Made by a program: the position numbers and the translations under genes | The notes under the pieces: model-generated | What the model was told of the DNA's origin: nothing | Seen by the model: the letters and a program-made list of their open reading frames with translations, nothing else | Databases searched by the model: none | In this document: piece after piece, positions 1 to 53,765 of the stretch | How positions within the stretch are numbered: position 1 is the stretch's first letter | Layout: every line of letters starts with the position of its first letter | From: Kondoa malvinella | Taxonomy: Eukaryota > Basidiomycota > Agaricostilbomycetes > Agaricostilbales > Kondoaceae | Direction of reading: 5' to 3' | Length of the DNA stretch: 53,765 nucleotides | Assembly (NCBI GenBank): GCA_039545315.1 | Contig: BCIM01000012.1 | Location: 1 to 53,765, forward strand

Positions 1-575
1 ATAACCTCAATAACGCAGGATAACCTCAATAACGGAGCAGGAAGGGAGTAAGGGATAGATTCTATTAGCCAGCACACACGTCATGAAAGAAACAATCAGG
101 CCCCTTCAGTAGATCGGCCAGTTCAGCGTAAACGGCGAGAGTGAAAATTCTCGTTGCTTTTGTCCAACAGCGCTGGCCATATCAACTCGAGTTCAATCTG
201 GAGCAGATCTGGATCTGGCACGCCCATAGCGCATACTAGGTGTATCGCGGAAGGTCGGCCTTGCGGTTTCTTCAACGCTCAGCGCCTCTCCAAAATGCAA
301 ATATACTACAGTTCCCGATCTGCTCCAATCTTTCCTTTGAAATGCAAGATATGCAAGATGTATGGTATAATAACTGTACCAAGTTTAAAAGCTGTTATGC
401 GCTCTGTGGAAGACCTACTGAATGGTTTGATTGATGGAGTAATTCAACGACAGACTGCAGAGAACCTATCTGCATTGAGGGCTAGTTCATCAGGCAAGAA
501 AGAAAGTTACCTCAAGATATGGAACAAAAGCTATTTGATACAGTAAAATGGCGACCAATTAAGGAACAGAAGGTA
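1..575. other. Window edge without a recognisable gene
   Basis: No open frame here looks coding. The only structure noticed is a direct repeat of ataacctcaataacg at positions 1-15 and 20-34, right at the window edge. Short reading frames in this stretch lack family motifs and convincing splice signals. It lies downstream of the minus-strand gene that ends at 576. Confidence 0.4.
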
Positions 576-1426
576 CTAAGGCGGCATCATTGGTGCATTA
601 CAAGGCGGGTTCAACCAGTTGATGCCTGTTCGTCAATAGTGAGAATAGCTAAAATGGATAGAGACAAAACAGTACCTTTGCGATTCAAGCGAAAAGGCGC
701 TACAATGCGCTCTTCTATACGTGGCCGTCGATACAGCGAGAATGACCCATCCACACATACATCCGGCGATAAAAGAGACTCGATGCGCTGACGCTTGAAA
801 ATTGCGTTCTCGGACAAATTTCCTTCCAGATCAACCCAAGCAGTAGGATCAAGATTTGCATAGCGTAAATCATCCGGCGGGTCATAGTCGATAGGCTCCC
901 AATGTCGATTCGGCTTAACAGTAGGACAAAGCGCTTTCCACAAAGGTAGTGTCTGTTTGGGTAGATCAGGAGGAAAGGGTATTCTTTTGCCGCGTCGAAG
1001 CTTGGGTGCTTGACGATGTGCAATCTGCTTGCGAATATGAGATTCTGCTTGATGAATCGAGGTATGACAAACGCTAGTTGCGACGACTTGAGCAGGTCGA
1101 TCGGTGGTGACCTGAGAGAGCAATCAACAAGAGGATCAAGGGTAATTGCAGGAAGAAGTACGATTGACGGATCAGAAGAAGACGAAGCACTGCTACGGCT
1201 GCTATTTGAATTAGACGATGTAAAATTGCGCTGAGCGGTGAGAACATGTGAGACAAAGCCGATAGTCACGATTTGAGGCAAGACAAACAACGTCCTCAGG
1301 AACGTCTTCTTCTAGCTGCTGCTGCTGGTTGTTGGAGCCTTTCTGGGGTACAAAGATATTTTTCTGCTTGTCCCGGAGCGGTAAAGGATTGTCCACAGAC
1401 TTGCGAGTCTTTCGGACAACGAGCAT
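576..1426 (-). CDS. Hypothetical protein, 229 aa, four exons
   Basis: I do not recognise this protein. Minus-strand exons 1292-1426, 1162-1230, 676-1111 and 576-625 are joined by introns of 61, 50 and 50 nt and give 690 nt, an exact 230 codons. The N-terminus (MLVVRKTRK) is basic, a Ser-rich stretch follows around residues 50-65, and the last half is rich in Pro, Arg and Asp (PIDYDPPDDL, then AWVDLEGNLS, then PRIEERIVAP near the end). No membrane segment or signal peptide is visible. The start was chosen as the first ATG in frame, which leaves 338 nt to the divergent ArfGAP. A more upstream exon is possible because in-frame coding-like sequence continues to about 1620. Confidence 0.6.
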
Positions 1427-1764
1427 CACGACTTGATGAGAAACATGATCGAAAATGAGGTTGCAAATGATTAGAAGAGAACAACAAGCAGAACTGACTT
1501 TCAAAGCAGCGTGGGACATAAGACTTAGTCGTTATGTGACGAGACTTAATCGGACTGGGAGATGTTTTGACGTCTTGTGACCTTGTTCTCGACTCTGTGT
1601 GGAACCAAGATGGTACTGGCAAGGGACAACAAGGTGAGACGAGTAAGATCTGAAGCTGCGGATTGACCTGACCGTATCATTACAGGCGTTGAACGCGTGA
1701 GGACTTGATTTCGTTAAGCAAGACCGCATTGCTCACTCTGCTGCTTTGACGTGATGTAGCAAAC
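1427..1764. promoter_or_regulatory. Divergent promoter carrying the GACATAAG/GACTTAATC motif
   Basis: Intergenic DNA between the minus-strand hypothetical gene and the plus-strand ArfGAP. At 1515-1551 it holds gacataagac and, about 20 nt further, gagacttaatc. The same words recur in two other divergent promoters of the window (26330-26574 and 31865-32531). A regulatory role is inferred from position and recurrence only. Confidence 0.35.
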
Positions 1765-3414
1765 ATGCACAGTGAGTATTGCAAGAACATCTCACAGGGG
1801 CGACTGAGCTGAGCCCATTTGCTGTGAGCAGGTTGTTGCGCGAAATGGTAAAGATGCCCGATAACAAGATTTGCGCCGAGTCAGTGTGCCAGAGCTCTGT
1901 TCCATCAACATCAGAGCAATGATCTGAGATATTGCTGTCGTTCAGCTGCAAGAAGAATGATGCACGCTGGGCTAGTACGAATCTCGTAGGTCATGGCGTC
2001 AACACAGCACGTAACTTGTTCTGACTACGTTTGCTTATGTACAGGGAGTCTTGTACGTCTACAGAACTATGGTCACTTCTCTCAGGCTTAATGCAGCTAC
2101 GCAGCATGTGTATTCGATGTTCAGGTGTGCTCTTCCGTTTCGCTCAAATGAAAGTAGTTTTAAACAGAGCATACAGGCATTCATCGCTCGTTGGGAGTGC
2201 ATAGTATGCGATCGTTCACTCCACCTTGCACAAGGGCTGATGTGTATTCTCGCTAGTTACACGAAGTGAGCATTGCGTTCTTTCAAGATTTCCATCACTA
2301 AGCCGAGAGAGCAGTCAAGTCTGTTGATCTCGACACATGGCTGCCAGAACAGATAGAGGTGACTATCACTCATATCCTCACACTGATGCAGCTGATAGAA
2401 GTATGCAGACTGTACGAAGATGGGGCAATAGGCGCGCAAATCTGTATTGGGAAGCGCATCTAAAAGCAGGACACGTACCTTCTGATCAGTATGTGCACCC
2501 AATGCCTCAAGTAACTTTCTTATGAACGATAACAGTAAAATGGAATCCTTCATTCGCTCAAAGTACGAAAGCAAGAGATGGGCTATGGAAGGTCCAGTGC
2601 CAGAACCAGAATCGCTTGACGAAGACTCAGAGGTGTGTTGAGCGGCCTGAACAATATACATCCACTGACCATGAGTGTGCAGCCTGAGCAGGCAAGCAAA
2701 GCAAGCTCGACCTCCCACGCCCATAGCACGAAAAGTCAGAACATAAAAGCGACCAGTAATGATCTATTGGCAGATCTGACCGGTCCTTCGCCTTCCTCTA
2801 CTCCAGCTGCAGCGCCAGTAAACGTTGGTAAAGCTTCTCCTGCTCCACCTAGCTTCACTTCGTCAAATTCTACCGCCAAAGTGGGCGGCGAGCTCTTCGA
2901 TCTCGTAACACCCCAACCTGGCTCTTCTACCTCTGCACTTGTAGCTAAACAGCCAGCACAAGCACCTGGATCATCCAAAGCCGATATCTTAGCGCTCTTC
3001 TCCTCTCCTGCGCCAGTGCAACAACAGCGCCCACAGTCGCAGGCTTTCGGGAGCTTCTCCGCACCATCACCACCACAAGCTCAGCCTCAGCAGAACCACT
3101 CACAAATGAATGTACTCGGCGGTGGAATGGCGAGCATGAATTTAGGCAATGCTCAAACGTCGCAACAACCAGCAGATCCTTGGGGTTCGTTTGGCCAAGA
3201 TTCATTGCCTTCGCAACCTCAGCAGTCAAGTTCCGCTCAGTCTAATCAGCAGCAGTCGGCTTTCGGCTCATTCACTTCATCGGCTCCAGTCAGTAATTCC
3301 TCTTCGTCATTCTCCGACCTGTTCAGCTCGCAGGATGTCTGGAACTCTGGGCCTGCCACATCGGGCAACAAAACATCGAGCGCAAATCACGATATTTGGG
3401 GCGACTTCAAGTGA
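1765..3414 (+). CDS. ArfGAP (Age2/SMAP type), 381 aa, eleven exons
   Basis: GTPase-activating protein for Arf GTPases in vesicle traffic. Exons 1765-1771, 1798-1879, 1946-1985, 2045-2052, 2105-2124, 2177-2203, 2257-2265, 2315-2358, 2409-2488, 2536-2632 and 2683-3414 sum to 1146 nt. The join gives the family zinc finger C28-x2-C31-x16-C48-x2-C51, then GIHRSLGVH with the catalytic Arg at 56, WGNRRANLYWEAHL, and the signature ESFIRSKYESKRWAMEGP. The C-terminal 240 residues are low complexity (Gln, Ser, Pro) and end in DIWGDFK, with DPWGSF and ILALFSS motifs of the kind that bind coat or adaptor proteins. Exons of 8 and 9 nt are needed to keep the conserved motif. The first intron would be only 26 nt, so the first exon is the least certain part; the alternative is a start at the Met of MVKMPDNK. 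Confidence 0.9.
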
Positions 3415-3533
3415 GGCGTCATATGAGAAGCATCGATGGCAGATCTGAGTATGTTAGCTTGGCTTCTCTACACAATGTACAATTGTTACACTAGCTACAC
3501 GCTTGACAACTCTCTGATCTCTAAATGGTCCTT

Positions 3534-5454
3534 CTACCTGTATCCGAATTGCTGATACTGCTGAGGCATCAGCATTCGACCTTGTTGAGGTGGATATTGC
3601 ATCATAGGCTGCATTGCTTGCATAGGGCGTTGCATCATCGGTTGCGAATATTGCGGCATCATCCGCATCTGAGATTGCTGCTGCATAGCTTGAGTTTGCA
3701 GCATCTGTTGCTGTTGAGCCATGCCTGGAAGTCTGCGTCAGCAAGGTCATCAGTGTATTGGTGAACGGCTGACGGGGATCATATGTCGCCTGCCTATGTT
3801 GAGGCATTTGCTCTGTGTGCACACAATCAGCGATGTATTGCTACTGACTGAGATAGACGACATACGTATCGGGCGGGCCATAGGTCGAGACATCTGTGGT
3901 GGTCTTTGTCTAGGCCAACGCGTAAGCTGAGCATGGGTAAGGTAGCTTTGTGACACACCTATGCATTGTTTGAGGCTGATTTTGTTGGCCTTCACCGTAG
4001 TATCCAGACTGCTCCGTCCTATTGCAGAGCTCATCAGCATCATCCAGGAGACTCGGACAGCACTAACAGCGTCATGGCTTCGCGCTTGGCCCTTTTCTGC
4101 GCTTCTTTCATTCGCTTTTCCTCTTCCATCTCGAACAAAACACGTTCTTTCTCTTCTAATTCTTGAGCGAGCTCTTCTTCCCTCTCTAGCATAGCCCGAT
4201 GCTCTTCCTCAAGCTCTCTTCGTCTTTCCTTCTCTTCCTTGCGCTTTCTTCGCTCTTCTTTGAAGCGCTCTGCCAATTCTTCTTGTTCCTGCTGCATTTC
4301 GATTTCTGCCTTTTGCAGACGCTCAAAATTCTCCCTGTCGATTTCGTCCCGCTCAATGTCTTCTTGCGCTTTCCGGTCGCGCTCTTTTTGCCTTTGTATC
4401 TCCATTCCCTCTTCCAGCTGTTGCAGTCTTCGCTCTCGATCTGCCAATTCTTCTTCCTTTTGCCGTCGCCGGATCTCTCGCTGTCTATCTCGCTTTGCTC
4501 GTATCTCGGCCTTCTTCTTGACAAAGATAGTACTTGCACCAATTGATGGCGGTCTTTGGCGTTTGGTCTCTGAGCGCGATCGAGGCGTACGAGGTGTGGT
4601 TGGCGTGCGAGCCATGACTGCACTACGAGCAGGTGATTTACGACTCTGTAAAGGCGGACCAAATGGATTGCTGTTTGGGCTAGTCATTGTCGGTTGCTCG
4701 TATCCTGAATTTGAGTGGCCATCTTCCTCTTGGCTAAATTCGGTTTGGAGAGGCAGTCCGCGCAGAGGGAGCCTTGCTGTATGAGGGATTTGAGAAGCGG
4801 AGTGATTGGCTGATAGAGGCAAAGAGCCACTCATGGGTACTGGCAGCGAAGAGGGAATTGCTCGGGTCTGTTGAGACGATAAAGTGATGGGTGGTTTCTT
4901 GCCAGAGCTATGCGTCAAGCCAACATCATCTCGGTTCTCGCCCATCTGGCGCACTCCTCGTAGAGCTTGCTGTTTGGCAAAGTCTCGTCGGAGAAGTTCA
5001 GTCTGTTGCCTTTCGAGATCCGCTTGTCTCTGCCTTGACGCTTTCATGTCTCTCGAAGCAAGTTTCTTGGCTTGCCGAACACGCCATGCTTCTTCGTCAT
5101 CCGGTCTAGGCAAGCAGCCATAAGGCAGCAAGCAGCATCCAGTCAAGAACCAGAAGTAGGTCTTTGCCCTAAGATGATGGGTCAGTGAGGCTAATGGGTT
5201 ACGATGGTGCACCGTACGAATGTATGCTCAATTCAGAGACGCAACACCGTAAGCAGACTAGCGCAAAGGCGTATAATACGACGACGAAGAGGGCCACGAT
5301 TCTTTGAGCGCGATAATCAGACAGAGCATCCTAGCAAAGTGAGTGCATACCCGATAGCGAATGGCAAGTTATCAGCAGCAAATGTTGTGAGTGTAGGTGG
5401 GCTGGATGCTGAAGTTGTATCACTTTGCGATATCCCGTCGCTTGTAGCAGCCAT
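3534..5454 (-). CDS. Two-pass membrane protein with long charged coiled coil, 540 aa
   Basis: Function unknown. Minus-strand exons 5351-5454, 5218-5301, 4068-5168, 3959-4018, 3866-3909, 3774-3812 and 3534-3724 give 1623 nt; five of the six introns are exactly 49 nt. After about 34 residues comes a hydrophobic segment (IVALFVVVLYAFALVCL), a Cys-rich turn, and a second hydrophobic segment (YFWFLTGCCLLPYGCL). Then come a basic/Gln helix, a Ser/Pro-rich linker, and a coiled coil of about 150 residues made of Glu, Arg and Lys (runs such as RRRQKEEELADRERR). The tail is almost only Gln, Met and Pro. The paired hydrophobic segments near the N-terminus suggest anchoring with the coil in the cytosol, by inference. 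It is divergent with Kap123. Confidence 0.8.
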
Positions 5455-5839
5455 CAACTAGCTCGATGGAGCTGCTGGCGAGGGAGTATGTTCAAAAGAA
5501 GGGCTACAGGGACGCCAAGCGTGAACAAGCAGAACAAGAGAGAGAAAGAGGACGGCTTCAAGAAGGCTGAATCGCGAGAAGGCGAACTCGATAAAGGGAA
5601 CACGAGAGAGAGAGCCGAAGCCAGGTGAGAGAGAGCGCGACCCAAAGACAAAGATTCGAACGAGCCCATCAAGGAAGTTATCTGGTTATCGAAGCGATAT
5701 AACAGCTGTACATGGTCTCAGTGATGTCTAGCGAGGTCTGGTTCGTCGGTCTGGGGCAACCCGCGGGTCATGCAAAATTTCAACTTTTTTTGCAAGTCCT
5801 CTCTCCGACCGCGTCCATCTAGATACCAATATAACAGCT
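5455..5839. promoter_or_regulatory. Divergent intergenic region
   Basis: A 385-nt spacer between the coiled-coil gene and Kap123, transcribed away from each other. The part near 5520-5640 is purine-rich (repeated gagagag). I see no TATA box or shared motif that I can defend. Confidence 0.3.
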
Positions 5840-8800
5840 ATGTCAGGACAGCAGGATCAATACATACAACACTTGCACTCCACTGTCAGTCATTGGCCGA
5901 AAAGCATGACATTGCGAGCAGACATCTCATGGAAATTTTCACGCATGTGTAGCTCGCCCATGCAGCAGGCTTGGGAAATCAAGCTACCTTGTCGCAAGAT
6001 GTCAAGGCCGCAACAGTAGAGCTGGACAATGTCTTCAAATCGCCTACCATGGCAGTTCCAGCCCTCGCTCAAATCGCTTTGACTGTCGAGCAGGAGCAAG
6101 TCAGGCAATTGGCAGCTGTCGAACTCCGAAAGGTGTGTCCCGTAGTCTACTAGCTGAGACGTGGCTCATCAAATGTACCAACAGCTCGTCAACCGCGTCA
6201 AAGTCAAAGTCTGGGCAAAATGTCCTCAAGCGACAAGGCAACACATCAAAAGCCAGTTCCTGGAACGTCTTTCATCAGGCCAAGAGCCAAATAAGCTTGT
6301 GCAGCATTCAATAGCTCGCTGTGTCGCTGCTATCGGCAAAATTGAAAACTCAAAAGGGTATGCTGAAGCATCCAGATTCGAAAGAAAAGCTGACATCTCG
6401 CTAGGCAATGGCCAGAATTGCTCCCGTGGCTCTGGCAATCTTGCTCAAGCGGCTCAGTGCCGCAGCGTGAGGTTGGCATGTACGCCTTGTTTGCCTTGGT
6501 AGATACCTTCGTAGACAGCGGTGGAGGTGCTTCTTTCTCCCAGCATACACCTCAGCTGTTCGGTCTGCTCAACAAGGCTATCGTTGACCCTGAAAGCTTG
6601 ACTGTTCAAGTCTTTGCCGTCCGCATTGCTGGCAAAATGTCCGACTACATTTCGCCTGACGACGAGAACGATGTTGTAAGTCTTGTGCTCTGCAGAACTG
6701 CGGTTGACACTGAAGGTTTCTTGTAGCGCACCCTGCAGGCGATAATACCCTCGATAGTACAAGTCTGCCAGGCAGTTCTAGCAGCAGACGATGAGGAGAA
6801 CATCAAACACACGTTCGATGTTCTGGATTCGCTCAGCTTAAGCGTTAGCCTACTTCCGCTTTACACTGATCTCGACTGATTTTGCAATTGTAGGATGCAA
6901 CCTTCTTTGGCAATCACTTCCAAGATCTGGTCAATTTCCTCCTACAAGCTGGCGCAAACAACAGTTACTCGGACGAGGCTCGCATGGCACCTCTCAACGC
7001 TCTCCTCTTCCTAGTCAAATAGTCAGTATCTCTTCTTTTCGGACAGCCTTCGTTCTGACATTCCTTCGCAGTAACAAAAGCAAGATTCAGAGCTTGCAAC
7101 TTGCGAAACCCCTCTTGGAAGGTCTTCTGCCTATCGGCGCACAGGAAGAGCCAGAAGATCACGAGGAAGATGCACCTGCTCGAGTAAGTGCCATTGCCAT
7201 TGTTACCACTCGTGTTCTGATTGCTCGTACCAGGTCGCTTTCCGTATTATCGATGCTCTTGCAAATGGCCTTCCTCCTGCTCAAGTCATCAACCCTCTTA
7301 TCCAGCTTTGCCAAACATACTCTCAATCGCCTGACGCTGGCCTGCGAAAATCAGCCATCATGGCTTTCGGCGTTACCTTCGAAGGCTGCTCTATCTACAT
7401 TGTCTCGCACATCGACTCTTTGTGGCCTTTCGTCGATCAATGTTTGGCTGACCCAGACACCAATGTCCGCAAAGCAGCTTGCATCACCCTCGGCTTCATG
7501 TGCGATATGATTCCGGAAGACTGTGCTAAGCGACATGGTGTTCTCTTGCCATACATCTTCGAGCTCGTCAACCACGATGTCACACGTAGACACGCCTTGA
7601 ACGCTCTCGACAGCTTGCTAGAAGTTTTGGGCAAAGACATCATCCCTTACCTACCCACGCTCATGGACAGACTCACCCAACTCCTGCCTAACGCTGAAAT
7701 TCCCCTTCGCGGCTCTATCGTTGGCGCCATTGGTTCAGCAGCACATGCCGCAAAAGGCGAATTCAAGCCTTACTTCGCTCCAGCCATGGCGCTGCTCATT
7801 CCCCACCTTGCTCTCACCGAAGAGGGCGAGCAGCTCGAGCTCCGCGGCATCACTCAAGATACCGTCGGCACTCTCGCTGAAGCTGTCGGCAAAGACGATT
7901 TCTCTCCTTATTTCCAGCAACTTATGCAACTCGCTTTCGAAGGCACGACAGTTGAAAGCTCAAACATGCGCGAATGCTCCTTCATCTTCTTTGCCGTCAT
8001 GTCGCGTGTCTACAAAGACGAATTCGCTCCCTTCCTTGCGACAATTGTGCCATTGCTGCTTGCCAGTCTAGGTCAAGACGAGACTGCAGGCAATGCTGCA
8101 GTCGCCGCAGAATGTAAGAACACCTTTGAAGTCTCCCGAAGTCAGCTGACAGGCTCTTTCAGCCTCTGGATTCGCCTCCAGCAGAGAGGTCGCATCGGCT
8201 TCTGCATCGAATGGCCTTGGAGATGATGACGATGACGACGTCTTCGAGGACCTGGACGAGGAGGATCTGGAAGAGGCATTGATGGGTATGAACACTGGTG
8301 TCGCTACCGAGAAGGAGACTGCCGCTGACGCTTTGGACGAACTTTTCTTGAATACCGGCACTCATTTCCTCCCTTACCTGGAAAACGCTGTCAAGGCATT
8401 GAAGATGCTCCTTGTCGACTACAACGAATCTCTTCGCAAGTCTGGTGCTTCTGCCCTTCTCAGCTTCATCACTACTGCCAACAAATTGACTGGCTCGGCG
8501 AAATGGTCTGCTGGTCTCAACCCAGAACCAATCAACAGCGATGTCAAAGCTTTGATAGACTCTGTCATTCCAGAAATAATGGAAATGTGGGAAGACGAAG
8601 ATGACAGGTTCGTGTTCTCCGTCTGACTATGCCCTTTCCTCTGCCTTTACAAGATGACAAGAATTGCTACCCAGCTCACTACGACTGCGCTCTAAGAGTC
8701 TGCAGAGTGAAATCACAGCATCTCATCAATCCTGATTCTTCGCTCTCTTCCGCATACCTGTTTTGCGCAAGGAAGCTAAATCGTGTGACGTTTCTACAGG

Positions 8801-9904
8801 GATGTCGTCACCAGCTTGTGTGACGCCTTCTCGTCTGTGGTCACTGAAGTCGGTCCAAGCGTTGTTGCGCCGACTCGTGAGTTCCATACTCGTAAGCTGA
8901 AAGCTACGAGCTGACTTTGCTTAGATTTGGAGAAGATCTGCAAATACCTTTTGGATCTGCTGGAACGGAAAGCTGCCTGCCAGCAAGAAGAGGTTGAGGA
9001 GGAACAGCAAATCGCCGCGCATCCATCAGCTGATGCTGAGCTCTCCGAATGGGACGCACATCTCATTCGCGGCGCTGAAGACTTGGTCAGCTCATTGGCC
9101 ATCGCCATCGGTCCTGAATTTGCACCAGCGTTCAATGCCTTCCTCCCTGCCTTGGCTCAGTATGTCGATCCTCGCCGGCAGCCGACGGAGCGTTCGACTG
9201 CCATCGGAGCTCTAGCGGAATCGATTAACGGTCTCAAATCTGGCTCAACTCAATTCACCGAACCTATTCTCAGCCTTTTGTTCGCCAGCTTGAAGGACGC
9301 GGACCTTGATGTCCGTAGTAACTCCGCTTTCGCAGTCGGATCTCTCGTCTTCCAGTCTGACATTGATCTTTCTGCTCACTATGGCACCATTCTTTCAAGC
9401 CTCTTCCCTCTGTTCGACCGCGAGACCGATTCGGCAGATTCAAATCAAGCCTGTGACAATGCCTGCGGAGCTGTTGCGCGCCTCATCTTGAAGAATGTTG
9501 ACGCTGTTCCTCTAGAGCAGGTAAGTCTACAGTCGAAGAGTCAAATTCAGCTGATCATTGCTGTCTCGAAGGTGTCACCGATTTTCCTCGGTCATCTACC
9601 AGTCAGAGTCGACTTCATCGAGAATGTAGGTGCCCATGACATAGCCCATCCATTTCAGTTGACTGGATTCTTGCAGGTCAAAATTTTCGAAGCGTTGACA
9701 TACATGCTCCAGAATGGCAAAGCACCTGCGCATACAGATACCATCTTGCGTCTCATGGCGACAGTACTTGAGCAGCAGGCGAAGGCAGCCAGTGAAGACA
9801 GCAAGCCGCTGATGGCCGATACTCAGGAGAAGCTGGTCTCGCTGCTTCGAACGCTTCCAGCTGAACAGATTCAAGCGCATGGGCTGGCTACATTCCTTCA
9901 GTAG
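5840..9904 (+). CDS. KAP123: Karyopherin beta Kap123 / importin-4
   Basis: Nuclear import receptor of the importin-beta family; yeast Kap123 carries ribosomal proteins and histones H3/H4. Thirteen exons (5840-5884, 5953-6132, 6185-6357, 6405-6675, 6727-6843, 6894-7021, 7072-7183, 7234-8113, 8163-8607, 8800-8876, 8925-9520, 9572-9625, 9677-9904) give 3306 nt and 1101 aa, the normal length for Kap123. HEAT-repeat helices run throughout, for example VRQLAAVELRK near the N-terminus, ADPDTNVRKAACITLGFMC and LRGSIVGAIGSAA. An acidic loop (GDDDDDDVFEDLDEEDLEE) sits after residue 650, as in the family. All introns are 47-68 nt except 8608-8799, which is 192 nt. Identity is clear; cargo is inferred from the family. 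Confidence 0.95.
8608..8799 (+). other. Unusually long intron (192 nt) of Kap123
   Basis: Intron between the exon ending MWEDEDDR and the exon beginning DVVTSLCDAF. The lengths on both sides keep the frame, so the intron is real, but it is about four times the local norm. An intronic small RNA was considered; a weak C-like box (gatgac) and a later ctga are present, but no convincing structure. Confidence 0.6.
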
Positions 9905-10111
9905 ATGATTTCTTGCATTGGGTAAATTAGGTTTCTAGGAGATTAGTTCGGTTTGCATGCCATACGCAGCATATTTCAGTAATTAGATATCCAGCACATA
10001 ATCATATGAACTTTGCATCTGTACTTGCACCTGTTCCCTCGAGTCGCCTTACTGATGTTGTCGCGCTTGGCCGTTTGTTGATCTTGGACATTGAACGTCA
10101 TGCATTGAAGA

Positions 10112-13100
10112 ATGGCTACCATTAGGGGTATGTGTACCACTATGAGCGCATGTTGAACAGCATCTGACTCGCAGGGTAGCCATTGACCAAGCCTCTATCC
10201 GAGGATTGACTTCTGGCCAGGTCATTTTAGATCTGCAAAGCGCTGGTAAGCATTCCGGCGCAACTAGATTTTGTGCTGAAGCTACGTTCCAGTCAAAGAG
10301 CTTATCGAGAACAGCCTGGATGCTGGAGGCAAGAACATAGGTTGGTTTGGCAGACTGCATCTACCATCTACCCTCGCTGAACTCTGTACTCAGAAATTCG
10401 GCTGAAGAACTACGGTTTGGACGCGATCGAAGTGGTAGACGATGGCACAGGCATCATGCCTGAGGACTTTGATACTATAGGTAAGCTGCTTGATAGCGGA
10501 AGCGCAATGTTTGATCGAGAATGCTGTCAGGCCAGAGATCCTTCACCTCTAAGCTGGACTCTTTCGAAGCGCTCCAAGGTGTCTCGTCTTTTGGATTCAG
10601 AGGAGAAGCTTTCCACAGCCTGTGCTCTGTCGCCAGAGTTCGCCTGACTACATGCGTCGAAGGCAAACAACCACGCGGATCGCTCGTCGTCTTTGCTTCC
10701 GATGGCAGTGTCGCATCTCAATCGTCAGCAGCTCGCTCTGTGAGCTACGACTTCTTCGCTGCTTTGTCGTTGTCTTACTTCCTACGAGCGAGGAACAACC
10801 GTTACCGCATCTGACCTCTTTCATGCTCTTCCCGTTCGACGCAAAGACTTTGAGAAGAATCACCGTCGAGAGTTCACCAAACTACTGAAGCTGCTGCAGG
10901 CTTATGCTCTGATCTCAAGCGGTGTGCGCATCACCGTCAGCGTGACCAATCCAAAAGGGTGACTCTGAATTGCTTCCTCGTCTCGTGCTATCTTGATTGA
11001 ATGAACAACTTAAAGCAAGAAGACCGACCATGTGAAGACGCTGGGTAGCATATCACTTCGTCAGAACTTTGCGGCAGTCTTTGAAGCGAAAGCTTCCGCT
11101 GCTCTTCGAGAGCTGGACTTTGAATTTCAAGTGGAGGCTGAGAAGTCGGCCCTGCGAGGTCTAAAGTCGCGTACATTGTAGGACGTGCTATAGACGGATG
11201 TTTCTTACAGCTGATGCGTTATGTTCTCAGTGCAATCAAGGTCAATGGCTTAATTTCGAAACCTATTTCTGGGTCGGGTCGCACTTCTTCTGATCGCCAA
11301 TTCCTCTCTGTCAACGGTCGACCCTTTCACTCTGACAAGGTCTTTGAATCTTTCTGTACCTTGTCAGCTTATTGAATTGTGGATTATCTGCAGCTTCAGA
11401 AAGCATGTAACGAGACGTATCGCAACATGAACCCGAAAGAATACCCTGTTCTGCTCGTCAACATTACCTTACCGCTTGGTATGTCGTGCAACGCCTGCGA
11501 GTATGGTATTGACAGGGCTGTAAACAGACGAGCTTGATGTAAACGTCAGCCCGGATAAGAGAACTGTACTCTTGCACAGCGAGAACAATGTACTCGATGC
11601 ATTGAAAGTACGTCGTACCTTTCATTGACGCATGTTCCTAAATGTCTGTACAGACTGCCTTGACTTTGCAATTGGGTGGTGCGTCATCTGCATTCTCGAC
11701 TCAACCCGATCAGCGTCGGTCACCTTCTCCGTTGTTCGATCAGGAAAACGCTGCTGACGCTGCTGAAGAGCAAGACAATTCAGCCATTGACTTATCACAA
11801 GCTACTTCAGGCGTCCGACCAACCAGGTCTGTCGGTCCTCGTCCGTCTACGCAGCTGCCCAATGCCAAGCGCCGCAAACAATCGTCCTCAGTCGCAGTGA
11901 ACGATTCTGAAGATGAAGTAGAGCTCAATCGCCCATCGCAATGCGAAATGCAAATGCAAACTGAAGTCAAGCCCATCCAAAGACAAAGCCATCAGGTCTT
12001 TGCGACTCCGAGCGACCCCTCAGATGAGACGGATCAGTTTGTTCCTCGCAACGAGTCTACGGAGCGAGCAGACGAAGAGTTACAAGTACTCGATTTCCTC
12101 GATGTCGGCCATTTCTTGTCGCAAGAATATCCAGCAGCAGTAGACTCTGTTCGGCCAGACATTTCTGAGTCTCCGCCTCGAATCACTGGCTCTCTCAATA
12201 CCGCGTCAGCTATGTGGAACACGCCTGATATTCCATCTCTCGATGATTTGCCGATGGTTCAAGCTGGCATAGCAGATACAGATCCGGATGACGATGAAGT
12301 CAACATGCCCAGTCAACCTCAAGTGCCTGACCAGCAGGATCACTCGCAGCGAACTTCTAGCTCCGTCTCGTGGCCGACCAACTCACAAGCCAGCTCGCAT
12401 GAATCAACAAGTCAAGACATTGCCGAATCACAAAGTCAGTCGTCAAGAGTGCAACCTCAAGCGCTCGAAGTTTCCCAAGCAGAAATTGAGGTTTCAGACA
12501 GCCGGAAGAGCCGTAATTTGGGCATCGATGCTCCCCGCATATCTGAATTATGGAAAGGCCACAAGAGCAGACGGGCACCTGCAAGCGATGATTTGGCTGA
12601 GAAGCTGCAAGAGAATGCCGGTATCGAAGCACGAGTCGGTGAAGCGGAAGCAACCTTATCTCGGCTAGTGATACAAGATGATTTTGCTCGTATGACTATT
12701 TGCGGCCAGTTCAACAAGGGCTTCATTATCGCTCGACGTTCAACATATTCCAAAGATAATGATGCTGGAGTAGAAGATGACCTTTTCCTGGTCGATCAGC
12801 ATGCCTCGGACGAAAAGTTCAACTTTGAATCATTGCAAGCCGACACTGTATTGGAATCTCAGCGGGAACTCCAGTGAGCACTCTACAGATACAAAAGTGC
12901 GCTCTGATAGTCATCTATAGACCACGAGTATTGAATCTGTCGGCTATGGAAGAGCTAGTCGCTTCAGAGCACCTTGAAATCTTACGCAAGAATGGGTATC
13001 AGATCGAAGCAGATGAAGATGCTCCTTCTGGCAGTCGGATCAAGCTGCTTGCACATCCAGTGTCGCAGAACACTCGCTTTGACGATCAGGGTATATTGAG

Positions 13101-13522
13101 TATTTTGGTACTGTTATGCATGTGATGCTAAGTGTGACAGATCTGGCGGAACTGCTACACTTGTTGCAAGAGAATCCGAATACAAGGATGCTTCGTCCTA
13201 CCAAGACTCGCGCAATGTTTGCCAGTCGAGCGTGTCGCAAGAGTGTCATGATTGGCACCGCTTTGCCGCAAAAGCGAATGGCAGATGTAAGAAGCTCAAT
13301 TGATGCTTGTTCGATTGTCATTGACGGCTGTCGATACAGATCGTACGGCATATGGGTACAATGAAGCAGCCTTGGTCATGCCCTCATGGGCGGCCCACAA
13401 TGAGATGGGTAGGCTGCCTGGCTCTACAGCTGAACCAAAACTTACTCGTCGCACAGCTATCGGCGGTCTCACAGCAGGCAGATAGTAGAGAGAAGGTCGA
13501 CATGTCTAAGCTATTGCTGTAA
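10112..13522 (+). CDS. PMS1: Mismatch repair MutL homologue Pms1 (PMS2 type), 916 aa
   Basis: Subunit of MutL-alpha, the nicking endonuclease of mismatch repair. Fourteen exons starting at 10112 and ending at 13522 sum to 2751 nt. The N-terminal GHKL ATPase is intact: IRAIDQASIRGLTSGQVILDL, then KELIENSLDAG with the catalytic Glu and Mg-binding Asn, the DDGTGI loop, and SFGFRGEA. NVSPDKRTV closes the transducer domain. A long acidic, Ser-rich linker follows in the 1220-nt exon 11654-12873. The C-terminal domain has the endonuclease motif DQHASDEKFNFE (DQHA-x2-E-x4-E), a Cys-bearing RACRKSVMIG stretch and CPHGRP, so metal-dependent nicking should be retained. The second-intron acceptor was set at 10179 because it restores the usual start. 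Confidence 0.95.
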
Positions 13523-13590
13523 GCTCAGCTGCAATTGTAGTAGTCACCTAAGTACACTGTCAGTCTGTTTACCTTGTACAACGATCACAA

Positions 13591-14977
13591 ATGAATGTAA
13601 AATGTCGAGTGTATGTGCTATACGTATGGAAAGCGGGCCTACATCCTAATCAAGTGACTGGACAGCTGCAAGCAGAAGACGGCGCAATACACTTGTCCAA
13701 AATGCAATCTAGTTTATTGCAGCATGGATTGCTTTCGCTCGCCTGTGAGATACCGTGCAGCTACAACCAAGTCATAACTTCATGCAGCTCTCACAGGATC
13801 ATGGCAGCTGCTCTGAAGACTTCTACAAAAAGACCATCAAGCAGCACATTGACGAATATCAGACGAACGATCCTGAAGAAAAGAAGGCCATGCTGGACAT
13901 CTTGAGGCGTATCAGTGATGGGGAAGGCCTGGATGAGACCCGAGAAGATGACGATGAGGAAGTAGAAGGCTCAGGTGCAGAGTTGATAAGCAGATTAGCG
14001 GACATTGATCTTGGTCAGTTCAACTGTCGACAACAGCCCGGTCTGCTGACTACATGACAGACACCATCGACATCAGCACTCTCGAAACGCTACTCTCCGC
14101 TTCTCAGCTTGCGGAGGTAAAGGCATTGCTGTCAGACGAAAACAAAGCACGTCAACTTCTCGAGCAAGTAGAACCAGCTGTACCTTGGTGGTACTTGCCG
14201 GAAAGCGACGAGACCGCTGTGGAAAGCCCCCCTATCGCTCTTGAGACTGCTCTAATACCAAGCTGGGATCCTGTGAGAGATGCTTCAAAGTTGATCTTCA
14301 ACGCAACAGCTATTCTGTGAGTCGCGCGTAATCACTATCAAGTCTAATTCTGATGTACATCTAGTCTGGCCTACGCCGTTACATATCGCACTCTCGATGG
14401 TATGGAGGACAGACAAGAGGCTGTTTCGCACCTGCTCGGCGTCTTGCCTTTCCTGTTTGAGAATTCTACTGTTGCTCTCCAATCTGCAGAAGAAGCCATA
14501 CAATACGTCTTCTCAAGATCGACAGTGAGCCTGCTCTTCGTTGCTATTGAGCTGTTCTGAATATCATGATAGGCAAGCGGAGATGAAGCGAAACGAACCT
14601 TCTTGCAAGATACCCAGCTGCTGTTACGGCGACCATTGATATCTTCTGAAGATGAAAACGAGACCACTCCCGCTTTGCTTGCTTTGAGTGACATGCATGC
14701 TACCTTTTCTACAAGTCGTCGAAGGGAGTGCAAAGCAGCAGCGCGCAAGATTGCGTTCTACGCTGCTATCGTCAACGCGAAGGCATTTACTACCGCCGAC
14801 CTGAACAAAGTCGCTAAGGAGCTATCTCAAGCCCAGTCTCAACTACATTCTACTTCTGAATCCACACATCGGCATGAAGTACTCATGCAAGAAAGCATTC
14901 GGGCAAGAAACGAAGCGTTATTACCAGCGATGGGCAAAAATGAGGATCAGAAACTGAAAATACAAGTACTGTCGTGA
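13591..14977 (+). CDS. ZNHIT2: HIT zinc-finger protein, ZNHIT2-like, 381 aa
   Basis: HIT zinc-finger proteins of this type work with the R2TP/HSP90 chaperone system; human ZNHIT2 helps assemble U5 snRNP and RNA polymerases. Exons 13591-13610, 13666-13744, 13788-14013, 14061-14316, 14365-14524 and 14573-14977 give 1146 nt. The zinc-finger ligands are all present at residues C5, C8, C17, C20, C25, C29, H38 and C41. The first two Cys are brought together only by splicing out 13611-13665. An acidic region (EDDDEEVEGSG) follows, then a helical domain with VPWWYLPESD and WDP motifs, which are typical of the family. It starts 69 nt after the PMS1 stop codon. Confidence 0.85.
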
Positions 14978-15042
14978 GATTGCATGTATGTGTATTCAGG
15001 ATCGAGCATGTGTAACCATTACTGAAAATGTCTCCCTTTTGT

Positions 15043-17712
15043 CTAGGCACTCTTATCTTTCCCAGCTGCCTGAAGAACAGCCGCTCCCATATCGCCTCTC
15101 TTCCAGAAGCTTTCACTTGGTCTGTGGCAATCACAAGCGTCAACACGAGGAATGATGGACAAACAGAAGAGACTTACCCATATGGAGGTTCGTGCATGTT
15201 TCTCTTTTCTGGCGCAGGCTGAACTTCTTTGTCTAGGCCCATCATTGAGATGTACTGTCCTTTGAGCTGGTACTCGCTCTTGGCCAATGTTGCTGCTTCC
15301 TCCGTCTGCTTCCAGAATAGCTCCTCCAAGACATGTCTAGCAAGAGCTCGGAAACCTTGGTAGAGTCGCTCTGAGGCTAAGCCGACCAATAAAGCAGTAA
15401 AGAGAGTCGTGCGAATGTTGTAATAGGCCGAGCCTGAAGCATTTGTTGATTGGTAAATACGAGTGGTGTGGAAAGGATGCATTTCGTATTCCCCGAGATG
15501 GGTCATACCGAAGGCTTGAGCTGTTCCATTGATTGCGCCGCCAGTTGTGTGACTTTGTGGGTACGTAGTGTGGATAGTCCCATTTCTCGGCTGGAACATG
15601 TAGACGAGTGACGCGTTGGTGAGGGCAGCGACCCAGGTCAAAGCTCCCTGCTCAAATATTAGGCATGCAATATGCGAGCGGGCAGAACATACGAGAGTCT
15701 CTAGCCAGGGACCAATGCTCTCAGCTCGCTTAGGTGCTGATCGACGATGGTTGATGCAGACTTTGATGGCGTCTCCTCTCAGTTCAATCTGCAAAAAGGT
15801 TAGCATCAGGATAGCAGGAAAACTAGTGACATACGAAGTTATTGACAAGAGCGGCAACAGGACACAAAGGCCATGCGACGGACCATAAGCAGACATAGCC
15901 GAACTATCCAAGACCATCAGCGACAAGTCCACGAATCTTGACATAGTCCTTACCTGCTGGACCATCTCCGCATAGTCCAAGAAGGTGTTATATTCAGGTA
16001 AAGATGCTTCACGTCTGATCCGCTCCAGAAATTGCTTTTCCGTCGGATCATCACCTTCTACATCATTGTTCCGCAATTCTCCCTTCTGCTCCTTTCTGTC
16101 GTTGACTTTGGTCGTTATGAATCGCTGAACGAAAGGAACGACAATCTCGTTGAAGGCACCAATAGCTTGAGTTGTAGTAGATAGGGCAAAGAGGGTGTTT
16201 GTAAGACGCTCAGAGTTGATTCGGAAGCCTGATGCCAAAGTGTTTGGCGATACAGTTTCTGGGACAGATTTGGAGTGACGCAAGAAGCTTAGGATGCTTG
16301 GAACGAGCAGTGAGCCAAAGGGAACTGTCGATTCTAAATTAGACGGGACGAGACAGAAGGGAGCCGCTTACTGTAAACATAAGCGGTCAAAGTCAGAGTA
16401 CCGACTGTTGAGAGGCGTCAACATTGTTGTAGAGCATACGTAAGAAGCAAAATTTACTCACATGCGACAATAGCATTGAGGGAAAACATCTTGAGTACAA
16501 GCGACTTTTCGAAAGTAGGGTCTCTCTTGTGATTTTCATACTTGGTGAGCTGCACAGCCGTCTCGTGCCAGATACCAACAACCTATACTCTTGTCAGTAT
16601 CGCGAAAAAGTAAAGGGTAAATCAGCTTTACTCTCGGAACAGCGCCAGCGAAAGCGATAGTCGGCAGTAGACTCAACAAGCTCTTGCCCTTTCCATCGTA
16701 TACTTCATTGATGAGGACTTCGCTTGTGAAGATCATAGCGATCAGGAGAGCGAGACCGAAAGCGAAAAGAAGCAGGACGGGGATGCTGCTGAGGATGCGC
16801 AAGTCGCGGAGGTACCAAGGAAAGACGGCTTTGACTCCACCATGGACTTGATCTCGTGTTTGCATTGTTCCTTTGAATTCAGGTCGCTCTTTGCCAATGT
16901 TGGACACTTTGTAAGTTCCCCATCGAATAGCTAACATCCGTTCTCTTAAGCGCCAACCTTCTACAAAGACCAAAGACCAGGCGAGAACAATGATCGAGTA
17001 GACGATAGAGTAGGTGCCTAGTGAGATCCATGTCACCAGACCGATGCATGCTGGAATGACGAGAGCAGAGAAGTAGAAACTATGCATAAAATTAGCGCTT
17101 GTAGCCAGAAACACGGCGCTGAGCATACATGAGAAAGGAGAAGTACAGAGCGATAGACTCTCCAAAGTGATTCTTGATGTTTGTAAGCTGGTCGTCAGGA
17201 ATGGCTACAAGCGTGTCCTTGTTGAAGGTCGTCCAAGATTTCAACCATTTTGAATTGAATTCAGGATCATGCGGAGGGAAGATGGCAGTGACAGGCTCGT
17301 ACGGTGCCTGTTTGGGCACGATAGCTGCTCCTTCGACGCTGTTGATCAAGTTGTAGACGACCCGCAGACTTTCGCTTGCCGTGACGGGCTGAGCAGCAAA
17401 GTCTCGCTGTTCTCGAGGATCCGGCCGAGTGCTGAACACGCCATGTAGCCAATCATCAATGCGCTCGTCTTGCAATGCCTTGTGAATGGTTGACTTGCTC
17501 GCTCGGACAAAGATGAGGATTTCTTTAGTTTTAGGCAGGCCAGGTCGAGTTGTCACTTCGAGGTTATTCTTCTTGAGAGCTGCGAGGAGAGCAGGGTAGG
17601 ATTTGGCTGCTGCTTCATGTCCCGCGTCAAACAGGATGACATAGTCGCATTGTATTGCCTGCGAGTTGGCAGTCGCGCCCATGACGGACTTTTGCAGGTA
17701 TGACGAACTCAT
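15043..17712 (-). CDS. TMEM16/anoctamin family membrane protein (Ist2-like), 759 aa
   Basis: Fungal TMEM16 proteins are calcium-activated lipid scramblases; yeast Ist2 tethers the ER to the plasma membrane. Minus-strand exons 17129-17712, 16632-17079, 16462-16582, 16372-16404, 15954-16333, 15835-15903, 15693-15788, 15178-15647 and 15043-15121 give 2280 nt. The cytosolic N-terminal domain (about 190 aa) runs into the first membrane segment at FGESIALYFSFLI. Landmarks follow: GIWHETAVQLTKYENHK, FNEIVVPFVQRF, EMVQQFGYVCLWSVAWPL and NNFIELRGDAIKVC, the last carrying acidic residues where the family binds Ca2+. There is no long basic tail like that of yeast Ist2. The start is the first ATG in frame. 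The last exon is reached through a strong GTAAGT donor; without it the protein would stop one codon later. Confidence 0.9.
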
Positions 17713-18113
17713 AGTCGTGCTTGGGTGGCCTGTGTCTTGTTGAACGGGTCGGCTTGAGAAGAGAAGCGTTGACCTCCTTCGAATTCGCGAGGCGCTTGTC
17801 AACAGGCGAATACGTCATTTCCGAATTGACGCGCGGGATGAACAAGGTTTGCGCGCAGAAGGAGGGGCATAGGAAGAGAAGCAGGTATGATAGCAAGCAG
17901 CTGTGAAATTGTACATGGCAAGAAAACCTAGAAACAGCAATTGTGCTCCAACAACAAACAAATACCCTTGGTACTGACGACACATGGCGAGAAGCTTGAT
18001 CTGTTTGCAAAAGGCGCAAAGAAAGAGTCGAGGGACATTTGCGTGGATGAGAGTGGGCAATTGGCGGATTGATGGCGGCCTAGCTCATTCGCGGCAGACA
18101 GCGACAGCTGGGT
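17713..18113. other. Spacer between HP1 and the TMEM16 gene
   Basis: About 400 nt lying downstream of HP1 and upstream of the TMEM16 gene, both on the minus strand. Open frames occur but none joins to a gene or carries a recognisable motif. It presumably holds the HP1 3' end and the TMEM16 promoter. Confidence 0.35.
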
Positions 18114-19119
18114 CTAGTTGCCGCTGGTGCTCTTGAATCTATATCACAGTGATTCAGTTAGATGCCAATCAAGCTTAGATACGATACGACTGACTTGAGA
18201 TGAGCTTCGAAGAAAGCAATGACCTGTACATAGATCAGAGCAAGCATCAGTACAATCGATAGACGATAACCGGTCAGCGCACCTTCTGCGGCGCTCTAGT
18301 ATAGATGAGCTCGCTCGCAACCCACGCTCTCGACCCATCCTCCCTGTCGCAAGAGGTCAGCTGTGAGCAGAGTACAATGCAGTGATCCAGACTGACCAAG
18401 TAACAAACAGCCTGAGCGAGTTTGAAGGCTCGTCCTTTTCGACGGTAATGACCTGATTAACGCAATCCTCCCAGCTTTGCAGATCCATATATTTCATAAT
18501 GTCGCCTTCGACACCTCCATCCATTCCATCTTCTCCGCTATCCGAAGCAGGATCATCAGAAGCCGCTGCAGTGGGTTTCCTATCCTGCGAACCGTCTGAC
18601 GATTCTTCTCTTGTCCTTTTCCGAGCAGGTTGATTCCGGCTTGAGGTACTGCCGTTAGGTATGGATTTGCGTTTCTTGCTTGGACCAGCAGCGGCAGGAC
18701 AGGCAGAGCCTGTGTCGGGTGCTTTCTTGCTATTTGGGACTGAATTGCTTGCTACTCTATCTTTCCAGTATAGGTCTAGTAAAGCCTTGCAGGAGCTGTT
18801 TCCAAGCATGAGCGCGGTCTATTGGCACTTGCATGGTAGCGGCTGACTCTAGATTCTCTTCCTCGGTCCCTGTTGGCGTAAATCAGTACAAACAATATTG
18901 GCGCGAAAAGGCAAGGACATGCAGCTATTTTCTGACGCAGGGTAGCCGACCCAAGCTACCAAGTACATGCGGTTCCCAGCCTGGCGAGCAGGAGTCAGCT
19001 ATCCGATGTAGAGACGCGGTCAAACTGCTCACTTTGCCTTTGTGTTGCAATATCTTTTCTACTTCAAACTCTTCTTCATCAGAGCTCTCCTCCCTTTTCT
19101 TGCTGTTGCCTTTGGCCAT
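18114..19119 (-). CDS. Heterochromatin protein HP1/Swi6, chromo and chromo-shadow domains, 229 aa
   Basis: Binds methylated H3K9 and builds heterochromatin. Minus-strand exons 19033-19119, 18923-18980, 18829-18869, 18397-18785, 18283-18343, 18195-18223 and 18114-18138 give 690 nt. Residues 1-14 are basic/acidic, then the chromodomain runs EEEFEVEKILQHKG, MYLVAWVGYPASENSW and EEENLES, with the aromatic residues of the methyl-lysine cage. A Lys/Ser/Arg-rich hinge (SKKRKSIP, ARKRTREESS) follows. The chromo-shadow domain runs from about residue 150: MKYMDLQSWEDCVNQVITVE, LRLFVTWEDGSRAWV, then APQKVIAFFEAHLK. The intron 18870-18922 must start with GC, not GT, to restore the SENSW motif. Domain order and length match HP1 proteins. 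Confidence 0.92.
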
Positions 19120-19434
19120 TGTATGCGAGACGGGTGTTTGTAGTCTATTTTGTTGTCTGCGGACGCGAGAGCGAGGCAAAGAGGTTCAAAGCGATAGAGA
19201 AGGGAAATACAGAAGGCGCGTGTTAATAGCTGGAGATCAATCCTTGGCCTTCAGCTAACGAGACAGTCGAACACTTTAATTACAGAAAACAATAGAGGTG
19301 CTCGCTCGACCTGTCTCTTCCTCCTCGAGTCCCTCGTCAGCCGATGAAGTGGCGACGACAGCCTTACCCCGCATTCGACCGCTCTCTCGCCTCGGGAGAT
19401 CTCAACCTGAGACTGCGCTGCGATAAGATCAGCA
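19120..19434. promoter_or_regulatory. Divergent promoter between HP1 and an F-box gene
   Basis: A 315-nt region between two genes transcribed away from each other. It has pyrimidine-rich tracts near 19310-19330. No motif shared with the other promoters was found. Confidence 0.3.
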
Positions 19435-21282
19435 ATGGACGGCCTCAACTTGGAAATTCTAGAAGACATCTTGCTTCGCTGCTCACCCAAAGATGTGGCC
19501 CGCTTCGCACAGACCTGTAAAGCAGCTTATCAATTGGTATGCAAGCCAGCCGACTGTTCCCTTTGGAGAAGGCTATACTGCGCTAATTGGGACGATCCGC
19601 GTATACAATCACCTGCCTCTGTGATCGATTGGAAGTCCACTGCTCAGACGCTCACGAGAGCCGAAACTCTGATGAGAGCTGGAACGGCGACGAACGAGGA
19701 CTTGGAAGCTTTACTAGTTCTGCTGTCTACTTCAATGCCTCATAGCTCGAGCGATCTAGAAGAAGAAGATCCTTCGCTCAATACTACTTTTATCGCTTCA
19801 CTTCTTGATGACGCGACTATCCGCGACCACCTCTTATGCAAGAATCGGTTTCATACAATAGCAGCAGCAGCAAAGATACGTCGAGCAGCTTCGTTATCAG
19901 AAGATACGCCTTTGATCTCCGCTCCCGTGCCGTATTTGCTCAAATCACCCGCTTCATGCAAGTTATCAACGCATTACGGCTTAAACATTTCCAATGAAAT
20001 CTCGTCCTTTGAAAGAGGAGCAGCTCGAGCCAGAGTGTATGATCTATCGAGGTACAGAAGAAAGAATGCATATGGGCCTTTCAAGGTGGTCACAAAGTCT
20101 GAAGGTGAATCCCACCTGGCGGTCGATTGGCAACAGATGGAAGCCATTATGCTCGTTGCTGGTATGCTACAAGCAAAGTCTCTGTAACTTTGGCTCACCT
20201 CGGCTCAGGCTCAAATGCGATGGATCTTTTCGGAAAGCATCAAGTTGGCAAACTCTTCCGTGCGTGGCATGCTACTTGAATTATACTGTTCTAAATTGTT
20301 TTGGGACTACAGCCATGGGTCTGCGATTCGCCAGACCATTCACAGCACCGCCAAGCAAGAGCAAGAGGGATTGGGCAGGAGTGGAAGGTCATTATCATCG
20401 AATCGTGTGCTTCTTGGACTATAGGGATCTGTTCAGTAAGCCTCCTCGTGCTGCTGTATTGCACGATGTCTGAAGTTGAGCTGTTCCCAGACTATAATGT
20501 CAGTTGAATGCAGTTCAGAGCTGCAAACGCTAATCAACTCCTTTGCGTGATAGATCAGACGCAGTAAATCCCCTGCGCAAGTGAGTTATCTACGCTGACT
20601 ATGCCGCAGTGAATGGTCAGCAAGGCATGTCGTTAGACGACTACGAAGAAGCGGTCAAGCTATTACATTTAGAACTCAAAGTCACCGGCTATGGCTCGGA
20701 AGATGATGATTCAGACACCGCTTTCCCTACCATCAATTGTACGCTCCTTAGGTGTACGTTCAGTAAATACTGATCGAAGCACAGTCCAAGGATCTTCAGA
20801 TGGCGGTAATCCTCATGAGTGAGTAGATGACATCACGCTGGTCATCCCGTCGCTCAAAGGCGAAGCTTTAGATCTACTGTGCAAGGAACAGTCAAGAAGA
20901 TGCCATGCGGCAATATACAGTGGAGGATGGTGAGCCATACTCACTTGTCTGAATGTCGAGCTGACATGATTGCCAGACATCTAAATATGGCGGAATAGAT
21001 AGATGGAGCTCAGTTGGAGTGCAAGTAGGTGGTCAGCAGAGCGCAAGTGGTATATATGGAATATGGACAGCGGGTCCTCACTCTCCATGGCTTGACGTCT
21101 CATTGACTAGCTTATCAGGGTGTCGATCATCAACTTGAAGATCCGGCTGGACCGTATTTGCTATGGCGCTGTGAGTCTCCTTACTCAAGCTGACTGAGGC
21201 AAGCTGATACAGCACAGGTGATGATCCACATGAGCACGATTCAGCTGCCGAAAGTGGTAGTTCGGACTCCGACTCGGATTAG
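19435..21282 (+). CDS. F-box protein with basidiomycete-type C-terminal domain
   Basis: Probable substrate receptor of an SCF ubiquitin ligase. It starts with an F-box-like segment, LNLEILEDILLRCSPKDVARFAQTC, and then CSLWRRLYCANWDDP. After a variable middle come the blocks common to a large basidiomycete F-box family: DWAGVEGHYHRIVCFLDYRD, DDYEEAVKLLHLELKVTGYG, a VKKMPCGNIQWRM block, GGIDRWSSVGVQVGG, GIYGIWTA and EDPAGPYLLWR. The end is acidic (DSDSD, stop at 21282). The first exon runs from 19435 to about 20161. The second half is cut into many short exons between 20400 and 21220. Not every join there is certain, notably around 20810-20890 and 21070-21120. Confidence 0.8.
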
Positions 21283-21536
21283 TGTGCATTGTATGATGGT
21301 GTATCGATGTACATTTGTTTGTCTGTATGTAATTGCATTGCGTGACTCTCTCGCTGTGTCAGCTGAAAGTCCAGTACATGTACATTCCGTTGACCCGAAC
21401 CCATGCTGCACCATGATTGACAGCTTAGCTCCTGGGAAAGTAGCAAGAAGGAGAGCTCACCTAATACATCCATTCACGCTTCAATACGAGACTAGCATTT
21501 CCTCTCGCTGACTGGCTCTCGTCAATGTAGCATAGC

Positions 21537-22531
21537 CTATTCCCAGATCAGAGCACCAGTATCCGAAACAGCAGCTTTCATCCCTCCAGATAGATTTTGG
21601 CTCTTTACGCCTTTGGACTGCCTAGCCTTCTGTCTCGCTCTTTCATCTTCCGACTGCCTTGCTCTTCTATGCTCATTCAACCTCGCTTGACGTTCAACTT
21701 CGGCTTGCTGTTTAATATCTTTGGCAGCCTGTGATCGAGCTGCATTCTGTCTTGACTTCTTATCTGATTGAGAGCCAAGACCTGGTACAGAGCGCTGAGA
21801 TGCTGCTGTAGGGGATGAAGCGGCATATGAGGAAGTTGTAGCGTTCTCTGTAGATTGCGAGCGGTTATGAGCTACGAAAAGCGGCCATGCCAGGTCCAAC
21901 CCACTGATAGAGATGCTCTTGGCCTTCTTTGGCACTTCCTCCCAATCGGGCTCCTTCTCTACGACTTCAGCGAAAGTAGGCGCCTCATCCTCAATTTCAG
22001 GTTTTGAGTGAGGCACCACAGCAGGCTGGCGAGAATCCTTGTCCGGGTCTGCGATCTTCATAACGCGCGCATAGCTAGGTCCTTGAGGTTCTGAAAGCAT
22101 ATCGTCTACTTTGGTCTTGCGCGTCTTGCCTGCTTTCCGTTCTGCTGCAGTCCGCTTCTTGACAGGTACATCGTCCTTGATCTCTTCGACTGCTGGAGGA
22201 GGTGCAAGCTGAGCAGGCTGTGGTTGCTGCTTGCCATTGGATTGAGGAGGCTTTGACGAGACTTTGGCAGGAACAGGCGTCTGAGCAGGCTCTTCGACAG
22301 GCTCAGGCTTTTCTTTAGCATTCGCTCTCTTGCGCTTCTTTTTTGCTGCGTTCTTGGACAGCTCGCTTGAAGATTCTGCTGATCCGCTGACGATCGCTCG
22401 ACCAATGAGCGCCAACGAGCCAACAGCGGCTAGAGCAATCTGCGCGACACAGCCAGTGGTATCAGTGCAGCTCATACATAACACACAATCGCTCGTACAG
22501 CTGCATTACTTGCGTATTCAGAAAACGACAT
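21537..22531 (-). CDS. Hypothetical membrane-anchored basic/Ala-rich protein, 311 aa
   Basis: Not recognised. Exons 22499-22531 and 21537-22439 with a 59-nt intron give 936 nt. The N-terminus (MSFSEYASNAA) leads into one hydrophobic segment, IALAAVGSLALIGRAIVSG, which could be a signal anchor. It is followed at once by a strongly basic patch (AAKKKRKR). The rest is low complexity: Pro/Gln-rich, then Lys/Arg-rich, with a block PTFAEVVEKEPDWEEVPKK and a C-terminal Arg/Gln helix (RRARQSEDERARQKAR). Layout suggests a type of ER or nuclear-envelope anchored protein with a long soluble charged tail, but that is inference. Confidence 0.65.
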
Positions 22532-22650
22532 GGCGATAACGGAACAAGGCTAGATCAACAAAGCTCTCGAATGACGCTGGTGACAGGTGGCCCACAATGC
22601 TCTTTTCAACAAGCAATATGCACACATATACAAGCACGACGTAGTTTCAT

Positions 22651-23220
22651 CTAATCCGAGTTGACCCCTACAGTGTTTCGCACGTCAACGAGCAGCTGAC
22701 TATGCGAAACGTGTTCTGGATTTCGAGGAACACCAGTCCAGCCTTCTAAGAATGCACAGCATTCAGATGAGGAGAGTCTTTGGATCTTCTCAAAATTGGT
22801 CAAAGCGGGTAGGGGCTGTAGATTCGCATGGGTCATTATTCGCAACGGATGGTGATCACAAACACTCACAGGTTCATTCTGAGATGGTAGTAATCCATTG
22901 AGAAAAGGTATCTCCATGTAGGGGACGCCTTGTCCCAGTATGCGATGACCATTGCGAGCCTGTGTGATTTGAGCACGCGTCAACTCTAGGACAAGTTGAG
23001 CCCGAGGTCCGACCTACAGCAGCTACTTGTTGCTCAAGCAAGATAATACGAGCATACAGTGGCGCAGTGGCCGCGGCAATAGCTTGTCCTAACCATGCTG
23101 GTGCTCGATCCGGCAAGTCTAGCAACCCGCAGCCACGGTGAGACGGAGTTTGGCCAGCAGATAAAGCAGCAACTGACTTGCTGCCAACGCAGCATCGCGC
23201 TGAGGTTTCACTCCTGACAT
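22651..23220 (-). CDS. Small protein, possibly Mug135-like, 132 aa
   Basis: Four exons (first 23178-23220, last ending at 22651) with introns of about 50-60 nt give 399 nt. The N-terminal half is helical (LPDRAPAWLGQAIAAATAPL, then ARIILLEQQVAA). The second half holds HRILGQGVPYMEIPFLNG, then LPALTNFEKIQRLSSSECCA and FLEGWTGVP. The pattern of an aromatic-IPF-NG block, Pro-Leu-x-x-Leu, then a Leu-rich helix and a Gly-Tyr/Trp turn reminded me of the fungal Mug135-like family. I could not check this, so the family assignment is weak while the gene model itself is good. Confidence 0.6.
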
Positions 23221-23599
23221 GATTCTGATGCCGGAAAGGTTTGGATGGATGGTCGAAGGTTGTTGAGTCAAGATGAGCTTGCGAAGGAGAGCGCGAAGAG
23301 ATTATGGACGTGGAAGCTCTGTAGCCCTGTCAATGCATCCTATGCGCGTGCGCAAGGGCCTTCGACCACGACGTACAATGCAAGCAAGAAGCTTCGGACC
23401 AGGCAGCGGAATCTAGGCCAAGCAAGCAAGCACACGACAGGGGTAGATATAGATAGAGTCGCGGGCTTTTGTGCTGCTGAGCTTGACTGATGGGTTTTGA
23501 CGGTTCTTCGACAACTTATGACGAATATAGCAAGAGCAGTCCAAAAATCGCCAGCCAAATTCAATGGACAGCAACCGTCTATATAACATCTGCTTCAAT
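23221..23599. other. Spacer upstream of the small protein gene
   Basis: About 380 nt between the start of the 132-aa gene and the end of Nup85, both on the minus strand. A plus-strand frame beginning at 23245 has an ATG but no motifs or neighbours it could splice to. I see no RNA gene here. Confidence 0.3.
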
Positions 23600-26329
23600 C
23601 TACACGAACGTCCTAGCCAAGTTACGCGCGAGTGCCTGCCTGACAAGCTTCAATTGCTGCAACGCGGCCGCCAACTTTCGCTCTTCCGACACTTGTGTCT
23701 TGAGACCAAGCGTAGCTAGGCGACTGAGCAGAGTGAGAGACCCAGCAGAGTCTTTTCCACTGACTACTATCGGTCCAGTAATGTCTTCAGCGCAACGCAT
23801 GAGTTCGTAGGTGTCTTCTGCGTTGAGCAGGATATGCTCGTCTGTCGAGTCAACACATTCTAAGCGCAATAACGTGCGGATGACACTGTAAACCGACCTT
23901 CTAGCAGTGGTATTGCATCCAGCAACAAGATCGCATTAAACCTCTTTGGCGAGACTCCCGACCGAAGCAGATTGACCAATTGCTGAGCCGCTTGGACCCT
24001 GTTGCCTTGAGCAAAGAAAGCATGAAAGTCTCGATATTGAGCCAAGAAGCTGATTTTGGTATGAAAGACGGAATAGTTGATAGGTGATGGTTTAGTCAGA
24101 CCTGAAAATATGTCGCTTTGGTCTGCTTCACCGCTGTCAGGTATTGCATCTTCGTCCATGTCAGCTTCTGTCGCTGCTTCTTTGAGTGGAGGTGAGAAGA
24201 GTTGCGGCCGGAAGGAAGCAGCTTCAGGATGTAATAATTTTGTTGGTATCGAATCAACCAATCTTGCAAATTCGTCCTTCCCTGCCAAGCACAGCATCAA
24301 CACAAGCGTAGAACTTATTTCGCGGCATGACTTACCATGCTCAATATACTCTTCCAGCAGATATTCCGCTATCCGTGCTATCCGCCTTGAATCGCTCGCT
24401 TGTACGCAATACGCAATCGCTTTGCCATACTCTCGATTACTGATTAGCTTCTCGGCGACTCTCTGTCCGCACGCCATCTACGATCAGAGAAATACATCTC
24501 AATCGTGAAGGTAATACGGACCCGACATATCGCCTCTGCTTCCTGCTGTAACCCATAGTCATAGCACGCTTTGATCACATCATGAGCAGTAGTCTCATTC
24601 TCTTCTATCCGATCATCTTCTTTGCTCTTCTCCTTGGTCGTCGGATCAGCGAAAGGGATATGCATAACCAATTTCGACAGTCTTGTTCGCCCTGCTTCTC
24701 CGACTAGATGCAGATAATGTAATGTCATGCGCCAGAGACCTGGATCTGATTGTAGCTGGTCTGCGTAGCGAAGGATGAACCATTCTCGGAAGGTGTAGTC
24801 GGCCCTGCAGGAAGCAAGAATGCTAGTCAATACTTGACTGAATGCTCAATTCGACGACTTGCTCCGGATCTGCTTCGATAGCGTTGACCTTATCCAGAAT
24901 ATCTGTGAGATGGGTCGATAGCCAAAGGTCTAGCTTGTCGCATTTTGGCATAGCCTGCAGCGCCAAACCGTCAGCAAGAAGATCTCGAATGCTACGACAG
25001 CACTGACCAGAGCTGGGTTGCCCATCAGCAGATGCTTCTGTATTTCATCTACTATCGAGTCCTGGTGATCTTGCTCTTGCGGTATTGATCCAAAGATGAG
25101 CTGAGCGACATTTCTAGTTGCTGGTCTCAGCCGCTTTCATCAAGCAATGATTGGACCGACCTGAGATCATCCAGGACCAAAGTCGGCCTGACAAGAATAC
25201 CCCAACATGCGAGCGCTTCCCTCCAGTCTTCCGCTTGTCCCAGAATGATGTCTTCTTTTCCGTTCAGCATATTCAAGACAGTAGTATACCTAGCCAGCCA
25301 AGTATTCTTTTCATCCTCGCTCACTTCTTCCTCTTCTTCGTTCCACATTTGCGGATCGTCAATTGAATCCACTATTTCCCTAATTGCCTGTTTGACCCTT
25401 CTCCTGTATCTATGAAACTCGCGGACGAATTCTTCAGGACTGAAAGGCGCTTCTTCTAGACTTGTAGTGTAGTCTCGTACTTGGGGAAAGGAAGAAAGGA
25501 GTTCTGCGATGGTTTCTGCGCCTTCACTGACAAAAGGTAAAGGGTGTTCGCGAAGGGATTGCATGAGTGTAGAAGCTGAACGAAAGAGACCGCGGATGAC
25601 ACATCGAGGGACGTAGGACCAGAACAAGTCTTCGTTTTCATAAGGTAGAGCTGAGGAAGCGAGTTCTAGACCATCGGCATTTGAAGGTGCTGGATCTGAT
25701 TTATTGAGCCAAAGCAAGAGTTCTGGACCGATCGGCGAATTGCCTTCGCCATCTTCGGGAAGATAGAGGATTTGCGCCAGGTGGAAGACGGTATAGATGG
25801 ATTTGAGGTGCAGTCGTTCTTTGAGCAAGGCATGGAATTCGTCGTCAGCCTCTGCTGGTAGTGCGCTTGCTTGCTTTTCGAGTCTTTCCAGATGCGCCAT
25901 AATGTTGCCTCTGTATAGAGATGCGATGCGAGAGTATTGGTGACATCGTTCAGCTGAAGGCATGCCATAGCGCTGTTGCAGGTCATCTTCTTCCAAGGCA
26001 TATTGCGAATCTGGTGTGTTTGCTATAGATTGCAATCCGGCAAAGACGGTGTATGAATCTGCTGCGAACTGTCTGCTGCTTTCGGCTCTGCAGATATCGT
26101 TAAGGATGTTGCGCTGCCTGTTTGCGAGCAATTGAGCTGACCCTGCAGCGTTGCCAATGCCATCAAAAGCGGCAAAGTAGATGTTTTGCCCATCCCGAGA
26201 AGGTCCTGTGCCCTTTGTCGCAGTAGACGGTGCAGCAAAGACTGCGACAGAATTGCTTGAAGGCAGCAAAGTCGCACTGAGCGAAGGAATATCATCCAAG
26301 GAAGGCTCCAAGTAAGTGGTATACACCAT
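23600..26329 (-). CDS. NUP85: Nucleoporin Nup85
   Basis: Scaffold nucleoporin of the Y-complex (Nup107-160 complex in animals). The first exon runs from the ATG at 26329 to about 25160 and codes for roughly 390 residues, starting MVYTTYLEPSLDDIPSLSAT. Further minus-strand exons follow around 24890-25120, 24510-24800, 24100-24475 and 23600-23870. Family blocks are LFWSYVPRCVIRGLFRSAS, then QAEDWREALACWGILVRPT, the block YTFREWFILRYADQLQSDPG, LWRMTLHYLHLVGEAGRTRL, VIKACYDYGLQQEAEAI and GQRVAEKLISNREYGKAIAY. These are the alpha-solenoid repeats seen in Nup85. The last exon is a charged helix (SEERKLAAALQQLKLVRQ). It is divergent with PIF1. Confidence 0.85.
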
Positions 26330-26574
26330 GCTTCTGTGTGCTGCTGCAGTATACTTATTGCTCGTTGCGCTGCAGGAGACGCGTGATTAAGTCTCTCGAC
26401 TTATGTCTCCTTATGTCACCCGGACTTAACCTTGTTTTGAATTGCGATCTTCCAGTTCTCTCTCTCTCTCTCCTTTTGTCTTGCTCCAAGCTCACACAAG
26501 CTCAAACAGAAAAGGTAAAGACTCAAACATCGTGCAGCCTTGCTCTCCTCTCTGCGCTGCTTTCCCCTTTCATC
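26330..26574. promoter_or_regulatory. Divergent NUP85/PIF1 promoter with the shared motif
   Basis: Holds gattaagtctctcgacttatgtc at 26386-26408 and a further gacttaac near 26424. On the other strand it reads gacataag and gagacttaatc, the same words as in the promoter at 1427-1764. A ctctctctctc tract lies at 26459-26471. A (pyrimidine)-rich run precedes the PIF1 ATG. Confidence 0.4.
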
Positions 26575-28894
26575 ATGGGCATCAACTCGCTCTCTTCCGC
26601 TTCTGCGACTTCCAAGTCTACCAGCAGCAGCAGCAGCAATGCGAACAAGCCTGGCGGATCCTCTCTGCGCACCATGCAACGCTCCTTTTCATCCTCTAGT
26701 TCCGTCTTGTCCAACAAACCAGTCAATGTTGTTCCGCTCGCAAACATGTTTGATCAAGACGACGATCAGCTCTCTGCGTCGCAATGGCCTGCTTCACCTC
26801 CAAAATCCATGAAGACCTCTCTACCTCCACCGTACAAAGCCAAACTTCCTGCTCCTGGAGCTCTCGGTAACGGTAAAGGAACCAACAATGCAGCTGCTTC
26901 CAATGCACATTGGGGAAAGAAGACCAGCGTGCTCAACAACCTCAACAAACCGATCTCTTCTTCCACTACTTCCAGTAAAGTCGCAACCAAGAAGCGTCAA
27001 TTCCCTTGGGAACACATGGCCGATCCAGTCAAGAAGCCTAAAGCTACTCTTAACGACAAAGGCGCTTACCATACTCTGTCTGGCGCTTCTACTTCCAACA
27101 ATGCTGCGGCCGGACCATCAAAGTCCAACCTCTTAATTGGCAAAGCTCTCAACATTAAGCAGAAAGTCTTGCTCTCTTCTGAACAGCAAAAGATTCTCAC
27201 CATGGTCGTGGACGAGCAAAAGAACATCTTCTTTACTGGTTCAGCAGGTACGCATCTTCTTGTACCTGTCATTACTTCTCACTAATCATTCTGTCTAGGC
27301 ACGGGCAAATCAGTCTTGTTGCGCGAGATCATCACTTCTCTCAAACAGAAATACCGACGACCTGACGCTGTCTCCGTCACTGCTTCAACTGGTATGGCAG
27401 CTTGCAACATTGGCGGCACCACCATCCATTCTTTTGCCGGCATCGGTCTAGGTATCGAACCAGTCCCAGAGCTCGTCAACAAGATTCGCAAAAACAGAAA
27501 AGCTGTTGCTCGTTGGCAGAAAGCCCAATGTTTGGTCATTGACGAAGTCTCCATGGTCGACGGCGAATTGTTTGACAAGCTTTCTGGAGTCGCTTGTGCT
27601 TTGAGGAAGAAGCCAGACAAGCCTTTCGGTGGTATTCAACTCATTGTTACCGGCGACTTTTTCCAATTGCCTCCTGTGTCCAAGAACGGCTCACCCAAGT
27701 TCGCCTTTGAAGCTAGAGAATGGAAGAATTGCATTGATCATACTGTCAACTTGACTCAGGTCTTTCGTCAAAAGGATACCGGTAGGTCTTGGACTCTCTA
27801 TCCACTGGAGATAGCTTACCGTATTATCTAGAATTCATCGACATGCTCAACGAAATGCGTTTCGGTCAACTTTCAGCTAAATCAATCCAAAAATTCAGGG
27901 CCCTCTCTCGCGAACCAAAATACCCAGACGATGGCATCATGCCTACTGAACTCTTTGCCCTCCGAAACGAAGTCGAACGCTCCAACTCTGGTCGATTGGG
28001 TGCTTTGTCCGGCGAGACGCAAACTTATGAAGCCGAGGACAGCGGCATGGAAAGTGGCCAAGCGTTGGAAAAGCTGCTGGACAATATGATGGCGCCCAGA
28101 AAGCTGGTTTTGAAGATTGGTTGTCAAGTCATGTTGATCAAGAACAGAGATGAAGGTTTGGTCAATGGCAGTACGGGTAAAGTGGTTGCTTTTGCTCCTC
28201 CTGGTGCTGCTCGACCCGGTGAAGAAGCGGATGACTCGGATGCAGAGAATGAGGATGTCAAGCCTAGAGTGAAAACGGAGACCAAGCTTGGCTTGACTGG
28301 CATGGCCAATCTCAAGAACACCATCACGAAGGGAACGTCAGAGCTGGTACCTTGGGTCGAATGGCAGCTACCAGATGGAAGGAAGCTATCTCCTGAACCG
28401 GTTGCTCGAGAAGAGTTTAAAATTGAGCAAGGCGAGATTGTCAAAGCGAGGCGAAAGCAGTTCCCAATGATTCTGGCTTGTATGTCTTCTCTTCTCGTCG
28501 CTATACATTGGTTTTGACAAATTTGCGACAGGGGCTGTCTCGATCCACAAGAGTCAAGGGCAAACGTTGAGCCGAGTCAAGGTCGATTTGGGCAAAGTCT
28601 TTGAAGCTGGTGAGTTGTCAATACGCTGTTTTGATAGACAGGAGGCTCATATAATCACGCTTAGGTCAATCTTATGTCGTATGCGCACTCTCGTTTCGTG
28701 CCTGTTCAAGCTAACGTCTCTCTGGCTTAGGCTTTGTCTCGAGCTACGTCTATGGAAGCCCTGCAAATCTTGCGCTTCGATCCATCCAAAGTATGTTTCT
28801 CCTTCATGCGCAACATCAATACTCATATCTATTGTAGGTCAAGTGCCATCCAAGAGTCAAAGCCTGGTCGGAGAGTCTAGAAACCCTATCTTAG
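26575..28894 (+). CDS. PIF1: DNA helicase Pif1
   Basis: 5'-3' helicase acting on telomeres, G-quadruplexes and mitochondrial DNA in yeast. The start [10 protein letters not shown] at 26575 opens a low-complexity Ser/Asn/Lys-rich N-terminus of about 200 residues. The helicase motifs then follow in order: QQKILTMV (Q-like), Walker A GSAGTGKS split by the intron after 27247, [17 protein letters not shown] (Ia), Walker [18 protein letters not shown] (III), VFRQKD, a VMLIKN block, [13 protein letters not shown] (V) and GQSYVALSRA (VI). Motif VI is assembled across a 14-nt exon, 28664-28677. A Ser/Asp-rich insert separates motifs IV and V. The protein ends with [17 protein letters not shown]. The N-terminus has no clear mitochondrial presequence. 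Confidence 0.93.
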
Positions 28895-29080
28895 AACACA
28901 AGAGGCAGCACATTCGTTTTTCGCATTAAGAGCAAGCATACCAGCTTGTGATTGTATAGTAGCACTGCATAAAGCAGCCAAAGTATCTCGTCATTAGAGC
29001 CATATCAACTTGATCAATTTGCACGAGTGTTCTGAATTGCATGCAGCGTGAAAAGGGTAAAATACAAGCACAAAAGTTCC

Positions 29081-31864
29081 CTATGAGTGTACAGCCGTCT
29101 TTGTCGTGCTCGGCTCAAATTTCGCAGAGCTGCTCTTCCGGCTTCCCATACCTGGTCTTGAAGGTGACTTCGCCCTTGCCGGAAACTCTCCAGCTGAGGG
29201 TGGAAGAGTCGAGTTTGATTTTGGTGGAGATCGCGAAGGTGTTGAAGAAGATCTAGTATGAACAGGAATATCGATTGGCGCATCGAGATGAGTGGTATCA
29301 GGTGCCAGTGCAGAAGCTGGGCGAGATGATTCAGCACTTGACAGCCAAGCGCTTTCAGTTTCCTTCGGTCGAGTCTTTGAGCTGCGCGTGGTTGAAGGTG
29401 TAGCTGATGCTTCAGAAACTACTCTTCTAGAGGTGGGCTCTTTCGGTTGCCGGTGCATAACTTCAAAGCCATCATTTCGTGTCGTTGTCCGCTTGACGTT
29501 GATAAGCGGGGGAGCACTAGGTGAGAATATCAATGAAGCTGAGCGATCTGGTCTGCCTGTATCCGAGCCGACCAATTTTGCGCTCGGTACAGGTGATGCT
29601 TCTTGTTCCCGCTTCATCAATGGTTGATCGTCATTGGCATCTTCTGCTGATACAGTATCTCCACTGATTTGGTGGACACCTGGAACATGTTCGAGCTCTG
29701 GATTGTTAGGAGCTGCAGAGCTACCTTCTGGTGTCGGAGCATGCACAGGTTGAGGAGGTGGAATAGGCGCTTTGTGCTGCTGCGATGGTGGATGCTGCGG
29801 TTTATTGATGACCGAGAGATACCAAAACATGAGGTTGCTGTGACGCAGAGAGACCGCTCAGCTGAAATTCTCAGAACGAGGTACATCCACTCACGAGATC
29901 AACACTTGCTCATACAGCGGTCTTCGCGGATTTGCCAGCTTTATGTGACTTAGTCGGTACACCGCTCGCTCGACATGAATGGGCAGTCGGTAGAAGTTGG
30001 TATATTTGCCATTCTTGCCCATCATCCCGCTCGCTGTCGGACTCAGACTAGGTGTGGGAGGCGTGATCGCTCCGCTCGCTCCATCTTGATCACTGGCAGG
30101 CTTCTTCTTGAAAAGACCAAAGAAGCCGCTCGAATCCTTGTCCTTTTCTCTCTCCTTCTCCCTCTTCGGCATGACTTCGTCTGTGCTTTCACCGCCAAGT
30201 GACTTTTTTGCTTTTTTGCCCTTCCTTTTCTCTGAAGGCCCTTCCTCTTCAGTAGGTGTAGGTAGAGCAGGGCTGTCTTCTATCGTATTGACAGAGGTAG
30301 AAGAGCCCGTACGCGACAGTCCAAAGCGAGCCCATGTCGACTTCTTTTCCTTCTCTTTCGAGGTGGGCGGTGAAGCGGAAGGTGGTGTTGAGGCTGGAAC
30401 AGATGCAGGGGGAGGTGAAGAAAGTGGAAGATCAGGTTCAGATGCTGTTTGCGCAGGTTGTTGCAAAGGTGTGAAAGACGGCATTGAACGCTGTTGCTCT
30501 TCGCTATGCCGCCGAGTATGGACAGCCGGTAAGTCTGCAGACTCGCGAGTTGGAGATGTATGTCGCCGGCCTGGATAAGTCTGATGTTGTGCTTCTTCCG
30601 GCTCTGATGTCAAGATACCAAATTCAGAAGTCGAAGACGGGGAAGGTTGCTGCGCGTCGAGGAAGGAATCACCTGATTTGGATCGTTGATGCCGTGGAGC
30701 AGGTTTGCTGATTGAAGGCTCGGTATGAGGGGTAGGGACGGGCACAGTGATGGGATGTGTGAAGGAAGCAGAAGTCGGGCGATGATAGCCTGCAGAAAGT
30801 CGAGCGGCAGCTTTAGTGGGCGATGTTGAAGGACTTGTAGGACTGGACAAGTCTGGAAAGGCTTCAGTCGTCTCACGTTCCGGTGTCGTGGGGGGCAAAG
30901 GAGCTTCTTCGCCTGATGCAGGACTGACAGACATTTTGTTGCGCCTAGATGCTGCAAAGCGATGGCCACCTCCATCACCTAGCAGAGAAGGTTTGCGAAT
31001 CTTTGTGCGTGCTGATCTTCGAAGAATTGAACCAGGTGCTGGGACGATCAAGGGCGAATCTGCTGATTCTGCGTCTATCGCTATTTCAGAAGGGTCAACA
31101 CGTGAAGCCTGAAAATGTTGTACCTCGAGCGCCTTGCTGATCAAGCGACAGACTCCTCCTCAACAAGTTGGTCATAGCTAATTGGCCCTGCTCATCTTGA
31201 CCCGTTTCTTGCGCTGCCTGAACAGCCAATGATTCCAGCCTTTGCAAGTCACTGATTGTCAATCCTTCCAGACCACCTCGCTTCTTTTTCATGCTGCCCG
31301 TTGTTGAGCCAATCCCACTATCATGATCGCTCTCGGATGAAGCAGAAGAGTCCGGATCATATTGCCGACTGAGCATCGATTTCTTTCTGTCCAAGCCTGC
31401 CCCACTCTTTCCACTTGTCCTTCTTTGCAGGTTCTCAGGCTTTGTTTGCTCTCTTAGGAATTGCTTGAATTTTTGAGGCGCGATTTCCGGATGCAGATGG
31501 GCCGGTAACCAAAAGAGATCTGACAGTGGTAGAGCAGTGTCTGCATCGGAAGACAAGTCATCTGGCAGACCATCGAGTTGTTCGGTCGCAGCTGTAGTGG
31601 AGGCCTGATCCAGCGGATAAGCGAGGTTTGAGATTGGACCTGTTGCTTGCGATGAAACAGACGTAGATGAGTTTGAGGAAATCAGGTCTGGATCTAGTGC
31701 GCCTTCTGAAGGAGATGAAAGAGAGCGACGCCGTAAGTTGCGCAGGCTGTTGAGTTCAGCTTGTAGTTCGCCCGGTCTGTCTCATTTATTGGTCATTATA
31801 CGCGATACTTGTCTGTTGTGACCACATACGTAATGATGTCCTGTGGTAGATCTTCATCCTGCAT
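29081..31864 (-). CDS. ZDS1: Zds-family protein (Zds1/Zds2 C-terminal domain)
   Basis: Yeast Zds1 and Zds2 control PP2A-Cdc55 during mitosis and polarity. The start MQDEDLPQDIIT at 31864 is followed by a 53-nt intron and PGELQAELNSLRNLRRRSLS. Then DLFWLPAHLHPEIAPQKFKQF and GLTISDLQRLESLA appear, a conserved N-terminal block of the family. A 43-nt intron near 31085-31127 restores frame. A long Ser/Pro/Lys-rich middle ends at the Zds_C signature FYRLPIHVERAVYRLSHIKL, ANPRRPLYEQVLIS, NLMFWYLSVIN, which crosses an intron ending at 29839. Unlike yeast Zds1, about 240 more residues, low complexity, follow this domain to the stop at 29081. Total is near 875 aa. Confidence 0.85.
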
Positions 31865-32531
31865 GTTGGTCTAGCAGCAGGGCCCGCAAGATTGGTGAGG
31901 CAGCAGAGGGCGAAATTTGAAGCCAAGCAGACAGGGTTTCGAGCAAAGTGAGAGCTCAAAGTGAAGGGCCGTCCGGCATGGGGTAGCTAAGGAGTACAGA
32001 GGGAGGGGTCTGCTTCGAGCTGGCGTCTGTTATCTTGCCCTCTATTGGCCCGGTCAGACCATCAACTGCTTGCGACGAGTGCTATGCTTCACTGCGGCGC
32101 CAGTGGCTGTTGTAAAGCCTGATATATGTCAGTACAGGGTATATTTGAGCAGGATATGGCAGCAAGAAGTGCTCCAAACTGCAGTCGAGGCGAGGAGACA
32201 TCTTAAGCTTAAGTACTTAGACTTATGTCTTAACCCTCCGTTGACAAATTCCGCTGCAGACCTAGTGCCTTCACAAGCCAAGCCAGACTACTGCAATAGC
32301 CTTCAAAGACGTCTGCAGCCAGCGGTGTTCCTGGTCGGGCTTGCATGCACGGACCAACACATTCCGCTCGAGTCTTGACGCTCTCCGCGAGGACCTGATA
32401 ACCGCTCTGCACGCGCGATACAAGGCTGAAGACCCTTCTTCAACGTCTGAACTTGTATATCTCCCTATTCAAGCTTCGCATGCAAAGACCTTTACCTCGT
32501 GTCTGACTTTCTTTCTTGCATTCGTACCACC
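31865..32531. promoter_or_regulatory. Divergent ZDS/LOR promoter with palindromes
   Basis: A 667-nt spacer, one of the longest in the window. At about 32204-32215 it contains the perfect 12-bp palindrome cttaagcttaag, followed within 25 nt by gacttatgtc and ttaac. The latter matches the motif of the promoters at 1427-1764 and 26330-26574. No RNA gene or open frame with motifs was seen. Confidence 0.4.
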
Positions 32532-33272
32532 ATGGACCAAATACCCAGCCTTCCTCCATATCCTCAGCCTCTGGGCCTATTTCCACAATTCATCGCCGAC
32601 AGATGTCAGAGTCTGGTGCTCAAAGAAAAGGTTGCTGCCTTCGTCTCCTGTTTACACGTGTATTGAGACAGTGATAGGTCCTCTCTTTGAGCGGCGATAC
32701 CTTCCATATCAAGACAGCAGCAGGAGAGCGAGTCTTTGACGTGCAAGGAAAGGTCTTTAGCGCCAGTGGACGTAAAGCGTTCATGGATTTACAAGGCAAT
32801 ACGCTCTTCACTATCAGAAGGCAACACTTTCGCATCCCTTCAGTCTACTATGGCCAGGATGCTAATGACAAGAAGGTGAGCTTTTGATGTCATTTTGTGA
32901 TTCCAATACTCATATACATCAGCTATTCGAAGTCAAGGGCAAGTTCTCAAGTACGTACTTCCTTTACTCTCCCCACGTTAGCTGATTAGACCACAAGTCG
33001 GCTCAAGCAAAGCCTACTGCACCTTTACCTCAACCATAACAGGCCAAGAAGAGAACCTATTTATGAAAGGCGACTTCTTCGACACTCACGCCGACATTAC
33101 CTGCGAGCGCACCAATGCGGTTGTCGCGCGGATCGATCGAAAGTTCTTTAATGCGGCTGAACTGCTGGGCGGTCAGCAGACTTATGCTGTCACTATCGCG
33201 GCTGGTGTGGATATGGCTTTGATTGCGGGCATGTGCATTTGTTTGGATGAGAGGAGGAATGAGGGGTCTTGA
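32532..33272 (+). CDS. LURP-one-related (LOR, tubby-like fold) protein
   Basis: Small single-domain protein of the LOR family, related in fold to the C-terminal domain of tubby and to scramblases. The start MDQIPSLPPYPQPLGLFPQF is followed by exons joined over introns of about 45-50 nt. Beta-strand blocks typical of the family appear in order: LVLKEK, FHIKTAAGERVFDVQG, RKAFMDLQGNTLFTIRR, LFEVKGKF, FTSTITGQEENLFMKGDF, and ERTNAVVARIDRKFF. The last block YAVTIAAGVDMALIAGMCIC is the buried hydrophobic helix of the fold. The tail is short (LDERRNEGS). No signal peptide. The biochemical role of fungal members is not known to me. Confidence 0.8.
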
Positions 33273-33483
33273 GCTAGTACGAAGTATATTGCAGCAGTAG
33301 TCTTGAGCTTGAGACGGATACTTCAGACCTTCGCGGTACAACTTGCTGACTAAGCCAACATCTATGTCATGTTCGCCCTTTCAGCTTTGTCCTTGTTTAC
33401 CCTTCACAACGACCTCTGAACCCTCAAACAGCTTGTTCCTGCCTCAATATCAAAGGCTTTGAGCAGCCGGATCGTGCAGCCAG

Positions 33484-35304
33484 ATGGTGCTGCTCAAGTC
33501 TACCGCTGGTCTCAGCGAAGCAACCTGTCAACAACTCTTGCTTGACATGGAAACATACAAGCGAACTCAGCTTCAAGAGTTTTGCAAAATGGCAAAGGTC
33601 AGCGCTGGAGGCAGCGTGAGTTCTGTCCAATCTTTGCTGTGAAGACTATTGTTTTGATTTCCATTCGAATGTTATAGAACGCAGAGATGCGCAAAAGACT
33701 CAGTACCTACGCTCATGAAACGTATGGTATGCTCAGCGGTCAAGAAGAGCCAGCCAAACAATCATCACTGTCGTCCAAAGTCAGCTCCCTACGCGAAAAG
33801 GTGTCCAGTCTGCGAAGCAACCCATCAAGAGTGGATGAAAGCTTTGATATCGTAGAGCCTATGGCTGCGTCTGAACCAGAAATTACAGCTGTTCAGCCCT
33901 CACCTATTCGCACCAGCTCTACATTCGCGTATCCAGGCTGGCCGGAAGACGCTACAGTAGCAAGTATCGCAAGAGCAGATACGAGCGATATGACTGTCGA
34001 TCCAGCAAACATTTCTGACGCATCTACTCAACCTGATGAATCTCTGCCTGGAAGCTTCGAGCCCGCGCCTGTGCAATCAATGAAAACAGTCGTCTCAGCC
34101 TTGACCAGCAACCTGACCCCCATTTCATCGAAAGCAGCTGCTTCAAACGTGTTCGGTATCACCTCTACGCCGAACGACAATCCTTCCATGCCGCTTTTCC
34201 CGCCTGCTTTCATCTTTGGTACGCCTCAAGCTGCACCCGCATTCAACTTTGCACATAGAGCGAGTGAAGCGATGCAGGAGAAGATCATGTCTGAAGTCAA
34301 TAGACGTGTTGCAACAGAAGGAGTAAAGATTGGACCGAGCTATGAGCGTATGTATGGGTCGACGGAAGTGCTTAGGGATGATAAGGATGAAGGTAGATTT
34401 GCGGAAGTGCATAGGAAGCATTTTGATCAGTACGTACACATTCAGTCTGCCATCTAGTGAGACTAAAGGATGTGCTTAGAATGGAGAGCATCGCTTCCTC
34501 GTACAAAGCCAAACACAAACTCGACGACGAGAACAACACAATGAAACGTACTGCTTCTTCTTCTTCTTCCCTGTTGGATCGAGCGAGCAAGAAGCTTAAG
34601 ATTGGTAGTGGAAGTTCGAAGGTTGGCTTTCAAGCGAAGGTCGCCGATGGCTTGAGGGAGGAAGGCTGGGCTGAAGACGATGGTAAATCTAAGAAGGTCA
34701 AAATGGGGGATGACGAAGCCAGGAAGCGCGCAATGAGGAATCGAGGCTCTTTAGGAGGAAGAAGAAAGTCTATCCGTATGCAAATCCTTATTCTGTTAAA
34801 TCGTGCTGACATACGAGGTAGCGAAACACCAACCTCGCTCTTGGGGTGCCAAACTGTTGACCAAAGTCAAATCAGCAGTAACGAAACAAGAACCACAACC
34901 TCTACCTGCCAAACCTATCTTCTGGCATCCAGCTATGCCTGAAGAAAGCAATCTGCCGCGATTTGCTCTGCCTACTAGTGCGAGTGCTGCGAAAGTTGCC
35001 GAGCGTTCCAACATTCGCGTCGTATCTTCTCAAACTCAACTGAAAGAAGCTGGTATGTCTCGCCATTGTATTGTTGCGACATAGCTCAGCTGATCACTGG
35101 ACAGACTCGCCCCAAAAACGACAAGCACAAGCTCAAAAGAAGAGAACCGCTTTGATGGAAGCGCAAAACAACGTCAAGCTTTCTATGCGCTCGCCCAATA
35201 GAGTCAACACTTCTACGCCTAGAAAGGTTCGAAGCTCGGCACAGACGAGTGCTAGGAAACCGCCTGGCAGTGCAGTCGGGTTGGGCAGACCTGGCTGGCG
35301 TTAG
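33484..35304 (+). CDS. SAP-domain protein, NuSAP-like
   Basis: Likely DNA- or microtubule-associated. The start MVLLKSTAGLSEA leads to a SAP-like helix pair, DMETYKRTQLQEFCKMAKVS and GGSNAEMRKRLSTY, completed across an intron ending near 33677. A long Ser/Thr/Pro-rich middle follows (exon to about 34430). The block RFAEVHRKHFDRMESIASSY, then KAKHK, resembles the motif shared by vertebrate NuSAP and fungal relatives. The C-terminal third is very basic (KKLKIGSG, KKVKMGDDEARKRAMRNRG, AKHQPRSWGAKLLTKVKS) and ends GSAVGLGRPGWR. Identification as NuSAP-like is by layout and these short motifs, so it is tentative. The gene itself is well supported. Confidence 0.7.
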
Positions 35305-35809
35305 GCAGAGGACTTTCCGTATATAGATCAGAGGGATAGACAGTTGCAGGTGTATTCAGTGTATAGCCATTCGTGTAAGTATTTATTCAGTTAGACATGC
35401 CATTGCCAAGCTCGACGTAAATTCACTATATACCAAAGCAAGAAGCAGCGCCAACGTGATACCAGTTCTATAGAGAGTGATACCAGAGGGGAGTACATTG
35501 GACAGAGCAGCTCTCGCTATTCAGGTTGTTCGGTCACGGAACTTCTCCAAAGAAGACAAAAGGCTTCATTCAAGCCGCTCCTTTGCAAGAAGGCCAGCCT
35601 GAGCTTTCTTAGAGGTCTATCAGTCGCTCGCTCGCCTTCTCTGGCTTGGACCAGGCCGTTGTCTGATTGTGAGCAAGACCAGTCCGTAAACAGCGCCTCG
35701 CCTGTATATTCGATATCGTGCTTGTCTATTCTGTACCATACACTGCCCTTCTACGCTCTCAAACGCACTCGCTCCTTTCACCCCAACTTCTTCCTAGGTT
35801 CAAGGCAAG
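35305..35809. other. Intergenic region with a short direct repeat
   Basis: About 505 nt between two plus-strand genes. The word gtgataccag occurs twice, at 35457-35466 and 35477-35486, with spacing of 20 nt. Otherwise nothing distinctive; it must include the promoter of the following F-box/LRR gene. Confidence 0.35.
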
Positions 35810-37403
35810 ATGACCATGGCAATGACTGCAGCAGGCTACAATAGCTTGGACGTTGTGAATCTCATCATGGATAACCTGCATCTCTCCCAGATCGAATACG
35901 ACGAGAAGCGCCAATTACCTTATGCGACTTTCGCAAAGCTTTGTCGAGTGCACAAATCATGGCTCGGTCTGGGTCGACAGCATTTATTCAAGTTTATTTC
36001 GGAAGAGAGGCTTCAAATGGATAGGATATTGAAGCTGCTATTATTGTTGGACAACAAGCCGTTGCTAGGTCAATACGTCAAGCATCTAAGCTGTGGTCTT
36101 ATTCGAGCGCCAATACGCCGAGTAATTGCAAGACCTGCAAATGCTCTAGACGTGCCCGTCGTGGAACCACCCGAGGAGGATATAGAAGAAGGACCAGAAT
36201 TGCCCACGGCATTCAACGATTCCATGTTCAGGCATTTACTGTCATGTCTACCCAACTTGAAATCCGTCTCCGTCAACGGCTTCGAATACTCTTCCAATCC
36301 AGGCATTCGAATTCCAGCTATCTGCACGGCCCTGTCTACCAATGGTCAGATCGACACGCTTACCAAACTCAGCCTGCACCATATTGGAGGAACCCGAGAA
36401 GACTTGCCCCGTACTAATTCGGATAGTATGGCTGCTACTCTGCGACATTACACCTCTTTAATAGGTTTCAAAAACCTAGTACAGCTGCATATTCTCTGCG
36501 AAGACTCGCCTAGCTTCTATAGCACCTGGGAATGGTCACTTCGACCTATATCTATCTCGCAAAACCCACTCTTACAGAACTGGCATCCATCTTCTTCCCT
36601 TCGACAACTTACAGTCTGCCATGACCCTTGCTTGCCGGCTTTGATGGATGTGTTGCCTACCACTTTAGAGAGCTTGACGGTGTTCAGGACGAGCGGGGGA
36701 GATTGTGCTACGCTTGCTAGAACTTTGAGCCAGCTATCACGCTTTCCCCATCTGAAGGACTTGCTTCTACTATCATATTGTGAGCCAAAACAATTTTCCC
36801 TTCTTAATCTGGCTGATATGCAATGCTGTAGACTTTGTTCGCGCAGACTGCATGATCGACCTGTTCAATTCGATCGCATCTAGCTCTGTCGAACGCTTTG
36901 CATGGTCTGCCACTGTGTCCGCTTCTTCCTTCAACACATACTTTCGCGCTCCACCCACGCTTAAAGTGATCCGACTTCGCCTATCCCACAAGCATATTGA
37001 CGAAGTCCTCACACACATTGCTTCATTACATACCTCGCTTCTCCAGATCATTCTTGAAGACGATTCCGACAGCATCGGTACACCAACGTGGGAGAACTAT
37101 CATAAAGTCCGACTGCCATATATATGGAATCTCGAGAAAGAATACCGATCAATGGGTATCTGGTTGGACTGCAAGTATAAGGATAAAGTCGGATACCTCG
37201 CTCCGACAGCAGGGGGTAATCCGACGATTGAAGATGTGCATAGAGAGAGGAAGGCAGCTGAGCTGAAGGAGGTTGAGCTGCTTGAATCGGCGAGAAGGAA
37301 GAGGGAAGAACAGGATCGGAGGAAGGCAGCAGAAAGGTTGGCAACGGAAAGTCAGCTTGCGAGTCTGCTAGCGAGGGGACCGCAGTCTGCAGCGCAAAGC
37401 TAG
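35810..37403 (+). CDS. F-box/LRR-like protein
   Basis: Two exons join across an intron at about 36780-36831, the second starting with the codon remainder of FVRADCMIDLF. The N-terminus has an F-box-like helix set, LDVVNLIMDNLHL then FAKLCRVHKSWLGLGRQHLF. Leucine-rich stretches follow: LLSCLPNLKSVSVNGF, LTKLSLHHIGG, SSSLRQLTVCHD, TTLESLTVFR, FPHLKDLLLLSY and PTLKVIRLRLS. The last 60 residues form a highly charged helix (RRKREEQDRRKAAERLATE). Such proteins are abundant in basidiomycetes and thought to recruit targets to SCF ligases. A second protein of similar style lies at 39872. Confidence 0.75.
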
Positions 37404-37540
37404 GTGTAAGCTTGATCGCTGTCTACGATTTATCTTGCGCTCATTCAATAATGTAGCTTGTCGGGTGTTATTGCTGTACAATTCGTGAAGGTACTGGTAC
37501 ATATATGGGTCTGCTGCAATATATAGTGTACAAGGAAAGT

Positions 37541-39482
37541 TTAAGCATCCGCGTTCGGCTCAATGTAAGGGAACAAGTGAAAGACCGAAGACGGGTCATA
37601 CTTGGCCTGAACAAATCTCTGAGACCATGTCTGCAACAACCTAAAGAGCGAGGTACCTTCAATCTTTGTAGGCGAGGATAGTTTTGCGAGTAGATCTCTT
37701 TTGGATCTGCCTTGTACATGCAGGCATTACCCAAAAGTCCTGGCGAGCGAGGGAACAGGTCTGAGCTGATAGATGCTATGAATCTACTTGACTCACCGAG
37801 GTCTCTGCCTGTGTTCGTGACCTCGTACTTGCGAACGATGTCCGTGATAGAGTACACGAACGCTGAAGCCAAGTCATCTTCCTTTGCATCGTCGTAGCTG
37901 GCAGATAGATGAGTACAGGACACATATATGGCTAAGAAGCGCACCTTGTAGTGACTACTACATAACTGTGATTCTGAACATCGCAAGGATAGGATGTAGC
38001 TGACGAATCGGGTCTTTTGACTGCGTGGCTTTCGAAGAGGAGCATAGTGTCTTTGTGATGCTTGTGCTTCTCTAGAAACGCTTGATGTGCTTGCTGACAG
38101 TCTTCGAGCATACCTGGCCAAAGCTGACCTGCAGACTCATTAGCCTCCATCTGCCAGCACTTGCTCTGCTTACTGTAGGTGGCTGAAGCACTCATCAGAC
38201 GAGGCGGATGATCTGACCAATGTTCAGCCGAGTCGGGTTCTAGGATTGGAAACGCATACCTCCGAGTAAAATTGCATCAACTGCATGACCAACCTCGACC
38301 ATCGAAGGAGCATAGTAGTTGTGAGTGAATACAGGTTTGATGTCTTCCAAGAAAGGCTTGAAGATTTGCTCTTGATGGCTTCTACTTCCGAGCGCCCAAG
38401 GATTAATCATCAACGCTTGATGACCTTCGGGCGCTTTGATGATGCCAAAGACGAGACTTTCCCTATCTGTCCTCTTCTCTAGCCAGCTCTGATGTATTGT
38501 GAATCAATACGGTAAGTTGACTTGCTGCTTGTGCGACTTCACGTACCTGTAGCGCCTTCGACAGCAGAGGTAGATCCGGAACCTTGTATATCATCACACC
38601 TACAAACATCTCGCCTTCTTCTTCATAGGTCTTTAGTCTGAATTCCGTGACCTGCAGATTGTTTAGCATTTCAAAGGCAGATCAAAGGACTTGCTCACAA
38701 TACCGAATTGACTTGCTCCGCCGCGAATAGCCCAAAAGAGATCGCTCTCATTGGTAGCAGAGCATCGAACGATTTCACCGCTCGCCAGTACCACAGTAGC
38801 TTCCAGGATTTGATCAATTCCCATCCCATCTACAGGATGTTCAGCTTTCACTATTTAAACAGGCACCATTAAGATACGCACATAGACTGGAAAACCACGA
38901 GTATCCTCCATTTGTGAGGAACCCTCCGACACCTACGACCCAAACACCTCCTCCGACTGCTACACGCCCATGTTTGCTGAGCGAGTATAAGAATTAGATT
39001 CTCTACGAGATGCAGATGGGAAGGTGCTCACTGCAGCTCCTTGTAGACTTGATCCCAAATACTTCCACCGCCAACGCGACAGCTCAAATCTTTCTCGAGC
39101 ACAACATGATTGATATCTCGCAAATCGATAAGAAGCCCTTGTTCGATCGTGCTAGCTCCGGCAGGCTGCAAGAGAGGGTCAAGATTGAATGTGCCATGAG
39201 CGCGTGGTATCTGCTTACATTCTGTCCTCCGCCTTTGACTGTCAGCTTGACGTTGTTTGCAACAGCCCATTTGACCGCTGAGGCAACATCTTCGGCTAGA
39301 TCACAGCATCAGCTCAAGTCTCATATGATCATTCGATGATACTTACAGTCACTAGGGTAGAAATGATATAAAGGCTTCTTCATCATGCCTCTAACAGCTC
39401 GGACATTAGCGAGCTCGAATTCTTCCCCGTGGATTTCAGCCAATAAGCGGCCTTTGAGCCCAAGATCCTCTATTCCAGGCAT
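37541..39482 (-). CDS. FAD-linked oxidase (BBE-type, PCMH FAD domain)
   Basis: Flavin oxidase of the berberine-bridge/oligosaccharide-oxidase superfamily. The start MPGIEDLGLKGRLL at 39482 opens about ten short minus-strand exons. Recognisable blocks are SEDVASAVKWAVANNVKLTV, KGGGQNPAGASTIEQGLLID, RVGGGSIWDQVYKEL, KHGRVAVGGGVWVVGVGGF and LTNGGYSWFSSLYG, then ATVVLASGEIVRCSATNESD and LFWAIRGGASQFGIVTEFRL. The C-terminal BBE-like end is NACMYKADPKEIYSQNYPRL, LLQTWSQRFVQAKYDPSSVF, HLFPYIEPNADA. There is no signal peptide. The usual His for covalent FAD in the GGGH loop is Gln here (KGGGQN), so the flavin is probably held non-covalently. Substrate unknown. Confidence 0.85.
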
Positions 39483-39871
39483 TATAGACGGTTACTAGGT
39501 GTATGCTGGTTAAGCAGAAGCAGGAGGGCACCGGGAATCGAAGCAGCGGATGCTTGAGTGCGTAACTCCGCCCCGTAGATGTAAGGCACGGCGGCCTTTT
39601 CAGGCAGATTGATATAGCTTGAGAGCCTTGACGAGATGGAGAGCAGGGGAAGAACAAGGCTGCTGCAATGCAATCTCGGACATCTGCGGTTTTTTTGAGC
39701 TTGACACATTCGACCAAGACGAGAGCGATACCCTCAAAGCTGAAAATGATAGGATAGTGTGCATATCAAAAGTAGATAGGCAGCAATCAAGAGAGCAGTC
39801 GAGAAAAGCAGCAACAAGACATATTGAACAAGAGGGGAAACCTTGCACAGAGAGAGAATTTAAAGAAAAGG
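39483..39871. promoter_or_regulatory. Divergent region between the FAD oxidase and an F-box/LRR gene
   Basis: About 390 nt. Frames that run through it do not carry motifs. A run of seven T occurs near 39690. No motif shared with other promoters. Confidence 0.3.
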
Positions 39872-41389
39872 ATGGACAAGTTGCCGCTTGAAGTGTTGGA
39901 AATGATACTGGCCGTCGTCGAAGATCATCACAGAGGAATAGAAGATCATCATCGTTACAGCTCAAGCTTGCAAACCAGACGAGATCAGCTTTGCATGCTA
40001 GCGCGGACAGCGTCTTTCCTCCATGCTGCTGTGCTGCCTTCGCTGTATCGTGAATTCCGTCAGGCCGATATCAGGAAGAAATGGCTATACACTTCGCTCA
40101 AACAGAACCCAGAGCTTGGGAGCATCGTTCGGACTATCAACTGGGAGCAGGGTCATGGCAATATTGGAGAGCAATTAAGCGATATGCTACCGTCGTGTGT
40201 GCTCTCCAATACTCCATTGATGTATCCTTATGTTGAGGATAGAGTCAGACACGAGCGCGACAAGTTCAGAATGGTCATGGCGAGGAATCTCATCTTTCTG
40301 CATCTCGCCTTGTCAACCCTTTCGCACTGTACCGCTGTCACTGAACTCAACGTTGAATTGAAACTGCAGCACTCTGATGAACAAGACGAACTGCTTCCGC
40401 GTTACGAAGATCTCGCCATGCTCCCTTGTACTACTGTTCTTCGTCAATTCCGATTGTTTGGCTACTGTGGCCCAGAGTATACGGAACAAACAGCATCAAT
40501 GCTTGCATGGATCGGTTGCATGTCCAATTTGGAGACTCTCAGTATTGAATCTATACCCTATCTGCATGAACTATCCGATTTTATTTTCTTGAATGGCGCT
40601 CCTACCTTTAGTAATCTAAGAAAGCTCTCTCTAGAAACAGCCGATTCGACACGCGGGTCATGCTCTACCTTAATAGTAGCGGAAGAATTCCTTCGCCGCC
40701 CAACAGTGCACATCTCTGATCTCTGCTTATCATTAAGAGATTCGGTAGAAGAGAATACCGGATTCAAGTATCTCAAAAACGCTTGCAAAGACATCGCCAA
40801 TCCAGCATCCATAAAGAGACTACAACTTACCGTCAATCTGCCGGACGAAGAGAGCAGCATTCGTGCCAGCGCAAATGAGGCTTGGTCTGGCTTCTTGACC
40901 AGATATCCTAGCCTGTCGATTTTGCATCTTGTCGTCCCTGAATGGCTCGATCTACCTATACCGCCCCATGAATATGCAATCATGCAAATCTGGTCGTCCA
41001 TCTGTATTCAAGTATATCAAGTCCCTCACCTCATGAACACCTTACGGCGTCTAACTTTCGAACAGCAATACATTGACCTACCAACGTCCTTCATTCAAGA
41101 GAACATTCTACCTTGCCTCTCTCACTCTCCTCAACTCGAAAACCTAACCATCATCGCATGCGGTGACATGCCAAATTCACACATCTGCCAAACAGAAGAC
41201 GATCATGTGGCTGCTTTCACTGCTTTTTATCGAAAATATCTGAAGAATGTACCTGCTTCAGTTGAAACAACGATTCAAGCGAGGTTCTTTACGAGATATG
41301 AAATCAAGAGGTTGCCGGATGGGAGACTGAAGCAAAGGACACCGCACCCGCAATGGATTGTGGATGATTTGGGTTGGGAGGATGCTTAG
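39872..41389 (+). CDS. F-box/LRR-like protein, single exon, 505 aa
   Basis: One of the few intronless genes in the window. The N-terminus MDKLPLEVLEMILAVVEDHH is an F-box-like start, followed by LARTASFLHAAVLPSLYREF. Irregular leucine-rich repeats follow: TVLRQFRLFGYCG, MSNLETLSIESI, FSNLRKLSLETA, ASIKRLQLTVNLP, YPSLSILHLVVPEW and SPQLENLTIIACG. The end is PQWIVDDLGWEDA. The ATG at 39872 was preferred because earlier in-frame codons lead only into charged, non-family sequence. It is flanked by the oxidase and the P450. As with the gene at 35810, a role in SCF substrate choice is inferred. Confidence 0.78.
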   Translation: MDKLPLEVLEMILAVVEDHHRGIEDHHRYSSSLQTRRDQLCMLARTASFLHAAVLPSLYREFRQADIRKKWLYTSLKQNPELGSIVRTINWEQGHGNIGEQLSDMLPSCVLSNTPLMYPYVEDRVRHERDKFRMVMARNLIFLHLALSTLSHCTAVTELNVELKLQHSDEQDELLPRYEDLAMLPCTTVLRQFRLFGYCGPEYTEQTASMLAWIGCMSNLETLSIESIPYLHELSDFIFLNGAPTFSNLRKLSLETADSTRGSCSTLIVAEEFLRRPTVHISDLCLSLRDSVEENTGFKYLKNACKDIANPASIKRLQLTVNLPDEESSIRASANEAWSGFLTRYPSLSILHLVVPEWLDLPIPPHEYAIMQIWSSICIQVYQVPHLMNTLRRLTFEQQYIDLPTSFIQENILPCLSHSPQLENLTIIACGDMPNSHICQTEDDHVAAFTAFYRKYLKNVPASVETTIQARFFTRYEIKRLPDGRLKQRTPHPQWIVDDLGWEDA

Positions 41390-41716
41390 GTCAAGCAGGC
41401 GGTTGGGCAACAGAATGACTTGTAGACACTTCTACAGGTGTGACGCTTTGTCTGGGGGACCTATTAAGTAGGTCAGCGATATGCTTGCTGATCTAAGACT
41501 TATCTCATCGTCCTGTAACTGAACACGTCAGCTGCCTGGAGCTCTGCAGACCCGATCGATGCTGCAACAGTGACTGCTCGGCGAAGGACGATGCAAGAGT
41601 AGCGACGATCGGATGCACGGAAGGCGTACAGAGTGGCACACTTTGCAAAGGATACACACTGGTTCGTACAAAGGCCAGATGAAAACAAACTGTCGACAGG
41701 CATTCGCGCTCTTCTC
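41390..41716. other. Convergent intergenic region
   Basis: About 327 nt between the 3' ends of the F-box/LRR gene and the P450 gene. It contains ctaagacttatctc near 41494, a partial match to the promoter motif, here in a tail-to-tail setting. No gene seen. Confidence 0.3.
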
Positions 41717-43881
41717 TCAGACTTTCTTCACTGTTGCATAAAAGCTACCTTGAGGTGTGAACCAGCCTTGTCTGGTTACATCTGTTCGATAGTCTGAGCG
41801 TCTTCTCTCGAACATGGTTGTCCACCTACAAGGCTTGTCAGGATTCTGGAACTTGATGTCGTAATGCCAAACAACAACAGGCAGGAAGATTGACCTGTCA
41901 CTAGATCAGTCGATAGCAATAGCTAATGGATCGCCTCACATTTCCATAAGACTGATATTCTTGCCAATGCAAACGCGAGAGCCTTGACCTATCCAACACG
42001 TCAATTGGTTGGTCTTCTCTGCCGGAGGAGAACTGACCGAATGTCAGATTGTACTTTTCGACTTCAGCCCGATCCTCAATCCAGCGATCGGGTCGCCATG
42101 AACCAGCGTCTTTGCCGTATGCGCGCTCGTCCAGGTGAACCGCAAGAGGGTCTTGACCGACCAATGTGCCTTGTTTGAAGTATCTACCTGCCAGTACACA
42201 GCCGCCCTCAGGTACCACCCGCTGCATAGGCATCCCGACACTGTTTGAGGGTTGTGTGTGAGCCTTTATCGCGATGGAAAGGAGAATCACTAACCCAGGG
42301 TGTAAGCGCATTGCTTCTCTGCATGCATCTCAGCCTCATATGGCCTGGAAAGACGTAGGTGCTCACTTCATGCAGGCCTGAAAGCAGAATGAGCTCCCAA
42401 AAATCCATCCAAAGTACGAAGGCTTACTTGTAAGTAGTCCAATTTCGCCGCTTGAGCATATGTTGGCGGCATATCTAGCTTTCTACAGACAAAGGTGCTC
42501 GACATGATGACAAAGTGAGCGAGCTGTAGCAGCTCACCCTTCACCCATCTGCTTTTCCATCTCGGCACGAAGTCTCTTCAAGGTACCAGGACTGCTCCAG
42601 ACAAAGCGAATGAATGCATTGATGGATAGCCTTGTAGTGTCTGCGCCAGCAACGAGAGGTGCCAGCAATTCCTAGCAAAACCTGAGACTGTTTCGATGAA
42701 GGGAGGAGCTGCTCACCGGCACGAGCCTATTGGGACCAAAAACTTTGCCATCCGATTCTTTGGAGTGCATGAATCGATACATTAGGTCCTTGTTGTCCTC
42801 GAAAGCAGCCGGGTCTTCATCTTTAAGCTTCATTCGCTTTTTCATTGCGGGGATAGCGAGTCCAAGGAAAAGGTCAATGCCCTGGAGCGATAGATTACGC
42901 CAAGCTCAGCAATAAACCAGAAAAGACGGACAGAAGGTTGCCCTCGAGCTCTCAGCGCCTGAATGAACTTAACAGGAGCGCTGTACATAAGCTCATTGAA
43001 GTAATTGAAGCAGGCCCAGAGCGTGATGTTCTCTGTAGCTGCTTCCATCTTGTGTGTTATGCCTGCCTTGTCTCTTCCAGCTTCTAATAGTCCGACTGGT
43101 TCGCCAAAAGTAAGCTCAGAGACAGTATCATAGGCATAGAAACCGGTCAGTTCGGATAGGTCGACCACGGTGCTCGCTTCCGCTGCTTTGTCAAAGTATT
43201 CTTTGCAAAGCTGACTGTTCTTGCGTGCGTACTCTTCCATATCGACGAGAGTATTGAGCGAGAATGCGTTGGCCACACTTCGTCTTTCACTTGCGTGTGC
43301 ATCTGCTGACGATATAAGCTAGCTTTAAAGGCAGAGGAGTGACGCGTACAAGGATCTCTGTGGGAGAAGTGATTAAAGACACCCTTGCCAGCACCCCAGA
43401 CTTGGTAAAAAGCTATGACTTGCGGTTAGCTAAACTAGATCGATCATACAGAGGACACATACGGCCTTTGAGGAACTTGGTTCCATGTCCGTACATTGTC
43501 TGTAAGATCGAGGACTACATTAGTGCTGAAAGGTAAGCTGGACATTTGCTTACCTTGACATTCTCCGGATCAATGATGGATACCTCATTAGGGCCAATTC
43601 GTACACAGTCGCCATACTTGGCGTGCAGTGCATGCAGATCATCGAGGAAGCTGACATTCCAAATTCCCTTTGCTTTCCAGAAGTCGCTGACGCAGGCGAG
43701 CCAAGGTCCTGGGATTGAAGCCAGAGGATGAAAGTCTGCAGGAGCGTCAGCGCTATGGTATAGCGACTATGACGGACCCACACAGTAGATAGACAACCCT
43801 GGCCAACAGCAGGACCACACCGGCGGCGGCAGTACAACTTGTATATGAAAGAGACAAAGTCTCCACCGCAAATGCCTGCAT
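41717..43881 (-). CDS. Cytochrome P450 monooxygenase
   Basis: Heme-thiolate monooxygenase, ER-anchored. The start MQAFAVETLSLSY at 43881 is followed by a membrane anchor (AAAGVVLLLARVVYLLC). Then come the Pro-rich hinge SIPGPWLACVSDFWKAKG, and VRIGPNEVSIIDPENVK. The I-helix has LLAPLVAGADTTRLS (AGADTT). The K-helix ACMKEAMRLHPG carries the E-x-x-R pair and is assembled over an 11-nt exon at 42367-42377. PMQRVVPEGGC and DAGSWRPDRWIED precede the heme loop LTFGQGSRVCIGKN, whose Gly-Gln junction is made by a 49-nt intron. The C-terminus is GWFTPQGSFYATVKKV. About ten introns. All key residues are present; substrate unknown. It resembles fungal P450s that accept xenobiotic or secondary-metabolite substrates. 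Confidence 0.9.
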
Positions 43882-44431
43882 ATCGTATGAATACTGGAAG
43901 GACGCTGGTATATACTTTACGGTTGCCGGAGAGGAAAGAGGAGTCCCGCAAGTGAGGCAGATCAAATAAGCACCAGCCGGAAAGGTGGCACTGTGGTGTC
44001 ACCGCAGTTGACCGAGACTACCAACGTCGAAAGAGTATACAGGGGCCATGCAGCAGCCGACGCGACATATACCGAGACACGGTCAACATCAAACAATAGC
44101 GATGAATTCTCGAGTTACTGTCGCGTACAAAATCAAAGGGGAGTCTGGAGAAGCTTTGAGCTTGAGGAAGACTAGGCTAGACAGCTCCTAATATGGCGCT
44201 TATATCGATTGGAGCGCTGCACTTGGAAATCGTAGGCATGATTGTCGCTCGCATACAATTTCCCCGCGAAAAGTCAGAACGTTCGGAGGAAATCAGCTAT
44301 ATGCTCTGGCTCGTAACTCGCATGCCGAGTGCTGCAGCAATGCGGTCACTTTACTAGGATTCCGAGGAAGACAAGTTTAGCGAATTGCTTCTACTGCTGT
44401 GGTCTTGCTATCTACATTTTCACTTTGCCCT
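43882..44431. other. Intergenic region between P450 and methyltransferase genes
   Basis: About 550 nt separating two minus-strand genes; it must carry the P450 promoter. I see no convincing coding or RNA feature. A coding extension of the P450 N-terminus upstream of 43881 was considered, but it lacks an ATG. Confidence 0.3.
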
Positions 44432-45518
44432 TTACTTCTTCTTGATCATCACCAGACCTATCGAGCGAACAATAGTGCACGTATCATTCTCGCCCAATCC
44501 AGTTAGCTCGCGCAGTTGGTCTTCCGCTCGCTGCAGATATGCATTTGCACCTTCTGGGTCCACTTCTTGGAATTTGACCATTGGGCCAGCTGGAGAAGAA
44601 GTCAGACGATAACCAGATACTACTCGGACATCTTACCAGTTTCTACACGAACAGAAATCAGTAATTCCTCATCCGGGCGCGTAAAACAACTCACTATACC
44701 AATTGACAAAATCTTGCAGGCGCATCTGACTAGCCATCAAATAAGGCTCTCCGTTCTTTGCTTGCTCGTCTGCATCCCAGCACTTGTAGACCGATGTTTC
44801 AAAAGCAGGTGCGATGGAAGGGAACTCTTCAGGTCTTTGAAGTGTGCGATAGAGGTTGTCGGTGATTGCGTTTCTGCGAAAACGTAGATCCAGGTTAGAA
44901 AGCTATTCCTACCTTGCACGCAGATTGGACCGACCCTTTTTGTCCAGTCTTGCTCATCAGATCTGACCGCATCGTTTCCGTCATTTTACGAATCTTGGCG
45001 TAATTCTGGGTGCCATGCGAAGGGTAGGCCCTGGCGGATAATATCAGCAACAGAGCAAAGAACCCAACAAAAAGAATCGACCAGGCATAAGCAAAGACTG
45101 CGATTGTACCGCCTGGTTTTAAGACTCTGGCCATCTCTGTATACCAGCTCTCCGGTGAAAGCCAATGCGCCATAGTCCCGCCAATAGCCAAATCAACAGA
45201 AGCATCTTCAATGCCTTTCAGATCCTCAGCCGAGCCGACCATGTATTCAATCCCTTGCTGCCCTTCTACCTTGTTTGCAGTATTGATCATCGACTCGCTC
45301 GGATCAACACCAATCGTCTTCTTGAACGCAGGGGCAATAGCTCTAGTAACGATGCCCGGTCCACAACCCAAATCAACGCACAGCTCTCTCTCTGCACCAG
45401 ATGAAGAGTCGTGATAGCTTAAGATATGGTCATAGAGCTTCTGTGGGTAGGAAGGTCGATAAGCGAGGTATCTGTCGCCCGTGTCTGAACGCGTAAACAT
45501 GTTTTCTTGATTGCCCAT
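44432..45518 (-). CDS. Class I SAM-dependent methyltransferase (Tmt1/Crg1-like)
   Basis: The start MGNQENMFTRSDTGDRYLAY at 45518 is followed by RPSYPQKLYDHILSYHD. The SAM-binding motif I is ELCVDLGCGPGIVTRAIAP, then IGVDPSESMINTANK, VGSAEDLKGIEDASVDLAIG, MAHWLSPESWYTEMARVLKP and GGTIAVFAYAW. After an intron: HGTQNYAKIRKM and NAITDNLYRTL blocks, then MRLQDFVNWY. The end is VKFQEVDPEGANAYLQRAED, QLRELTGLGEN, LVMIKKK. This arrangement matches the fungal family that includes yeast trans-aconitate methyltransferase and Crg1. The substrate is probably a small acid but cannot be deduced. No signal or membrane segment. Confidence 0.85.
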
Positions 45519-45892
45519 CTTTGCTGTGTGGACGTTGATCACGGCTTCTGATATCTCGACTGAGGAGAATGCGGCCGTGCAAAGGAATGGCTGTTAGCGC
45601 TAGAGGGGGAGAGCGAGATAGAGTTGAGGGAGGAGTTGCACAGCCTACGAGATAGTTCGGCTCAATGCTTTTGACGCGATGAAAGCGATATTACACGACA
45701 AGTCAGTAGCCGAATGAAGATATTTGCAGCAGCGTCGTCGTCTCCTGTCATGCGTTGCTTCTTCTTGCAACATCTCGACGTGACATCAACTTGCGGAACC
45801 GCTCTCTTTCCTTGCCTGCCACCTTGACTCTGTTGCTACACGCCGTTACCAGATCTACTCAAGGCCAGCTGTGTATAGCATAATACCTCGCT
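45519..45892. promoter_or_regulatory. Divergent promoter between methyltransferase and PAP2 genes
   Basis: A 374-nt spacer with pyrimidine-rich runs (tcgtcgtctcctgtc, ttcttcttgc). No shared motif was found. The PAP2 start is uncertain, so the exact right border is also uncertain. Confidence 0.3.
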
Positions 45893-47669
45893 ATGGGCTT
45901 ACTCGTGCGCGACTTTACCCCCAAAAAAAATAAATAGTCAAGTAGCCAACTCATGCCCGTTGCTTCTCTCTGTCGATAGATCCCAGATCACCTCAAACCT
46001 TCAGATGAGAGGCAGCCTATTGATAGTCAGAAGCGTAAAGAATTGACCTTGTCTTATGCTGCGGATTGGTGAGAAGACATCGCCTCGTCTTCCAGCTTTT
46101 GGCTGATTTGAAGGGAACAGGATCATTACGCTTGCACTGTGGATATTGTTCATTGGGTATGTTCATCGCTCGAGCCTAGGACCGATCTTTGATGTCATGG
46201 CAGCATCGACCAGATAGATGGATGTCAGTCTTCTAGAATGAGGACTGAGGACGCTAGCTGATCTAAGATCGTCGTTTGTCAGACCGCCGTGAATTCTCTC
46301 TGTCAGATACGAGTATTCAGCACACGTTCGTGCCCCTTGGAACGTTCGACCTCAAAGCTTATTTTTCTCCCATCAGGCATGCATTAAGCGAACGCATCCC
46401 AGTATGGTTGCTTGCTGTCCTTGTTGGTCTCGTACCTCTTGTACTATTCTTCATCATCGGATTTTGCATCTCGAGGTCGTATTGGGATTGGTCAGTCATT
46501 TGGACATCAAGAAGACGCGTTCTGATGAGTATGACAGGCATGTCGCTAGTCTGGGCTTGATCCTGTAGGTTGTCTTCATCTTCTGTAGAAGATAATTCAC
46601 GGTTATATAGATCGCAGGCGTTAACTTGGGTCATCACTGACTCGATCAAGTTGACTGTTGGTAGACCTAGACCTGATTTGATCGAGTAAGATCTACTCTT
46701 CCACGATAGACGCTCATCTGATTATTCTATAGCCGATGTCAACCACCAGCTGGCGCAACTAACGCTCAGCCTTATGGACTCGCGACTTGGGAGATCTGCA
46801 CAGACTTGAGCGAGTTGAAGGATGGTTTCCGTAAGCAGACAGCCATATTCACGCTCTGATACTTTAGCTGATTCGCTTATAGGGAGCTTTCCTTCCGGTC
46901 ATGCGAGCTGTAAGTCCGCGTAATCTGGCTTAGCGGATCCCGCTTAAGAGAATCGCGTGCACTTACAGCTGCTTTTGCTGGCTTGGGCTTCTTGACCTTC
47001 TACTTGGCCGCTAAACTACGTAGGTCGACCATCATCCGGCTATAGATCAAGGCTGAATGTGCTGTACAGACGTCTTTGATAGACGCGGTTATGTCCGTCG
47101 TATTCATACCACGTCTGATCATGACTAAGGCTGTCTCGCCATTCGACAGACTGCACCTGCTTGGATAGCAATGTCTCCTCTGCTCGGCGCAGTCAGTCTC
47201 CCTCTGTTTCTGGTTGTATTCGTTTGATTGTTTTGTAGGCGCTGGTCGCTGTCTCACGAACGATGGACTACCGTCATCATGCTGTGCGCGCTCTCGTTGC
47301 TATGCTGTCTGTCTCAGGCTGATCTACGAGAAGACTGATGTGATTGCTGGCGGCATCATCGGAACTCTGGTCGCTTTCTTCGTAAGGAATTCAATACTCG
47401 CCTGAACAGTCTATTGACCTGATTGACAGTGCTACCGCCTCTACTACCCATCATTGACCGACCGACATTGCCATCTGCCCTACGAGCCGCGGGTGTCGGT
47501 GCGAGTTGGGCATGAAGATCGCAGAAACGAAATTCTCCCTCTTCATACACAGAACGACCACGACTCGACTTCTGCGCTCAACGGACGCATGAGCACCAGT
47601 GGAGATGGGCACGATCATATGACGCCTCGACCAAAGAATCAGAACAACACGGTCGGCGGGTACAATTGA
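45893..47669 (+). CDS. DPP1: PAP2-family lipid phosphate phosphatase (Dpp1/Lpp1-like)
   Basis: Multi-pass membrane phosphatase acting on diacylglycerol pyrophosphate and phosphatidate. Blocks in order: KRKELTLSYAADW, IITLALWILFI, DGYRREFSLSDTSIQHTF, ERIPVWLLAVLVGLVPLVLF, YWDWHVASLGLILALTWVIT, then the three catalytic motifs KLTVGRPRPDLIDRCQP, SFPSGHASSAFAGLGFLTFY and VSRTMDYRHHATDVIAGG. The last exon gives CYRLYYPSLTDRHCHLPYEP and a polar tail ending at 47669. The DGYRREF block is made by a 6-nt exon at 46218-46223. There are at least ten introns. The start at 45893 (MGLL) with a roughly 75-nt first intron is the least certain element. The stretch between QHTF and SERIPVW may hold one more splice event. 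Confidence 0.83.
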
Positions 47670-47861
47670 ATAAAGCACGAAGGCATGGACTTGAAAACGT
47701 GTTGATTATTTATACTCGCTTGCATACTCATATACACACATGGCATACACGTACTAAGTAGTAATAGACTTTCGGCTGCGGAGAAAGCTGTCTTTCGGTC
47801 CGTCTGGGAATTGATGATCTCATAGGTGCATGCGAGTAAAAACTCTTTGCAAAGCTCAACC

Positions 47862-49514
47862 ATGTCTGCACTCAGATCTATAGCTCGACCTTTAGCTGCC
47901 TCATTGGCTCCTCTGGCGTCAAGGAGAACACCGGCTGTTCTACCTTGCGTTGCAGCTTTGCGAAGTCAGCGACGGAATTTTGCAAGCACGCGCCTTGTAT
48001 TGGATGAACTGCCTCCTGAAGATTATGGAGCCCACGCCTCTATTGATCCTACTATTACAGAAGACTGGCCAAACATTGCAGACCGCGACAAGGACGATGT
48101 TGGGCATTCGACTACGGGTCCGGAAATGATAGTTGGGTAAGCTACGAATGCAGCCTTTGTGCATGCCGCGGCACAGAGAGCTGATGTAAGGACCATGCAG
48201 CAAACACACCAAGCGCACTTTGGCTAGTTTCTCTTTTGAAGACAAGGTTTGCGTCGTGACTGGTGCCGCGAGAGGACTTGGCAATCTCTTTGCCCGAACC
48301 TTTGTCGAGAGTGGAGTGAGTTCCATCATTATGCGGTCTATGTACAAGCTGATTGACGGTATAGTGCAACTCTATCATCTTGCTTGACCTGGACAAGGAA
48401 CTAGCTGTTCAAGCAGCGAAAGATATTGAAGATTGGTTCGTTGAGCATGGCCAAGCGGAACCGAATGAGATTAGCGCACTTGGTATTGGTCTGGACGTCA
48501 GCAAGGAAGATGCTGTTAAGGCTGCCATGAAGCAGATCGTCGACACATATGGTAAAATCGATGTTCTCGTGTATGTCGTGCACCTCTTTTGCTCGAAGTG
48601 AGCTGATTGGGGGATACTGGTGTGCAGTACCGCGGCGGGTATCGTGTTAGTGCACTCGGATTGCACTGATGCTCTTGTGCTGACAGATTCGTCACTATAG
48701 ACACAACTACCCAGCTGTAGACTACCCTACAGATAAATTCAACCAGCTCATGCAGATCAACGTCAACGGTACCTTTTTCTGTGCGAGGGAAGCAGCGAAA
48801 CATATGCAAAAAGCTGGTAACGGAGGATCAATTGTTCTTGTTGGGTCCATGTCGGGCAAGGTCGGTCGGCTTCCCAGTGCTGCTTAACACAAAGCTAACC
48901 AGGTAACCCACCGATAGATCGTCAACGGTTCGTGCTACTACTCGAGTATGCATATTATATGCTTACGTATCTACGCGCTGGACAGTCCCTCAAGCACAAG
49001 CACCATACAACGCCTCAAAAGCCGCAGTCAGCCACATGGCCAACAGTTTAGCAGTTGAATGGGCAAAAGACAGGATCAGAGTCAACACCCTCAGCCCTGG
49101 TTATATGGCTACGGTGCGTTGTGTTCATCCTAGCTGGCTTGCAGCTGAGATCGATCCCTTGAGCACAGAGCTTGACTCGTACTATTCTGGACAACAACCC
49201 TGCCTTGAGGGAGACTTGGGAAAGCCGGACTCCAATGGTCAGTCTTCATATCCAGCTAGGAAATACGTTTTCTTATCGGAATTTGTGACTGACAGGGTCG
49301 GATTGGTGAACCTGAAGATCTCAAAGGCGCAGTCGCATACTTGGCATCAGACGTGGGCGATGCTTTGGCTTTCCCATATGCTGATACTGAATGCATTATT
49401 CACAGGCAAGCGCTTTCACTACGGGTCTGGATATGCAAGTTGATGGGGTGAGTCCTCTTTTTCTGCTCTTCATATGTCAAGCTAATGGAATGATAGGGTT
49501 ACTGCATTATTTAA
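47862..49514 (+). CDS. Short-chain dehydrogenase/reductase with N-terminal presequence
   Basis: NAD(P)-dependent oxidoreductase. The N-terminus [20 protein letters not shown] is basic and amphipathic with more Arg after it, which looks like a mitochondrial presequence. The Rossmann motif is [20 protein letters not shown] (TG-x3-G-x-G). Then [41 protein letters not shown], the NAG-like TAAGI, and [16 protein letters not shown]. The catalytic Ser is in VLVGSMSGK and the Tyr-x3-Lys in [34 protein letters not shown], then [10 protein letters not shown], a [20 protein letters not shown] block and [16 protein letters not shown] complete the fold. About eight short introns. The ending GGYCII is typical of the fungal sorbitol/mannitol-dehydrogenase-like SDR branch. 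Confidence 0.88.
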
Positions 49515-49923
49515 TTTTGGGCTGTTAAAATGGACTCTTTGCTTTCTCAGTGCGGTGATCCATCCCTCTCTGTCTCTTGCCTGCCTGGTGTGGCTCTGTT
49601 GCCTTTGAGATGCTGCAAGTCAGTAGCTCCGACTGGATCGGGTTGAACAGCTGTTTTGGCGTGTCTAAAGGTCGGACGACTAATATCCATAGCTCATCCA
49701 TTCTGCACTACTGTAGCGGTCTCCCGGTATTGCAGCATATCTGCAACGTCGCGTGACAGGACTTGTTCATGAAGGATTGAATAGGCATTTACTTGTTTAG
49801 CTCGTATTTTTTTCTCGCGCGAGATTCCCCGTCCAGTCGAATGTTTGTTTGCACTTCTTGTTCCGGTACCATCAATTCTCACAACACATCACTACTACTA
49901 CCACTCACACTGCAGTCCTCAAC
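49515..49923. promoter_or_regulatory. Promoter region of histone H2B
   Basis: About 410 nt upstream of the H2B ATG. There is a T-run near 49807 and a pyrimidine-rich stretch close to the start. No H2A gene is found divergent to H2B, unlike many fungi. Confidence 0.35.
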
Positions 49924-50569
49924 ATGCCTCCCAAGTCAGCAGCAGAAAAGAAGCCAGGTCAGCATAACGCTTTGAGGTTGTCACGCATGTACTGACATTG
50001 CTCTAGCCTCTACTGGCGGTAAAGCCCCAGCCTCAAAGACTGTTGGCGCGAAAAAGACCACCGCTGCAAAAAAGACCAAGGCTGCACCAGGTTTGTCCCT
50101 TTCCTTTCTGCCAAATTGCATGTGTTGACGCGTTCTCTTGTGTTCAGCTGATGGCGAAAAGAAGAAGAAGCGCAACAAGACTAGGAAAGAGACTTACTCT
50201 ACCTACATTTACAAGGTCTTGAAGCAAGTTCACCCTGACACTGGTATCTCCAACAAGGTCAGTCCTCTCTCACATCCACTTTACTCGGGCGAACTCATGC
50301 TATCATTCAGGCCATGCTCATTCTCAACTCTTTCGTCAATGACATTTTCGAACGCATTGCAACTGAAGCTTCCAAGCTCGCTCAATACAACAAGAAGTCT
50401 ACCATTTCATCTCGAGAAATTCAAACTTCAGTTCGCCTTATTCTGCCTGGTGAACTTTCAAAGCATGCCATTTCTGAGGGGACGAAGTACGTTCCATCCT
50501 CTTCCGTTGTGTGCTGATACTAATCTCTGTATCTTTAGGAGTGTCACCAAATACTCTTCCAGCAAGTAG
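49924..50569 (+). CDS. HTB1: Histone H2B, 144 aa
   Basis: Core nucleosomal histone. Exons 49924-49957, 50007-50090, 50148-50257, 50311-50486 and 50539-50569 give 435 nt. The tail [19 protein letters not shown] is Lys/Ala-rich. The histone fold begins at [19 protein letters not shown] and runs through [60 protein letters not shown] and [13 protein letters not shown]. The ubiquitination-site Lys in the final AVTKY-like motif is kept (SVTKYSS). Four introns in an H2B gene is normal for basidiomycetes. The identity is beyond doubt. Confidence 0.98.
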
Positions 50570-50619
50570 GGTGTTGTGTGTTTTGTATTTGTACCTGCGC
50601 GCTTTCAATTGTATCATGT

Positions 50620-50940
50620 TTTTGCTTTGACCTTGCTCTTGTGAATGATCTTATCTCGCTGCTATCCTGACTTGCTCTTCCTCGCTGCTCTGGTGAATGA
50701 TCTTGTCATGTTTTTATTTCCATCCCGCTGTAGTATGCTGACTCGCTCTTTGTGATTGATGTCCGCCTTGTCTCACTATTTCATCCACGAGCAAGCCAAA
50801 TAGATCAGCTCCTGACTCGCTCTTCTTGGTGACTGATGTCCGCCTTGTCTTACCATCTCATCCACTGGCACGAGCAATCTTGTGCCTGATCTTCGCCCTG
50901 TCTCTTTCTCACCATTGCGTTCACGAGCAAGCGAGAGATC
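50620..50940. repeat. Degenerate tandem repeat, unit about 72 bp
   Basis: Downstream of H2B. The word ctgacttgctctt at 50667 recurs as ctgactcgctctt at 50738 and 50812, so the spacing is 71 and 74 nt. Other shared words are gtgaatgatctt (50641, 50693), atgtccgccttgtct (50759, 50836), tcatccac (50781, 50859) and cacgagcaa (three times). At least three and a half diverged copies. No open frame or RNA structure is evident. Confidence 0.65.
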
Positions 50941-51030
50941 ATGCTGCACGTGCAGCCAAGAGGAAGCAAGAGAGTAGATTCTGAATTCAACTTTGCTTGC
51001 AATGCAGCGTCGAGGCAACGTCGAGCAAAA

Positions 51031-51148
51031 AGGAAACAACGTGAGTCGAACACGTGACCTACCGCTATGCGTCGTTCTTCTGCGATATTGTGCCTACAGA
51101 CTGAAGCGATTGAGGATATAATAAGCCGTGAGTACGTCAAGTGCTCCC
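51031..51148 (-). tRNA. Probable tRNA-Cys-like gene or pseudogene; 5' half unresolved
   Basis: The 3' half is clearly tRNA: variable loop AGGTC, T-stem ACGTG/CACGT with perfect loop TTCGACT, acceptor strand TGTTTCC (complement of 51032-51038), U at position 73 and a T-run. The string TAGCGGTAGGTCA is identical to the plus-strand tRNA-Cys beside it. The only upstream match for the acceptor stem is GGGAGCA at 51142-51148, which pairs 7/7 with two G-U pairs, but it is followed by C instead of the near-universal U8. I could not fold a D-arm or a proper anticodon stem. Either a diverged pseudogene or a gene with more than one intron. Confidence 0.45.
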
Positions 51149-51150
51149 AT

Positions 51151-51281
51151 GGAGACATAGCTCGTGAGTTTTGATTTAGTGCCAACTAACACCAATTGAT
51201 TGGTTTACAGAGTGGTTAGAGCAACCGCCTGCAGAAATGCAACCTAGCGGTAGGTCAGGAGTTCAACTCTCTTTGTCTCCT
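51151..51281 (+). tRNA. tRNA-Cys(GCA) with two introns
   Basis: Acceptor stem GGAGACA (51151-51157) pairs 7/7 with TGTCTCC (51274-51280), with U73 at 51281, the cysteine discriminator. T-arm AGGAG-TTCAACT-CTCTT is canonical. Anticodon stem ACCGC/GCGGT encloses CT-GCA-G, then an 11-nt intron (51235-51245) at the normal 37/38 site; the intron contains TGC able to pair with the anticodon. The D-arm is interrupted: TAGCTC (51158-51163), then 51164-51210, then AGTGGTTAGAGC. Joining the flanks gives TAGCTCAGTGGTTAGAGC, the textbook D-arm and Pol III A box with A14, G18, G19 and A21. The mature tRNA would be about 72 nt before CCA addition. Cys assignment rests on GCA anticodon plus U73. Confidence 0.88.
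51164..51210 (+). other. Spliceosomal-type intron inside the tRNA-Cys D-arm
   Basis: 47 nt, beginning GTGAGT, with a consensus branch CTAAC at 51186-51190 and ending TTTACAG; branch A lies 21 nt before the 3' end. These are the same signals and length as the mRNA introns of this genome. Its removal by the GT-AG rule restores the D-stem and loop exactly. No bulge-helix-bulge structure of the tRNA-endonuclease type is visible. Confidence 0.8.
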
Positions 51282-51287
51282 TTTTTT
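51281..51287 (+). terminator. RNA polymerase III terminator of tRNA-Cys
   Basis: Seven T directly after the acceptor stem. The first T doubles as the discriminator base. Confidence 0.85.
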
Positions 51288-51378
51288 GCCCTGATACAGC
51301 GCGGAGCCCTGATACAGCTCGGAACTCTCGTGCAACAAGAATTCAAAAATTGCACTTGTGGGCGGTTCCCTAATAACC

Positions 51379-51953
51379 CTAAGCTTCTTCTCTAGCAACC
51401 GCAGAATCTAGACTTGCGCGGACCTGGCTATCTCTTCCCGTCAACATCAGCCAGACTTGCCCATCAGCTATACAAGTCCTTACATCAAAGCCTTCAACCC
51501 CTTTGGCAAATATCTCACCGGTTTTTGGCAAGTGTGGGGTCCTCACCGGCGCACACAGACTGTCAGAATTAAGGTATCGATGTCGTCGACTATCGTAAGC
51601 GGGATAAGTCTGTCTCATATCGGTATTCAGCCAATCCTGCTGTTAGCAGCGACTCGCAATACTACCAGCTGAAATCTGGCATCATGTCTTCTGCACGCTG
51701 CGAGGTTGTATAGAGCTTTGGTGAGGTGCAGACTCTATCGCAAAAAATTAGCAGTTATAGGGAAGTAGCACGATAGACTGACCGAATCTTGACCCAAGTA
51801 ATCTGCCTCCAATAGGCTGGCTAGGCTTTTGGGCTGGTCCAGAAGCCATTCCTCATTTCGCTCACGGCAGACGCAGCGGATAAAGAGCAGAGATAAAGGC
51901 AAGTAGGCAGGTAGAGCAGCCCAGGATGGATCCGAAAGATCGAGCTCGGTCAT
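51379..51953 (-). CDS. Hypothetical protein, 141 or 156 aa
   Basis: Not recognised. Minus-strand exons 51783-51953, 51666-51734 and 51379-51609 join over introns of 48 and 56 nt. A further possible 45-nt intron (51821-51865) is in frame, giving 141 aa if removed and 156 aa if kept. The start MTELDLSDPSWAALPAYLPL is acidic and aromatic. Then LLEADYLGQDS, HLTKALYNLAACRRHDARF, TYPAYDSRRHRYLNSDS, LPKTGEIFAKGVEGFDVRTC and a charged end DSAVAREEA. The joins keep frame and the last exon reads as clean coding sequence. It lies convergent to nothing and 98 nt downstream of the tRNA terminator. Confidence 0.55.
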
Positions 51954-52973
51954 GTGAGATTCTTATAGACAAGAGCGAGAACAGGCAGCAGCACAACGAA
52001 GGACCGATATCAAGTTGAAGGAAACCAAGAGCAAGCGATAGGGCGCTGGCCAGACTATGGGTTGCAGTTCCTATCCGAATTCCTTGCAAAAGCGACTAGA
52101 GCTGCAGCTGCTGCTTCGATAGCTTTGCTGTTTTCCTGTGCCACGACTGAGCTTTCTGCAGTCTTGCGCGTCCGATCCACCTCGCCATTGTGCAGGTGAT
52201 GGAGAGCTTCCGCCCTTGTGCGTTGCTCGTTACTATACCATCTCTTCGGAGCCGCCTTCTGCTTCTCGTGCTTGCCAAGAGCTAAAGTATACATTGGACA
52301 ACAAGTATGTCGTTGTTCTCTTGCAAGAGATCTGCCAAATGTCTAATAATGGCTTGGCAGAGAGCAACGACTTTGGCGATATCAGATGGCCTGTGAGTGT
52401 TCGAAATGTCTATAACGCGCTATCAGCTGGCGCTAATCACGCGTTTGTGTAGTCGCAAGAGCCAGGGACACAGTCTATGCAATTTTCCATGCCGTCAACT
52501 CATCTCGTTCGCCTGCTTCTCCCGCTGCCTGATTGCCTTCTGATCATCGTCACTTTCTCACTAGTTCAGGAAGAAGCAACTCAAGTGACATGGTCACCTG
52601 AATAGATCGCTTTCCACCTCATTAGTCGAGACGCTCATGTGAGTCTGCTTTGGCAGCTTGTTGTTTTAGTCGCTTACGCTTTGAGCGTGTTAGGTACGGT
52701 AATGCTTGTTGGGCCTGTATAACGAAGCGCAAGTGCCGATGGTGTGCCTACTGTCGTATGCGTATTGGACACTCTGCCGGGTCTACAGCATTTCAAAGGC
52801 GCACACTTTGTTGCTCTCCTCAACTATATGGAAGGCGTCAAGAATTCCCTTGTTCGCAGATCACAATACTGGCCATCTGCCAAAGACTCAGCGCGTTCCG
52901 GCAAAAAGAAGGGCGAAGAAGTTGCCGAAGCAAGCTGTCTTCTACAAATCGGCTTTTGCTGATTCCCTCCCAG
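51954..52973. other. Unresolved coding-like region
   Basis: Both strands contain exon-like pieces. On the minus strand, GEAGERDEPSDIAKVVALCQ and then AIIRHLADLLQENNDILVVQ look like a helical protein (about 52270-52540), and the frame at 52057-52290 (KAAPKRWYSNEQRTRAEAL onward) also looks coding, but the two do not join with standard splice sites. On the plus strand, KYTLDNKYVVVLLQEICQMS followed by a good GTGAGT donor at 52391 is open too. I could not settle a gene model. Confidence 0.3.
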
Positions 52974-53649
52974 AACTCCAAGCAGACCATCTTTGATCTC
53001 GTCAACGAGACGCGCGGCTTGACTGGCCAGATCTTTGACACTGCTAATCAGTAAGCCTGATCAAATCTGGCACGAGCAATCGCTGATGAGTTTTAGTCTC
53101 AGTCACGTCGTGGTCGCTTGACAAAAAGACGCAAGAGACTGCCAACGATGTACAAGCTTCTGACAAAGCCCCTGTTCGTGCTGCATGTGGCACGATAGGT
53201 CAGTTCCATAGCATTGCTTTCCGGCGAAAAACTAAAAACAAATGATGCAGGCGCTACTCGCAACCTGGCCGCTGTTATGATCGAAATGACTCGCGATGTT
53301 GTCTGCTACGGTATGGATTAACTTCGATATGCGCGCTATTCCGAACAGGTCGCTTGTGACGCTCAAGTACGTGCATCCTTCCTCTGCCATAATCTGTCTC
53401 GAAGTAGTGGCAGAACAAGGAAAACGTCAACACCAATCAATCTAAACAAATGGACGGTGAAGCTGCTGGTCTGCTCATCAAAAGTTCGGTCAAGCTGCTC
53501 AGGTAAGTCGTCAATTGAATGTATCAGATGGATCTCACCCTTCACAGAATGGCAAACAACAAAAGGCAAACGAAGCCAAGCAGCAAGTCGATGGAAATAC
53601 TCCTGCTGTTGATGGACAAGGCCGATCAGATGGCACTGTCAAGTCATGA
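52974..53649 (+). CDS. 3' part of a hypothetical Gln/Lys-rich protein with tiny exons
   Basis: Exons 52974-53050 (NSKQTIFDLVNETRGLTGQI), about 53103-53198 (SWSLDKKTQETANDVQASDK), 53251-53300 (GATRNLAAVMIEMTRDV), then three exons of exactly 18 nt at 53349-53366 (VACDAQ), 53408-53425 (WQNKEN) and 53485-53502 (FGQAAQ), and a last exon 53548-53649 ending QGRSDGTVKS. The last five joins are all in phase. The join between the first two listed exons does not keep frame with the signals I see, so a small exon may be missing or the gene may be damaged. The helical, Gln/Asn/Thr-rich makeup is reminiscent of lipid-droplet or LEA-like proteins, but no family is assigned. The 5' end is unknown. Confidence 0.5.
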
Positions 53650-53765
53650 GAGGATCATCACTTACCCTGTCACTGCTTCCGTTGCGTCTTCTACATCCGT
53701 CTCTTGTGAGAACGTGCCACCATTGCCTTTCAGGGTCCATAACTTTCGCTCCAGAATGGCCCGCT
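53650..53765. other. Window end
   Basis: Too short to assign; it follows the stop codon of the hypothetical gene. Confidence 0.3.

Follow-up and report, generated by a model that had tools for sequence, protein, structure and literature searches.

A tRNA-Cys gene of Kondoa malvinella is split by a probable spliceosomal intron and is one of at least 16 tRNA genes with mRNA-type inserts in its genome

The window analysed here is a stretch of 53,765 nucleotides that forms bases 1-53765 of contig 12 in a 19.09-Mb assembly, and this assembly, the window's own genome, was the target of our searches. The PIF1 protein encoded in the window matches fungal proteins; of its 25 best matches, 23 come from Rhodosporidiobolus, Rhodotorula, Sporobolomyces or Microbotryum and 2 from Ceratobasidium, so that this one protein points to a probable pucciniomycete. 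Towards the end of the window lies a tRNA-Cys gene in three exons (Table 1), and re-reading the sequence confirmed the coordinates and anatomy that an initial annotation had assigned to positions 51151-51287. That annotation held that a cloverleaf forms only when 51164-51210 is removed and that a second insert of 11 nt sits at 37/38. ARAGORN reported no tRNA in the unspliced gene, and none in the whole window when run without its intron option; given the gene minus 51164-51210, it returned tRNA-Cys(gca) with an 11-nt intron at 37/38, in agreement with both claims. The covariance-model check that had been proposed gave a partial match for the unspliced gene, with the Rfam tRNA model reaching only 16.3 bits (gathering score 29) over 51201-51273 and missing the acceptor stem. 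Spliced in silico, the gene has what is expected of a functional one: a complete cloverleaf, anticodon GCA, U73 and a T-run. Among 2635 deletions of 30-80 nt in this gene, three shared the top cloverleaf score, among them exactly GTGAGT...TTTACAG. The description of this insert as mRNA-like, based on its GT-AG ends, its CTAAC and a length as in nearby mRNA introns, also stood.

Table 1. Features of the window and split tRNA genes located in the genome. Insert positions follow standard tRNA numbering and were assigned by hand.
Feature	Position	Strand	Remarks
tRNA-Cys(GCA) gene	51151-51281	+	insert 13/14; cloverleaf only once 47-nt insert is removed
tRNA-Cys exon 1	51151..51163	+	acceptor 5' strand to nt 13; first half of A box
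GT-AG insert at 13/14	51164..51210	+	47 nt, GTGAGT ... TTTACAG, inside A box
CTAAC, candidate branch site	51186..51190	+	A 21 nt from insert 3' end
tRNA-Cys exon 2	51211..51234	+	nt 14 to 37, anticodon GCA
Canonical-position (37/38) tRNA intron	51235..51245	+	11 nt, AAATGCAACCT; ARAGORN
tRNA-Cys exon 3	51246..51281	+	T arm with intact B box, acceptor 3' strand, U73
T6 run	51282..51287	+	Pol III-type terminator
TATAAT, TATA-like element	51117..51122	+	34 nt upstream of nt 1; only suggestive
tRNA-Cys-like 3' half	51031..51067	-	T arm, acceptor 3' strand, T73
Span of six introns, PIF1 helicase gene	27248..28837	+	comparison; introns 47-55 nt
Arg-TCT (L130)			insert 15/16
Ile-TAT (L137)			insert 15/16
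Gly-CCC (L108)			insert 15/16; missed by eye, found in GT-AG scan
Trp (L100)			insert 25/26
Leu-TAA (L129)			insert 25/26
Thr-CGT (L030)			insert 32/33
Leu-CAA (L135)			insert 32/33
Gly-TCC (L029)			insert 51/52
Asn (L085)			insert 51/52
Arg-TCG (L138)			insert 52/53
Pro-CGG (L065)			insert 53/54
Asp (L071)	C1:1715654	-	insert 53/54
Ala-AGC (L139, with L144)	C3:1148089		insert 57/58
Ala-AGC (L186)	C2:2579611		insert 57/58; found by spliced-tRNA query
Leu-CAG (L180)			insert 62/63

About 80 bp upstream of this gene, in the opposite orientation, the minus strand carries a Cys-like 3' half that is identical to the window tRNA-Cys at 30 of 36 nt. Its T arm is fully paired, and two pairs are changed on both sides (by eye). 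No 5' half for this piece was found on the minus strand up to the window end (2.7 kb), where the best score was 8.5 and that of a control 20.2. We also considered the piece as part of a complete split gene and rejected this, since the best GT-AG fit scored 21.1 and the best fit with any deletion 24.4, the latter lacking U33. The minus-strand half points to a second Cys gene, either a former one or one that persists in pieces. As genome-wide DNA queries missed this half, other diverged copies may have escaped them too.

A search of the assembly with the Rfam tRNA model gave 34 places, with 63 of 531 candidates scored in this heuristic procedure. Two patterns combining a B box with a T-run gave 149 places, of which 29 rows were already known, two were duplicates and one was the minus-strand place in the window. 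We read the sequences at the remaining 117 pattern places and at two low Rfam matches individually. Through these heuristic searches 45 tRNA genes were located, 29 unsplit (L001-L028 and L127) and 16 split by inserts of 47-55 nt outside 37/38, at nine positions from 13/14 to 62/63. Neither internal promoter box is spared: some split genes have the A box interrupted and others the B box. What had been annotated as one odd gene therefore kept its architecture and lost its singularity: it belongs to a genome-wide class with 15 more tRNA genes, two of which have inserts that start with GA and not GT. This class of tRNA genes with mRNA-type inserts is a real feature of the genome sequence. Standard tRNA finders miss such genes, as seen in the silence of ARAGORN on the window and in the Rfam search, which caught 6 of the 16 split genes, three of them below the cut-off.

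The census is incomplete: our searches of the genome did not turn up Tyr, His, Val-AAC, either kind of Met tRNA (initiator or elongator) or a few further tRNAs. Querying the genome with the Met, His, Tyr and Val tRNAs of human and fission yeast gave no matches, an uninformative outcome. A T-loop pattern for initiator Met had two matches, neither a tRNA, and an anticodon-arm pattern had five places with one mismatch, of which the two that were read are not tRNAs. ARAGORN names some unsplit genes otherwise than we do (L127 is Asp(atc) to the program and Lys-TTT by eye), and our argument uses counts, not names. Among the unsplit genes there are five pairs of identical copies in opposite orientation, 2-27 kb apart (L003/L004, L005/L006, L010/L011, L014/L015 and L026/L027). 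Elsewhere, at L131 (C2:1747480, plus strand, with L145), a tRNA-like 3' half consists of a T arm, an acceptor strand and a T-run, and no recognisable 5' half was found within roughly 580 nt read upstream. Several GTCGCTTCGCGACAG-like palindromes lie in the same region.

The inserts share the signature of mRNA introns. All 15 distinct inserts end in AG, and 14 of them, including that of the window tRNA-Cys, have GT...AG ends, with GTGAGT, GTAAGC, GTAAGT, GTATGT, GTTTGT, GTTAGT, GTACGG and GTTGGT at their 5' ends. The exception is an insert that reads GAATGT...ACAG and occurs as an identical 50-nt sequence at 57/58 in two Ala(AGC) genes; these genes share the insert but differ in their 37/38 introns and flanks. 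If the Ala insert began instead at the following GT, the T loop would be 11 nt long. The 15 distinct inserts span the same length range, 47-55 nt, as the six introns of the PIF1 gene, the sole protein gene compared. A CTNAY motif whose A lies 9-18 nt from the 3' end is present in 12 of 15 inserts, at 11-17 nt in these 12, whereas shuffled inserts had a mean of 1.9 and a maximum of 7, and none of 5000 shuffles reached 12. Since the choice of CTNAY was guided by the inserts themselves, a better comparison is with the six PIF1 introns, five of which have the motif in range. It is absent from this range in the Cys, Asp and Asn inserts; the CTAAC of the Cys insert, at 21 nt, is farther from the 3' end than most. 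In the assembly, N letters occur both within the Asp insert and in the flank downstream. No further copy of the window Cys insert was found in the genome, and the idea that the inserts are introners (multi-copy mobile introns) was rejected, as the 14 inserts queried (all but Gly(CCC)) matched only their own sites and the second Ala gene at E <=1.

The boundaries of the inserts were examined by scoring all 30-80-nt deletions for cloverleaf quality in 14 split genes, with gene ends set by eye. The GT...AG deletion ranked first or tied for first in 10 of the 14 and fell 0.4 to 1.6 points under the best in Gly-TCC, Trp and Leu-CAA; in Ala, the best-scoring deletions begin with GA or GG. In a scan of B-box places that required a GT-AG deletion of 45-56 nt, 12 of 118 places scored 26.1-31.0 and the other 106 at most 18.9, and the maximum for 60 shuffled sequences was 19.98. 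When the GT-AG requirement was dropped, the same scan covered 126 places: 12 reached 26.1-31.0, and the remaining 114 stayed at or below 20.6, most of them failing stem pre-filters. Top deletions in this unrestricted scan included GT-AG at 9 of the 12 places, and the GT-AG deletion was under the best by 0.9 in Trp, 0.4 in Gly-TCC and 3.0 in Gly-CCC. Given this separation of 12 split tRNAs, the window insert is not a chance fit. Both scans are blind to Leu-CAG, Arg-TCG and the two Ala genes, in which the B box or the 3' side is interrupted and which were read by eye or found by spliced-tRNA query. ARAGORN returned the expected tRNA for each of 15 spliced genes (the set without L186).

The split genes could be decayed copies, with intact genes elsewhere in the genome. 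An unsplit Asn paralog exists at C1:1590376, where the sequence GGTCGATAGTTCAA is identical to the junction that splicing would create in the split Asn gene, pieces that consist of a 3' half are known from the window minus strand and L131, and several isotypes are missing from the census; all of this favours decay. The cloverleaves, however, are intact after removal of the inserts (median score 29.5 for the 16 split genes vs 29.0 for the 29 unsplit genes), and the T-runs are retained. Asn was the exception among 14 spliced tRNAs queried against the genome, no intact copy being found for the other 13 kinds, and for Cys, Asp and Trp the split gene is the only one that our heuristic searches located. 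The initial annotation had asked whether another intact tRNA-Cys(GCA) exists. Two DNA queries (the spliced gene and a concatenated query) and a pattern recovered only exons 2-3 of the gene itself from the genome, in heuristic searches that could miss a diverged intact copy (one Cys query had a single candidate scored). The exact exon pattern had no matches in viral and prokaryote contigs. For the Cys gene we thus found, within these heuristic searches, neither the degraded fold nor the intact copy elsewhere that mark a tRNA pseudogene. A cell cannot do without tRNAs for Cys, Asp and Trp; as the same heuristic searches found no other genes for them, the split genes should work. We therefore regard decay as a highly improbable explanation.

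Two other alternatives accept working genes and differ in the machinery. A relaxed tRNA-splicing endonuclease might excise the inserts, a mechanism already suggested for the ectopic introns of Cyanidioschyzon, with GT-AG being incidental. Parts of two papers on eukaryotic tRNA genes do describe ectopic introns in the D and T arms (PMC4090602, PMC3978253), and the Leu(CAG) insert fits a full bulge-helix-bulge (BHB) with 4/4 central pairs and both inner pairs. Across the set, however, BHB motifs at the junctions are at chance, with at least 3/4 central pairs in 2 of 15 inserts vs a mean of 1.8 in shuffles of 14 inserts, and relaxed cleavage would leave the GT-AG ends (14/15), the branch motif and the uniform, mRNA-intron-like length unexplained. 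All 16 large inserts lie away from 37/38. Introns at 37/38 are also present in 15 of the 16 split genes as parsed (a 4-nt case in Thr is uncertain), and in 14 genes these inserts, 0-32 nt as parsed, include none with GT...AG and none of 47-55 nt. We give this alternative very little credence. In the remaining alternative, the intron would still be spliceosomal and Pol II would transcribe the split genes within longer spliced transcripts, from which the tRNAs are cut out later. Splicing by the spliceosome usually accompanies transcription by Pol II, and the A or B box is interrupted in the DNA of several split genes, both of which speak for this variant. Against it, T-runs lie at a Pol III-like distance behind the genes: a run of at least five Ts was present within 40 nt downstream of all 15 split genes examined, with the T5 of Gly-CCC directly after nt 73. 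Runs of T5 or longer are, moreover, mostly absent from the inserts, the longest within 14 inserts being T5 in Ile and T4 in five others, with shorter runs elsewhere. U6 is a Pol III transcript. Its intron-bearing precursors in fission yeast are spliced, judging from titles in the reference list of PMC5832005. TATA-like motifs within 70 nt upstream (about 50 nt for L186) do not discriminate between the groups, occurring in 7 of 15 split vs 14 of 29 unsplit genes. Overall, transcription by Pol II seems unlikely.

On this evidence we propose that the window insert is very probably a U2-type spliceosomal (mRNA-type) intron in a working nuclear tRNA-Cys gene, which is one of at least 16 split genes. 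Counting against this proposal are the GA start of the Ala insert, the three inserts lacking an in-range branch motif, the 3'-half Cys copy, and an uninterrupted U6: the U6 snRNA model of 105 positions had one match, of 116 nt (C14:428362-428477), which looks uninterrupted. The T5 of the Ile insert and the T4 runs of five others could also stop Pol III within the insert. As we envisage it, Pol III is the probable polymerase, aided by the intact B box and perhaps by the upstream TATA-like element, and transcription of the tRNA-Cys gene would run across both inserts as far as the T-run. The spliceosome would then take out the 47-nt GU...AG intron and so restore the D arm, and the restored fold would allow the tRNA endonuclease and ligase to excise the 37/38 intron. 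Most of the split pre-tRNAs probably need both the spliceosome and the tRNA endonuclease. We further consider it likely that in this lineage a large part of the tRNA set, with Cys, Asp and Trp among it, can mature only if Pol III pre-tRNAs are processed by the spliceosome alongside the tRNA endonuclease, that these inserts form a third class of nuclear tRNA intron gained repeatedly, and that translation here would depend directly on the spliceosome.

The spliceosome and the tRNA-splicing enzymes are viewed as distinct machineries, each acting on its own substrates. If our proposal is true, genes that need both tie translation capacity to the spliceosome, and Pol III can operate although an A or B box is interrupted. 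Very small genes, whose mature sequence can be predicted, would then also have gained introns independently, which would offer an unusual opportunity for studying the origin of spliceosomal introns.

Among the papers listed by searches of open-licence literature, none was seen to describe spliceosomal introns in tRNA genes, judging by titles and abstract openings, and the word stem 'spliceosom' is absent from the main text of a tRNA-intron review (PMC4090602). Fungal U6 snRNA and U3 snoRNA genes carry spliceosomal introns, and passages of PMC5832005 state that, among small structured RNAs, frequent interruption is known for these two alone. The genes described here resemble them in having short GT-AG introns with a branch site in small structured non-coding RNA genes. 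They differ in that the host is the tRNA family, with at least 16 genes affected and most carrying a second intron at 37/38, and in that U6 itself looks uninterrupted here, unlike in several other fungi (PMC5832005, in part). The kind of intron, spliceosomal in a small non-coding RNA gene, would thus be a known one, and the tRNA host family appears to be without a precedent that we could find. In the parts of PMC3978253 and PMC4090602 consulted, the ectopic introns of Cyanidioschyzon merolae are assigned to BHB-guided tRNA splicing, and those of the Guillardia theta nucleomorph are 3-24 nt long with an unknown mode of splicing. As in these two systems, D and T arms are interrupted, sometimes by more than one intron per gene, in a large share of the tRNA set; unlike the introns described in those parts, the inserts reported here are 47-55 nt long, have GT-AG ends and a branch motif, and show BHB motifs only at the level of chance. 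Canonical 37/38 introns of eukaryotic tRNA genes are also present in this genome, and the additional inserts sit elsewhere in the genes and carry mRNA-type signals.
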